Below, piece by piece: positions 1-64,000 of a stretch of DNA of 64,000 bases (within the stretch, counting starts at the first letter, position 1; each line of letters opens with the position of its first letter). Made by a program: the position numbers and the translations under genes. Source of the DNA: Diabrotica undecimpunctata (lineage: Eukaryota > Arthropoda > Insecta > Coleoptera > Chrysomelidae); the NCBI RefSeq assembly GCF_040954645.1, contig NC_092813.1, forward strand, positions 17,524,136-17,588,135, written 5' to 3'. The notes beneath the pieces are model-generated. The model had not been told where the DNA came from, did no database searches, and saw only the letters and a program-made list of their open reading frames with translations.

Positions 1-865
1 AATAATGGGAATAGTTGTTATTGACTGAGACCAGGGTTTTGGGAATTTATGATTTAAAAAACAGGTATTGAATAAATCTAACAATATTATTTTTGCTCTG
101 AAGGGTAGGTGTTTTATGAATATTGGTGGAATATCATCATGTCCTGGGGATGTATTTTTGGAGTTTACAATAGAGTATTCTAGTTCTTGAAGAGTTATGG
201 TAGCATTTAATGGATCACCAGATTTCTTATTAACGATTTCAACTGATTCTATATTTTGTTTATGAAATAATAATTGCGGCGTTATATTTTGGTCGCTAGA
301 ATTTTCTTGGTAAACTTCGGCTAAAGATTCACCAATAGCTTTTTTACAGGTGATGATCTCATTATTATATGTTAGTGCATTGATATGCCTAAAGGAGTTG
401 GTAGCTTTAAGTTTCCGAATTTATGGACGATACGTAGTCTTTCCAAGTATCTTTTTTGCTTTTTTTCATAAGATATCTTGATTCAGCTCTGAGTTTTTTA
501 AAATTAAGTAAGTTTTGGTCTGTATTATGTTTTTTAAGTTTATTAAAGGCATGTTTACAAGATGAGAGTGCTTTTGCAATTTCACTATTCCACCAAGGTA
601 CGGGTTGCTTTTACAGGGTTTTGTCTTTCCTATATTTTCTAAAGCTGCTTCTATAATAATATTATTTAAAGAGGTGATATCATATTTTATATCATTGCTT
701 AAATGGAAGTTTTCAAGTTTATTATTGATATAGGATTGATAGGATGCCCAATTTGCATTTTTTAATTTCCAGGACTGATATATTGGGAAATCAAGGGGGA
801 TGAATGTGATCTGATGTTATAGAAATTGGAAAGTGGTCACTATTATATAATGAGTTCAAAGTGTT
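1..865 (-). pseudogene. Endonuclease C-terminus, linker and RT fingers (broken)
   Basis: Continuation of the endonuclease at 866-1456 past an in-frame TGA. Directly after the stop the minus strand reads YNSDHFPISITSDH, the conserved C-terminal SDH motif of LINE endonucleases. Near 815 the frame shifts and a linker follows (IYQSWKLKNANWASY). At about 170-120 it reads SPGHDDIPPIFIKHLP and near base 1 FPKPWSQSITTIPI, the opening of a LINE reverse transcriptase (palm entry P-G-x-D and W-x-x-x-x-x-x-P-I). The catalytic YADD would lie outside the window. Family assignment is firm; the clade is inferred. Confidence 0.75.
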
Positions 866-1456
866 TCATGACAATGTAGTTGAGAGTGATTGACTGCATA
901 AGGATATATCAATGGTGGAAAATGAACCGTAATAAGAATTAAATCTAGTTGGATTCCCTGTATTAAGTAACAATAAATCAGAACAATCAATTAGGTTTTT
1001 CAATAAGTTACCGTATTTATCAGTTTTGTGACTTCCCCATGCCGGGTGGTGGCAGTTCATATCTCCTAAAATTAATTTAGGATGTGGAATTTGGTCTATA
1101 AAATTATTTAATTCGTGCATATCTAGATTACTAGGGTGTGGTAAATAAATGTTACATATGTTAATCTTTTTATGATAGGTAATAGAGACTGCTACAGCTT
1201 CAAGATTAGTACTTAGCGCGATCGGTTTAGCTTCCAAATCAATTCTGGTGAAAATAGCTACTCCACCACTAGCTTGTTGAGCTATTCGATTTTTTTTAAA
1301 ACATTGAAAATTTTTTAAATTTATGTTATTTTGTTTAAATTGGGTTTCTTGAAGATAAAGAATTAAAGGGGAAAGCTCGCCGATTAGTAGTTTTAACTGT
1401 TCATAATGGGTATAAAACCCATTTATGTTCCATTGCACTATAAATGAATTAGTCAT
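866..1456 (-). CDS. LINE apurinic-like endonuclease domain
   Basis: Nicks target DNA for target-primed reverse transcription in this superfamily. The 196-residue reading shows the metal- and DNA-binding motifs in order: VQWNINGF (Asn near residue 10), LQETQF (catalytic Glu near 37), GDMNCHHPAWGS (Asp/Asn near 132-134) and the STIDISL stretch near the end. The last motif, SDHFPI, lies just downstream after an in-frame TGA, so the domain is broken near its C-terminus. It starts at an ATG seven bases after the gag stop, a usual ORF1/ORF2 junction. The missing rest of ORF2 is the frameshifted region down to base 1. Confidence 0.8.
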   Translation of the reverse strand: MTNSFIVQWNINGFYTHYEQLKLLIGELSPLILYLQETQFKQNNINLKNFQCFKKNRIAQQASGGVAIFTRIDLEAKPIALSTNLEAVAVSITYHKKINICNIYLPHPSNLDMHELNNFIDQIPHPKLILGDMNCHHPAWGSHKTDKYGNLLKNLIDCSDLLLLNTGNPTRFNSYYGSFSTIDISLCSQSLSTTLS

Positions 1457-1463
1457 CCCTTAA

Positions 1464-2537
1464 TTATTCTTTAACTAGTGACGATTCTTCAGTTTCGTCA
1501 GCTGAAGAAGGGTTAGGGTTTATTTTTTTCTTTAGTCGGGTGATATTATTTCTTAACCTAGAATTTTGGGTGTAACAATAAACAAAATTAAGGATTTGAA
1601 TTAGTTCCTCTGGTTCATTGGAGTAATCTTTAGAAGTTAATTCAGGGTTATGAGAGTTTAAAACATTTTCCATAAAATCACATATTTCATTAAAATTTAG
1701 TATAAATGGAGGTGATCTATTTTCGATTTTGTCTTTGATGGATTCTAGGGAGTGAATGACATCTTCGCGGGGGGTTTTGAAAGAAGGTTTGGGTTTCTTT
1801 TTTGATTTATTTTGTTTAGGGGTATTAAAAACGGATGAGTCGGTTTTTGGGTTGTCATCCTTAATTTCAGGAGATGATATGCTATGTCTTTTTAGCTGTT
1901 TAGAATTGACTGCCTTATTTAAGGTTATTGATGTTTTTGGTGTCGTAGTATTTTCAGTGTTATTTACAGCTGGTGCTGTTGTTTTGGAAGAAGAAGACGA
2001 CGTGTTTGGATTATCTTTAGATATGTTTAGGATGATGTCGGTTTCCGTAGTATTTTCAGTGCTATTTACAGCTGGTGATGTTGTTTTGGAAGAAGAAGAC
2101 GAAGTGTTTGGATTATCTTTAGATATGTTTTGGATGAGGTCGGTTTCCGTAGATTGATATATTTTATCATTAGGTTCATTAGGTTTAGATAATGACGATG
2201 TGGTTAGAGTTGAATTTGAGAGGGGAGTTGAAGGGGTATCATTAGGTTGATGATGTTTAGATAATGTTGATGTGGTTTGAGTTGAATCGAAGAGGGTAGT
2301 TGAATTAGTTTGGTTTGAAATGTTAGCGCATTCTGATTCTTGATGACCAATGGTTTTACATTTGGAGCAACTGAATCCGTCTATGAAGAGAAATACTCGG
2401 TAGGAAGTATTATCATGAGTTATGGTAAAAGAGTCAGGAATAGACATATTTTCCAGAAGTGTAATGAATGATTGTCTTCTAAAGCTCAGAACATGACTGT
2501 ACTCACTTGCAGACATACCTACTCGAAGAAAAGTCAT
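1464..2537 (-). CDS. Retrotransposon ORF1 (Gag-like), single CCHC knuckle
   Basis: Nucleic-acid-binding ORF1 of the element. The ATG at 2537 is not the real start: minus-strand reading continues upstream to about 2720 (GCQVEVRRLISPAQRLLIS, typical of the region before the knuckles), where a TGA and a frame change near 2733 break it. A single zinc knuckle of the form C-x2-C-x4-H-x4-C lies at residues 57-70. After it comes a Ser/Thr/Asn-rich low-complexity stretch with a 34-residue direct repeat (ISKDNPNTSSSSSKTT occurs twice), then a basic segment (KQNKSKKKPKPSF). Other Jockey-clade ORF1s usually have two or three knuckles, so this may be a reduced or diverged form. Confidence 0.75.
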   Translation of the reverse strand: MTFLRVGMSASEYSHVLSFRRQSFITLLENMSIPDSFTITHDNTSYRVFLFIDGFSCSKCKTIGHQESECANISNQTNSTTLFDSTQTTSTLSKHHQPNDTPSTPLSNSTLTTSSLSKPNEPNDKIYQSTETDLIQNISKDNPNTSSSSSKTTSPAVNSTENTTETDIILNISKDNPNTSSSSSKTTAPAVNNTENTTTPKTSITLNKAVNSKQLKRHSISSPEIKDDNPKTDSSVFNTPKQNKSKKKPKPSFKTPREDVIHSLESIKDKIENRSPPFILNFNEICDFMENVLNSHNPELTSKDYSNEPEELIQILNFVYCYTQNSRLRNNITRLKKKINPNPSSADETEESSLVKE

Positions 2538-2857
2538 TTTAGATACAGTGTGAATACCAAGTTTTTGTAATTCTTGTTCAATTATTTCGTTCGGGATTGT
2601 AGGACATGCATTAGATATTAGAAGTCTCTGGGCTGGAGAAATTAATCTTCTTACTTCGACTTGACATCCATTTATTTCGATATATTTATAAGAATGAAGA
2701 AGAGCATCAACAGTGTTTTTTGAAACTCACTTGAGATAATATTGTCAGCACTAACTAATGCACTTAAATTTGTCGTAGAGGTATAAAATATTAAATTATG
2801 ATTTGTTTTTACAATCTAAAATGACTATATTTCGGGACAGCTGATAACGTTGTAGAT

Positions 2858-3430
2858 TTGATCGCTATCAGGGCCGAACCTTCCCAAAATTTGTTTAAAA
2901 ACTTTGCCATGAACTCAAATTTATTACAACTGATAACTAAACCTACAAGATTTAGAGCCAACAATAATCCTTTAATTTTAGACTTATTTTTCACAAATAA
3001 CGATCAACTAATTTCTACACTTAAAGTGTCCTCTCCTTTGGGTATTTTTGACCACTCGCTTATTACTGCTCACATTCAATTTAGTTTAACACCGCCTTGC
3101 AAAAATAATTTCGTAACGTATGCCACTACTGATTTATTTAATGTAAATTTAGTTTTATCCCAGTTAAACTGGAAATCTATTTTTCCTAATCACTCTGATC
3201 CATCGTCAATGTGGGACTCTTTTCTTCATACTGCTACTACAACAATTTCTGATCATAAAACTGAACGGCAGCTATACAGAGATCGACTTAAACCTCGGAT
3301 GAACCTCTCGGCTACCCATTTAATTCGACACAAGCGAAAGCTTTGGCAAAGATATAAACTTACTGGTTCCCTTGATGATTTTTTCGCCACCATAATTTTT
3401 CTAATCGAGTCAAATAATCTGTGCTAAAGT
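2858..3430 (+). pseudogene. Endonuclease C-terminal part and linker of CR1-like ORF2
   Basis: The reading contains NNNPLILDLFFTNN and then PLGIFDHSLITAHIQF, corresponding to the LDLIF-TN and SDH segments at the end of LINE endonucleases. The SDH histidine motif appears as FDH. A basic linker follows (RDRLKPRMNLS..IRHKRKLWQRYK), typical of the spacer before the RT. The N-terminal catalytic Glu and the first Asp/Asn motif are missing because of 5' truncation at about 2815. A frame break near 3400-3430 separates it from the next segment. Confidence 0.7.
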
Positions 3431-3769
3431 TAAGAACAGAATTTAAAGAATATATGATTGCAAGTGGTAATAGTAAAAAAGTTTATCGGTATATTCGTAC
3501 ATCTTTATCTTCTAAAGTCTCCATACCGTTACATCAAAAGCTGACGACTCTTTATGTTCTTCGAATAACGAATCTTCGGAATGTTTATCGTTGTTCTTTT
3601 CTCAGGTTTTTACAAATGAACCTAACGATACTATTCCTTAAACAATGTGCCCACGTTTGTCTAAAACTCTTGACATCATTTAAGGAAACTACGAAATAAT
3701 TCATCACCTGGATTAGACGGACTCACCTCTTTTTTCCTCAAACAATGTGCAGAATCCGTAGCCATCCCT
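3431..3769 (+). pseudogene. Linker and RT N-terminal remnant, frame-broken
   Basis: Spacer between endonuclease and RT. An early frame gives LRTEFKEYMIASGNSKKVYRYI, a typical LINE linker. Near 3700-3740 another frame reads NNSSPGLDGLTSFFLK, the palm-entry P-G-x-D-G of the RT. Frameshifts near 3590 and 3740 prevent a continuous reading. The internal echo 'cttaaacaatgtgcc' / 'ctcaaacaatgtgca' (3639 and 3737) suggests a small duplication. Confidence 0.55.
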
Positions 3770-4591
3770 ATGTCTCTTATAATTAATGCTTCTTTTAATC
3801 AAGGTTCTTTCCCCTCGTCCTGGAAATTGGCTTCGGTTACTCCTATATTCAAGAAAGGAAATAAACTTGATTGCAATAATTATCGTCCAGTCAGCCTAGT
3901 TCCTATTGTCGGCAAGGTCATGGATCGATTATTTCGGAAGCTATATCTGAGTTTCTTCTTCAAGAAGATCCCTGACCAACAGCATGGCTTTATCAAAGGT
4001 CGTTCAACGATCACAAACTTACTTCATTGTGTAAATGATTGGTCATTATTTTTAAACAATCGGAATCCTGTCGATGTAGTCTACTTAGAGTTCTCCAAAG
4101 CTTTTGACCGAGTTCCAAAACGTCGATTACTAGCTAAATCCGATCACTATGGTATCCGCAGAAAGTTGAACATTTCGATTAAAGATTTTCTATCCGACAG
4201 ATACTTCAGGGTTCATGTTGGGGAAGACCACTCATTAGATAAGCCAGTCGAGAGTGGAGTCCCACAAGGATCAGTACTTGGACCGCTACTATTTTGTGTC
4301 TACACTAGTGATCTTTCGCTCATCGTATCGAGTAAGGTTTCCATTTACGCTGATGACACGAATCCAACGAATTTATATGTGAATCCAACTATTAACCAAC
4401 ATGTTCTTCAACAAGATCTTGACGCAATATTCAAATGGTCCTCAGAATGGTTACTTTCGCTTAACATTGAAAATTGCGTTGTTTTACATATCGGCAAAAA
4501 CAACCCATCACTGCCGTACTTTATTAATGGACATCCCTTAAACTCGGTAACCTCCCACAATGATCTCGAAGTGATAATTAATAGTGACTAA
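3770..4591 (+). pseudogene. Reverse transcriptase of CR1/L2-like element
   Basis: RNA-dependent DNA polymerase that would copy the element at a nicked target. RT blocks are seen in order: FPSSWKLASVTPIFKKGNK (residues about 14-32), NNYRPVSLVPIVGKVMDR, QHGFIKGRST, VVYLEFSKAFDRVP (first catalytic Asp replaced in context by EFSKAFD), SGVPQGSVLGPLLF, and YADD near residue 193 with the catalytic Asp pair. The reading ends at 4591; a separate frame from 4645 gives the thumb (LSKRYSIYVRPILEFAGPVWNPH). Only the catalytic core is continuous. Confidence 0.85.
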
Positions 4592-4780
4592 AATTGGTCT
4601 GATCACATAGTGTCGATGTGTAAACATGCAAACTCGAACTGTTTTTGATCCTAAAATGTTTTACACGTATATTTCTAAGTTCTGTAAACTTGAGTAAATT
4701 GAGTAAACGTTACTCAATATACGTTAGACCTATTCTTGAGTTTGCCGGACCGGTGTGGAATCCACATCAATTTAGAATGT

Positions 4781-5200
4781 TCTGTGATAGTTGTTTGATT
4801 TTAACGATAAAAGCGTTAAATAAACGAGGACGGTATAATGAATATATAAAAACAGACATCATTGAAAAAAAACCTCTCTCTCTATCTATCTCGAAACAAT
4901 TCATGTTATTGAAATAGGAATAACGTACACCATAGGCTATTGCCCGGAAATGAAACGAATAGGAATGTACACCATTCTTAAAATATGACCAAACCAACAA
5001 TCATTCACTATATAATCTTCTCTGCTCTTTATAAAGAGGTATGGCTACATAATAAAAACACATCTTACTTAATATAGATATCATCTGCTTGATCACTGCT
5101 CAACATAAATCTTATCTGAACGATCACTACTATACATAGGTCTCCAATATACTATACATAGCTATATGCGTAACATTTTTATGGAGATTACAAAATAGAG
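4781..5200. other. Unassigned A+T-rich stretch with degenerate repeats
   Basis: No gene seen. From about 5080 there are degenerate units of the type 'ctgaacgatcactactatac' that recur at 47340-47440 and 49560-49740, so this is probably part of an uncharacterised interspersed or satellite-like repeat. Confidence 0.4.
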
Positions 5201-5757
5201 TCACATATCCCCACGCCTCGTCTCATACGTATCCTCATGCCCCACGCCACTTGACCAATGGCGACACAGAAACACCCCCACTCGTGATGTTAGAACATAT
5301 CCTCGACCAATGGTGACATAGGGATCCCCCTTTGGAACGTACTTCGACCAATGGTGGTATAGGAACATCCACAAGTAAACGTCTGAATGGCGAGATGTAA
5401 ACGCCTAATGGTGACATGTAAATACCCCGAACCGTGGTGTTATAGGTAAAACAAACACTCCTGACCATGGAGCTGCGCGAAGGCGGAGTCAAATTCACGT
5501 AAAGGCAGAAAGGTTCTATTGTAAGTGGAATTATACAGTGCACAGTACAATGCGTTTTGCATGGAAGTGGGGACTAAACCAAATTTCGTCTACTGCGCCG
5601 TGGTCAGGAGTGCTTGCACTATCTCTACGTATTCTCACATCCCCACGCCCTAACCAATACTTACCCTCATGCACCACGCCCCAACATATATCGACCAATG
5701 ATGATATAGGAACGCTAAGTAAACGCCTGAATGGTTACATGTAAACGCCCCTCGGCA
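5201..5757. repeat. Diverged tandem duplication, G+C-richer than surroundings
   Basis: Two copies about 435 bases apart: 'catatccccacgcc' at about 5203 and 'cacatccccacgcc' at 5636; 'cgaccaatggtgacatag' at 5304 and 'cgaccaatgatgatatag' at 5692; 'aagtaaacgtctgaatgg' at 5372 and 'aagtaaacgcctgaatgg' at 5717. Between them an inverted pair (cactcctgaccatgg near 5456, ccgtggtcaggagtg near 5599) brackets about 140 bases. There is no coding potential that I trust. Confidence 0.6.
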
Positions 5758-5889
5758 CAATGAGAATGAAAGTCATGACCAAAGAGATTCCACCCCGAGG
5801 CGTGCAGTCGTGTGGAATAAAAGTCGACCTGATAGAGGTTACATGATTTGAATAAAATTCAGTATGTATCAAGCCTTCTAAGAAGTAAG

Positions 5890-6284
5890 ATGGATAAAAT
5901 CAAGTTGTTCAGAGGTCCGAACGCAGTCAGAAAAATAAAACGCTTAAATTTAGATGACATACTTATTGATCAATGGATGACAAACACAGAAGTTACCTGC
6001 GCTGATATCTTTTATATCAGCGGAGAACCAGTATCGTTTGTTCTATTATCAAGGTGCGCGTTTGATCCGCTCGGACAGCATGATGTACCAAGAGTATTAG
6101 ATTACGTATATACATTACCTCATCATCGAAAAAAAAATACGCATGCAAACTTATAGAACATGTAAAGAAAAATAACCAATTCACAGCATTTTGCTCCAAC
6201 AAAGAATCGGAACGGTTGTTTGGTAAATCTAAATGTGTTAATCATGGAATAATGAATTATAATGTAATGTTTAGATATCCATAA
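5890..6284 (+). pseudogene. GNAT-like acetyltransferase ORF with one frameshift
   Basis: The ATG at 5890 opens a reading to a TAG at 6156. Near 6121-6140 a run of nine A breaks the frame; the next frame carries on with convincing protein (ACKLIEHVKKNNQFTAFCSN) to a TAA near 6284. Together they resemble the core of a GNAT N-acetyltransferase: an acidic/hydrophobic strand pair (ISGEPVSFVLLS), then DYVYTLPHHRKK followed by AxKLIEHV, which sits where the Q/R-x-x-G-x-G/A acetyl-CoA loop and helix belong, and a C-terminal cysteine/phenylalanine strand. About 130 codons, short for the family. The style reminds me of small GNAT proteins of large insect DNA viruses, but that is memory, not a search. 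No paralog or partner gene is adjacent; flanks are repeats. Confidence 0.45.
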
Positions 6285-6772
6285 TAAAATCGAAATATAC
6301 ATATAAACAACATATCGTGCTTTATTCAGCACTTGTTGCAGTCTACCACACTATACTCGTAATACTCGAAATACCGGAATAGGTAATAGAATATAGAAAA
6401 AACGTGATATTCTCAAAGGACATACGATGGGTATATCGCATCGAATAACTAGAAAATAATTCACAGTTAATCTATCGATGTTTAGCAATTTTCACCTTCG
6501 GACAAAAAAACATGTAACGTACGGACACCCTAACGAACTGTAACAGATATCTAACGCGATCGAACATATAGCAGACGCGTTCTAACCCATATCAGACGTA
6601 TACCAGACGCAAGATACAGAACAATCGCTAAAGAACATATGTCAGAAAAAACAAAATTTGGCAGAGTAAGAAATGAAAGAATATAAGAAATTATGAGCAT
6701 TAAACACAGAATAACGAAGGACATCGCAACTACACTGGTGTGGACGCGTCCACAGAATGGGCGACAACAAAA
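6285..6772. other. Intergenic, nothing recognised
   Basis: A+T-rich sequence without coding signals or clear repeats. It ends in 'gcgacaacaaaa' directly before the LTR at 6773; the last four bases AAAA may be a target-site duplication. Confidence 0.4.
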
Positions 6773-7191
6773 TGTAACGGGATTTAATCAAGCATCAGAT
6801 CGAAGTAATTTTTTTAATGACGTGACACACATTTGCGAAAATATATTATTTGTTTACGGCATTGAAAATATCGTTGTAACGAGGACACACTCTGACCTAG
6901 TGAAATTTGCAATGTAGTCGAAAGATTATTAACGTGTATCAATTAACAAATAACAAACGTATTATGATAACAAACTCACGTCTGTTAAATAGCTGGAAAT
7001 CACGGGATTATTAGTATTATCATTATTGTTAAGAATAAAGAATCAAGAGACTGGTCGAGGTTAATATTGTCAACGTCAGCTGAGTACTATCTAGTATTGT
7101 ACTTAGATAACTAATAAGCCAAATCATGAGTATCTAGTGTGTTTAAATAAATGTACCATACGAGACCATAAGTGAAGCATTATTTATTACA
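6773..7191 (+). repeat. 5' LTR, 419 bp
   Basis: Begins TGTAACGGGATTTAAT and ends TTATTTATTACA, i.e. the canonical TG...CA ends. It aligns along its whole length with 46866-47287, with scattered substitutions and small indels. It is followed immediately by a primer-binding site, which shows that it is the 5' copy. Confidence 0.85.
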
Positions 7192-7206
7192 TGGCGATCC
7201 TACCTT
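7192..7206 (+). promoter_or_regulatory. tRNA primer-binding site
   Basis: TGGCGATCC directly abuts the LTR end. TGG is the complement of a tRNA 3' CCA, and TGGCGAxC resembles the sites of several insect Gypsy elements that prime with tRNA-Arg; the tRNA identity is inferred. Confidence 0.6.
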
Positions 7207-7982
7207 TTGAATTAGAAGTCTTCTGATCCGAAGAAATAAATGAAAAATGGCAACTACATACTGGAAATTTAAATGGAAAAATGGGGTAAAGTATCCATCA
7301 CCATAATAGATGATATATGGAAGCCATTGTACCAGTTTTGAAATAGAAAATGCATCAGCAGTTAAGAATATTCCCGCCAAATTCCGGACCAAATCCGCCA
7401 GGAGCTCGCGACAGCATCCCAGCTTATGATAATGGACAATAAATAGAAAAATGGATAAATGGACAAAAGTGAATTAACAAAAACCATATATGAAATATAT
7501 TATGTAAGTAAATTTTATTTTTTATCCCTTATATAAATTATGCAGTCTAACAGAAATTATTACTTAGTATTTGAATATAAGAATTTAACTAATTCAAGTT
7601 CAAAATGTTGAGTACACAATTTTTATTGCTTTTAAAAGTAGTACAGAATATAATTTATTTTTAAATTATCGCTAAATAACTGTTTATATATCAAATTCTA
7701 TTTTTTAATGAAAAAATGTGCCATATAATTTTATTTGCTTACGGTATAGTTTTAAAAATATTTATATTTGACCATGAAAATACACTGTGACATAAGTCGA
7801 TAAATATTAAATTACGACATGAATTTGCTTAAATGACAAATTCTTCAATTAATATAGACGAAGAAATCGGATATGACTTTTTATTTTACTATTTAGCAAC
7901 AATAAATTAGGATATTTAGAATTATTGTTACATTTATAAGGAAGGAAAAGAATTTAAAAGAACTTTTTAAAAACAATTGACC
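7207..7982 (+). other. Leader between PBS and BTB-Gag start
   Basis: 776 bases, very A+T-rich after 7440, no ORF worth calling. A short reading near 7375-7435 (IPDQIRQELATASQLMIMDN) looks coding-like but is isolated. Confidence 0.4.
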
Positions 7983-9026
7983 ATGGCGTCAGAAAAATTT
8001 TCATTATGTTGGAACAATTTCCGCGAAAATATGAGTTCAGGAATAAATTTATTTTGGGAGAGTCAAGATTTTGTAGATGTAACGCTTGCAGTGCAAGGAA
8101 AATGCATAAATGCACATAAAATGGTCCTTTCAGTTTGTAGCCCATATTTTAAGGAAATTTTTAAGGCAAATTCCTGTCAATATCCTATAGTAATTTTGAC
8201 AAACGTGACTTACGAAGCACTAAGAGACTTAGTACAATTTATATACCATGGAGAAGTACAAATTAGATAAGAAGATTTAAATACCTTCATTGAAACGGCC
8301 GAATCATTGCAAATACAAGGACTCACTGGAGATAGAAAAGTTTTAAACGATAATGACATTATGGAAATTTCGGATGAAGAATATACCCAAAATGTAGAAG
8401 ATTTTAAGCCAGTTTCTTTACCTGTGATAAAGAAACAACAACCTATAAAGAAGGAAGAGCATACCGACACAGAGCAAGAAATAAGTATAACTTTTACAAT
8501 CAACGAATTTTTAAATATCGCAAGCAAGGTGTTACCCAGCGAGTTTGATGGAAGCGCAGGTAAACTGCAGTCATTTTTAGATGCATTAGAACTCCTTGAG
8601 AAAATAGCGATAGGACATGAGAAAACAGCGATAACATTAATAAAGACAAGATTAACCAATAAGGCCAGAAACCTTATAACTACAGAGAATACAATCCCAA
8701 GAATAGTGGAGACACTAAAGAGAGAACTAAGAGGCTACAATCCGAAGACAATAATAGCTAAATTGGCGAAGAAAAGACAAGGACATAAAGATGCAGAGGT
8801 CAACGCATCTGAGGTTGAGAAACTAGCCGAACAACTAAAAGTGGCATACATAGCAGAGGGAATGCCAGGAGATTTGGCTCAGAAATACACAACAAAGGCA
8901 GTAGTGGCTACAATGAAACGTAATGCCAGAACAGACAAAGCCAAGCTAATATTAGAGGCAGGCAACTTTAATAACCCCACAAGAGGTAATGTCCAAATTT
9001 TTATAGATCGACGAGACAGAAGATAG
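7983..9026 (+). pseudogene. BTB/POZ-Gag fusion protein (one in-frame TAA)
   Basis: Starts at ATG 7983 in a good Kozak context (gaccATGG). Residues 1-115 are a tramtrack/lola-type BTB domain: FSLCWNNFRENM, DFVDVTLA, INAHKMVLSVCSPYFKEIF, ALRDLVQFIYHGEV, and after the stop FIETAESLQIQGLTG. TAA at 8268 (codon 96) interrupts the BTB domain in frame; no other stop occurs before 9024. A linker with acidic and lysine stretches follows (residues 120-165), then Gypsy-type Gag capsid sequence (VLPSEFDGSAGKLQSFLDAL, AITLIKTRLTNKARNLI, EGMPGDLAQKY). BTB domains dimerise and recruit transcription or chromatin partners; Gag assembles particles. A BTB head on Gag could steer assembly or chromatin association (inference). 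The LTR and PBS upstream argue that BTB belongs to the element. Confidence 0.75.
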
Positions 9027-9072
9027 TACACAAGGAATACTGTTAAATTACAGGAAGAAATACGATTTTGAT

Positions 9073-9390
9073 ATGAGAAAAGAAGGTAAGAATGCAATAT
9101 ATGGATATTATAAAAATAAATTCGAAGGAAGAAAAGAATATAGGAACAAAAATTATGGAAATATAAGTGAATATGAAAGACATTCTACGAGGATATATCG
9201 TAATAGATGTTATAGAAACAGAGGAGATTGGCAATCACAACGAAGAAGAAAGAATAATCAATGGACACAGGTGAGATGCCACAGCAATAGAGGCACAGCG
9301 AGAGCATATTTCGCACCGCATGCGAATACGAATACAGTGCCAGAAGTAGATTTTTTTGACAGGAATATAGGCAAACTGCATATGGTTTGA
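9073..9390 (+). pseudogene. Basic C-terminal region of Gag, frame-shifted
   Basis: Arg/Asn/Tyr-rich reading (YRNKNYGNISEYER, RNRGDWQSQRRRKN) ending in ARAYFAPHANTNTVPEVDFF. Such basic, Tyr/Asn/Arg-rich tails replace the zinc knuckle in many insect Gypsy Gags and bind the RNA. It follows the main gag frame after 46 bases, so a frameshift (programmed or mutational) separates them. Confidence 0.5.
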
Positions 9391-10095
9391 CCTTAAGGGT
9401 TGAAACCTACGCCGAGCAGGAGGCTGTTGAGAGGATAAGCTAGGGCGGTACTTGAATCCCAACCCGCTAAGAGTCCTGCGGCTCCAACACGACAATATAG
9501 TAACTACATAATGGAATAAAATGGAGAAACAAATTTGGAATTATGATTTTTTTTAATGAAGTAAATAAAAAAATTATTGAAAAAGAAGTTTGTCACAATA
9601 AAAGACGATTCCCTACGATTATTGTATTTATATGCAAGAGAAGAAAATATGTTAAGTAAATTATATATATATAATATAATAATATATATGTCAGTATTAT
9701 TACATATTTGACGAAATTAATTTCGAGATCAAACTGAACAATAGAGGAAACAGTTACAGTAATATACAAACAAGAAGTTGCGGAGGAATGTACAGAAGGA
9801 TAAATAGATAAACCGATTAAGGGTATGTTATCTATAGGAATCATAAATGTAAATAATCGAGAAATATAAATTAGAAGTTTTATTCCGAAAATACAAAACC
9901 AGGAAAAATTTTATAATTGTTATATGGAAGAAAAAAAGCCCAGCGAAAAAAAAAGCAAAATATGCAGATGTTTTTATTTAGGAAAAGACCCATATGCACA
10001 AAGCAAAAGAGACGAGAAACCAAACAAAAAAAACCGTACCTATAATATTTTATTACAACAGAAAACACAGTATTCGTACCTAATATAAACATTAC
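9391..10095 (+). pseudogene. Gag/Pol junction and protease-region remnant
   Basis: Decayed coding DNA. One frame near 9430-9500 gives LESQPAKSPAAPTRQYS, and a later one near 9795-9880 DKPIKGMLSIGIINVNN and RSFIPKIQNQEKFYN, which look like the start of Pol. No DTG/DSG protease motif could be placed. The element stops near 10095, before RT, at the edge of the next DNA transposon. Confidence 0.4.
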
Positions 10096-10130
10096 ATAAT
10101 GACATTAGGTTAACTTTATAGCCGACATAT

Positions 10131-10992
10131 CGCACCCTTATTCAAAAAGAGAAATAACTAAAAATTTGCGTTTATTGAGTTTTCATCATAAAGTGAAATA
10201 ACTATGCAAGGAGAATGTCTAGTTCAACCTTTGGCGCCCTACGATGAAAAATGGAGGAGATAGATGACAGTGCTTCTCTTTTTGACTAACAGGCGGGAAC
10301 AAGTTGATACCGATAAAGTGATCAAATTTAGTAATGAGTCGGCGTTACGAGAGGTAAGAGCTGTGCAGTGAGTTAAAAAGGTGAAGTAACTCGAAATCAT
10401 TTGGTGTTATTAGCGCACCTAGAATTTGCCTCTGGGGGGGGTTTTGGTTGGTCACCAAAATTTTTTTTATGATGTTACCTCCATTTTGAGTCCTTAAAAT
10501 GTGTAAGTAACAGTGTCGGAATAGGGTCCTGGGGGGGGGGGGGTTCTAACCCCCAAAACCCCCCCCCCCCTCGGTGCGCCACTGTAGTTATACTATCAGG
10601 TAATTATTTAATATACGTTTATTTTTTCCAAAAGTGCATTAATTTAGAGTTGTTTCACTTTATTAGAAAGGTTGACATCGTTTTTCCTGTAACATTGTGA
10701 CTTATTACAGTTTAGTATAAATTACATCAGAGGATTATAAAAAACATTTTAAGTTAATGCATTTCTTGATTAAAATATTTAACCAAATCATGAGTTATTA
10801 AGTATTGATTCAGTATTATATTATTTAGATATCAGAAAAATAGTAATTTTTTTGTGTTACTTCTGTTTAATAATTATTGTCCAATTATTTTATAATTTAA
10901 ACTTGAAAACTAATTATTGTTAGTAAGTGGTTATTTAATACTTTTTATTATATAAAACATTTTCAGCGGTATCTTTATTTTTAGACTTTAAG
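10131..10992 (+). promoter_or_regulatory. 5' region of the Sola-like element
   Basis: Non-coding lead of 860 bases. A probable untranslated first exon ends at a donor near 10351 (cgttacgag/AGgtaagag) and the coding exon is entered after the acceptor 'ttttcag' near 10967. Also holds the homopolymer G/C structure at 10434-10570 (listed separately). Confidence 0.4.
10412..10580. repeat. Inverted G-run/C-run structure
   Basis: G8 at 10434-10441, G13 at 10531-10543, C5 at 10550-10554 and C12 at 10559-10570. 'gcgcacc...tctgggggggg' near 10413 is mirrored on the other strand by 'gcgcaccgaggggg' ending near 10580. G13 and C12 could form a hairpin with a 15-base loop, or the G-runs could form a G-quadruplex. 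Confidence 0.6.
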
Positions 10993-13705
10993 ATGTCTTC
11001 GAGAGCACGAAAAATACTCGGCTTAGTTGTTGAAAATACTGTGCTGAATTCTAAAAATATGTCATCGGGTTATAATTCAACCGAGAAATCTAATGATGAG
11101 GTGAGTATTTAAAATTTTTACATAATATTTACCTGAGCATTGCCTCTAATTCCTCTTTTGATTTTAGTTATTAAGTGAAAATAGTTTCGCTGTTGAGATC
11201 CAGAAGAATGTTAACATGGAGGTTAAAATGGTACCGGAACCAGTGGATAGTAACGATAACTCAGTTGAAGTAGCTGTAATAGTAGTAAGTACTTAAAGCT
11301 TGTAAACTGAATCACAAATTTACTGTTTAATTAGTATTTTAATACCATAACCATAAATTATAATAATTATGCTGTTTAATTACAGAAATCTCAGTTTGCA
11401 AACATACAACCCTTAGTACCTTATGATGACACTGACGGTAGTTTATCTGACAATGAAGATATTGTTACTGGATGCTTAACTACGGAGAAAGGACATCGTC
11501 TTATTTAGTCTGCATCAAATAGTCCATCATCGTCATCTTCATATTTGGATTCATCCGATAGTTCATCTTCGGGCTCGTCCAATTGTTCTCCATTACCAGC
11601 AAAAGTAAACTTACTAACCCATATTACTCAAAACGTGACTGTTGATCAACTGGACAGTGATTGCGTTGTAAGTTATTATTTATGGCTGTTGATAGTTATT
11701 ATAGATAATTTATACTATTAAATTATATTGATCTTTTAGGTAGTAAATCGTCGTCCCAGGGAGTTACAAAAGGTTCAAGATTATTGTATTTCTCCTTTAT
11801 GTACTGATGAAAGTGATGTTGACTTAAGCGATTCAGATCCAACATTCATTAACATTGAATCTAAAAGAAAGAGAAACTACTTTTTTGGAGATCTTCTTCC
11901 ACCAGTTCGGCAGATTCCTATCGTTCTTCTGGTAATTATATTCCAAAAAAGGGACGCAAATGGACTAAAAATCCTTCCCAATGGAAACAGAATAATCTTA
12001 AGCGCAGGCGTAATACAGAAAATCATATGTATCCATGTCGCAAACAAAAAAGACTATTCCAGCCAGGTGTCTTAAAGAACCATGTACAGAAAAATGTAGA
12101 CTTAAATGCACTACAAATATTAATATAGAGTGTAGGTACGACCTTTTTAAGAAGTTTTGGGATTTAGATGATTTAAGTAAACAAAGAGCATACATAAGTG
12201 CCAGTATGATTGACATTCAGCCTAAATACAAACATAGCAATGCTCAGAGACCCAGACACAACAATAAATCATTTCATTTTATTGTAAATAATGCGACGAT
12301 TAAAGTTTGTAAAACTTTTTACAAGGCTACATTGGACATCTCCGATAGGATGATATTTACGGTACAGAATAAAATGAACAACAACGATTTTTCGCAAACT
12401 GATTTTAGAGGCAGACATGACAGTCATCGAAAAATTAGTCCAGAATTACGAGCTGCAATCATTGAGCACATTCAATCTATCCCTAAAATTGAATCACACT
12501 ACCTTCGAGCTTCTACAACAAAGGAATATATTGATGGCAGCAAAAATATCAAAGATTTGTTCAATGATTTTAAGCTAAAATAAGAAAATGACAATAGAGA
12601 CGCAGGTACTTATAGTAAATATTATAAAATATTTACAACGGAATTTAATCTCTCCTTTTTTCAACCAAAAAAAGGTCAATGTGATCTATGCACCTCGTAT
12701 AATAATTCTAATCCTGACCAAAAGAAGAACCTGGAAGAAAAATACCAAACGCATATAAAAGAGAAAAACTATAGTAGGATTGAAAAGTTTAATGATCGCA
12801 GAGAAATAAATAAAAATATCAAAGTAGTTGTGTTTGATTTAGAAGCGGTGCTGCAATGCCCAAGAGGTAACTCTTCTTCCTTTTACTATAAGTCTAAGCT
12901 TAATTGCTACAACTTAACTTTAACCGAATTAACACCACAGGATTTTAAGGTAGCCTACAAAAATGTACATTGCTATTTTTGGTCGGAGAGTGAGGCTAAA
13001 CGTGGGGCTATAGAAATCGGATCATGTGTATGGGCATATATAAAAGCTATAACTGATGAAGACGATGATGAAAAGGAAGTAATTTTCTATTCGGACAATT
13101 GTTGTGGCCAGAATAAAAATAAATATTTAACATCTCTTTATCTTCATGCTGTGCAAACATTGACAATAAAAAGCATAACACATAAATATTTAATAAGGGG
13201 CCATACGCAGAATGAGGCTGATAGTGTCCATAGCCTAATTGAAAAGGAAATTAAAAAAAATTTAAAATCTGGTCCGATATACACACCAGACCAATATATT
13301 GCTTTAATTAAAAATGCCAAAAAGTCTCCACCTTCGATAATTGTTCATGAACTAAATTTTGAATCATTTCACGATTTAAAATTATTGCAAGAAGAATGGG
13401 GATATAATTATTCAACTAATACAGAGGGACATAATGTTAATTGGAAGGAAATTAAAATTTTGAAAATCGCTAAAGAAAACCCTTTTTCTATTTATTATAA
13501 AACATCATACAAAGATGAAAATTACCGGGAAGTAAATGTTAGAAATAAACGGAAGAAAATGAAACTAATTACAGAAATAGAACTTCAAGCAGCCTATTGT
13601 GATAAACAAAAAATAAGTGACAATAAGAAAAAAGACTTACAAGAACTAATTTCAAAAGGATTAATTCCTTCATTTTATGCTGGGTTTTATAATTCTATAT
13701 TTTAA
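10993..13705 (+). pseudogene. Spliced DDE transposase (four coding exons), disrupted
   Basis: Exons: 10993-11100, 11168-11284, 11386-11667, 11740-13705, all with GT-AG borders and compatible phase. The N-terminus is acidic and Ser-rich (SSSSSYLDSSDSSSSGSS). The main domain has a Cys-rich finger (ARCLKEPCTEKCRLKC), a QCDLC motif, and probable catalytic residues: Asp in VVVFDLEAVLQCP (about 12835), Asp in FYSDNCCGQNKN (about 13094) and Glu in RGHTQNEADSVHSL (about 13214). Breaks: TAG at 11506, frameshifts near 11885 and 12030, TAA at 12581. The 12830-13705 part is continuous. The copy at 32.9-35.6 kb shares the same exon plan. The transposase cuts and joins element ends in the nucleus; the superfamily name (Sola-like) is tentative. 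Confidence 0.7.
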
Positions 13706-14295
13706 GTTTTTTTTAAATATATTGATTATGACTATTATGAGTATAATCAAACTTAGGTATTAATTGTTTAATAAGAATGTGTTATTTAATTTTGTATATT
13801 CCAATGTAAAATGTTTTCTCTAATAATTATAGATAAAACAAAAAAACACGACTTTTTATTTACAACAATCGTATTATATTTGTGAACAAAGATTAATATT
13901 TCAGTGGTTTATTTTTTTAGTATAAGCCAATACCGCAATAAGTCTAAATAGTTCACCTACATGATACGTGACTAATATAAAACTGCATTATTTATAATTG
14001 TTTCGACTTTGTCTAAATTATGATATTATAATTTTCAACAAAGAGTAAAATACATATGAACTTTTTTTATAAAATTAATTTATACGTATTACAGTTTAAA
14101 AATATAATAATATGGAACCACAATATAATAATGCATTAGTTACACTACCCACTCCTACTTTTGGAATTACTATAAAACCATTTTTATATTTTTTTTTTTG
14201 CAAATTAAGTTGTCTATAAAATATTATCAAACTTTAAATGCGTTTTCCCACCAAATTGAAATTTTGAGTTATTTCTTTTTCTGAATAAAGGTGCG
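13706..14295 (+). other. 3' region and right inverted end of the Sola-like element
   Basis: A+T-rich, no coding. The end reads GAGTTATTTCTTTTTCTGA then GGTGCG, the inverse of the left end at 10131. Confidence 0.55.
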
Positions 14296-14300
14296 ATATT

Positions 14301-14430
14301 ATATCGCTGCTTTAAAAATAAACCGAAATAACTCAAAACATGAGGATGTGGACATTTAATCATAAAACGAATTAAATGAACCAAACGCGTAGGTACAGTT
14401 CAACACGCTCTTCAATCGGAGCCGTAGGAG
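14301..14430 (+). mobile_element. Solo left end of a second Sola-like family
   Basis: ATAT (14301-14304) then CGCTGCTTTAAAAATAAACC and GAAATAACTC. The right end of the 32-36 kb copy is its inverse (GTTTATTTTTAAAGGAGCG at 36540-36558, followed by ATAT). It sits back to back with the end of the 10.1-kb element. No transposase follows here; the element seems cut off by other DNA. Confidence 0.55.
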
Positions 14431-14559
14431 CGAGATAGAAGATCGTCAGTCTTTTTTTTTTACTAACGCGTCGCTTTGTTCGAAAATCACGAGATGCGAT
14501 GAATCAGTATTACCATAGTATAAAAAGAAATAATATGGACACTCGACAGGACAACGACT

Positions 14560-15142
14560 CCGTCTCCGAAACCAGGTCGAATATCTCGGCGTACTGTTCA
14601 TGCAGACATTGCGCTGGAGAGACGATACTGACAGAACCTGTAATAAGGTTAGGAGCCGACTAGGACTCCTCAACGCTCTTTGTGGCAAATTCGGCCGCAC
14701 ACACCCACGTACACTTATCCGTACATACAAAACATTTATCAGACCGGTCATCGAGTACAGATCTTGCATTTGTGCTGTGATGCCCAAACATCTCAGCAAT
14801 AGACTACTCACACTGGAAAGGAGAATCTTACGTAAACTAAACAGAAAACGATGTGACTATCCTTTCGCACTCATTCATCGCCTGTCGAATATCCAGCCCA
14901 TCAATGAGAGGCTTTCCTCTCTGAGCAGCAGTTATACAATTCGCACCATCCGGGGCCAAAACCTCAGAGCCCAAAGCATCCTCAAAACTACCTGCTCATC
15001 CCTCGGCAATGTATTCAGAAGAAAACCTAAACCCAAACTCCCATTTCTACCCGCTATTCTGCTGGAACTCGCCAGCAACGAGCTCCCTGACGAATACATT
15101 GACATTCAGGAGGCAACTCCCCTCTTTTACCGTCGCTTATGA
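14560..15142 (+). pseudogene. C-terminal part of a Jockey-like reverse transcriptase ORF
   Basis: Opens within VEYLGVLFMQTLRWRDD, the YLG motif behind the LINE RT core. It continues with RSRLGLLNALCGKFGRTHPR, YKTFIRPVIEYRSCIC (the thumb 'RPvieYg' motif) and ends with ATPLFYRRL before a TGA. The last 180 codons are open, but the catalytic RT is absent (5'-truncated copy). Clade: Jockey/I group by the C-terminal wording. Confidence 0.75.
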
Positions 15143-15892
15143 TAATACTAAATGTTCACTTCGAACTGACACCGACGGGGGGGATCGGTTTTCTGTGGTT
15201 TTCCGATCCCATTGCACAACGATACCCCGTCGATTTTTTTGAGGTACCAGTCCACAGCTGCTCTCATGCGTCGCGATATTCTTACAATAATTTAAAAATT
15301 TTGTTAATTAATAAACATATAAAATTTTCATATACTTACTTATTTTGTTATAGACCAAAAATTCTGAAAGGAACCGTTCACTTGTATCCCTTTCGCCCCC
15401 GATTGTCCAGGACTAGTGAGAGCAGCAACAACCACCAACAAACACTACGCAGCACACCAGTGGATACATACCAAAATCCAGTGCCATACACCCAATACCA
15501 AGGAAATCACGTCCTGAAGAGGCAAAAGCCTAAAACAGGACAGCGAAGCCATCCAAAACAAGAAAAACATCCAAAAACACACACGACCAACACAATGAAT
15601 ACACTCGACAGGCGGGAAAAAGTACGCGCATCATTTAGCGCAGGCCATATCGCCATATTGAAAACAGACCGACCGCTAGTGACATCCGACTGGTATTAAT
15701 GTGACGTGTAGTCATCTGTCGTGATTTGTTTGTTTATTTTTGTGTCGTTTTATTTTTCGTTTAATTAAGTCTAAAAATAGTTCTTTTTAGAACTAAATTG
15801 TATTATCAAATTTCAACTTCGTATATTATATACGTAGGTATATATTAGTTATAGTAGTTTTGTGGTTTCCAAGAGATATTTGTAATTTCAAT
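15143..15892. other. LINE 3' UTR, unassigned CA-rich DNA and THAP gene upstream region
   Basis: 15143-15240 may be the 3' UTR of the preceding LINE. 15361-15700 is unusually C/A-rich and remains open in one frame, but the predicted peptide is low-complexity and unlike any family I know. 15700-15892 is the A+T-rich upstream region of the THAP exon. Confidence 0.35.
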
Positions 15893-15982
15893 ATGCCTGG
15901 AGACCATTGTGCAAAACACTTGCAAAAATTCACGTTCGAAGACGGGAGGTACGCTTTTTACGTTTCCCAAGGATCCTCAAAG
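15893..15982 (+). pseudogene. THAP-domain gene, exon 1 (one-base frameshift)
   Basis: First exon of a THAP zinc-finger gene. ATG 15893 gives MPGDHCA; about six codons later a single missing base shifts the frame, after which the other frame reads NTCKNSRSKTGGTLFTFPKD. That is the standard THAP start: C-x4-C, then FTFPKDPQR ahead of the splice site AG/GTATGT at 15982/15983. The exon joins in phase to exon 2 at 26016 (PQR-AETW). The THAP domain binds DNA through a C2CH zinc site. The intron holds the 9.55-kb Gypsy element. Confidence 0.65.
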
Positions 15983-16133
15983 GTATGTATTTCTTTTGTC
16001 AATATCCGTAACTAATAAAGGTAAATTACAAGTTTAAATGATTTAAGACTGGTTCATTTTTGAAGACCCCTACTTTTTGCTGTACCTCTACAACTATTAA
16101 AATAATATTTGTGTACTTACTTATGTATATATA

Positions 16134-16335
16134 AGTTAAGAAACCAGAACTGCTAATTCTTAATTCAGCTATAATAAAAGGACAGCGTCAACATGCCACA
16201 CCTCGGCGTCACCGAGCTTATAAATTTACTTTTGAATTGTATAGCGTCACTCTTATTTTGCATTTTACTGTAGTAAGTAGTCCCTTGTAAATAAAGTTCT
16301 TTTTTAAAAATATCGTTCTTGGTAGAAACATCATT
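16134..16335 (+). repeat. 5' LTR of errantivirus-like element
   Basis: 202 bases, AGTTAAGAAACCAGAACTGC ... AACATCATT. Contains a TATA-like 'cttataaa' and an 'aataaa' signal. Compared with the 3' LTR it has an extra 'ttctta' near 16160 and lacks 'acc' near the end. Confidence 0.9.
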
Positions 16336-16353
16336 GGCGCAGTCAGTACAGAT
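16336..16353 (+). promoter_or_regulatory. Primer-binding site (errantivirus type)
   Basis: (T)GGCGCAGTCAGTACAG abuts the LTR, the class of site found in gypsy/297/17.6-like elements (GGCGCAGTCGGT). The minus-strand element at 56.5-63.3 kb has the same type. Confidence 0.85.
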
Positions 16354-16898
16354 TTTCGGGAATTACGTCGCTAACCGTTACAAAAATCGAACCGTTTCGC
16401 GTAGTTTTTCGTTTTAACGATTTACCGGAAAACCGAACTTTTTAAACCTTTTGTGAAAGTGTCCAAGATCAGCTTTAGACAAGGTATCACCAAGACCTGG
16501 GGAAAGAACAAAATCGTCGAACCCTAGAGGCAGCAGATTTAAGCAGTAGTTTCAACGAGACCTGGGAGAAGAACAAAATCGTCGAATCCTATAGGCAGAA
16601 ATGCTGAAAATCTACATTTTAATGTAAGTGTTTCCTATTTTTTCCATTTTATTTTCCATTTTATTATTCCCATATTTGAAAATACTTATAGTCAGAGAGC
16701 TAACGAGAGTAAACAATTTTTAAAGATTTTATGATGTTATGAGATATTTTTAATAAAAGAAAGATTAATATTACTATATTGTATTATCATATTTTTGAAA
16801 TTATTTGATTATATTTAAGTTGAAAGTTTTATATTGAAACACATTTTATATTTTATTACAATTTGATATATTATCTGAATAAAAAGAATAAATATTTA

Positions 16899-18134
16899 AT
16901 GAGTGAAACTGATAGTAAATTAGATTTAAGTAGCCTTGTAGCAGAATTAAATTCAATTTTAGAACCAAATGGCGATAAAAATAACGAAATGGCTCAAACA
17001 AACTACCAATTGTTAAAACTTTACTTAGATTCTATCCCAGCATATGATGGTAATCCACATACCTTAACCATATTTATAGACAATTGTGAAAATTTAATAA
17101 CTAATTTTGCTAGCCAAACAGACGGCACCTTAAACACATTTTTACTTCGAGCTATATTAGGTAACTTAAATGGAAGAGCTCAAATGTTAATAGGTTCTAG
17201 GACAGAATTAAATACACAGCAACTCGTAAAAGATGCCCTTAATCTTAGTTTTGGAGACCAGAGAGATCTCGATTGCCTTATCCAAGACCTGATAACGTTG
17301 AGGCCTTTCAAGTATGAAACTCCTTATAATTTTGGTATGCGATGCCAAGAATCACGTAGTTTAGTCACACAAAAATTAAATATGCTTAATATTAATGCAC
17401 AAGAGAAATTGATTAGAATAAATAGTTACGATGACTTATGTTTAAAAACTTACATTAGAGGCTTACCCTTATCGTTACAAACAAATATACGATTGAGAAA
17501 CCCAGACAGTTTAGAGAAAGCTATGAGCTTCGTTATCGAAGAAGAGAATTTTCTATATTCGTTACAACGTGAAAATAATTTAAACTCACAAAATTCTTTT
17601 AGACCATCATCAATACATAATCCTACGAGAAACAGTAATCCTAATCGAACTTTTATTCCTAGAAATAATTTTCAACAAAATCGCCCTAATATGAGATTTC
17701 CACCTTACCAATATCAAACCATCAGACCGCAATACCAAAATAATAATTTTTATCCCAACAATACTTTTCAACCACACCAAAATCACTTCCGAAATTTCAA
17801 TAATTATAATTCTAATTTCAACCCAAGAAATTCCGACAATAATAATTCTAATTTCCGACCATGGAACCTCCATACTAATAACCCTAATTTTCAACAAAGA
17901 AATGTTAATAATAAACCCCAAAATGAAAATCAATACCAGCCAGAACCGATGGATACAAATTCACGAAATACTTCTTTAAGATCTAGACCACATTTTACCT
18001 CCACCCAATTATTTAATCAACAAATTAATAACGATCAAATACAATTCAAAAACCCCTTTGAAAATAATATTCCCACTGATTACGTACACCCAACTCAAAG
18101 TTCATTACCGCCTTACGATTACGAACAATTATGA
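16899..18134 (+). CDS. gag: Gag polyprotein of errantivirus-like element
   Basis: 411 codons, open throughout. I take ATG 16899 (MSETDSKLDLSSL) as start because the twelve codons upstream lead only to a TTG. The capsid part reads IPAYDGNPHTLTIFIDNCEN, FLLRAILGNLNGRAQMLIGS and YIRGLPLSLQTNIRLRNPDS, the typical errantivirus capsid wording. The C-terminal third is Asn/Phe/Arg-rich (repeated N-N-x-N-F) and carries no CCHC knuckle, as in other errantiviruses; it should bind RNA by basic residues. Gag forms the intracellular particle. Gag ends at 18134 and overlaps the protease frame from 18131 by four bases (ATGA). Confidence 0.9.
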   Translation: MSETDSKLDLSSLVAELNSILEPNGDKNNEMAQTNYQLLKLYLDSIPAYDGNPHTLTIFIDNCENLITNFASQTDGTLNTFLLRAILGNLNGRAQMLIGSRTELNTQQLVKDALNLSFGDQRDLDCLIQDLITLRPFKYETPYNFGMRCQESRSLVTQKLNMLNINAQEKLIRINSYDDLCLKTYIRGLPLSLQTNIRLRNPDSLEKAMSFVIEEENFLYSLQRENNLNSQNSFRPSSIHNPTRNSNPNRTFIPRNNFQQNRPNMRFPPYQYQTIRPQYQNNNFYPNNTFQPHQNHFRNFNNYNSNFNPRNSDNNNSNFRPWNLHTNNPNFQQRNVNNKPQNENQYQPEPMDTNSRNTSLRSRPHFTSTQLFNQQINNDQIQFKNPFENNIPTDYVHPTQSSLPPYDYEQL

Positions 18135-18777
18135 AACTCAATCCAGTCCTTATCGCAATCCAAATGAGACAAACGAAAGATCATATCACAATCCCACTCA
18201 AAATGTTGAAAACACAAATTTTTGCATGCGCCAAGAAAATTACAATCCGAAATAATATATTTAAATACAACTATAGCAGATTTACCACATATTATTATTC
18301 CTGCCAGATTGCCAGATTTTTATTAGATACAGGGTCTTCCAAAAGTTTGATATCTCCACAGTTAGCGCATAAATTTTATAAAAATTTTATTTCTTACGAA
18401 AATTTTAATATCCAGCTTTTAACATTTTTAAAGTAAATCAATATAAGAAGTTTTATGTTTTTAAATTTATCGAAAATTTTGGTGGATTAATTGGTATAGA
18501 TTTATTACAAAAATTAAAAGCTTCAATTAATGTCAACATGCAACAAATGAAAACGCCTTATGTAACGATACCCATAATTTTTGAACTCAGTAAAAAGAAT
18601 ATATTATATCCCAAATCAACTTTTAATCATACAATAATTATTCCCCCTAGAACTAAGCAAATAGTCAAAATACCGGTAAAATTAAATGTAGGATTAGGTA
18701 TATTAGAATATAAGAATTTCGGTAAAGGAATCGAAATGCCTAAAGCAGTAGTTAACGTAAAAAATAATTTTGTATAA
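18131..18777 (+). pseudogene. pol: Protease region of Pol (frame-broken)
   Basis: Aspartic protease that would process Gag-Pol. The reading 18131-18436 contains ARFLLDTGSSKSLISPQLAH with the D-T-G active-site triad near 18318. A stop at 18436 and a frame change separate it from 18438-18537 (FKVNQYKKFYVFKFIEN..IGIDLLQKLKASINV) and then 18538-18777 (IIPPRTKQIVKIPVKLN), the usual region between protease and RT. At least two mutations break it. Confidence 0.75.
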
Positions 18778-18878
18778 CCACTATTACGAATATAAGCGAA
18801 TATAAGACAACGTTAAGTATTACTGAACCCTTTGATATAGAACCATTAGATATAGTAAATATTAATTTTATAAGAAAG

Positions 18879-20401
18879 ATGGAAACTGATGAAGAAACGT
18901 CTATGAATGATGATAACATGTTAAAGAGGAATTTAAAAAATATAAGGATAAATCATTGTAACAAAGAAGAAAGAGAATTACTAAAAAAGCTTTGTTTCCA
19001 ATATAGAGACATATTTTATTGCGAAGGAATACCCTTAAGTTTTACTAATAGTATTAAACATAAAATGAAACTCACTGATAATTCTGCAATATATACAAAA
19101 TCATATCGTTTCCCGGAAGTTCACCGAGAAGAAGTTAAATCCCAAATAAATAAGATGTTAGCAGAAGGTATAATAGAAGACAGCAATTCCCCATTTTCGA
19201 GTCCCATTTGGTGGTCCCGAAAAAACAAGATGCTACAGGAAAAAGAAAATGGCGTCTAGTAATAGATTATAGAAAGTTAAACGAGAGAACCGTAGATGAT
19301 AAATACCCGTTACCAAACATAACAGAAATTTTAGATAAATTAGGGAAAGCAAATTACTTTTCGACACTAGATCTTGCAAGTGGCTTCCACCAAATAGAAG
19401 TAGACCCACAATATGTTGAAAAAACAGCCTTTAGTACACCACAAGGTCACTTCCAACTTAAACGAATGCCTTTTGGTTTGAAAAATGCACCCTCGACTTT
19501 TCAGAGAGTTATTGATAATGTTTTAAGAGGATTAACAGACGAAACACGTATAGTATATTTAGATGATATTTTAATTTATAGTACATGTTTACAAGAGCAC
19601 CTTGAAAAGTTAAAAATAGTTTTCGAAAGACTTAGAAAGAGTAACTTAAAAGTACAATTAGACAAGTCAGAATTTTTACAAAAAACAGTTATGTATTTAG
19701 GACATGTAATTACCCCTCAAGGCGTTAAACCAAAACCTGATAAAATCTCCGTCATAAAAAGATTTCCTATTCCAAAAACCCAAACTGAAATAAAAAGCTT
19801 TTTAGGATTACTAGGTTACTATAGACGATTTATAAAAGATTTTGCAAAAATTACTAAACCGATGACCAAATGTTTGAAAAAAAGTTCTAAAGTAAACCAC
19901 GATAAAGATTTTATTGATCGTTTTGAAACTTGTAAACAAATCTTAACAAACGACCCCATTCTACAATATCCAAATTTTTCCCAACCATTTATTTTAACGA
20001 CAGATACTAGCAATTTTGCAATTGGAGCTGTATTATCACAAGGAAATGTTCCAAATGATCGACCCATTGCATACGCCTCGAGAACTCTAAATAAATCAGA
20101 GACAAATTATTCAACTATAGAAAAGGAGCTATTAGCAATTGTATGGGCCTGTAAACATTTTAGACCATACAAACCATTATCTTGGCTTTTCAGCCTAAAG
20201 GAGCCAAACTCAAAATTAATACGATGGCGTCTAAAACTAGAAGAATACGATTACAAAATTATTTATAAAAAAGGAAAACACAATACAAACGCAGACTGTT
20301 TATTTCGCATTACAATTAACGCATTAGAAGATGAATCAATAGTAAATAATCCTGGAGACGTAGACAAAGATATTTTAAAATACCTCCAAAATTTTGCATA
20401 G
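18879..20401 (+). pseudogene. pol: Reverse transcriptase / RNase H of Pol
   Basis: Copies element RNA into cDNA. 18879-19259 holds the RT entry (SIKHKMKLTDNSAIYTKSYR); a one-base loss near 19211 shifts the frame so that 19208-20401 continues: [53 protein letters not shown] (YLDD near residue 118), [16 protein letters not shown]. RNase H shows [16 protein letters not shown] and [20 protein letters not shown], but then jumps to KPLSWLF: about ten residues including the TDH catalytic Asp are deleted (near 20170). A stop at 20399 separates it from integrase. The enzyme is therefore inactive in this copy. Confidence 0.9.
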
Positions 20402-20671
20402 AATCCATTAGACCCACAACCTTCAACAAGTAACAATAACGACTCAAGACAAATTAACATTATTTCTGATATAAGAATACCTCCAGACAAAATAGATACA
20501 CCAGATGAAACCTCAGATGAATCTACACAACATTCAACCGCAAATGAAACAACGAATCAAGGAATACCCATTTTAGACGAAATAATAAATAACAAAGTTC
20601 ACCAAATTTTAGTGTACCCAAACGTTTACCCAAAAACCGATATAACTCATGAAACTTATTAAAACCATAAA
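20402..20671 (+). pseudogene. pol: Pol linker between RNase H and integrase
   Basis: Same frame as RNase H after the TAG at 20399: a hydrophilic, Ser/Thr/Asp-rich tether (PSTSNNNDSRQINII, ETSDESTQHST) ending with a TAA near 20660. No domain recognised. Confidence 0.6.
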
Positions 20672-21919
20672 ATGATTAAAGTCAAAATTCCTGAAACTGA
20701 TAATGAAAAATATATTTTTGAATTTCTTATGGCATACACAGATCTTAACAATACATTTTATTTATATTTCAGTAAAGACAACCTGTATAATGATTTTAAT
20801 AAGTATTATCTAAAACATTTTTCTGAACATGGTCCGAAACTAATTAAATGCACTAGATTAATTAATACAGTAGCAAACGAAGAAAAACAAATCATTTTAT
20901 TAAAAAATTACCACGAAGGAAAAACTAACCATAGAAGAATTAATGAAACTTTCGAAAAATTACGTCAAAATTATTATTGGAAAAATATGAAGACATCTAT
21001 TACTAATTACATTACCGAATGTTCTATTTGCCAGAAAAATAAATACGGTAGACACACCCCCTATGTCCCGCTAATGCTTACGGAAACCGCCAGCAAACCT
21101 TTTCAAGTTGTTCATATAGATATTTTTACATATGACGGTAACAAATATTTGACTATGACGGACTCATTTACTAAATTTGCCCAAGCTTATTGTATTCCAG
21201 GTAAAAACGCGATTCACATTGCGAAATCCTTAATAAAATACTTCACTTCTTTCGGCATTCCCCAATTAATAATAGCAGACAAAGGTAGAGAATTTAATAA
21301 CGAAGTAATAAAAGATTTATTAGCAATACACAAAATCAAAGTTCACTTTACTACTCCTGGCCACCATGAATCAAATTCAATAGTTGAACGAATACACTCT
21401 ACTTTAATCGAACATTCAAGACTTCTAAAACAGACATATCCTAACGAAAATGATTTAATGGACTATGCTCTTATAGCTTACAATAATTCTATTCATAGTT
21501 CCACAAAATTTACCCCATTTGAATTGACTTTCGGATATACAGACTCTAGAAACCCCAACGAACTATTTCTTTCTCAAAATTTCTATTCCGAATATATAAA
21601 TAATCATAAAGACAAATTGAAACACGTTTACCAAAAAGTACATGAAACTCCAGAATTCAAAATTGGACAAGTAGTTTATAAAGATAATACCCAAAAACGT
21701 AACAAAAAACATCAACCATACTTAGGTCCCTACAAAATAACTAAAATTCTTGACAGAAACCGAGTAGAACTTGTACGACAAAGACTTAAATATAAAAAAG
21801 ACATTACCCAGACAGAAATTATACATATCAAAGAACTAAAGAAACCTCCCATTGCAGGTTCATCCTCTGGACAACAAACGTCGACGCAAGACGAGACACA
21901 TCCAAATTCCATAACTTAA
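20672..21919 (+). CDS. pol: Integrase of errantivirus-like element
   Basis: Inserts the cDNA into the chromosome. Zinc-binding HHCC: YHEGKTNHRR (His pair near residues 83-90) and ECSICQ (Cys pair). Catalytic core: VVHIDIFTYDGN (Asp), IIADKGREFNN (Asp; the usual Asn after it is Lys) and SNSIVERIHSTLIEH (Glu), so the D,D-35-E set is present. The C-terminus contains a GPYKITKI motif (GPF/Y domain) and a tail with Ser/Thr residues. 415 codons, open; the N-terminal part may be fused to RNase H in the intact parent. Confidence 0.9.
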   Translation: MIKVKIPETDNEKYIFEFLMAYTDLNNTFYLYFSKDNLYNDFNKYYLKHFSEHGPKLIKCTRLINTVANEEKQIILLKNYHEGKTNHRRINETFEKLRQNYYWKNMKTSITNYITECSICQKNKYGRHTPYVPLMLTETASKPFQVVHIDIFTYDGNKYLTMTDSFTKFAQAYCIPGKNAIHIAKSLIKYFTSFGIPQLIIADKGREFNNEVIKDLLAIHKIKVHFTTPGHHESNSIVERIHSTLIEHSRLLKQTYPNENDLMDYALIAYNNSIHSSTKFTPFELTFGYTDSRNPNELFLSQNFYSEYINNHKDKLKHVYQKVHETPEFKIGQVVYKDNTQKRNKKHQPYLGPYKITKILDRNRVELVRQRLKYKKDITQTEIIHIKELKKPPIAGSSSGQQTSTQDETHPNSIT

Positions 21920-22286
21920 ACGACAATCCCGGACTTTTACCCCTTCATTTAGGCACAGCCCGAATTCAGACAGATGTTTGGACTTTTATACATATCTATG
22001 ACATTACAAATATTACTACAAATTTTTTAACTCTACAAAATCAATATGATTCCATGCCCTTTCCATGCAATACCCTTTCAATTACTTCTCAAATTCTAAG
22101 CTTTAATAAAGAATTTCAAGACTTCTATCATTTAATTCAAATTTTGGAAAACAAAATTTATCTTGAGTTAAAACAATTAAATCCCTTTTGGAATACCAGA
22201 TCTATTTGATGGTGTAGGTTCCGCAATCAAATTTATAACCGGAAACCTGGACCAAAACGATGCAAAACTTTACGACGACGCTATAT
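21920..22286 (+). pseudogene. env: Env-like gene, 5' part (interrupted)
   Basis: Third gene of the element, overlapping or just behind integrase. It carries the N-terminal surface part of an insect-errantivirus envelope-like protein, related by descent to baculovirus-type fusion proteins. One frame runs through 21920-22200 without a clear signal peptide. A frame change near 22200 leads into the region after the presumed cleavage site. At 22286 the gene is cut by a DNA transposon, and the rest resumes at 24151. Not functional. Only described; not reassembled. Confidence 0.7.
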
Positions 22287-24146
22287 CGATAGCGTCACGA
22301 CAAAAAGGCATAAGCGCCAAAATTTATAAATTTATGTTTTGGTATCAAAATAAAATACATTTTACGTCCTATCGACTATTAAAATGACGCAGCTGTAAAA
22401 AATTCCAACTCGACTAAAACAAGCTTTGAATTTTCTAACCGCCAAACGAGTTTCTTAAAAGATGAGACACCGAAATTAGTAAGCGACAAGATCCGTAGTG
22501 GAAGGTGGTGCTTACGTCTTGGGTCTGAAAACGTGGTTATATCAATAAGGTAAACAATAATTTGAAATATTATTAATATTTAATGTTTTGTTAAGCGTTT
22601 AGTTAGATTATTTATCTCAAGAAATCATAATATACCATAAGAATGTACAATTTTACCGACTGTCGGTTAGGCCTTTTCAGAAAAAAATTTTTCGTTTATC
22701 TAACCGCCATTTGGCCATTTAAAATACACTATGACTTAGATTTGACATAGAAAAGTTACTACTTAACCGACTTAAATAAGGTTTGAACCTAAATAAAATA
22801 TATATTGACTTTGTTGTATAGTTTTCTTGTTTTTAATTTTAAAGTTATATTTTGTTAGTAATATTATTTTAAAAAACTAACATTTGAATGGCGCTTACTT
22901 CTTTTTTTTAATGGTTTTTAGAATGGTTTTCTCGGGAACACAAAATAATGAATCTTGCATTGTGAAAATCAGAAGAGCAATGTGCAGGAATCCAGCGGAT
23001 ATAATAAAAACCATGGTTCATTTTCCACTGAAAATGAGGTCCTCAATGAAGCGCCAAAGCATTATATTATTTTAGAGCCTGTACTAAAAGACCATGAACA
23101 AGAACTCCAAATGCCTAGTTCTGTTCTAGATGATGATGCCATTGTGGATTTCAGTTTTCCTTAAGTCTAAATTTGAATATTGACAGCCGTTTATTTTCGA
23201 ATATTGATAAAACTGCCGAAGAAGAGACTGATTTATTAACCTGTGATAAAAAGCTTGTACCTTACTCAGATAGTAATGATACTGATGATAGTAGTAATAA
23301 TGCCGCAATAGTATTTAGTTCATTAGTTGATGATAAGATAGGTTGTAATGATTTTATACAACAAAATGATTATTTAAACTCCGAATCAGATTCATCATCC
23401 TTGACAGTATTTTTTAAAAATATGACTGAAACTGACAGCATTAGTTCTAGCTCACTACGTTCTAGCTCTTTAACTTTCTCAATTTTCTGTTATATCGGTT
23501 CTTCGTTTCTATTAGTTTGTTTTGTGATTGATAAATGTTATTTTCTGTTATCAAATTTTGATTTGCATTTTATTTCTATTAGTTTTATAATACGACTTAC
23601 TTAGTTATCAATGTAGAAAAAATGGTACGTTTTAATAGTTTTTGTTGTTTTTTACTTAATATAACGTGATAATTATATTAACTTTTATTTTTGTATTTTT
23701 TTACACCAATATATCTCTAAGAAACTCATAAATATATTATTGTGTATTGTTTAATTTGTATTATTTTTACTTAATTGTTATGCTTTAAAATGAAAAGATT
23801 TATTCTCCATTTTTGTTATAATTCCGTAAAATTAAAAGGCGTACAAGTTCCTAAGCGACATTTTTTGATCAAAATACTTTTTTCGAAATATGGTAACCGC
23901 CTTTCAAAAAGGCTTAAACACCACAGAACCTAACATTAAAGGCGTAAGCACCAAAATGTTAAATATCTCATGTTTATAATAATTGTTTTATAAATAACAT
24001 ATGGTAAGTCAGAATGCCTCAGTTCGATAATAATAAAATGCAAAAAAAAATGTAAAAAAAGAAATATTAAGCGATATTAAACGTTTTTTGTGTCTCCTGA
24101 AAAAAACTGTCAATGGCGCTTATGCCTTTCTGTCGTGACACCGTCG
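22287..24146. mobile_element. 1.86-kb DNA transposon with ATAT duplication, nested in env
   Basis: ATAT lies on both sides (22283-22286, 24147-24150). Inverted ends start CGATAGCGTCACGACA on the left and CGACGGTGTCACGACA on the right (reverse complement), and both continue AAGGCATAAGCGCCA. A 12-base motif GGCRTAAGCRCC recurs below the ends on both strands (about 22308, 22511, 23905, 23940, 24114). Inside are acidic, Ser-rich short readings (22886-23604) but no transposase core, so it is probably a non-autonomous relative of a larger element. Confidence 0.75.
22886..23604 (+). pseudogene. Decayed N-terminal part of an acidic transposase-like gene
   Basis: A start MALTSF at 22886 is followed by readings that jump frame: ENEVLNEAPKHYIILEPVLK and SSVLDDDAIVDFSF (22955-23164), then DKTAEEETDLLTCDKKLVPY and NDYLNSESDSSSL (23173-23604). 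The composition (acidic, Ser-rich) is like the N-terminal exons of the Sola-like genes at 11 and 33 kb. No catalytic domain follows. It is inside the 1.86-kb transposon and probably its cargo remnant. Confidence 0.4.
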
Positions 24147-24150
24147 ATAT

Positions 24151-25432
24151 CAACTCTAACAAATAATCAAAATAATATTAAAACTATAGTTAAAAATCAA
24201 ATCACCTTATTAAGATCTTCAATAAAGAATTTTGAAAATAATACAAAAATCTTAGCCCATAACCAGTTAATTTTAAGCTCACGAATAACAGAAGTTCAAA
24301 ACTTAATTAAAGATATAAAGATAGAAAAAGTTGAGACATTTCATTATTTTGCACTAGAAAAACTTGTATCGCAATTTTACACTAGTTACCAAATTATTTA
24401 TGACCTATTAGAAAAAATCGAAGTTACTATCAGCTTTTCAAAACTAAATACCTTTCATAATTCAATAGCCGACCCAAATGAACTATTTCTCGAAATTTTA
24501 AACGTTAGTAAACTTCTTAAAAATAACAAACTCCCTTTTGAATTATCTTTGCAAAATATTTTGTTATTCAAAAAAATAATTAAGATAAAAAGTTATAGTA
24601 AAGCAAATAATAAAATTTTTGTACTTGAATTACCTATTGTTGAGATCAATGACTATGGTTATTATCATCTTTATTCCTTTCCGACCAGATACCAAACTCA
24701 TTTTAGAACAATTATTCCAAAATCCAAGTTCCTACTTTCCAATCGATACCAATATGCACTTGCCAACGTTCAATGTCAAAAATTGGTAGAAGAAGAATAT
24801 TTATGCCACGATGTCCAGTCAATTGAAGTAACACCAACAGCCCCTTGCGAAGTTCAACTCATACAGTACTCAAAGTTTGTAAATCAATGTCAATCAGTGC
24901 CAACAGAAATTAATAATATAAAAATTCAAAAACTAGAAAATAATAAGTGGATCGTAATAACGCTAAACAAAGTGATCAGCATTCAAAAATGCGATAAGAA
25001 TTCGGACAATATTCCATTAAACGGTAGTTACTTAATCGAACTCAATAGTGCGTGCGAAATATATATATAGACAATTACGTTTTAAAAAGATTTGACCTAA
25101 AAACTCCAAATTTTGTTAAAATGGAACTGCCAAATTTAGAAGTATTACTAAAAATGCCGGTCAGTGATCTAAACTTCAAACCAATAAAAATAGACTCGAT
25201 AAAATTAGATGAATTAAATAATGTGCAAAGTGCTTTAGCAGATCAAGAAAACAAAATAGACAATCTAGACACAATTCCTGTTCATTTTCAACATGTCAGT
25301 TTTTATACCATAATTTTATATGTCTTAGCAATTATTTTCCTTGTCTACACCATTTGGCAAATATACACAAAAAGGACAAATACAGAATCACCAAAAGAAT
25401 CCACAGTACGAGAAAAAAAAGGTACCAGATAA
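24151..25432 (+). pseudogene. env: Env-like gene, 3' part with transmembrane segment
   Basis: Continuation of the env-like protein behind the nested transposon. 24151-25069 encodes most of the ectodomain with a heptad-type helical start and a Cys-rich second half; a stop near 25069 is followed in an overlapping frame by 25052-25432. That last reading contains one clear membrane span (IILYVLAIIFLVYTIW, about residues 83-98) and a short basic cytoplasmic tail. Layout fits an errantivirus envelope. The gene is broken by the insertion and by the stop near 25069. Confidence 0.75.
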
Positions 25433-25485
25433 TTTTCCATTTCTTCGAACTATGCCACCCCATAGTTCTCATCTATCCCCGGAGG

Positions 25486-25857
<372 letters not shown>

Positions 25858-26015
25858 GACATGATATTTCTATTTTGTTATGAAAGTTCATAAAACTCAA
25901 ATTTGCTAAATTTTGTAATCTATAATGATTAAGTTTTCGCGTAGTAATATTTTTTATCCATTTTATCTAGTCAATTTTCAATAATTTTCAAATTCTCAAA
26001 ATATATTTGTTTCAG

Positions 26016-26230
26016 GGCAGAAACCTGGGCACGAGCTGCTGGACGGGTGGATTTATATGTAAAGCTTCCAGCTTTTCATAAAAGTTATCAACTTTGTCAT
26101 CTACATTTTGATGACAATTGCTTCTTAAATTATCTCCGTAACAGGCTTAAGCCTACTGCAGTTCCTACCATTTTTTCATGTATGCAGGGATCCTCAGACA
26201 ATCACTGTGATCATTCATATTCACTTTTAG
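26016..26230 (+). pseudogene. THAP-domain gene, exon 2
   Basis: Acceptor 'tttgtttcag' precedes 26016; donor /gtaagt follows 26230. Reads ETWARAAGRVDL, then YQLCHLHFDD with the C-x2-H half of the C2CH zinc site, and LKPTAVPTIF, the AVPTIF box that closes a THAP domain. Together with exon 1 this is a full THAP domain of about 85 residues. The linker SSDNHCDHSYSLL leads to exon 3. Open throughout. Confidence 0.75.
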
Positions 26231-26911
26231 GTAAGTCATTTTCTATTAGTGTTTTTTGGTAAATACTTTTCTATTATTTTTAAAACTTCACTGTCCAAAT
26301 GGTAATAGCTACGAAGAGTCTCTCAGTCCAATGTTATTTTAATATTAAATATCATGACCTACTCTTGAATCACATTTGAATCATGAATGGATTTTATATA
26401 ATCCATTTAGCATATAACCACGCTATTTGAATCATATGTGATTCATTGGACAGTGAAGTTTTAAATATGTTGGTTATACCAAAAAGATATTTATCTTTAA
26501 TATCAGACATTAATGTTTCATTATAAGACATCAAGTGCAAAACGTTATTAAAATTAAAAGGCGGTTTCTAAACTATTGAAACCTATGTTTCAATTTTAAA
26601 TAGTGTTCCTTATGTTATTATATATCAAAGTTAAGAGTGCTCTACAGGTTATACAGGGTTATTTAGTCTGTTTGATCCACTCTATGTATAATCCTATTTT
26701 TAAAAAACAGTTAATAATAAAAGTTGTTAAAAGTTATATGAATTTTAATACTAGTAGTAAACATTCAGAGGATTCATTCATAACACGTGATAGAATTAGC
26801 ACTATTTTTCCAAAAGAAATATACAATAGATTATAACATTTTTAAATTGGACTTTTTTTTATTATTACAAGAGTATTGACTTATGTATAATACAGTTTTT
26901 TTTGTTTACAG
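26231..26911 (+). other. THAP gene intron 2 with nested MITE
   Basis: Contains the MITE at 26283-26463 and a 77-codon reading at 26606-26836 that I do not recognise. The rest is A+T-rich with no clear signal. Confidence 0.4.
26283..26463. mobile_element. Short MITE with CACTGTCC ends
   Basis: About 180 bases. Left AAAACTTCACTGTCCAA and right TTGGACAGTGAAGTTTT are exact inverses, next to TTAA-like flanks. There is no coding capacity. The internal sequence is itself partly palindromic (aatcacatttgaatcat / gaatcatatgtgatt). Confidence 0.75.
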
Positions 26912-27087
26912 ATAATGTAGACAAATCAACTTCACCACTACCAGAATTTTCTCCAACATTGAGCACTTAAACACCTTTACTTCTATCTTCCCATACTCCT
27001 AGGAAGGAAGTTCTCAGATCAAAAGTAAAGGAATTGACAAATGAAAATTATCGTTTGTCCCAAAAAATAAATGAACTTGAGAATTAA
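26912..27087 (+). pseudogene. THAP-domain gene, exon 3 (coiled coil)
   Basis: Begins after 'gtttacag'. Reads DNVDKSTSPLPEFSPTLST, a TAA at 26968, then in the same frame TPLLLSSHTPRKEVLRSKVK and ELTNENYRLSQKINELEN to TAA at 27085. A leucine-zipper-like coiled coil behind a THAP domain is common in THAP proteins and in P-element transposases. No transposase domain follows, and aataaa signals occur from about 27106, so the gene seems short. The TAA at 26968 may be inactivating, or the true stop. Confidence 0.6.
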
Positions 27088-27331
27088 GTTATAAAAAAAT
27101 GTCAAATAAATATATAAAAAATAAATTAATCGTTTGGAGCAATAAATAGATTTTTTTACTACTAACATGAAAAATTACTATTATTTATTTAATTACTACA
27201 AGAAGTAAATTTTCTCTCTGTAGGTAAACAGTATTTACTTTTTTACCTAGGTAAATAATGCAAAATAAATGTTCGTATAGTGCCATGTAGTTGTTTTGAT
27301 TTGTTGATTTACTTCTAATAAAAGTATTACA

Positions 27332-27433
27332 ATGCCTTTAACTTCTTTTGCCGACACTGTTCACAATAGTGAAGTAAATATTCCCTCAGAGAACTCTGTT
27401 ACAGGAAATGCAGAAATACATAATGGTTTGTAA
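27332..27433 (+). other. Small ATG-initiated ORF, possible first exon
   Basis: MPLTSFADTVHNSEVNIPSE..., 33 codons, ending GGTTTGTAA; the GTTTGT could be a splice donor. It starts like the reading at 22886 (M-x-L-T-S-F). No continuation could be placed. Confidence 0.25.
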
Positions 27434-27918
27434 CAACTGCCCAATTAATTATAATTTTAACCAAATTTCCATGTTCCAAGTCTGGTTAAATACATGTTCA
27501 TGTTCCAAATATTACAAATAATAGTTTTTTATAATTGTTTGTTTTTCATTTTTTTTTTGTTTAGAATAAATTAAGCTTACATTAAGAATATGCTAATATA
27601 TAAATGTTAGTAGCAAAAAAATACTATACAGTTGTGGTAATCTGAAAACTGTATATAGCACGTATAATTAGTGTGAAAAGAACAGTATTAGGTTGTTCTA
27701 CTAGCAAAGAGAAGCCGAATATAGTATGAAACTAGTACCGACATACGAGCTTGTTTTTAACACCCATTAGATTGAATTGTAGTTTTGTTAAAGTGACATT
27801 CAGTTTTAATAAGGGAAACGTCAAATATACATCTATTTTTTCATTAATAATGAAATCACAATCAATCTAGGTTTTATCACAAGAAATTCTCGAGATATTT
27901 CGGTACCCACATAATATA
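27434..27918. other. Intergenic, nothing recognised
   Basis: A+T-rich spacer before the Tc1-like element; no coding or repeat signal seen. Confidence 0.4.
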
Positions 27919-29392
27919 CACATATGTCCAAAAGTTTGGAATATTGGAATATTTCAGCTTTTTATTGATTTTTATATATAAAATTTTCTGAATAGTTAAA
28001 CATTATTTTGTTTTAATACTCAACAATACTAAATAAATCTCAAAACCAGATAAACGATATGCAAAAAAAATTTTATTCTATTGGAGTGAAAAACTTACAA
28101 TGTACTACTTACATTTAAAAATAAATTAGTATAGACAAAAATAATTTTTAATAAAACTAATAATTAGTATTTCCTCCATTGGCCAGTATGCATTCCTGTA
28201 GGCGATTTGGCATGCTGCCCATTAACTGGTCGAGCTGGGCTTGCGGAATTCTCTCCCATTCTTCACGAGCAGCATCTTTTAGTTCTCGAAGTGTAATAGG
28301 AGAATTGTTTCGCTTTTTGATGCGTGTTTTGAGAATGTCCCAAACATGTTCAATAACGTTTATGTCGGTGGAATTCGAAGGCCACTGTAATGTAGATATT
28401 CCTTCTTCTTCCAGAAAATTTTGTACTGCTGCTGTTTGATGAGGAGGTGCGTTGTCATGCATAAACACAAATTCATCACCTACTGCTCCTCGGAATAGAC
28501 AAACGACAGGATTTAAAAATTCCTCGATGTACACAGCACCAGTGACTCTTCTCTCCAGAACCAGCAGTGGCGCCCGTGTACCACTCATAATACCACCCCA
28601 AACCATAATACTGCCACCTTCAAATGGGACACGCAGTTGGGCTGTTTCTAGTCGGGCTTGTCGTCCTGGGGCCCTCCAAAGCAGTGTTCTTCGCGAACCA
28701 GATACCAAGCCAATTTTTGACTCATCAGAGAACATCACGTTATTTCAGTTAGGACCATGATGTACCATTTCTCTAGCCCATTGCAACGTTACTATTTTGT
28801 ATTGGTAGGTTAGTTTAGGAACACGTAGCGGTCTTCTACGATACAAATTTACCGCATTTAGTCTACGTGTTATTGTTTGCCGTGAAATATTCAGTCCTTG
28901 AAGCCTAGAAATTTCTCTGGATATACCACTTGTAGATTCCAGACGATTTCTACGAGCTATCAAGGTTATTTGCCGGTCTTGTGCTGCTGTTGTACATCGA
29001 CTTCTACCACTTCTGGGTCGATCCTTGACGTCATTTGTATCTTGGATTTTTTTTTTTAATTTTTGATACAGCACTCTGAGTAACATCAACAATATTCGCG
29101 ATATAACTTTGACTAAAGCCCTGTTGTAACAAAGCAATTACTCTAGATCTGTCAAAATAAGATATCACGTTTCTAGGCATTTTTAAACGGCTCAATTTAA
29201 ATTTAAACAAAGACTGAAATAATGTGTAAATACGCTAATCAGTTGAATGTGACCAAAATCATACAAAAACGATTCAAATTTTTTATCATTTTCATTTAAA
29301 AACGCTCTAGAATGAATATCAACAACAGGTTTAAAACCACCATAGGCGTAGATATATTATTTGTACGTATTCCAAACTTTTGGACATGTGTG
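27919..29392 (-). mobile_element. Tc1-like transposon, complete, TA duplication
   Basis: 1474 bases with inverted ends CACATATGTCCAAAAGTTTG (left) and CACACATGTCCAAAAGTTTG (right), flanked by TA (27917-27918, 29393-29394). One transposase gene on the minus strand. A second copy of the same family starts at 63445. Confidence 0.9.
28157..29180 (-). pseudogene. Tc1-type DD34E transposase, two lesions
   Basis: Cut-and-paste transposase. The ATG at 29180 gives MPRNVISYFDRSRVIALLQQ, a helix-turn-helix N-terminus (GFSQSYIANIVDVTQSAVSK). A frame slip in an A-run near 29050 leads to the frame of 29137-28745 (paired second HTH, PRSGRSRCTT and ISREISRLQGLNISRQTIT). TGA at about 28741 interrupts HHGPN/NNVMFSDES, probably a former Trp codon. 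The catalytic part 28738-28157 has FSDES (Asp), FMHDNAPPH (Asp) and TDINVIEHVWD (Glu), i.e. DD34E, with WGGI between. About 340 codons, normal length. Two point lesions separate it from an open reading. Confidence 0.85.
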
Positions 29393-29394
29393 TA

Positions 29395-29700
29395 GAATTT
29401 TATATCTTACTTTTATTTGTGGCATCCTGTCTTATGCTTCTAGAGAATGGTCACCATACTATTTTAACCATATTTACACCCTCTAAAAAATTCAAAATAA
29501 GTTTCTCCGGATTTGTGCTTATAGATTAAACTTAAAGAACTTGTCTTTGGTTTAACTAAGGTCAAGGCTAAATATCAGTTCCTTAGAAAACTATAGAACT
29601 AAAATGCGATCTAGTCTTTCTCTATAAACTACTTAATCATACAACTGACTCTTCTGATTTATTAGGTCCTATCAACTTTAGATGTAGCACTAGAATTCTT
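29395..29700. other. Spacer, nothing recognised
   Basis: A+T-rich DNA between the Tc1-like element and the 3' end of an RTE-like element; no coding signal. Confidence 0.35.
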
Positions 29701-30610
29701 AAAGGAATGTCTTTCTTCTTCTTAAGGTGCCATGCATTTCTGCGTAGGCGTCCACCGTACATCGTCTTGTCAGGTGAGATGTTAAATATTCTGGATTAAA
29801 TAATTCTGTTTTTAGCAGCATTGCGAAGCATTTCATAGCTGTGGATTCCTGTCCATTGTCGAATATTGCGCAGCCATGACATTTTTTTACGTCCGAGACC
29901 TCTCCTACCCTCTATTTTCCCTTCGAGTATCAGTTGCTGAAAAGTGTATCGTTCTCCTCGTATAATGTGCCCCAAGTATGCAGTCTTCTTACTTTTTACA
30001 TAATTAAAAAGTTCCCTATCCTGTAAGCCCGCTCTTCTGAGTACTTCCTCATTTCTGACCCTGTCCGTCCATGATATTCTGAGCATTCGACGCAGGCACC
30101 ACATTTCGAACACTTCAAGTTTGTTAATGGAACTGGCCTTTAACGTCCATGCTTCCATTCCGTACAGGAGAACAGGCCACACGTAACACTTAAGCATCTT
30201 GTATCGGAGGTTGAAGTCCAATTTGCGATCAGTCAGAAACTTACGAAGCCTCAAAAAAGCATTTCTGGCTTGTTCAACTCTGCTCTTTATTTCATTCTCG
30301 GGGTCCCAACCCTCATTCAGCAAACATCCCAAGTATTTGAATTGCCTGACTTGTTCGATTTCTTCTCCAGAGACATATATCTTTGCGTTGGGGTAATCAT
30401 TTCTACTTATAATCATTGATTTTCTCTTCTTGATATTTATTTTCAAACCCTGAGCTTCACTTGCAAGAGTTAGATCATTCAAAAGGCATTGAAGATCTTC
30501 GATGTTATCTGCCACTATGGCTGTATCATCGGCATACCTGAAATGTCTTTGTTCTCTATAAAGCACTATCACACTAACTATGCCAAATTCCCATATCAGA
30601 ATTCAGATAC
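29700..30610 (-). mobile_element. 5'-truncated RTE-like LINE
   Basis: Minus-strand copy. The 3' end has the repeat (AAG)n (cttcttctt at 29713-29723 on the plus strand), typical of RTE-like tails. It is truncated inside the RT at about 30610. Confidence 0.75.
29796..30572 (-). pseudogene. RTE-like reverse transcriptase, C-terminal half
   Basis: Begins inside the RT with FRYADDTAIVADN (catalytic YADD), then INIKKRKSMIISRN, QFKYLGCLLNEGWDPENEIK (YLG motif), LRYKMLKCYVWPVLLYGMEAWTLK (thumb) and RRMLRISWTDRVRNEEVLRR. The end is the conserved RGLGRKKMSWLRNIRQWTG. This wording is the common insect RTE/'craniofacial development protein 2-like' LINE. The upstream RT and endonuclease are missing. The reading is open for 258 codons. 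Confidence 0.85.
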
Positions 30611-30639
30611 TGGGAAATGACTTTAGTCAATCTTATGAT

Positions 30640-30985
30640 CTGCTGGATATTTCTTTCTTTCTCCCCCTCCTTTTACACTATCAGGGTGTCGGATCTGCTG
30701 GATATAAAATCTGTAAGATTCAAGCACTGTTTGACTGAGTATATTAGGGATCGAAGATGAGTGACCTTTAACTTGAGAGTTTTCATTTCATTTTTATAAG
30801 AACTTAAGGTATCCATTTCATTTTAAAACGATTCTCAGGAAAATTTAATAATTGTTTAACAAGATTTAATAATTATTTAGTATTTAGTTTTAGTATTTGT
30901 GTTATGGTTAGGATATTTTACGTTGTTAATTATTTTGTAAAAAATGGGGACATCCCGTTAATAAATAAATAAATAAATAATAATT
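30640..30985 (+). mobile_element. 3' UTR scrap of a non-LTR element with (AATA)n tail
   Basis: No coding. Ends 'gggacatcccgttaataaataaataaataaataa', a LINE-type 3' end with a tetranucleotide tail on the plus strand. A 14-base direct repeat (gatctgctggatat) lies near 30637 and 30691. Confidence 0.5.
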
Positions 30986-31038
30986 CTGGTTTTATTCGCA
31001 AAAAAAAATAATGGAATTGATATTTCCAGTTAGGAGAA

Positions 31039-31450
31039 TGGTAACCTTTACAACTGAACATAAAATTCAAATTATTAAATGATATTATTCTGGAAGTAGT
31101 GCCAACGATATAATCGGTACGTTTTCGTTTTTATTCGAAGGCCCTGTACCATCAAAATCTGCAATTCACAACATTATTTTTAAATTTAAAAAAACTGATT
31201 GTGAAAAAAGAATTCTAGAAAATGCACGGATAGTGATAGAGATAAATTAACCAGCTCGTGGAATTAATCAAGAACAGGAACAGCGTGAAACTGCCGTAAG
31301 TAGTCTAACTGAAATCAATTTTCCTTGTAACAACGCCCTTATTTCAACAGAAACTGGTATCACTGCTAGAACTGTACGAAATACTTTAAAAACAAATAAG
31401 TACCATTGCTACTAAAAAAATTTTAAATTCACAACTATTCCACTAGAAAC
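31039..31450 (+). pseudogene. N-terminal HTH part of a mariner-like transposase
   Basis: MVTFTTEHKIQIIK, a TGA, then YYSGSSANDIIGTFSFLFEG and SKSAIHNIIFKFKKTDC: the first helix-turn-helix of mariner-type transposases, comparable to MVKITEMHKITVLQM in the 48.9-kb element. Continues IIPARGINQEQEQRETAV-like with stops. A decayed scrap without a catalytic domain. Confidence 0.5.
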
Positions 31451-31494
31451 TGTAGTGAATGCAATTTAAAAAGGCAGGTAAAAAACTTATAATA

Positions 31495-31892
31495 AAAAAG
31501 ATGGCCTCTGGCTGTCTTTTATGTAATTTCAGATATAACAAGAAAAAATGCATGTTGTTTATAAAAGCGCAAATAGTCAATGTTCTTTGTCTCAAAAACA
31601 TTTCACGATATTACTCGGTAAAACTATTTTGAATGAACATCTGAAAAGAAGAAAAGATATGAAACAGCTCTCTAATGATTTAAAAACCACAATCATAAAA
31701 ATTCTTGGAACAGGTCAAGACAAGAGTTCAAGAAACCCAACTGAGGAACTTCCAAATCGACAACCTGCTAAGCAAACAAGATGTCCGAAACATAAAGACA
31801 GAAAAGTGAAATCATGTGATGACTGTAAGAGAGCAAGTTGTAAGGAACGTAGTGTCACCCGAAACTTTTGTCAAGATTGTTTTAGAAATTAA
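31495..31892 (+). pseudogene. piggyBac-like transposase C-terminus
   Basis: Begins RWPLAVFYVISDITRKNAC, shifts frame near 31555, then VVYKSANSQC and FTILLGKTILNEHLKRRK, matching the end of the piggyBac RNase-H-like domain (NAxVIY...). The tail is a Cys-rich DNA-binding module: RCPKHKDRKVKSCDDC, CKRASCKE, CQDCFRN with the C-x2-C spacings of the piggyBac CRD. The catalytic core is absent. A TTAA duplication could not be placed. Confidence 0.6.
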
Positions 31893-32450
31893 GATATATA
31901 CGTATTCATCACTCCCTCTTAATTTTTCCGATATAATTTTTAATTGTTAAAATTTTTTGTAAGTTTACTTTTGTTAAATTATTGTTGTAGAAGTTAAAAG
32001 TAAGTCTATTTAAGTTAGTTTACACAAAACAATTGCCTCCCGAAATAATTGTTAGAGTTGTTTTTTACTTTAATAGGAATAGAAGTTTTTCAGTTTCTTA
32101 TTTGGTTATGGTAAAAAAGTTTTATTTTTATATAAAATAAATAAAACATTTTTAATAATTATATTTAACTTTTGTATTTTTTAGTTAATAATAAATATTG
32201 TATGAGACATGTCTTCTTTTTTTCAATGCAGAGATAAATGCTGGTCACTTTAATTTTGGAGTATTTACGCACCCCACGATACCAGTTGTGTGTTTATAAA
32301 ATAACGATACCAGCTGAGGATAAAAATTAAAACGAATATATTTTCCATTGTTATTAATTTAAATTAACTTGTTTACTAACTTTGAAATAATATAAACACG
32401 TCTCTGTTCTAACCTCTTGTGCCAGTCCGTAACTGATTTGGTTTGTTTTC
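31893..32450. other. A+T-rich spacer
   Basis: No gene. May contain the end of the piggyBac-like element and the unknown left edge of the next transposon; no clear inverted end was found. Confidence 0.35.
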
Positions 32451-32887
32451 AATATGGCGTCTGGATACTTTATACTTCAAAGGCGCCGACAGTGTTAAAA
32501 GGTAGACTGTGGTTTCGCGGTGTCCTCGTGGACGATTTCGTAATAGTTCTTTTTATGATTTAAAGGTAAGGACATGCTTATTATTTATTTTTTATAATAA
32601 ACCGTAGTTTTAGAACTTAACACTCTTTGTTTTTTAAAAGTTGCACTCATTAATCAAACAAATTTAGACTTAATTCGTTTTACGATTAAAACGTAAAAAG
32701 ATTTAAACCAATAATTAGACTTATTGCACTTTATTTTTAAAAAACGAGAATTTATTTTGTATCATTAGAGTTTACTTTAGTTTACTTAAAAAAAATGAAG
32801 TAAAATTATATGAATTTGAGTTAATGCACTTTCTTTTTAATTTAATGGGAATGATAAATAGCATTATTCGATTTGTTTCTGTTTTAG

Positions 32888-35643
32888 ATGAAACAGGCGT
32901 GGAGAAGCCGTAAAATTTTGGGATTACTTCAACCTTCCGAGGTTTTTGAAAGGCAAGAAAACCCTGATTTGACGGCTGAAGAACCTATTCAACCTTCCGA
33001 GGTTTTTGAAAGGCAAGAGAACCTTGATTCGACGACTGAAGAACCTATGTACATTAGTGGAAATTAAGTAAGTAGAAAAAACTAAAAAAAATATTGATTT
33101 TACATTACACCAAAAACCCGTTAATTACAGGATTCTACAGCATGGACTGCAATGGAAATTGAAGCGTCGGTAAATGAATCCTTACTTGACAGTCAATAGA
33201 AGTACAAACGAATCTTGTACCCGAATACGACAATGATGGTTTTTCGTATAAAGACGAGATAGAGAATGCCAAAACAGTTGAAGAAATTAGAGTAACACCG
33301 AGACGGACTTCTTCTTCATCCTCCTCTTCTTAGAGGTCTTCTACTTCTTCTTTATCTTCTTCCTCGTCTTCAAATTCAGATAGCTCCACGTCAAAAGAAA
33401 GCTCTAACGAAAAGACTAGAGAGAGAATCAAGTCACAGGGCTATTTGGCTTCGGCTATTGTGCAAACAGCTGCTGGATTTAATGTAGATGTCATCACACA
33501 AGAAAGTGATTACAGATCCCGTGTACGTACTTACTATGTCATATTCTAGAATAATTTACTGTATAATTTTTTATTTAACGAAATTAATTCAATAATTAAA
33601 TCATATTTCATTAACTAATTGTGTAGACGTTAAAAAGATTTGTTTAACTTATTAATTTATAAATTTAATAAAAAAATCCTTCTCTTTCAGACTGCCACTG
33701 CATCACGAAATTCTTGTAAAAGATCTTGTGCGACGAATTCTCCCATAACCATTTCTCCTATGTACACTGATGATAGTGACTTTGACGATGACGAAGGTGA
33801 TCCTACTTTTAATGTAGAGGACAAATTTGGTAAGTCCTCATGGGGAAAAAATTTGCTAATACGATCGTACTCGGATTCTTTTAGCTCTGATAATGGCATT
33901 GCAACACAACTTAAAAGAGGTCGTAAGAGGGTAAAACATCGTTCTAAATGGAGGCAAAATGGAGTTAAAAAGTTGCGCAATGAAGGAAGACGTTATGTGT
34001 CCATGTCAAAAACTCACACAAAGAAGCGAGCCCGTTGTCTAAAGACTGCTTGTACTGACAAGTATAAATTAAAATGCATAAATAAAATAGATACTCAAGG
34101 TAGATACGAATTATTCGATAAATTCTGGAAGTTAGGTGATTTAAATAAGCAAAGAATCTACATAAACAATTGCATGGTTGACATAGAACCAAAATATAAG
34201 TACACAAACGCTAAGAAACCTCGTCGCCCTAATAAGGCTTTTTATTTTAATTTTCAAGGCGACAAAATAAGAGTATGTAAGACCCTTTTCAGAAGTACGT
34301 TGGACATCACTGATAGAATGATTTACACCATAATTACCAACACTGATGAGATGGGCTTAGTTGCTGACAAACGCGAAAAACACGGCAATAATCATAGATT
34401 GGATCCTGAATTGTTAGATGATATCAGAAAACATATTGATACAATTCCAAGAATGGAGGGCCACTACGTTAGGGCTAACAGTTTAAGACAATATGTCGAG
34501 GGTGGTAGGACAATTAAGGATTTATATAGTGACTTTAAGTCTGCACAAACTGAAAAAAATAAACAAATTGGCAGTTACATAACTTACTATAACATTTTTA
34601 CAAATGAGCTAAACTTAAGTTTCCACAAACCAAAAAAGGATCAGGACCAATGTACTGCATACGAACACATTGATCGCAATGGTCCTAATTTAGCAGTAAA
34701 AGATAAAAAATATCAGAGCCATATTAAAGAAAAATAACCAAGTAGGAAGGAGAAATTTAATGACAGAATGAATATAAACAACGAAAACAAGGTCCTAGAG
34801 GTGAAACTTCAGCATTTTATTATAAAAGTAAATTGTTAGTTATATATAGTTACAACCTAACATTAACTGAACTGAATAGTAAAGACGACAAGCCTCCATA
34901 CGACAACGTTCATTGCTACTTTTAGACAGAATGTGACGCCAAACGTGGTGCAATCGAGATTGGTTCGTGTGTTTGGAAATATTTGATAAATATAAGCTCT
35001 GACAATGAAGAAGCGAAAAACGTCATCTTCTATTCAGATAATTGTTGTGGACAAAACAAAAATAAGTTTGTCTTAACCTTATATATGTATGCCGTGTCTA
35101 ATTTAAATATTAAGAGTATAACGCACAAATTTTTGATCAGGGGTCACACCCAAAACGAGGCAGATAGTGTGCATAGTCTAATACAGAAAGAGGTCAAGAA
35201 AAATTTAAAACCTGGCCCTATCTACACGCCGGTTTAGTATATTGCCTTAATCAAAAACGCAAAAAAGACACGACCAGCAATAGCCGTACACGAGCTGTTT
35301 TTCGATTTTTTCGTATATTTGAAATAATTACAAGAGGAGTGGCGCTATAATTTCAGTATCAACACTAATGGGCAAAACGTTAACTGGAATGATATTAAAC
35401 AATTAAAGGTGTCTAAAGACTACCCATTTACGTTTAAATATAAAATGTCATATAAAGAAGAAGAGTTTAAGGAAGTAAACGTGCGAAATAAAAGAAGAAA
35501 AATGACACCTCTCAGTGAAATTCTGCTTAAAAAAGCTTATACTTCAAAAAAAGAATATAAAGCGCTAATAAAAAGAAAAATCTGAAGGAGTTAGCTACTA
35601 AAGGATTAATTCCGTCATACTACGCTAATTTTTATAATAGGTA
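32888..35643 (+). pseudogene. Sola-like spliced transposase, copy 2, disrupted
   Basis: Exon 1 starts at ATG 32888 (MKQAWRSRKILGL, compare MSSRARKILGLV at 10993) and carries a 60-bp tandem duplication (QPSEVFERQEN twice). A Ser-rich exon (33300-33400) and the large exon from 33691 follow. The large exon reads FDDDEGDPTFNVEDKF, KKRARCLKTACTDKYKLKC (finger), LDITDRMIYTIITN and HYVRANSLRQYVEGG. Breaks: TAA before the donor at 33065, TAG within the Ser-rich exon, TAA at 34735, a deletion near 34799 that removes the first catalytic Asp segment, TAG near 34924 and 35236. FYSDNCCGQNKN (about 35035) and RGHTQNEADSVHSL (about 35140) remain. The gene is dead; family role as for the copy at 10.9 kb. Confidence 0.7.
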
Positions 35644-36539
35644 AAATATAAATTACCCTGTTAATTTACTATTGTATTCCTATGTACGTGATCTCATTAT
35701 TATTACGGCATAATTAAGAGTACAAGACTGCTAATAATAAGAGAGCTCAAAGACAATTTTATTGTATTCAATATTAAGCAAAGTTCCTTTATATTATTTT
35801 TTGTCAATTTTCTTAAAGACTTTCATTTTGTGTTATGTTTCTACAAAAACTTGATTTTTAATAAAATACTTATATATAATTTTGTATTTTATTTTATTAC
35901 TAGCACCCACCCGGCTTTCCACGGGTTTATATTATAGAAACAAACCTTCCCTTATATTAGTCTGTCTATTATTGATGAAAACTGCATTAAAATCCGACTT
36001 ATTTTATACCATGTAAGGATTATCCTGCTCAATAACTTTTTAGTAATTTCTTTATAAATTGCAAGTTTTAACAATTTTATAACGTTAAATAGAATTAAAC
36101 TTTAGTTATTATAAGACACTTACTTTTTAATAATCTTAAACAGTAATAACACTGAAAGTCTAATATATTTCATTTTACTTTAAATTATAAAAAGAATGTA
36201 ATCTTAAAATTAAAAGAATATAAAAATATTTTTAAAAGCGAAATTGCATTAACAGGTTTTCGTGTAATCCGAAATTTAGATATTTATCTTTATTTTTTAT
36301 TATAAAACGAACTAAGTCCCCAATCTTTTTTTTAAACTAACGCACCTTTTGAAACATGCACGATAACAGGTATTTATATGTACGAATTAAAAGAGAATTT
36401 CATTATGAATACGCCAAACGTTATCACATTTCCTTAAACCATATACATTCAATAATATTCCTCTAAATATAGGTGAGGTCAAACATGCAAAACTTTAAAC
36501 GCAATTTCCCAAAAAAATGTGATTTTAGAGTTATTTCGG
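35644..36539 (+). other. 3' non-coding part of the second Sola-like element
   Basis: A+T-rich, polyadenylation-like aataaa near 35865; nothing else recognised before the inverted end at 36520-36558. Confidence 0.4.
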
Positions 36540-36563
36540 TTTATTTTTAAAGGAGCGATATAC

Positions 36564-37183
36564 AGATTGAACGAATTTAAAACGGAACATACGAAATCAA
36601 TGTATTTCGGCTCAACTCCGCTCTAGGTGGTTGGCCAACAAAAGGTTGTCAAATAATTATATTATAAAAATCCAATACTTCAGCGGGCTGCTGGATTCTG
36701 AATTCATTCAAGAACAAGTCAAAACTCCACCCAAATGGGTTGCCTAGAATCACTGTGAAAACTAGACTACACAAGCAGTTCATATGCTGTCAAACCACTT
36801 ATCGCTTCCTTATAGTCCAAGAGATAGAGCCGAAATTTTGAACTGATCCGTAATATGACATTTCTCTATTGGAATATATTCATTGTAACTGGGTTAAGAC
36901 TTTGCCTTACAGGCGGACGCCCCTCGTGGTACAGGGGGTGGCTATACAGGGATGAAGTTGTAATTTTTTTCAGAAAAATTAACGATCGATAATATGGCTG
37001 AAAATTTGCCCAGAGTAAGATCTTGGTATAAGCAGACGAAATCCCAAAGGGTGGACGCGAGAGTGGATACATAAGGGGTGGCGCACAGGGGTGAAATTGC
37101 AATTTTTTGGGGAAAAATTAACGATAAGTAATATGTCCGCATTTTCATGGCTCATTATTTAGCCCCTAAAAACTCTAAATCCA
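36564..37183 (+). repeat. Left long inverted end
   Basis: See the element. Well-matched segments: 36564-36598 and about 36822-37183 (containing ggcggacgcccctcgtgg). Short ORFs here are shadows. Confidence 0.75.
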
Positions 37184-37802
37184 AAAGGGCGGACAGCTGG
37201 GTTGGTACAGAGAGCCATAAAACGGGGTCAAATGTACCACTTGCCTGCGCATTTTAGGTCTCGGTAACAATTTTCAAACTGATTTTATTATGATATTTTT
37301 ATACCGATTGATTTGAAAATTTGTATGCTCACTTCTGTTACTATTCTGAGAAGCGTCAAGTAGAGTTTTCCTCAAAATTTTCCAAAAAAAATTCCGTAAT
37401 TTTTTGAGGTAAAATCTAATTTATAGAATCCTTTCGATTTTCTGTAAGTTATACCATGATTTTTTTCCAAAAATTTTCAAACGATTTTTACGATAAGAAA
37501 AAAATATTAGAAAAACTTTTCTAAAACATTTGATAAAACTCTACGTCATCGTCTGAATCTTTTATAGAATATTTTGTAGTTTTAAAATGATATTATGATA
37601 ATGTTTTTTTTTTCAAACTAAAGTCATATTTACTTTACAAATCACATTTTTTTCTTAAATATAAATATTTTACGAATTAATTTTTAATTGAATAAATGTT
37701 TGATATTTGATATTTTATTAAATTAAAGTAATTTTATAATGTTAACTATTAAATATTTTTGGTATAACAAATAGTAATTTTACTTATTTTTTATTACAAT
37801 AA
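37184..37802. other. A+T-rich interior of the long-inverted-repeat element
   Basis: No ORF. Ends in the target-site duplication TTATTACAATAA (37791-37802) of the nested Jockey element. Confidence 0.5.
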
Positions 37803-38032
37803 TAATAAATAAAAAATAAAATAAAAATAAAAACGTTTATTGCCATTCTAAGATATTTACATTTCAAAACTTAAGATATTTTAGCCTTCTTTCTTCCTCG
37901 ACGTCCCGCTCGTGCACCGCCAGCTCTTGAAGATTTCTCCTTTCGGTTCCTGGATTTTCCTGGGTGGTGTCCTCGTCTGCTTCTGTAGGTACTAAAATCG
38001 GCAAACGTACCTACTTCCCTGCACACGCCTGG

Positions 38033-40726
38033 TTAGACCCTGATCAGGTGGTCGATCAGTCTATGGGTGGATCTGTGTATCCTCTGGATCCTGTTCTTCT
38101 CGAGGATATCCCTGGTCTTTCGCAGTCTTCGAGTGGCCTGGTTGAAGAACCACCTGGTTCTGTTCTCGGCCACTTCCCTTAGTGGCGTGTATCCTAACCT
38201 GTTCTTGATTGTAGCATTCGTAACTCTATCCTCCCATGCTGTTCCGTCGATGATTCGGTAGCATGAGTTTTCAGTTGCTTCCAACTTTTTCCAGTGTGAT
38301 TCCGCAATGGAGCTCCACACTGGAATAGCATACAGAATCACCGACCTAACATATGCTTGGTAGAGCTGAATTTTCTTCGCCTTCGAGAGTGGACTGGACC
38401 TAAAAATGAAAGGAAGTATTAGTTTTTTAGCTGCATTAGCTTTTACCTTAGTTTTTTGTGTATGCACCCGGAAGTTGAGTTTTCTGTCGAGGTGGACTCC
38501 TAGGTATTTGACCGTCTCTGTTTCCTGAATTCTGTTGTCTCCTACTGTGATCTGTTTCCGTAGTTTTCGTCTATCCTGGCCGAAAATGATGAACTGCGTT
38601 TTTTCGGCGTTGATCTTAATTTTCCATTTTTCGGTGTAGTCCGTGATTCTTTCCAGGTGGCTCTCCATGTTATCTATGATTCTTCTTTCGTCTTTTCCGG
38701 ATGCATACACTGCTGTGTCGTCTGCATACAGGGCTGTAGAAGTCCTTGGATCTGTAGGGAGGTCTGAAACAAAAATGTTATATAAAATGGGTGATAAAAT
38801 GCTGCCCTGAGGCATTCCTTCCTGGATTTCTTGAATCGTCGACATCTTTTGGTCAGCTGAAACTTGGAATGTTCTATTAGATAGATACATGTCGCAGATG
38901 TTGATGAGGTAGTGTGGAAGTCTAGCCTTGTCCATCTTGTAGATTAGTGCCTTCTTCCAAACCGTATCGTAGGCTTTCTCTATGTCCAGTATGGCTAATC
39001 CTGTCTTCTGTTTCCTGTTGAATTTTATCTTCGTGTCGCTGATGATCCTTGCTAATTGGAGTTCGCAGTTTCTTCCTTTTCTGAAACCAAACTGGTCTTC
39101 TTGGATGACTCCTCTTCTTTCTGTATGCTTCACCAGTCTCTTGTAGATGATTTTTTCTAAGATCTTTCCCATCATTTCCAGGAGTGATATGGGCCTGTAG
39201 CTTTCCGGTCTTCTTCCATCTTTCCTTGGTTTCAGAAGAGGTATAATCTTGGCGTGTTTCCAGTTGTTTGGAAAATGTCCTTTTTCCAGGCAGTATTTGA
39301 AGATATAGTACAGTTGTACTATGATCTTCTTCGGAAGTTCCTTGAGGGTGATGTTGTGGATTCCTTCTTGTCCTGGTGCTCTGCTTCCTTTCAGTTTCCT
39401 GATGATTTTTGCAACTTCACTTGGGCTGATGTGGTCTTCTTCGTCTATTTGGAACTCGTTCCTTCTTCTGATCCTGTTGTATTCTTGCTCGACTTTCCTC
39501 TTTGTTCTTGCATCTGACATATCCTGGTTTTGTCTGTGTGTGGCTGCCATCTTCCTTGATATTGCATCAACTTTTCCTTGGGTGTCGTAGTGTGTTCCCT
39601 CGTTGTCCATGATTTGTGGCATCTTTTGTTTTCCTCTTCTTCTTGCCTTCAGCATTTTCCAAACGTTTCCATGGTTTTCTTCAGCTCTTCTGATGTTGTT
39701 GTGCCACTGGTTTTCAGTAAGACTTCTCAGTCTTACTCTTATTTCTTCGGATAGGATGTCTCCGTAGTCCTTGAATTCCTGTCTTCTGGTTCTTTGGAAT
39801 GCTCGTCTGGCCTTGTTTCTATCCTTGATGATGTCCTGTAGTTCTGTTGGGATGATCAGTCCTCTGTTGTTCGTCATGGATTTTGGGATGTTGGCTTCCA
39901 TTGCTCGTTGGATTCTTCTTGTGATTTCTTCGATCTTTTCTTCCACTTCTTCTGTTGATTGGAATTCTCTCTTCATTTCCATTTGGTTTAGCTGTCTTCT
40001 GTAGTTAGGCCAGTTAGCATCTTTCCATCTCCATCTTTCTACTGGTTCTATCCTTGGCAAGTCGACTCTCGATGTCATCCTTCCTATTACTGGTTTGTGG
40101 TCCGAACTGCATTCGAAGTATGTTCTGACGTCTTCCATTATTACATCCTTGGTGATGAACAGGTCCAGTGTTGAGTTGTTGTGTTCTCTTATTGGATTGA
40201 TCCTTGTTGGTTCGTCTGGAGCGAATAACATCCTATCTCTGTCCTCGCAGTATCTTAGTAGAGTTGTTCTTGGTGCTGTGTCCGTCATACATCCCCATGC
40301 TGTGTGTTTGGCGTTGAAATCTCCTGCTACGACTACGGTTGGTGCAGAGTTAAGTAAGGCATCCAGTTCTTCTATGGCTAGTTCTTCCGAGTGTTTCCTG
40401 TAAATTGAAAAAATATTAGCTATACCTACTTTGATTCCAACACTTTCGAAGTGGTGTGTGTCTATCAAAACTTGATTCCATTCTATGTTGTTCTTAACAT
40501 AGATGGCTACTCCTCTGTCGTTTGGTTCGTCTCTTCTTCCGAATCCATCGTAGTTTGTTATTCTTGGAAGTTGGGATTCCGTCATGTATCTTGTTTTAGA
40601 CAGGCATATGACATCTGGGTTATGTCTTACCACTGTCTCTCGAAGTTCGCTGATCCTTAGCCTCAATGATGCTATGTTGAACTGGAGAATCTTCAGGTGT
40701 TTATGGTTCATTGTAGATCTCTTCAT
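38033..40726 (-). CDS. ORF2: endonuclease-reverse transcriptase of Jockey element
   Basis: 897 codons, no stop. Endonuclease, residues about 10-230: LQFNIASLR (Asn17), DVICLSKTRYM where the catalytic Glu of 'CLxET' is Lys44, VVVAGDFNAKHTAWGC (Asp/Asn), NNSTLDLFIT, SSDHKPV. RT, about 440-720: SRAPGQEGIHN, ESYRPISLLEMMGKILEK, DQFGFRKGRN, LAILDIEKAYDTVW, GMPQGSILSPILYNIF and ALYADDTAVY. After it come VKYLGVHLDRKL, YVRSVILYAIPVWSS (thumb) and a C-terminal tail. ORF2 nicks the target and primes cDNA synthesis. The RT looks intact, but Glu-to-Lys at the metal-binding site should abolish nicking unless the family differs here. The gene starts inside ORF1, suggesting re-initiation or frameshifting. 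Confidence 0.95.
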   Translation of the reverse strand: MKRSTMNHKHLKILQFNIASLRLRISELRETVVRHNPDVICLSKTRYMTESQLPRITNYDGFGRRDEPNDRGVAIYVKNNIEWNQVLIDTHHFESVGIKVGIANIFSIYRKHSEELAIEELDALLNSAPTVVVAGDFNAKHTAWGCMTDTAPRTTLLRYCEDRDRMLFAPDEPTRINPIREHNNSTLDLFITKDVIMEDVRTYFECSSDHKPVIGRMTSRVDLPRIEPVERWRWKDANWPNYRRQLNQMEMKREFQSTEEVEEKIEEITRRIQRAMEANIPKSMTNNRGLIIPTELQDIIKDRNKARRAFQRTRRQEFKDYGDILSEEIRVRLRSLTENQWHNNIRRAEENHGNVWKMLKARRRGKQKMPQIMDNEGTHYDTQGKVDAISRKMAATHRQNQDMSDARTKRKVEQEYNRIRRRNEFQIDEEDHISPSEVAKIIRKLKGSRAPGQEGIHNITLKELPKKIIVQLYYIFKYCLEKGHFPNNWKHAKIIPLLKPRKDGRRPESYRPISLLEMMGKILEKIIYKRLVKHTERRGVIQEDQFGFRKGRNCELQLARIISDTKIKFNRKQKTGLAILDIEKAYDTVWKKALIYKMDKARLPHYLINICDMYLSNRTFQVSADQKMSTIQEIQEGMPQGSILSPILYNIFVSDLPTDPRTSTALYADDTAVYASGKDERRIIDNMESHLERITDYTEKWKIKINAEKTQFIIFGQDRRKLRKQITVGDNRIQETETVKYLGVHLDRKLNFRVHTQKTKVKANAAKKLILPFIFRSSPLSKAKKIQLYQAYVRSVILYAIPVWSSIAESHWKKLEATENSCYRIIDGTAWEDRVTNATIKNRLGYTPLREVAENRTRWFFNQATRRLRKTRDILEKNRIQRIHRSTHRLIDHLIRV

Positions 40727-42143
40727 ACTTCATGAAAACCATTGCTTTTTCAGCAAATGATTTTGCTTGTAATAGTTCTTTCTTCATATCCTGAAGAATT
40801 GCCATCATTTTTTGGACATTAACTATTTCGTTAATTTCCGCCCAGGTGCTTTTGACTCCATCATTCCTTGGTGTCTGTTGTTCTCCTTTGCTTGCTTGTG
40901 CATATGATATGCCACTAGAGATCTTCCTGAATGTTGATGGATGGGGCGCTGGTGGAGCTGTCTTCTGAGGCTGGTTCCTCGCTCTTCTTGCTGCCTGTCT
41001 ATCGAGATATTCAATGTGCTTGCTGCACATGGGATAGTTGGAAGTGTGTGCCTCCTGGCAGTTGCAACACTTCACTTTATTTATCTGTCCTTTCGGCAGA
41101 GGGCAGTGTCTCGTTTGATGTCCATTAGCACACTTCATGCATCTGGGCTGCTTGAAGCAATTTCTTGCTGAGTGTCCGAACTCCTGGCAGTTGTAACACT
41201 GCGTTGCCCTGGAAGGTTTGGAGTAGGCGTCCCATTTCACTCTGATGTTTTGCACTCCATTAATTTTCTTAATCTCCTTTAAATCTTGCTGTTTGTCGAC
41301 TTGCAGTAAGTAGGAGCTGCTTTGTGCTCCTGGCTTCCTGGTTTTAAGTTCGGTAACTTTTCCGATTATGCCTTGCTCTCGTAGATCAGCTTCGACCTCG
41401 TCGAGGTCCATTCCTGGAGCCGCCTTCATGACAATTTTCTTCGTAACCTCAGACTTCTTTGTGAAGGTATGGAAGGCCGTAGAGGTTGAGATGAAGTCCT
41501 GTTTTAATTTTTCGTAATCTTCGTTGGTCCTAAGGTACACCCTTGTACCTGCTTTTCCGGACGGTGATATCTGAAAGTTATTGTGCCCCAATAACTTCGT
41601 GATTTCTTTGATGAAAGTTGAGTAACTCCCTATTTGTCCTGCTATGACAAGGGGAGGTACCCTTTCTTTCCTGTTGTTGGCTGTTGGAGTGGCTTCTTCC
41701 GTGTCGACTGTAGTTAAAACTTGATAACGGTTTTTAGTTGTAACCGTTCCGCTAGTTGTTGGTCGCTGTCTTGCACCTGCGATGTTTTCGTGGGAGTTTC
41801 TTCTTTGACATTTAACTGCTTGGAAGGGTTCCTCCTCCATGATTTCAATATTGTTGGAAGCCATTGTTGCTGTGGTTTCTTCTACTGAATTTTCGACTTG
41901 TCCTATTTCGGTATCTTGTAACTGTTCCTTATCCTGGGCGGGTCCACCTCTCCTTGAGGTGGGCCTGAAGCTTCTATTCTTGAATAGTTTCCTGTGTAGT
42001 GGGAATTCTCGTCTTATTGGACTGGAAGCTGAAATTAGATCTGCAATTTTATTAGTAATAACAGTTTTATCGTCTTTTTTAGTCTTGAAAAAGACTAAAT
42101 CAGAGATATCCTGATTTTTCTTACATGAGAACAATTCAGTCAA
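40701..42143 (-). CDS. ORF1 (Gag-like) of Jockey element, three zinc knuckles
   Basis: 480 codons, open. Basic, disordered N-terminal third; central part like PRE_C2HC-type ORF1 domains (SSYLLQVDKQQDLKEIKKIN, VRVKWDAYSK-like), then three CCHC-type knuckles: CYNCQEFGHSARNC, CMKCANGHQTRHC and CCNCQEAHTSNYPMC (about residues 327-385). The C-terminus has a helical stretch (MMAILQDMKKELLQAKSFAE). ORF1 coats the element RNA and forms the ribonucleoprotein with ORF2. Its start at 42143 lies downstream of the hairpin array. The last 26 bases overlap ORF2 in another frame. Confidence 0.95.
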   Translation of the reverse strand: MTELFSCKKNQDISDLVFFKTKKDDKTVITNKIADLISASSPIRREFPLHRKLFKNRSFRPTSRRGGPAQDKEQLQDTEIGQVENSVEETTATMASNNIEIMEEEPFQAVKCQRRNSHENIAGARQRPTTSGTVTTKNRYQVLTTVDTEEATPTANNRKERVPPLVIAGQIGSYSTFIKEITKLLGHNNFQISPSGKAGTRVYLRTNEDYEKLKQDFISTSTAFHTFTKKSEVTKKIVMKAAPGMDLDEVEADLREQGIIGKVTELKTRKPGAQSSSYLLQVDKQQDLKEIKKINGVQNIRVKWDAYSKPSRATQCYNCQEFGHSARNCFKQPRCMKCANGHQTRHCPLPKGQINKVKCCNCQEAHTSNYPMCSKHIEYLDRQAARRARNQPQKTAPPAPHPSTFRKISSGISYAQASKGEQQTPRNDGVKSTWAEINEIVNVQKMMAILQDMKKELLQAKSFAEKAMVFMKYEEIYNEP

Positions 42144-42431
42144 CGTAAACCGTTCAGTTTACCGCCGACTGGATTGGGTTGGGGTAGCTGTTTTGTTGCC
42201 GAGAGGGGGCATTTGGGCCTGTAGGACCCATCGCCGGCTCTGCGGACTTCTTCCTGTCCTCGGAATTAGACCGGGTGTTGACCATCTTTGCTTGTCACTG
42301 ATAAAATGGTTTAATACTGCTACTGGTATAAAATAACGGTTACCGTGACAAGTATCTGTTATAGGTAACAGTTCCAAGGAGCAGTTACAAAATAACTGAT
42401 CAAAAATAGAAAACAGAACAGGTAAAATAGT

Positions 42432-43123
42432 CTAAGTATTCCTTGACTTACGGAAGGAATAACTTAGTAAACAAGAACAATAAAATGGTATAAAAGTACA
42501 ATGCAAAGAAAATGTTTCTAAGTGTTTCTTGACTTACGGAAGAAACAACTTAGAATTAAAAGTAAAATACACAAGATAAAAGAATAGAAAAGTGCAGAAA
42601 TATTCCTAAGTGTTTCTTGTCTTACGGAAGAAACAACTTAGAGTAAAAACAAACAAGAGAATCAAATATGGAAAAATAAGAATACAAATACTTATAAGTG
42701 TTTCTTGACTTACGAAAGAAACGACTTACAAATACGAAAAATCAAATACAGAAAAGATGTGAAAATATTGCTAAGTGTTTCTTGACTTACGGAAGAAACA
42801 ACTTAGCATAAAATAGAAAGGAAAAAAAAAACAAATTATTAAGTATTTTCTTAACTTAAGGAAGAAAATATCTTAGATAAAATATCGGAAATAATAATGC
42901 AACAATGATTATGAAAATATTTCTATGTGTTCTTTTGACTTACCGGAAAAGAACGGTTTAGACGCACAATTAAAATAACAAGTCAAATATTCAGAGAAAT
43001 ATTTCTAAGTGTTCTTTGACTTACCGGAAAGAACTACTTAGACAAAGTACAAATCAAAATATAAAATAGAAAAAGCAAGATAAATATTTCTAAGTGTTCT
43101 TAACTTACGGAAGAACAACTTAG
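42432..43123 (-). repeat. Array of nine covarying hairpins with GUAAGU loops
   Basis: Units (plus coordinates): 42432-42467, 42518-42553, 42606-42641, 42695-42728, 42771-42806, 42840-42876, 42923-42961, 43005-43041, 43090-43123; start-to-start spacing 69-89 bases. Each reads CTAAGT + arm + loop + inverse arm + ACTTAG. The arms differ but stay paired: ATTCCTT/AAGGAAT, GTTTCTT/AAGAAAC, GTTCTTTT/AAAAGAAC, GTTCTTT/AAAGAAC, GTTCTT/AAGAAC, TATTTTCTT/AAGAAAATA. In RNA sense the loop is CCGUAAGUC or CCGGUAAGUC; GUAAGU is present in seven of nine (GUAAGA in the third, UUAAGU in the sixth). The sequence between units is A-rich and not conserved. Confidence 0.9.
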
Positions 43124-43377
43124 ACACAAAATACAAGAAAAATAAACAATCAAAATAATCAAATAAAATATCAAACAATCAGTACATGAACAAATATAGA
43201 TCAATGTATTATTCTAACCTGAAAAGGTCTGAATATACAATAATGCTAAAATAAAAAGGTATACAGAAAATCAGAAATAAAACAATAACTTAGTTGGAAC
43301 AATAATAGCACCGACTAGGTCTACAGTAGAAGAGGCAAGCTCGACTGACCGATGAGAGAAAATCTACCTGCTTTTAT

Positions 43378-43400
43378 GTAAAACAAATCCTTTGTTTTAC
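43378..43400 (-). repeat. Perfect hairpin upstream of the array
   Basis: GTAAAACAAA-TCC-TTTGTTTTAC: 10-bp perfect stem and a 3-base loop, directly followed on the plus strand by TTAG, i.e. it also touches a CTAA motif in sense. Possibly a diverged tenth unit. Confidence 0.7.
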
Positions 43401-43618
43401 TTAGCGAAAGTGGAATTTCCCTGCATCGAATCAATTAGAAATTTGGATTTGGCCAACCTTGGAATTCCCAAGTATTTTAACCGATATCCAAATTCCTTGA
43501 TGCGTCGAGGACAGTTTGACGTCAGTCGCTCGGACCTAAGCCAAGAAGCAGGAAAATAGACTGTGATACTATGGTCAACCTTCCAGTTGCGAGTCTCACC
43601 GTCTACTTATTACAATAA

Positions 43619-43982
43619 AAAGGTTTTTAAATTTATATTGCATAAATAATGGTTGTTCAGATATAAGAAAAATTTGATTTATTATTACATTAATAATCAA
43701 ATACAAAATATATTATTTCTATTTATCAATAGGTAAAATTCAATTTGTAGAATTCCTTTAACATTTTACAAATAATTATTAATAAAAATCAATTTAATAG
43801 TGGAATTATCAATTTTTTAAGTTTTGAAATTTACTTTGTACTTAGATATTTTCAATATTTTTTTTAACTTTCAAATTGATTGAATTTTTTTTTCATTAGT
43901 TAATTATAATTTTACAAATGTTGTTTGGACATTAATTTTGCATCATTATTATTTTAAAATATTAAAATAATAATGATGCGCG
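43619..43982. other. Interior of the long-inverted-repeat element with palindrome
   Basis: A+T-rich. 43940-43979 is an exact palindrome: GCATCATTATTATTTTAA, loop AATA, and the inverse (18-bp stem). It lies just in front of the transposase-like remnant. Confidence 0.7.
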
Positions 43983-44593
43983 TTCCATTTAGATCAGTAA
44001 TTCTAGACGCATGCGCTAAATGTAATAAGTATCAAGATGCTTTTATCCAACTTGGTGAAACTGACTTCGATTGTAATGAAGTTTTTGAAACCTTAGAAAC
44101 TTTCATATGTCACTTATATGGAACATGACTGACGAGAACAATTCCAAAAAGAAAAGTAAACGATGTCAGATTTTCATTATTTAACCGGCAGTATAAGTTG
44201 CATGATATGAACGAGCCTTTTAAAAAAAAACTAAAAAATTTCGATGTTTCAAGCTTACCACCATGTCAAGATGAATTACACCAACATCTACTGCGAGCCC
44301 ATTATATTTCAAATATTTGGACAAATGCTCATAAAAAAGTACCAACAGAATTGATTGTTGAAGAACATGGTTGGGAGTTTGAAGATGAAACATATAAATT
44401 CAAATGGTTTAGTGGACCTCAGATGCCAGAATCAATTCGAAAAGTAGTGATTGAAAATGAAGCAGATAATGAATGTGATATTATTGAAAGTGAAAGTGAC
44501 GAAGATGATGAATGTGATCACATCAGTGAGAGTGAGAAAAAAGATGAAATTTTTATTTTTCTGTTGGATTTAGAGTTTTTAGGGGCTAAATAA
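43983..44593 (+). pseudogene. C-terminal remnant of an unknown transposon protein
   Basis: The first part reads AKCNKYQDAFIQLGETDFDC and NEVFETLETFICHLYGT, then TGA (44128), then in the same frame VRFSLFNRQYKLHDMNEPFK, VSSLPPCQDELHQHLLRAHY, ISNIWTNAHKKVPTELIVEE and HGWEFEDETYKFKWFSGPQM, followed by an acidic tail. From memory this 'LPPC...HLLRANY..IW..A...P......HGW' wording is common in unnamed insect and cnidarian transposon-associated proteins. I cannot name the superfamily. The end of the gene runs into the right inverted end. Confidence 0.55.
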
Positions 44594-45113
44594 TGAGCCA
44601 TGAAAATGCGGACATATTACTTATCGTTAATTTTTCCCCAAAAAATTGCAATTTCATCCCTGTCCGCCACCCCTTATGTATCCACTCTCGTGTCCGCCCT
44701 TTGGGATTTCGGCTAGTTATACCATGATCTTACTCTGGGCAAATTTTCAGCCATATTATCGATCGTTAATTTTTCGGAAAAAAAATTACAACTTCATCCC
44801 TGTATAGCCACCCCCTGTACCACGAGAGGCGTCCGCCTGTAAGACAAAGTCTTAACCCAGTTACAATGAATATATTCCAATAGAGAAATGTCATATTACT
44901 GATCAGTTCAAAATTTCGGCTCTATCTCTCCGACTATTAGGCAAGCTCCTCTTTCCTTTAAAGGAGACAGATAGTTGAACGATATTTTATACAATGTCTA
45001 TCACCGGGTATGGATTTATTTTTGTCCAAGTTTTATATTGGTCCACTATTTCAAATGCAGTTCAAACAGACATATATTAAATTGTATGTTCCGTTTTAAA
45101 TTCGTTCAATCTG
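44565..45113 (-). repeat. Right long inverted end
   Basis: Inverse of 36564-37183. Best matches are 44565-44925 and 45075-45113. Contains the last codons of the transposon protein. Confidence 0.75.
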
Positions 45114-45649
45114 TAGTAGTCTAGATGATATAGTTGGAATGCGCGTAGTTGGCAAGTCCATGCAAGAGGAAATATCAAGACCCTGAAGATTATAAAGAAA
45201 ATGAGAATAATGAAAAATTGTAACAAGATTATACTTGGCAACCCTGTCAACTATTGTGACGTAGGATGGTGTCAACGGTTGTCTGCCATATTTCATTGGC
45301 ATTGTCATATTGTCATAGCAATCAACATGTGTGTATCTGTATAATGTAGTTTTAATTGTTTTATTTTTCATCTGAATACACCACATCAAGCAATGTGTTT
45401 TATTATCGATTACATCAACGTGTGCGTTGCTACCTATTTGCAGTGAAGTTAGTACGAAATAAACCCTTCTTTCTCGAGAATCACACCCCAACCTACACAT
45501 CCCCTTAAAAAATGAAAATAAAAAGAGATGAAAAAAAGAATCAGCCAATTCTTAATAAAATACGAAAATATTAGAAAAAATAATTTTTTTAAGGAAAAGG
45601 TATAAAAATTTGTATAGGCAGTATAAGATAAACATAATACAAGCAATAC
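45114..45649. other. Spacer, nothing recognised
   Basis: Mixed composition; a minus-strand reading at 45096-45548 is open but low in protein-like character and overlaps the inverted end, so I do not call it. Confidence 0.35.
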
Positions 45650-45699
45650 ATAATATAGTACAAGATAAGCAGGTCAAGAAGAGCTATAATTAACGACTT

Positions 45700-46130
45700 C
45701 CACATGTTACAGGAAGGATATGGAAGAATAAATAAGATATATAGTACAGAAATATAAGGAAATACTATTTCTAAATCGAATTACGAAGACATGTTGAGAA
45801 ATATGTGAAATGTAAAGAGATGCGACGACTGCCAAAGGCATAAGCACTCAATTATTAACAAGGAACCCATGAACATGTCCATGGATGAAAATGGGAACAG
45901 ACATATATTGACTTACAATACGAATTAAGCAACTACATAGAAAGATACATAATACAGAATAAAATAAGACGAAACAGTAGCCAAATCATTGGTAGAAAAA
46001 TTTATCTTGAGGTATGGAGTACCCAGAAAAATAATAGCAGACCAAGGCACAGAGTTTATGGCTAGAATAATTATTAAGGAAGCAATACTTGGCATTGCTG
46101 TAAAAAGAGTCAATGAATATACTCGAAATA
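45700..46130 (+). pseudogene. pol: Integrase fragment
   Basis: A clear core piece at about 45975-46085 reads VAKSLVEKFILRYGVPRKII and ADQGTEFMARIIIKEA, i.e. the second catalytic Asp motif (ADxGxEF) of Gypsy integrases. Upstream, frame-broken pieces fit the zinc-binding region. The catalytic Glu and everything after are lost. RT is absent, as in the left part at 10 kb. Confidence 0.75.
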
Positions 46131-46865
46131 TATAAATGTACTTTTGAATGCAAATAATATAAAATTATATTTAAATGAATATAATGTGTAAATATACTTT
46201 TAAGTTCGTACAATATAATATATTTAAAATGTGTATAATAAAAGAAAATGTTAGATTGTATATTAGTTAAACAAAAGAAATAGGGATAAATGAATAAATG
46301 GTTAAAACGGCAAAACTTTATTGTGAGATGTCAAAGTGATTAATCGTGTATACGAAAACTGAAAACAGAACTATAACTTGGTACCAAGAATTAATATGAG
46401 ATTTTATTATTGTAATTTTGATTTAATATGTAAATAGTATTGTAAATATTATGTGCACATAATAACATAATAGGGGTTAATATGTAATATAATCTAAATG
46501 ATTTAACGTTTAAAAAAAAAGTAGGTAAAATATTAAGATAATATAAGGCATAATAAAGGATACTAGATAGCATATTACAAAGGAACAATCAGGGTAACCT
46601 TATAATATGCTGATGTTAGGTGAGGTTACTAAATTAAAAAATAAAAAAAAATTTTTAGATAATAAGGAAATATGTACCAAAAATTTGTATAGTTCTATAA
46701 ATATGTATATGTAAATACTGAATGTAAATAATGTATATATGTACAGTAATCAGTTGATGATGACACGAAAAATTTTCTTCTTTCGGAAGGGAAGAGTAAA
46801 AACAGTTCATGTAATTGATTGAAAACGAACAGCACTCAGAAAATTTTTCTTCTGAGGGATAGGGA
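46131..46865 (+). other. 3' non-coding region of the LTR element
   Basis: A+T-rich, no ORF of note, ends with the polypurine tract. Nothing shows whether this family had an env gene. Confidence 0.4.
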
Positions 46866-47287
46866 TGTAACGGGATTTAATTAAGCATCAGATCTAAGTA
46901 ATCTTTTTAATAACGTGACACACATTTGCGAAAATATATTATTTGTTTACGACATTGAAAATATCGTTGTAACGAGAGACACTCTGACCTAGTGAAATTT
47001 GCAATGTAGTCGAAAGATTATTAAATAACGTGTATCAATTAACAAATAACAAACGTATTATGATAACAAACTCACGTGTGTTAAATAGATGGAAATCACG
47101 GGATTATTAGTATTATCATTATTGTTAAGAATAAAGAATCAAGAGACTGGTCGAGGTTAATATTGTTAAAGTCAACTGAGTACTATCTAGTATTGTACTT
47201 AGATAACTAATAAACCAAATCATGAGTATCTAGTGTGTTTAAATAAATGTACCATACGAGACCATAAGTGAAGCATTATTTATTACA
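46866..47287 (+). repeat. 3' LTR of the BTB-Gag family, 422 bp
   Basis: TGTAACGGGATTTAAT ... TTATTTATTACA, collinear with 6773-7191 with scattered differences (for example ttaataacgtgac versus ttaatgacgtgac). Confidence 0.85.
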
Positions 47288-47329
47288 AAAATAACAAAAA
47301 AGTATTGTATTGGACACCGCAGGAAAGAC

Positions 47330-47507
47330 GAGGGAAGTCAACAACTACTATACATAAATATATAAGTCTCATCTGAGCAGTCATTACAAGTATCCTCCGA
47401 ACTGTAACTACTATACACAACTCACAAATATGATTATTGGTATACGATAACGTTTTATTGCATACTATATTTTATCTACAACAATTACTATTTTACAGCG
47501 ATATTCA
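47330..47507. repeat. Unit of an uncharacterised repeat family
   Basis: 'ctcatctgagcagtcattac' and 'actatattttatctacaaca' recur at 49560-49790. The DD41D element at 47510 sits inside one unit. Confidence 0.55.
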
Positions 47508-47509
47508 TA

Positions 47510-49442
47510 CAGTGTGTAAAGGCCAAATGGAATAAATTCATTATTTAGGTTAATGTACATATTTATAAAAAATCCCGAAACACGTCAAATTTAAATTATA
47601 ACTTGACATTCTTTAACGTGAAAATGCAACCCTTACCTTCAATTCCCTTAGAATGACAGGTACAACCCCCAATTTTTAAAATAGGAAGTATAGGCTTGTG
47701 ATATATCGTTTGAAAGGTCTTTTCATTCTCCATTTAAAAATGCTGTCGCTTTCAAGTTTATTAAGATTAATTAAGATAAAATAAATTAAAATCATGTGGT
47801 TACCGAAATTCAGTATAATACAATCAAAATCTAAAATGTAATGCAAAACGTAATAAAATGTAAAACACGAAAAAGAACTATGAATGTTAATGAAGTAGAT
47901 ATTCAAAATGTTTACCGCAAACGTCTTGGCAACATTATAATCTCAAATAAAACTGTCTTCTAACATTATTTAACATAACAGGCGTGATCGACCTAATCGC
48001 AAGCGTTATTCGTTCTTTTAAGTCATTTAAATCAGAAGGTTTAGTTTTGTACACATATCCCCATAAAAAGAAATCTAATAATGTAAGATTAGGTGATCGC
48101 GCTGGCCATTCAATCGATCCTCGCCTCCCTATCCACCGATTGGGAAATATTGTATCGAGGTACTGCCGGACATTAAGTTGGTAATGTGGTGGTGCTCCAT
48201 CCTGCTGAAACCATATCGTATTCGCTGGAACTTTAGGGTTTCCTGGATCAGGATATAAATTTTCCAACGTTGGAATGACATCATTTTGAAGTAGTGCCAA
48301 ATAATTGTTGCCATTCAAGTTGCCCTCAATGAAAAAGGGACCAATGATATTGTTCCCTACAATCCCTACCCAAACATTAACATTTTGAGGATATTGAGTG
48401 TGTTCTTCTCTCATCCAGTGAGGATTTTCCATGGCCCAGTAGCGGCAATTTTGCCGATTAGCATGACCGTTAAGTGAAAAACTACACTCATCAGAAAACA
48501 TAACGTCTTCTAATTAGATAATATTGTTATCCAACATGTCCATCATTTGCTCTCAAAAAAAAGTTGTCCTATCCAAATCGTTTTCCATGAGCTCCTGAGT
48601 AGGTATCATCTTATAGGGATGCAATTTATTTTCTTTTAATATGTTAGCCTGTCTACTCGATGTATGAGGATTTTCCTGAAACTCAAGCAAGACATCTAAT
48701 TTGAGTTCATCACTCTGTGCATTGGCAGCTGCTTTTTTTATCTGCCTTACATGACCAAACTCGCGAAACTGCTTCTCTATTTTACTTATTGTTCCTTGGG
48801 ATATAGGCGGTAAATTAGGAAATTTCTCATGAAATAGGCGAGTTACTTCCTGTTGGGTTCGGGTATTATCTCCGTAATCAATCATTTGTAAAACTGTTAT
48901 TTTATGCATTTCCGTTATTTTAACCATTTTTCAGAATTTAATTGAACAAACTTTTTACTTAAATTAAAATACTGACAACTTAAATAAAACAATTTACTAA
49001 TGCGTGTTAAAATAACGTTGCTACGGAAATTCTTTCAAGTTTTTTAATGGTTGCCATCTAAAAACCACATTGCTATGGTTTTTATTCACTTTCTCATTAT
49101 CAAGACCTAAACGGGAAATAAGTTTTGAGTATATTTTAGCGAATTTCGGTAACCACATGATTTTAATTTATTTTATCTTAATTAATCTTAATAAACTTGA
49201 AAGCGACAACATTTTTGAATGGAGAATGAAAAGACCTTTCAAACGATATATCATAAGCCTATACTTCCTATTTTAAAAATTGGGGGATGTACCTGTCATT
49301 CTAAGGGGGTTGAAGGTAGGGGTTGCATTTTCACGTTAAAGAATGTCAAGTCATAATTTAAATTTGACGTGTTTCGGGATTTTTTATAAATATGTACAGA
49401 AACCTAAATAATGAATTTATTCCATTTGGCTTTTACACACTG
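47510..49442 (-). mobile_element. Mariner-type element (DD41D) with 300-bp inverted ends
   Basis: Left end 47510-47813 and right end 49141-49442 are inverted copies, beginning CAGTGTGTAAA and reading inward to ACCGAAATTC. TA precedes the left end; the right flank reads TGTA. The transposase is on the minus strand. Length 1933 bases. Confidence 0.85.
47935..48927 (-). pseudogene. DD41D mariner transposase, two in-frame stops
   Basis: The N-terminal part (48927-48553) has a helix-turn-helix region (MVKITEMHKITVLQMIDYGD, ISQGTISKIEKQFREFGHVR). Two stops lie between 48552 and 48502, one probably a former Trp codon. The catalytic part (48501-47935): MFSDECSFSLNG (Asp), WFQQDGAPPHY (Asp) and LTLLDFFLWGYVY (Asp). 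Forty-one residues separate the last two Asp, the signature of the DD41D ('rosa'-type) group. The frame is otherwise continuous, so the copy is only lightly damaged. It binds its long inverted ends and cuts at TA. Confidence 0.8.
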
Positions 49443-49900
49443 TGTATAATCCAATTGTAACGAGGACTAACAAACGGATGTTTACCATTCTTCCAGTATG
49501 TTCAAACAACTAACGTATATTACTCGACATAGATATGAGTTGGATGATCACAAACCGATAAGGACCTAAATGTTCTCTACAAGCCACATCTGAACGACCA
49601 CTACTATACACAAATCTCCACCGAACGTACAATTCGACAAGAGTCTCCGCTGAACACTCAGTAGTACACACAGATCTCATCTGAACGTATAATTAGTCAA
49701 GAGTCTTATCTAAATATCCACTATCATACATAAATATTCAATATGGCTATTTTTGGATTTGTTGCTACTATATTTTATCTACAACAATTTTACAAATATA
49801 TTCAGATATAATCCAATTATGACGAAGACTAACCAACGAATGATTTCCATCCATAAATTATGTTCAAACAAACTAACGTACCGAAAGACCATTACATTAT
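49443..49900. repeat. Further units of the repeat family at 47.3 kb
   Basis: 'taatccaattgtaacgagga' (49446) and 'taatccaattatgacgaaga' (49809), each followed by 'ctaac.aacg.atg'; 'tctgaacgaccactactata' near 49589 echoes 5110-5140. Units appear roughly tandem with the mariner inserted in one. Confidence 0.55.
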
Positions 49901-51094
49901 ATCTTCGTTGTTATTTATCTAATTTTGAAGCACAAGACGTTAACTGAATGGCAAAAGGTAAGCGTAAATATTTGCATACTATAGTTTATCTACGACGGGC
50001 AAGTAATTTATTGTTTTAAAGTGGATAATGAACATTGGTCTCTGTAAGAATATATGTTGGTCATAGACGGTTCTTCGATTGCTATCAGGCAACAATTTCC
50101 CCTAATGTTAGTATCGAAGTGATGGAATGGGTTTAAAGCGACGTACAAAAAAAATATGGTCATCTGATATTAAAACTAGGAAATTCTTCGACTCCTGTTT
50201 TGGGATAAGCTATCGAAGACTTAAAACTAAATTGAGGTAAAGGTAACCGTTGTCTTAAATTGTTAGGGAGGCTGCACGAACACATAGCTCTGGAGTTAAC
50301 CAGAACGGTCATTAATTCGCCAGTGGTCCATTTCAGATACCTTTTTTAGCGGTCATAACTTAACATCTTTTTAAATATGCTAATCTTAAGTATCTTAATT
50401 TAAAAATAATATATACAAAAGTAAGAATTATTAAAATTATCATAAAAAAAACGATTAGTGATATTAAACGGTGATAAAATGAATATATCTAATGAAAAAA
50501 AGTATTTTACAATATTGTAGTTGCAATTAATAAGTTAAATTTAAAAAAAAATGGCAATATACAATTAGCATCCATCTTAAAGTCAATCAAATAATGAAGA
50601 TAAATTTAGAAAAGAGTTGGCTTATTGAAATCTTACTTTGTGTTAATCTACATCCATCTCAAAATTATCAATTACAATTGTATCATATTTATATTATTCG
50701 TGCGGCCTGAAGTCACGTAACTGGCCAAAAGTCACGTATATATTAAAAGAATTGGTTGGTATACGTTACTATTTACAGGGGTAAGATTTCATGTTTCTAC
50801 ATATTATATTCTCTACTGTTAGCAGTTTTTTTATTACAGCTCAAGCTTATAAATGTAGATATGCGTTATTTTTTATCATACTGCTTTTTAAGATGCTTAA
50901 ATGTACATGTACTCCTTTTTGTGCTCCACTTGTGAGAGTACTATATTACTGTAGTACATGTACGCATTATTTTGGTAAGGATGTAGCATCAGCGGAGTTT
51001 GATGCATACATCCAGCATAACACAACCCTACACCCTAGGTGTGGGATGCTGGCAGTAATATCCTCGTATATATTTACCTGTAACGAACGGAGGC
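49901..51094. other. Unassigned A+T-rich DNA
   Basis: No convincing gene. The 124-codon reading at 50791-51165 is Cys-rich but does not fit a family. 'agtcacgta' occurs twice at 50712-50740. Confidence 0.35.
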
Positions 51095-51263
51095 ATTCAG
51101 TGTCGGCGTTGCAACAATTTTTGTTGCAAATGCCGACAATGAGTCCGACACTGATTCGCAAATAGAAGATAGTGATAACGATATTTCGGAGGATTCATAT
51201 TAGATTTCTAAAAAATATCGTTATCACTATTTATTATTATCGTTATTTGCTATAGCAAATTGA
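51095..51263. repeat. Three consecutive hairpins
   Basis: (1) 51099-51140: GTGTCGGCGTTGCAACAA pairs with the following TTGTTGCAAATGCCGACA. (2) 51168-51226: atagtgataacgatattt pairs with aaatatcgttatcactat, loop about 22. (3) 51247-51262: ATTTGCTATAGCAAAT, a perfect 16-base palindrome. All fall within 170 bases. Confidence 0.75.
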
Positions 51264-51540
51264 GTTTAGAGAGTATAATGTTATTGATCTATATAACGTT
51301 AAAAATCTAAATAGCTCAGACAATATTTTTTTTTAAAGTGCAATTTTTAAAATTTGTGTAGTTTATAAATATTGCTTTTGCAGAGATACTGATATATGAT
51401 TCTCCGAACGGAAACTAGTACGTATGGCAGTAAAATAAACGTGTTTATAAAACTTTTTTAATTCCTTCTGACATCAGTAAATTTACAGAGTAAAATGTAT
51501 AGTCGTTACATTTTATTTTGTAAATTAATTGATAGTAAAC

Positions 51541-51542
<2 letters not shown>

Positions 51543-51597
<55 letters not shown>
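51543..51597. repeat. (TA)n microsatellite
   Basis: About 54 bases of TA directly at the left edge of the fold-back element. Confidence 0.95.
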
Positions 51598-51600
<3 letters not shown>

Positions 51601-52240
51601 ACTTTTTTATTTCCTGGGTTTGTCGGTCTGTTGTAAGTAAAACTACTTAACTATTGCTTAAACGTTTCGGCAGTTTGCCATTTTCAAGCACTTTATTTTA
51701 TAAACATTACATTGTGCAATTATATTTCATGTTTATACTTTTTCAAAAGTTTAACGTGGACTAACTGACTTTAACTATCTAACATTGACAGATGACATCT
51801 GACAGGTATCCTAAATAGGAGTGATTCAGGGTCGTATCTTAAATTTCTGCCATGGTGCATTTACAAACAACTCAATTTATTAAATTATGAGACATATTGG
51901 AAAGATCTTTGATGTCTTATTATTGATATAATTTGGATCTTTTTTATGTGAATCATATCCAATATGCATCTTTTGTTGTAATTTTGTTCTTTTTTCAAAA
52001 TCTATACATTTGCGAAATCAAAAGAATGGCTATTTTCTAGAGAATGTTTTGCTAGTGCTGTTGTGTTTAATCCATTGGTCTGTACACTTTCTTTTTGTTA
52101 AACTTTTAAAAAAGTGGAAACATGTTTACAATGTTTATAAAATAAAGTGCTTATTGAAAATGTCAAATTGCCTAAACGTTTGCCGTTTAAGCAATAGTTA
52201 AGTAGTTTCATTTACCGACAACAGACCATCTTTATTTTTA
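51598..52240. mobile_element. Fold-back element with ~115-bp inverted arms
   Basis: 51605-51715 (gtctgttg...ctacttaactattgctt...tttataaacatt) is the inverse of 52126-52236. The centre (51716-52125) has no coding capacity. It is a non-autonomous fold-back/MITE-type unit; no target-site duplication beyond TA/AAAG-like flanks is apparent. Confidence 0.75.
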
Positions 52241-52539
52241 AAGAAACACCCTGTTAATTTTTATGTGTTTAAAAGATTCTTAACAATCTGATTGCAACGA
52301 ACTCTATCATGTAGGGTCTATAATGAATAATACAAGGTGAAATTTTGAAATTATTAATTTATCACATGTTATGGTATTATTTTAAATAAGCTAAATACAG
52401 ACATCACACTTCTATTCTAAGTGTCAGTATATTGGGGAAAATTTCTTTTTAGTAACCGTGTTAACATTTTTTGCTAATTTTTCTAATTAAACAAAATCGA
52501 TAAATAATGATAAATAATGCAGATTGTTATCAATCAGTT

Positions 52540-53450
52540 GTTGGTGTGTTGACATTTTACATTAAAATAATAAATTCCCAATTAAAAGCTAATCCAACGT
52601 CAGTGTCAAGTTCACGTCAAATTGCAAGTCAAAATAATGTGAGTCACACAACTATCCTAAGGTGTTTCCATTAAGAAAAACTTTATCCATATAAATTGAC
52701 TTTTGTGCAGGAGCTAACAGAAGACTGTCCAGATCGTAGAAGGGATTTCTGCGAGAGAATAATGGATACAATTAACACAAATGAAATAGCTCTTGGCACA
52801 ATTCGTTTTTCTGATGAATCAACATTTACATTAATATAACGGAGAGGTAAACCGAAAAAACTGTAGATATTGGTCAGCGGAGAATCATCATTGGATGCGT
52901 GAGACACACTCAGTATCGTCAAAAGTTGAATGTTTGGGCAGGTATTATGGGAGATCGTATTATTGGTCCTATATTTGTAGATGGTAATTTGACAGCGGAC
53001 AAATATTTAAGCATACTAAGAGACTATGTTCTTCATCAGTTGGCTAACTAATATCTCAATCCAATAGATCCGAACCTACCGCATGAAACTGTCTGATTCC
53101 AGCAGGACGGTGCAACACCCCATTGTGCTTTAATGGTGAGAAATTACTTAAATGAAGTCTTCTTCAATAAATGGATTGGATGAAGGGGTACTATTGAGTG
53201 GTCAGCTAGGTCGTCAGATCTTACGCCTTTGGATTTTTTTCTGTGGGGTTGTCTCAAGAGCAAAGTATATGCAATACAACCAACTAGCATTGAAGACCTC
53301 AAAGAAAAGGATAACTACAGAAATACTGAGTTATTTCACCTCAATCTTTAAACAAAGGTCGGGACGAGTTTTATAGGAGACTGTGCTTTAGCCAGCGACC
53401 AGGTGGAGAACATTTTGAGCATTTATTTTAATGTAATCCAATCAATTACC
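52540..53450 (+). pseudogene. Dead mariner-type transposase
   Basis: Plus-strand, many stops and frame changes. Recognisable pieces: SVSSSRQIASQNNVSHTTIL (HTH), DRRRDFCERIMDTI, IRFSDESTFTL (first Asp), an FQQDGA-like piece near 53098 (second Asp) and TPLDFFLWG-like sequence near 53222 (third Asp). Similar layout to the 47.9-kb DD41D gene. No transposase can be made from it. Confidence 0.65.
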
Positions 53451-53590
53451 TCGGGTATTGTATAAAATAATTGTCTTGAAGAAAATTATATTTAATTTCA
53501 AAATTTAACCTTGTATTATTCTTAAAAGACCATACATGATATAGTTCGTTGAGATCAGGTTGTTAAGGAGCTTTCAAAAACATAAAAAAA

Positions 53591-53654
53591 TACAGGGTGT
53601 TTCATTTAAAATACAGATTATAGACCATGCCAGACTTTCGTGGATCACCCTGTA
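53591..53654. repeat. 64-base unit with TACAGGGTG inverted ends
   Basis: TACAGGGTG ... CACCCTGTA. Ends of this type are common in insect mariner-like elements; probably a collapsed pair of element ends. 'aaacaccctgtta' also occurs at 52245. Confidence 0.6.
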
Positions 53655-53742
53655 TATTCAAATTTATATTTAAAAGCGCAAGTTTTTTATTATTTTTTAA
53701 AATAAGGACACAAACAATTTTATTCCATAAGTGGTTTCCACA

Positions 53743-53744
<2 letters not shown>

Positions 53745-53820
<76 letters not shown>
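53745..53820. repeat. (TA)n microsatellite
   Basis: About 76 bases of TA between the mariner remains and the start of the next LINE. Confidence 0.95.
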
Positions 53821-53824
<4 letters not shown>

Positions 53825-54230
53825 AGGTACTGGCAACACGGTAACCAAAACGTAAACAAGTATTTTATTTGTCGTCTGCAATAAACTCAATTTCTGATAG
53901 TTGTAACGGGAAATAAATTATTGAAAATATCCAGTGAACAATATAAGATATTAAGTGAAGGAAAGTGCTAAGAAAAAACTTTAAAATCAATGAAATAACA
54001 TCCGAAAACAACAAGGCCTATAAAAAGTAAGATCGCTATAATTGATAAGCCTAATTAACATCAAAGCATAGAAACGAAACTCTGACCTTTGAAATTGCGA
54101 CGTTATCGTTGTGAGTAGACTTTCGGGGTAGACACAGAAAAATAACAACGGCTAATAAACATAAAATAAATACGGTAAACGCTGTCTTCTCTAAACTGTT
54201 GAGGTGGAAGACAGTGTTTGGCGCCGGAAA

Positions 54231-55067
54231 ATGGAAAAATATCTGAAATATTTAGACTGGGATGACACACTTTCAGAAGGAGGATCAAAAAGGAAGGACA
54301 TATATAAAGTCAGCGAGGAAGAAGATAACATTTTCAGAAAGAGTAAGAAGTTCTCGAGAACACCAACAAAAACTCCAGAGAAAAAAAATGAGGAAACAAA
54401 AATTGATCAATTACTAATAATGATGAGCCATCTTACCGATGCCATTAAGGAAATAAAAAGAAATCAAAAAGAAAGCAAGTAAACAAGAGAAAAGCTTATT
54501 ATGGAAAACAAAGAGCTGAGAAAAGAAAATGCAGAACTAAAACAAGAAAATATAGAGATCAATGAAGAACTCAAAGAAATAACAAAAAACATGGAACAAA
54601 AACACCGACGAATAAAATTTATTATTATATTTATATTATTTATTATTAATTTATTATAACATAGTTATAAACGGCCTTAGGATAGACACATATGAGCAAA
54701 CAGGGTTAAAAAGAAAAATCAACAATTTCATCAAACAACATATTATAGGGGTAGAGGTTAAAATAAGGAATGCTTACAGGTTAGGCGAAAAAACATGCCT
54801 AATTAAATTAGAAAACCAAAAAGAGAAAAGAAAAATAATGGAAAAAAAGCACAAGTTAAAAGAAATTAAAGAGTAAAAAGTATGTATCAACAAAGATACA
54901 AAAATAAAAGAACGAGAAATACAGAAACCAATTAGAAACATAGCTCAAGAAGAAAGAATTAAAGGAAATGAAGTCAAGATTGGAGTAAAAATAATATGGG
55001 TAAATAACAGCGAATGGAAGTGGAATGACAAAGAAGGCGCAATAGTTAAAAAATCATCAAAAAACTA
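54231..55067 (+). pseudogene. ORF1 of RTE-like LINE (coiled coil, RNA-binding)
   Basis: 54231-54482 reads MEKYLKYLDWDDTLSEGG and EEDNIFRKSKKFSRTPTK, then DQLLIMMSHLTDAIKEIKRN. After a TAA (54481) the same frame forms a long coiled coil (ENKELRKENAELKQENIEIN). After an A+T-rich block it continues with NIVINGLRIDTYEQTG and EVKIRNAYRLGEKTCLIKLE, an RRM-like RNA-binding fold as in LINE ORF1 proteins, to a stop near 55067. The insertion and stops make it non-functional. ORF1 would package element RNA. Confidence 0.65.
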
Positions 55068-55194
55068 GCAACTAAATGTACTACTGAAATAACGTTGACG
55101 AAACAAGCACATAACAATTTTAACGATAATACAAAAAAAGGAAAAAAGGAAAAAAATAAAAACCGGACCAAAACACAAGAAAACATGTCGAAAC

Positions 55195-55790
55195 AAACAC
55201 TTAGTTTTAGGAAAATGGAATGTAAGAGGCACATATGGAGAATACTTAAATTATTTAAACATTTAGCGAGAGAAATCGAAAAGTTTCATTTTGACATACA
55301 TAGTAGCTTTACAGGAGACAAAACAGATGGGAAACAACAGCTTATATATTAGAAATAGAAGGTACAGTATTTTTAACAGCGGCGGAAAGAATCGAACGTT
55401 AGACACAGGTTTTGTGATAAAAAAGAGCTAAAAGAAGCAATAGTTTGAGTTTAAATCAGTATGAGACCGCATGTGTAGTATCAGGTTTAAGGGAAAATAC
55501 CAAAAAATCACCCTCATAAATATTCACGCGCCTTCAGAAGAAAAAGTTAATGCTGTCAAATAATTTTTCTACAGTAAATTAAACAGAACAATCGAAACTA
55601 TACCCAGATATGATATAAAACATATTTTATGCGACGCAAATGCCAAAATATGGAAGTAAGAAGTATTTAGACCGGCAACAGGAAAATATAGTAAGCACAA
55701 TGAAATAGATGAGAACGGACAATTCCCGATAGATTTCGCAAGAGAAAAAAAAATATGATTATGAACATATTTACATTATTTATATAAAAC
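55195..55790 (+). pseudogene. RTE-type endonuclease, decayed
   Basis: Pieces in shifting frames: LGKWNVRGTYGEYLNYLN (the WN motif of RTE endonucleases, about 55206), FNSGGKNRTLDTGFV-like near 55375, [18 protein letters not shown] (55505), RYDIKHILCDANAKI (55608; Asp/Asn motif), and NENGQFPIDFAREKNM (about 55710). At least four frame changes. The SDH motif and RT are missing; the copy stops at the (TA)n tract. Confidence 0.65.
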
Positions 55791-55865
55791 TATGGGAATG
55801 GGATGATAAAATCTGAAGTCGGCGAACTTAAGCTAGTTCAAAGTTAATATTTTCTCATATAATAT

Positions 55866-55932
<67 letters not shown>
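55866..55932. repeat. (TA)n microsatellite
   Basis: About 66 bases of TA behind the truncated LINE. Confidence 0.95.
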
Positions 55933-55936
<4 letters not shown>

Positions 55937-56530
55937 TTTATAAGTAAACTGCTTAAAACAAGATGCACTTTATTGCACATTTGCACAATTTCTCCGGTGT
56001 CATTTCTCAGAACACTCATCTGTTCATTCTTAGGCAAACTGCTATATAAGTAACCTGTTTAAATCAAATTTTAAACTTGCAAGTTGTTTTTCCAGTGTAA
56101 AATCTCCAATATGTAATTAAATAATTAATTTAACAAGTTCTTCATTATTATTTAGCATTTCCCACTTAACTTTCTCTAAGTGCTTTTTGTTGTTATTCAT
56201 AGGGAAGATATTTTGGCGATATCGGTAATTATGTGGTCTGACAGTAAAAACTGTTTAAAACAAATTCTACGATTTTGATTATTTTCCCTTAATTTAAGAC
56301 CTGTCCATTATTGCAATTAAATCCTCAGACTCCAAATTTAAGCTCTCGTATCACCGTTTAGAATGACTTTTAAGTTGCCCCGATACATTGGCTTTTTCAT
56401 AACTTGCAATTTTTGGGAAGCTCCCATCGTCCGTTCTACTGATGTAGTCTCTTCACTCTCTGGCTCTCTGTCTAGCATATCGACTATATTCCAGACCCCG
56501 CATAGTTATTATAAATTCATTATATTATAT
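55933..56530. other. Unassigned DNA
   Basis: No gene called. The minus strand near 56340-56480 has a short protein-like reading (RTMGASQKLQVMKKPMYRG) that I cannot place. Ends in atat at the edge of the LTR at 56531. Confidence 0.3.
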
Positions 56531-56775
56531 AACTAAACTTGGAACACTCGGTATATCGATTTTTAAAAAGATTTATTTAAACAATTTTTACAAAAACAAG
56601 TTTCATTGAAGAGAACAAATTCTAAACTAGATTATAAAATTAATATTTACATGCCTAACAACACAAAATGATAAAAATATAATTCTAGCTAACCGGAGAT
56701 ATGTTGAAACAGTAGACGCGGCTTGGGCAATGTCCTACAACTATTTGCATACACTGCTGGTTATTCACTATAACT
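56531..56775 (-). repeat. 3' LTR of second errantivirus-like element
   Basis: 245 bases; sense start AGTTATAGTGAATAACC at 56775 behind a purine tract (aagatgaaagg), end CCAAGTTTAGTT at 56531. Matches 63242-63365 over both outer parts. Confidence 0.85.
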
Positions 56776-56784
56776 CCTTTCATC

Positions 56785-58330
56785 TTAAAATGAAGCTCCT
56801 TCAGGAAGTTGAATTTTGTTTTCTTTTTGTTTTGATGTTCTTGCTGCTTTCCTCTGCTGTTTTCTTTTGTAAATAAAATATAATAAAGATAGGATAATAC
56901 CAATATACAGTAGAATAGTCCATACGCTTGGAATGTGGAATTTTGTATATATCATCAGAATAGGAAATGGTCCATTGGTATGCATTTCTTTAAGTTCCAG
57001 TGACTTAAGGTTAATTTTCATTGGTACAATTTTTGTGGGATTAAATTGAATTTTTGGTTTGTTTATTATAAGTGGTTGTCCATATGTTTTTTCTAAAAAG
57101 ACCAATTCTTGATTTCTAAATGTTATTTGGAATTCGAATTTTCTAGAAAGATATATTCCGGTTAATGTTTTAATCTCTGTTTCTTGTGGACAATTTATAG
57201 TTAATTTTTCTGGCCAAGGAAATATAGCTAAACATTGGTTTACTTCTGGGATAATTTCTATACGATTTTTTTAAATTTCAACTTTGATATATTGGCATTC
57301 AGAAGAATTTCCATTGGTTATTATTTGTTCTTCGCATTTAAAATTTTTATTGTTTTGAAGGTGACCAGGGCATTGGAATATTTTACCTTTAGTATATATG
57401 TCATTTAGAGGTTTTATTATATTTTTAGATTTCAGCAAAAATTTTGTGTTTGGTATTATTGTTAAAAATTCTGATTCATGTTCTGTGGGAGTAGGTAATA
57501 AATAAAAAAGTTCAAATTCCAATTCAAAATCAATAGGTATAGAAAGAAAATAGGTTATTATATTTTTGTCTATTTTACAGTTAACTTCTAATAGGGATTC
57601 AAAATTTAATATATTTTCATATTTGACTTCAAAAGGAAGTTGGGATTGGTAATGTATACTTGGGGTGTAAGGTTTTAAGTTTACAGAATGTGAGGGAGTT
57701 TTCGATGTTTCCTAAAACATGTAGTATTGAATTAAAAATAATTAGCATTTCATTGAACAAATCTTTTAAATAGACGACATTTTCAAGATATCCTTGAAAG
57801 TTAATAATATCGTTGATTTCTAGTATTTTAGACTTAAGATTTAATTCGTTATTTTGAATGTCGACTACAGTTTGATTAAAATTTTTAATTATTTTGTGAC
57901 TTACGGAGTATTGCATTTGAAGTTGGTTTTGTAAATTAATTTGGTTTGCCTTTAAATGTTCTAACATTGAATTTATACGTTCCCCGTCCTGTGAATCTAA
58001 GTTACCAGTAATAGCTTTAGCTATCGATCCAAGACCATTTATCAACCCTCTTTTGTTTCGTTTACTAGTAGAATGAATATTAAAATTATCTAACTAATCA
58101 TTTATACTATTCTTAACATACTGAATTAAATTAATAAAATTTTCGGTTTCTGACCTAAAAAAGGTATCGTTCGAAATATTAGTTTTAAGATGGCTGTACT
58201 GAATATTTAGATTATTGTATTCGTCTAATAATGGATTAAGATCATAAAAATGGATAAAAGTATGACTTGCTTTTTGTAATTTGGCAGGTCCAAGATTAAT
58301 GGGTAGAATGCCCATATTGTTGCTAATATC
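56785..58330 (-). pseudogene. env: Env-like gene of second element
   Basis: Four readings in sense order: 58315-58094, 58045-57629, 57522-57271 and 57105-56785. The first two are the start of an errantivirus envelope-like protein, with a basic cleavage-like site just before 58045 and a hydrophobic Gly-rich segment after it. The third contains Cys residues of the ectodomain; the last has one membrane span (TILLYIGIILSLLYFIY) and a basic tail. Stops and frame changes lie between all four. Described only; not joined. Confidence 0.75.
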
Positions 58331-58332
58331 CT

Positions 58333-59420
58333 TTATGTTGATCGCTGCATGTCCGACTGCGATGCATCTGCAATAAAATTATAAGGTTTTCGTTTAGGAC
58401 GTTTAATATTAGATAGGTGTATGTCTTCAGTTGTATTTTTATGTCGAGTAATGATTTTGGCTGTTTTTCTGTCGCGATTGTTATTTTTTATTTCTTCCTT
58501 TTGATATTTATTTTTTGTTTTTCCTTTAATTTGTTTGTTACGTACAAATATATTGGGGGGAATTATTTCAGGTAATTCTTCACGATTTAAGTTTGCTTTT
58601 CCAATTATTTTTTCTTTATTTTCTTGTATACTTTTATTTATTTCTGAGTAAAGTAGCTTCATTTTTTATTTATGGTTTATTCTATAATTATTATTAAGTT
58701 GCTTTTCAAAATCTAAGTCGAATGTAGAAGTATTTTCTAAATGTCCATTTATTATTTCGTAAGGTTTTAATTTAGTCACTGAATGTATACTACTATTATA
58801 AGCCAATAGAGCGTAATTGACTTTTTGTTCTATTGGTTCATCCTTAAATTCGTCGCGGTTATTAAATAATCTAATATGTTCGATAAGTGTGCTATGAAAT
58901 CTTTCGGCAATTCCATTAGATTTTGGGTGTTGTGAAGATATAAAATGGATCTTGATTTTATGAATAGAACGAAGTTCTTGGACAAGAGAATTTTTAAGTT
59001 CGGTACCATTCTCCGAGATTATTTGGTCGGGTGTATTATGATCAGAGAAGTACTTTATTAGGGCATTTACAACTTCTATTCCTTGGGCGGAGTTTAATTT
59101 GTAGAGTTGGCCATATTTGGAAAATGAATCGATTAACGTTAGAAATTTAGTATTTTCTAATGTAATTGTATCGAGATGTAATATTTGGAAGGGTTTGATT
59201 GCTGTGGGTGTAACATTATAAAATGGTTTGATTGGTTTTCTGTCGTATTTAGTTAGTTGACAGATTTCGCACTCATTTATATAGGTTTGAATCGAAGCCC
59301 TTTGATTGGGCCCATATTATATATATAGTTTTTATACGTGACTCGGTCTCATCCAATCCTCTATGGTTTTGTTTTCCTTCATGGTAGTTTTTAAATATTT
59401 CTTTTATTTCATCGAGGGAA
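58333..59420 (-). pseudogene. pol: Integrase of second element
   Basis: Frame-broken. HHCC start KNYHEGKQNHRGLDE (59395) sits at the end of the RNase H ORF, with a frame change near 59310. Between 59280 and 58680 pieces read LHLDTITLENTKFLTLIDSF (Asp), IISENGTELKN (Asp replaced by Glu in I-I-S-E-N-G) and SNGIAERFHSTLIEHIRL (Glu). The last ORF, 58662-58333, is a basic C-terminal tail. Several stops; inactive, with the unusual Ser-Glu at the second catalytic position. Confidence 0.7.
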
Positions 59421-60166
59421 ACATCGATAAGTTTTTTTAAACAGTTAATGAAGGATATTTGGGAATTTTTGAAGAATTTTTGGAGAACTACGCTAAACTT
59501 TTCGTATACAGAATTTTCAAAATATAAATGATATTTTGTTCTTGGAACAATATATTCTTTGACGAATTTTATGACATCTTTTTCGAAATTGTTTTTCGAA
59601 AATTGCACTAGAATCCTTAACTTATTATTAAATAATTTAATAATACTGGGTGTTGCTGGTTCGAAGTTTACTTCGGAAATTATTATTTGGTTTTTTCCTA
59701 CATTTACGACATATTCTGCGATAGGAATGCCGATAGTTAGATTTTCCTGATTGGTGTGTATTATGTTATTCTCGTCATCTAGGTCTTCATTTCTTTCGTC
59801 GCATTCAACTATGAGTGATTCGTTCTCTATATCATTTTTTGGAGTATTAAGAAGTTCTTCGTCAAAATTAATCATATAATCAATTTCTTTTTCGGTATTT
59901 AGTTGTGCATCATTTGTTTCATTTACGTTTAATTCTATCCTGGATAGAAAATCACTATTAGTGTTTAATGCACCCTTTTTGTATATGATATTGTAATCAT
60001 ATTCTTCCAATTTAAGGCGCCATCTAACTATCTTTGAGTTAGGGTCCTTTAAAGAAAATAGAGATTGTAATAACTTGTGGTCAGTTACAATTGTAAACTT
60101 ACGACCAAAAAGATAAGGGCGAAAGTTTTTTACTGCCCAAACAATTGCAAGAAGTTCCTTCTCCAT
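59273..60166 (-). pseudogene. pol: RNase H and connecting region of second element
   Basis: Starts [20 protein letters not shown] and continues GRKFTIVTDHKLLQSLFSLK, so here the TDH catalytic Asp segment lost from the first element is kept. Then [20 protein letters not shown] and NTNSDFLSRI (normally NxxADxLSR, Asp kept). A long acidic linker leads to the HHCC of integrase. A frame change near 60200 separates it from RT. Confidence 0.85.
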
Positions 60167-60213
60167 TGTTGAGTAGTTGGTTTCGCTTTTATTTAGAGTT
60201 CGACTAGCAAACG

Positions 60214-61080
60214 CTATAGGTAAATCAGGTCCGATTTTTCTTGGCTCAATACAGCTCCTAAAGCAAAGTTGCTTGCATCTGCGGTTAAGTTAAATGGTTT
60301 AGAAAAATCAGGGTACTGCAGTATTGGGTCATTAATAAGAAGATTTTTACACATTTCAAAACACTGAGAATAATCTGAATAGTTTACATTTATGATTGCA
60401 TCTTTTTTAAGACGAGAAGTTAAAGGCTTAGTTAATTTTGAAAAATCTTTTACAAACTTCCTATAGTATCCCAATAATCCTAAGAAACCTTTTAGTTGTT
60501 TAGTATTTTTTAGAATAGGAAAGTTTACTATAGCTTTAATTTTATCGGGATTGGGTTTTACGCCATCTGGTGTAACGATGTGTCCCAGGTCATCATCATC
60601 ATGTGTGTCCCAGGTATGCAATCTCTTTTCTAAAAATTCGGATTTATCAATCTGAATTTTAAAATTTGACTCTCTTAAACTCTTAAAAACATCTTTTAGA
60701 TTTGTAAGGTGTTCTTTGAGACTAGTACTAAACACTATAATATCGTCTAAGTACACAAGACACTTTTCATTCTGTATTCCTCGAAGTATATTGTCCATTA
60801 CTCTTTGGAAGGTCGCCGGGGCGTTACGCAATCCAAAGGGCATTCTAAGAAATTCGTAGTGACCGTTTTTGGTGTTAAAAGCTGTTTTAGGTATATCTTC
60901 TTCGGCCATTTCTATTTGATGAAATCTCGAAGCAAGATCTAAAGTTGTGAAATACTGACAACGACCTAGTTTGTCAAGTAAATCGGAAATATTAGGTAGG
61001 GGATATCGATTTCCTAAAGTAATTTCAGCATAGCATATTGCCTGTTACATGAAATATATCTGAAAATTCTTTGATTAGCT
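60214..61080 (-). pseudogene. pol: Reverse transcriptase of second element
   Basis: The N-terminal part (61080-60910) is frame-shifted. The ORF 60909-60214 reads IPKTAFNTKNGHYEFLRMPF, GLRNAPATFQRVMDNIL and CLVYLDDIIVFS (YLDD). Near 60600 an in-frame insertion of about eight residues (TWDTHDDD) splits the conserved L-H-Y-L-G-H motif; it comes from a 25-base tandem duplication (tgtgtcccaggt twice). Then [31 protein letters not shown] and LTADASNFALGAVLS. Inactive. Confidence 0.85.
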
Positions 61081-62481
61081 TTAATATTTTTCCCGTTCCT
61101 CGATATTCATGTGTTCGGTACGAACTTTGGAAATATCGAATTTAAATTTGTCTACGTATATATTATTTAAATTAGGGTAAACTGTGCTATAGTTTTCTGA
61201 GAATCTTTCAGCTTCGATAGGTGAAGAGAAAGTAATTTTACAGGCATTCTCAAAAGAGTTCCAAATACTGCAAATGGCTTTATTATTTTGAACTTTTGTT
61301 AAACATTGTGGGATTTCTGAATTCCCAATTTTGGTATATGGGATTATTACATCACCATTATTGACATTTTTTATGTCTACCGAAATTATTTTTTCTGTTC
61401 TAGGAGGCACTACTATGCAATTCATGCTTTCCTTGTTAATATTATGATAAATAATTTTAATTTGACTATTCTTTGTAATTAAGACATTATTTGTAAGGTC
61501 TATTTTTGCATTAGGTTTCTTAAGATTGTCTAATCCTAATAAACAATCAAAGTAGTCATGAAATTTAAATATACAATAATTTAATTTCATAGTATTTTTG
61601 GTTTCAAATATTTTAGAAGTAGGAATTACAGTACAAAAATTTTGTTGGGTCATGCCTAGTGCTGTTGAAACTCGAAAAGGTTTCCGAAAAATGGAATTTT
61701 TGAAATATTTTTCCGCTACATTTGGAACAACAAAAGATTTAGTACTACCGGTATCAATCAAAACTTTCAGATTATTTTCAGGAAAAATTATATACGGTAG
61801 TTCACTTTCTTTATTTGTTAAATTTAATAATTCTATTCTATTTGGTCCTAGGCAAGTTGCTCTAAAAAAATGGTCATTATCTTCAGAAATATTTATTTCG
61901 TCTATATTATGTAGTTTTTCTGGAATTATATTTTGTGATTGGTTTGAAAAATAGGTTTGATTACGAGGTTTATATCGGTTTTGATAATTTTGGTTCGGTC
62001 TGGAAGTATTAATTGTTGAAATAGTCATCGGAGTTGGGATTGGAAGATTCAGGTTTTGATTTGGTCTAAAAACGTTATTATCTCTGCTACTGCCAGATTG
62101 GTTTTGATTATTATTAAAAGTTCGGGTTTGTATGTTTTGATAGTGACTTTTTGGGGATTGAGAATAATTATGATTTCTTTGATAATTATGCTGGAAGTTA
62201 AATTTATTTGGTGGAACATAATTAGATGAGTTTGATTTGTTTTGATGCGAAAAATTATGATGATGAGGGGTTTTGATTTTTTGTAGAATTACTTTGTCCC
62301 ATATAATTTGAAAATCATTTGTTAGAACGTTTATAGCTGTGTTTATATCAATAGGGTTTTTGGTGTGCATAAAAGTACCCAAGGGTTCCTTAAGACCACG
62401 TAGCAATACTCTTAAAGCTAAGTTTCTGAAATAACTACCAAGTATCTCTTGTTCGTTAATATTAGAACGAGTTTGCAACAA
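61081..62481 (-). CDS. pol: Gag C-terminus plus protease of second element
   Basis: 466 codons, open. The first part ends the Gag capsid (LALRVLLRGLKEPLGTFMHT), followed by an Asn/Gln/Ser-rich stretch without a CCHC knuckle. From about residue 240: NNLKVLIDTGSTKSFVVPNV, the aspartic protease D-T-G; then FKFHDYFDCLLGLDNLKKPN and IVVPPRTEKIISVDIKNV. Gag and protease share one frame here, unlike the first element. The ORF start is internal; the true N-terminus lies at 63009 beyond a stop. Confidence 0.8.
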   Translation of the reverse strand: MLQTRSNINEQEILGSYFRNLALRVLLRGLKEPLGTFMHTKNPIDINTAINVLTNDFQIIWDKVILQKIKTPHHHNFSHQNKSNSSNYVPPNKFNFQHNYQRNHNYSQSPKSHYQNIQTRTFNNNQNQSGSSRDNNVFRPNQNLNLPIPTPMTISTINTSRPNQNYQNRYKPRNQTYFSNQSQNIIPEKLHNIDEINISEDNDHFFRATCLGPNRIELLNLTNKESELPYIIFPENNLKVLIDTGSTKSFVVPNVAEKYFKNSIFRKPFRVSTALGMTQQNFCTVIPTSKIFETKNTMKLNYCIFKFHDYFDCLLGLDNLKKPNAKIDLTNNVLITKNSQIKIIYHNINKESMNCIVVPPRTEKIISVDIKNVNNGDVIIPYTKIGNSEIPQCLTKVQNNKAICSIWNSFENACKITFSSPIEAERFSENYSTVYPNLNNIYVDKFKFDISKVRTEHMNIEEREKY

Positions 62482-63009
62482 AGATATTTGGATATTTAAG
62501 AGATGCTGTATTTTGTGGAAAAATTCAAATGGCGATTCATTGCTTTGTTTAAGGTATGTGATTTCTATACTAAGTGTATATACGTCTCTCTAATCTGCAT
62601 AAGTATTTAATAGAGCATCTTTTAAATTTTCCCAAGTTCTTATAGTACATGAAGAAATATTTATGGCGGCATCACCTTTAATTTTTGCTAAAATGCTAGA
62701 AGTCAAATATTCATTTTGAAAATCGGTTGGGTCGATTATATTATAGAATTTATTGACTAATTTTTCGCAAATATCTATAAAGCGTGGAAGTAACGCAACA
62801 TCTCCATGGAATTCTGGGATCATGTCCAGATATTCTGTTTTTAGTTGAGGTAAAGCCGTAGTTAATTTGGATTTTGATAAAAGAACTTTAGGACAAATAT
62901 TAGAAGTATTTGGTTGAGTTTTAAATGATAATGTATTGTTGTTTGAGTCAGAATCTGAGTCAGAATTATTTGAACTATCTGAATTAATGAAAAATAGTTT
63001 CCAGCCCAT
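62482..63009 (-). pseudogene. gag: Gag N-terminus of second element
   Basis: ATG 63009: Ser/Asp/Asn-rich start, then LKTEYLDMIPEFHGDVALLP, RFIDICEKLVNKFYN and SSILAKIKGDAAINISSCTI, errantivirus capsid wording. A TAG near 62590 ends the reading, after which the same protein continues (TYLKQSNESPFEFFHKIQHL) in frame into 62481. So a single stop splits gag. Confidence 0.8.
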
Positions 63010-63227
63010 CTATGCTCTGAGTCCACGTTGACACGGTAGGAACAGGACTCTCACAGGAACTTCAATATTCACTTGAATTTTCCTTTACACTATTCTTCAA
63101 GTTAGGCTACTCAATTCACCAAACTAAGAGTCTTTATTCGCGGTTCCAATTATTTATTAGTTCGATAGATTATTAAATCGTTAATACGAACCGGGATTTA
63201 TATTCATTAAAGCCCGTTTTATCTATC

Positions 63228-63241
63228 CTACTGACTGCGCC
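63228..63241 (-). promoter_or_regulatory. Primer-binding site of second element
   Basis: Sense GGCGCAGTCAGTAGGAT directly after the LTR end (tttatt), same class as at 16336. Confidence 0.85.
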
Positions 63242-63360
63242 AATAAACCTGGAACACTCGGTATATCGATTTTTTAAAAGATTTATTTAAATGTAATTCT
63301 AGCTAACCGGTAACCATGTTGAAACAGTAGACGCGGCTTGGGCAATGGCCTAAAACTATT

Positions 63361-63365
<5 letters not shown>
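63242..63365 (-). repeat. 5' LTR of second element, damaged
   Basis: Compared with the 3' LTR it lacks about 120 internal bases between 'gctagaatta' and 'tttaaataaatc', and its first ~25 bases are replaced by the (TA)n tract. The end 'ccgagtgttccaggtttatt' is intact. Confidence 0.8.

Positions 63366-63444
<79 letters not shown>
63364..63444. repeat. (TA)n microsatellite
   Basis: About 80 bases of TA between the broken LTR and the Tc1-like element. Confidence 0.95.
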
Positions 63445-63451
<7 letters not shown>

Positions 63452-64000
63452 GTCCAAAAGTTTGGAATATTGGAATATTTCATCTTTTTATTGATTTTTA
63501 TATATAAACTCTTCTGAATAGTTAAACATCATTTTGTTTCAATTCTCAACAATACTAAATAAATCTCAAAACCAGATAGACGATATGCAGAAAAATTATT
63601 TATTCTCTTGGAGTGAAAAACTTACAATGTACAAGTTACATTTAAAAATAAATTAGTATAGAAAAAAATAATTTTTAATAAAACTAATAATTAGTATTTC
63701 CTCCATTGGCCTGTATGCATGCATGTGGGCGATTTGATATGCTGCCGATTAACTGGTCGAGCTGGGCCTGCGGAATTCTCTCCCATTCTTCACGAGTAGC
63801 ATCTTTTAGTTCTCAAAGTGTAATAGGGGGATTGTTTCGCTTTTTGATACGTGTTTTGAGAATGTCCCAAGCATGTTCAATAACGTTCATTTCGGGGGAA
63901 GTCGAGGTCCACTGTAATGTAGATATTCCTTCTTCTTCCAGAAAATTTTGTTCTGCTGCTGTTCGATGAGGAGGTGCGTTGTCATACATAAATACAAATT
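63445..64000 (-). mobile_element. Second copy of the Tc1-like element (cut by window edge)
   Basis: CACATATGTCCAAAAGTTTG start identical to 27919, and collinear from there to base 64000. The transposase C-terminus (stop near 63690) runs minus-strand off the window; differences such as gtcgagctgggcctgcgg show an independent copy. Inserted at the end of a (TA)n tract, consistent with TA targeting. Confidence 0.9.
63690..64000 (-). pseudogene. Tc1-type transposase C-terminus, partial
   Basis: Minus-strand counterpart of 28160-28470. Near the window edge reads VFMYDNAPPHR (usual HDN written YDN), then WTSTSPEMNVIEHAWDI with the Glu of DD34E kept. A TGA near 63815 replaces an Arg codon of ITLRELK. 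The N-terminal two thirds are outside the window. Confidence 0.75.

Follow-up and report, generated by a model that had tools for sequence, protein, structure and literature searches.

A covarying tandem array of hairpins in the predicted leader of a beetle Ty3/Gypsy LTR retrotransposon, and its possible role in docking

The stretch of DNA analysed here, called the window below, comprises 64,000 nucleotides of contig NC_092813.1 of Diabrotica undecimpunctata. On its minus strand lies a Jockey-like LINE whose leader is interrupted by a solo LTR of a Ty3/Gypsy retrotransposon, and it is this LTR that holds a tandem array of nine hairpins. The elements at the locus are as follows.

37803..43606, minus strand: Jockey-like LINE whose leader contains the LTR, bounded by a 12-bp duplication, TTATTACAATAA, at 37791-37802 and 43607-43618
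38033..40726, minus strand: LINE ORF2, with endonuclease and reverse transcriptase domains
40701..42143, minus strand: LINE ORF1, with CCHC zinc knuckles
42190..42193, minus strand: target-site duplication AAAC on the 3' side of the LTR
42194..43513, minus strand: solo LTR of a Ty3/Gypsy retrotransposon, 1,320 bp, TGTCC...CAACA, holding the array (from empty sites in LINE copies and LTR pairs elsewhere)
43514..43517, minus strand: target-site duplication AAAC on the 5' side of the LTR

The surrounding LINE resembles the Jockey-clade LINEs with a type I ORF1 (RRM plus CCHC) as portrayed in PMC4120745, with the difference that it is not the owner of the array. An RRM in its ORF1 is hinted at by a low-confidence structure model only (mean pLDDT 50), and the predicted ORF1 structure has no PDB match at E≤0.001.

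The first-pass annotation had placed the array in the 5' UTR of the LINE. Comparison of 30 LINE copies whose ORF1 matches at 99-100%, the window's own copy (L031) included, rules this assignment out. Because leader position 93 runs directly into position 1414 in 19 of the 30 copies, leader positions 94-1413, array included, represent an insertion; the empty site reads ...GACGTCAAACAGC... in L034, L038, L040, L042 and L060. Nine other copies carry different inserts, L033 is not judgeable, and only at the window locus L031, not among the remaining 29, was the array LTR found. The case illustrates how a nested solo LTR may be mistaken for a LINE 5' UTR. Similarly, the open reading frame beginning MVNTRSN, considered as a frameshifted start of LINE ORF1, was rejected as such and is the gag of the LTR element.

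The inserted piece recurs outside LINEs. In a DNA search of the 1.74-Gb genome, matches over the array among the 40 of 1,137 first-look candidates that were scored were 92-100% identical, with one partial match at 78%. Paired LTRs lie 5,854-5,915 bp apart in L003/L004, L005/L006 and L007/L008, the latter two pairs looking like one duplicated insertion, and a target duplication ATAT flanks L003/L004 and L005/L006. A primer-binding site (PBS), TGGCGCCCAAC, follows the LTR in 10 loci, with the match extending to 18 nt in L028, and a polypurine tract, AGAGGAGGGGGGA, precedes it in L006, L008, L017 and L067. One end of the internal region encodes a Ty3_capsid domain (E 2.2e-8, above cut-off), and a match to rve (integrase) has an E of 1.4e-7, 0.4 bit under the curated cut-off, in a partial sequence. 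We assign the element to the Ty3/Gypsy LTR class because of the paired LTRs, the TG...CA ends, the target duplication, the PBS, the polypurine tract, the capsid and the integrase; by these sequence features the owner of the array is a Ty3/Gypsy LTR retrotransposon, whose internal region is known from its ends, the middle ~2 kb aside. There seems also to be a second LTR subfamily that begins TGTCAGCCGGGAGCTGACAGCCGTGCC (with variants) instead of TGTCCTC (L010, L014, L022, L029, L030). At L017, protease-like sequence lies at most ~1.2 kb from the 3' LTR, and this locus appears to be a deletion derivative.

Within the LTR, the array occupies positions 391-1082, between a predicted promoter and the start of gag.

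43371..43377, minus strand: TATA-like ATAAAAG, predicted core promoter, LTR position 137 (prediction)
43344..43348, minus strand: initiator-like TCAGT, predicted transcription start, LTR position 166 (prediction)
42286..43347, minus strand: predicted untranslated leader, nearly without AUG on the sense strand only
42310..42315, minus strand: ATTAAA, candidate poly(A) signal (motif)
42194..42285, minus strand: gag start MVNTRSN..., inside the LTR (position 1229), 3' of the array

ATAAAAG and TCAGT, 29 bases apart, are presumed here to serve as a TATA-like motif and an insect-initiator-like motif, respectively; a longer string around the former is found in 31 of 31 LTR copies and the exact string of the latter in 16 of 31. 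The sense strand of the LTR contains no AATAAA. In four of the five copies read, L015 being the exception, the gag frame continues without a stop past the LTR end and the PBS, and a gag search from this start inside the LTR gave at least 125 scored matches, 83-100% identical, among 5,840 first-look candidates. A CCHC knuckle is absent from all frames over ~460 codons from the gag start in the six copies tested. A search of the protein collection found two Gag relatives, both from Diabrotica undecimpunctata. These two (P0050 and P0051, 79-85% identical) are annotated as 'activity-regulated cytoskeleton-associated protein-like' and look like transposon Gag.

On its sense strand the predicted leader is nearly free of start codons. 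From the predicted start to the gag AUG it contains 2 ATG, where dinucleotide shuffles would give 11.6 (1 in 3000 shuffles as low); the antisense strand has 13, with 15.0 expected. The same depletion is met in 14 of 16 diverged leaders (L088 and L090 were left out of this scoring), which contain 0-3 ATG against 9.0-12.9 expected, each reached by at most 1 in 500 shuffles, with the antisense strand not depleted; since these 14 leaders are related to each other, they do not count as independent tests. The depletion holds down to LTRs of 76-78% identity. The gag start itself carries AAAGATGG in the window LTR and in most of the diverged leaders inspected.

The nine hairpins are listed here from the first to the last in the RNA.

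43090..43123, minus strand: hairpin u9, first in the RNA
43005..43041, minus strand: hairpin u8
42923..42961, minus strand: hairpin u7, outer stem eroded in the window copy
42839..42876, minus strand: hairpin u6, loop UUAAGU
42771..42806, minus strand: hairpin u5
42694..42729, minus strand: hairpin u4
42606..42641, minus strand: hairpin u3, loop GUAAGA
42518..42553, minus strand: hairpin u2
42432..42467, minus strand: hairpin u1, last in the RNA, stem AUUCCUU/AAGGAAU

Nine near-identical stem-loops had been proposed for 42432-43123, and they are indeed present there in minus-strand sense, with start-to-start distances of 70-88 nt. The covariance model built from the nine units recovers all of them on the minus strand at E<1e-7; within the 64-kb window it found neither a tenth unit (the next minus-strand match has an E of 1.5) nor a second array elsewhere, and its weaker plus-strand matches are the palindromes of the same units. 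In RNA sense a unit reads CUAAGU-U-GUUUCUU-CCGUAAGUC-AAGAAAC-ACUUAG. Six base pairs make up its outer stem and 6-9 its inner stem; a single base is bulged on the 5' side, and the loop measures 9-10 nt. Unit length varies between 34 and 39 nt, so that the spacing between the outer arms is not constant. The presence of three stop codons per hairpin was set aside as a feature expected from composition. An Rfam search over 37500-44000 returned only a chance-level match outside the array (E 0.48), and neither the hairpin pattern nor LINE ORF1 had a match among viral contigs.

All nine inner stems are perfectly paired, and when the 3' arms are permuted among the units this remains true of every inner stem in 24 of 362,880 permutations. 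In the nine-unit alignment 94.0% of the cells are paired; the figure falls to 88.2% after shuffling (a value as high was reached by 0 of 500 shuffles) and to 32-53% with the partner slid along, while the number of pair types is no higher than in shuffles (5 vs 5.0). Three inner pairs are altered on both sides, and the inner stems differ in length, from 6 to 9 bp, with pairing retained. Folding energies surpass those of at least 97% of dinucleotide shuffles for eight units and of 93% for u7, whose outer stem is largely broken in the window copy; on the sense strand, single hairpins have stabilities of -5.4 to -10.5 kcal/mol. The loop contains GTAAGT in seven of nine units, GTAAGA in u3 and TTAAGT in u6, leaving UAAG as its sole invariant part. 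Between units, the hairpins share 82% pairwise identity (48% when shuffled), against 68% (51%) for the first 12 nt of the spacers and 56% (54%) for their remainder. These spacers are U-rich and, compared with shuffles, not significantly less structured (111 of 500).

The array is not a private, recent amplification of one copy, an eventuality that the first-pass annotation had raised against its own reading. Among 50 non-redundant LTR loci (57 minus 7 segmental duplicates), 49 carry arrays of 6-14 units, over a range of identity reaching down to 76-78%. A first set of 44 loci comprised 32 with an array (8-14 model matches each), one with a single marginal match and 11 with none, as expected for loci without the array LTR; 15 of 16 diverged 5' LTRs have 6-12 units, and the cut LTR L090 has 1. 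Across the 50 loci most arrays count nine units; L067 and several of the diverged LTRs have ten, L079 has 12, L087 has 6, three loci have 8, and L002 has 14, which arose by internal duplication. A few of the counts of 10 or 12 include weak chance matches. The last unit of L067 has the window's stem, and a seeming exchange of two pairs in unit 1 of this locus was discarded as a misalignment. Since units come and go, equivalence of units across diverged LTRs is a judgement of the alignment.

When the window LTR is compared with L081 and L089, both 78% identical LTRs, inner stems are 95-96% and loops 91-92% identical, against 76-77% for the spacers, 80-81% for the outer stem and bulge, 85% for the 5' part of the leader and 81-83% for the part after the array; at 95-98%, U3 is about as conserved as the inner stems or more so. 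Taken over 22 of 31 copies of the family (eight near-identical copies and L067 left out), per-site diversity amounts to 0.012 for inner stems, 0.027 for outer stems, 0.030 for loops and 0.067 for spacers, with values of 0.019-0.031 elsewhere in the LTR. On this shorter scale, only the inner stems change more slowly than the rest of the LTR and the spacers change faster, with loops and outer stems no slower than the rest.

Pairing was claimed to persist through changes in the stems, and the other copies uphold this. Among 66 distinct 36-nt hairpins (92 distinct 36-mers minus 26, namely 12 of u9 type, 11 of u6 type and one of u7 type in another register, and two false matches), four pairs covary, and 36 cells are changed on both sides; shuffles give 9.7 such cells (36 was reached by 0 of 500) and slid controls 0-7. 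Neither covarying pairs (4 vs 3.4) nor pair types (14 vs 12.6) are more numerous than in shuffles, which ignore relatedness. At the u5 position, CUAAGU/ACUUAG alternates with ACAAGU/ACUUGU between the window and diverged LTRs, and the u4 position shows GUAAGU/ACUUAU, AUAAGU/ACUUAU and ACAAGU/ACUUGU, together with ACAAGU/ACUUAU, one pair broken, in L089. At the u3 position a C-G in one LTR stands against a U-A in another, and in most copies u8 has A-U where other units have U-A, the window u8 being without this A-U. Within single copies, 36 of 54 changed stem cells break a pair, as in dead elements. Read in sense, G-U outnumbers A-C by 27 to 11 cells, or by 24 to 8 if only intact rows are considered; when each distinct pair and type is counted once, the ratio is 9 to 8, and therefore the strand is not readable from the pairs alone. 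As far as the aligned copies report it, the pairing of the stems is kept by compensatory change, also among diverged LTR copies.

We consider the array most likely to be a selected RNA structure in the leader of the element, because it occurs in 49 of 50 loci, because its stems and loops outlast the spacers, because the stems show two-sided changes and because the AUG loss is restricted to the sense strand. To our knowledge, the choice of their own RNA by animal LTR retrotransposons is poorly known, outside of yeast Ty1/Ty3 and the retroviruses. As to what such a structure does, our proposal is tentative, made with somewhat less than even confidence: the array may be a cis-acting element of the leader (R-U5) of the Ty3/Gypsy retrotransposon that works as a multivalent docking array, with Gag as the likeliest ligand and a host RNA-binding protein next. 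The leader RNA, whose start site and R/U5 border are predictions, would fold into about nine hairpins set apart by U-rich spacers, and the hairpin repeats would act jointly. Each unit would be recognised as a hairpin, since fold and loop are kept while the spacers are free, and the number of units would matter, since the hairpin is repeated. By analogy, we would place first as ligand the element's own Gag, which has a Ty3-type capsid and, over the part that was read, no CCHC: an LTR element has to pick out its genomic RNA, and the array adjoins the PBS and gag. With several Gag molecules bound, this RNA would be marked for packaging and could be shifted from translation to assembly; a host RNA-binding protein would be the second choice. 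Put more broadly, the leader of this retrotransposon may carry a multivalent array of tandem hairpins, of natural origin, by which the genomic RNA is marked through recruitment of the element's own Gag or of a small RNA of the host, either U1 or the primer tRNA-Lys; we rate the chances of this as a little short of even. Our searches, confined to open-licence literature, turned up no description of a comparable array in any LTR retrotransposon. Whatever its ligand, a covarying repeated hairpin with a conserved loop, in arrays that vary naturally from 6 to 14 units, is a ready test object, and a single short hairpin could be used to capture Gag, proteins of the host or small RNAs.

Several known systems share some of these features. 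The gypsy insulator, located in the part of that element transcribed at its 5' end, is built of roughly a dozen repeats separated by AT-rich spacers, and these repeats are DNA sites for a zinc-finger protein; the likeness lies in a repeat array within the leader of an insect LTR element, and the difference is that the gypsy repeats are not covarying hairpins. The phage MS2-type operator has one bulged base and a conserved loop, and artificial tandem arrays of it bind coat protein multivalently. The beetle hairpin likewise combines a bulged base with a conserved loop, but its array is natural and its loop is another one. The packaging regions of retroviruses and Ty3, 5' leader stem-loops to which Gag binds, resemble the predicted beetle leader in having structured hairpins that adjoin gag and the PBS, whereas the beetle array consists of some nine near-identical tandem hairpins inside the LTR. 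According to a review of Ty1/Ty3 encapsidation, packaging of Ty3 requires the NC domain and its zinc finger (PMC4974528), in contrast to the beetle Gag, without CCHC in the stretch read in six copies, and the PBS of Ty1 is located in the GAG ORF (PMC4974528), to which the beetle gag, beginning in the LTR and reading through the PBS, bears a likeness; the beetle element differs from Ty1 in its Ty3-type capsid and its integrase domain.

The strongest rival to the docking array, a serious one though in our estimate unlikely, is base pairing between the GUAAGU loops and the 5' end of U1, by which the genomic RNA would be kept unspliced or early polyadenylation would be stopped. The bias of the loops towards this motif, noticed initially in the window, extends across the copies: GUAAGU is found in 365 and GUAAG in 388 of 449 loops (those with an arm of at least 6 among 455 matches, a few false matches included), and L081 and L089, 78% identical and lacking a u6-type unit, have GUAAGU in nine of nine loops each. 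With the sequence that we took for the U1 5' end, most loops form a 6-bp run and u7 and u8 form 7 bp, and array loops make up seven of the ten best U1 sites within the window LTR, headed by u7 and u8. GU stands at +1/+2 in eight of nine window loops (UU in u6), but position -1 is C rather than G in seven of the nine, u6-type units carry UUAAGU (at least 42 loops), and the 6-bp duplex of most loops amounts to just -5.7 kcal/mol. The array is, moreover, present in both LTRs, so that it alone could not distinguish between the 5' and 3' poly(A) sites; nor does pairing with U1 need a covarying stem. A second small RNA to be considered is the primer tRNA, if the UAAG of the loop kisses the anticodon loop of tRNA-Lys(CUU) and so gathers the primer near the genome. 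The PBS TGGCGCCCAAC of the 10 loci fits what we take to be the 3' end of this tRNA, UAAG is the sole invariant part of the loop, and the u3 and u6 loop variants each add one pair to its presumed anticodon loop. Such a contact would comprise 4-5 bp only, however, a match equalled by 7.9% of random 9-nt loops and 3.0% of shuffled consensus loops, and although the presumed 3' end has 507 matches, ARAGORN called a tRNA in none of the 12 places examined; we regard tRNA capture as highly improbable.

A role in translation, in which an AUG-poor leader is scanned and the hairpins pace the scanning, permit shunting or bind a translational repressor, would also agree with two observations: the window LTR, like 14 of its relatives, has lost AUG from the predicted start up to that of gag, and AAAGATGG recurs where gag begins, both in the window LTR and in most of the diverged leaders inspected. 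We find this quite unlikely, considering that the hairpins are individually weak, at the stabilities given above, and that pacing alone leaves the invariant UAAG loop unexplained. The confinement of the AUG loss to the sense strand speaks, in turn, against an element acting at the DNA level, that is, palindromes bound as DNA by a dimeric host factor in a promoter, enhancer or insulator, comparable to the case of the gypsy 5' leader. An RNA palindrome is also a DNA palindrome, both strands fold alike and the TAAGT core is conserved, yet the arm spacing differs by unit (34-39 nt), unlike a rigid site for a DNA-bound dimer, and the inner arms are free to vary if paired, so that this explanation, too, appears improbable to us. 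Perhaps the arms are kept paired without selection, by tandem duplication together with hairpin-templated correction of the palindromes. The variation in unit number from 6 to 14, the expansion of the array in L002 and loops as variable within the family as the rest of the LTR would all fit an array without function. But the loop letters kept across units and across diverged LTRs in which the spacers are saturated, as well as the AUG loss, would then go unexplained, and we hold absence of function to be very unlikely.

Lastly, irrespective of the role of the array, the insertion site deserves some attention. The LINE leader site at 43514-43517 / 42190-42193 is likely to be an integration hotspot. 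Ten of the 30 close LINE copies, the window included, as well as L063, L064 and L067, have inserts at or within ~2 bases of one leader nucleotide; apart from the window, the insert-bearing LINE copies are L032, L035, L036, L037, L039, L046, L049, L051, L056, L063, L064 and L067. The inserts sit just 3' of TGACGTCA and have ends of the form ...ACA or TGTC.... In the window, L032 and L049 both ends of the insert are visible (TGTC...ACA with AAAC on each side), and the three are unlike sequences; for the remaining inserts one end only is visible. In the older LINE copy L067 (G000:C11:5216730-5218480), the AAAC site used in the window is likewise occupied by the array element, here by a 3' LTR with the polypurine tract ahead of it. 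We note also that the 285 nt of the window at 43322-43606, which unite LINE leader positions 1-93 with LTR positions 1-192, fold at -91.0 kcal/mol compared with -67.7 kcal/mol for shuffles (0 of 200), and that this stable stretch includes a long hairpin near the start of the LTR.
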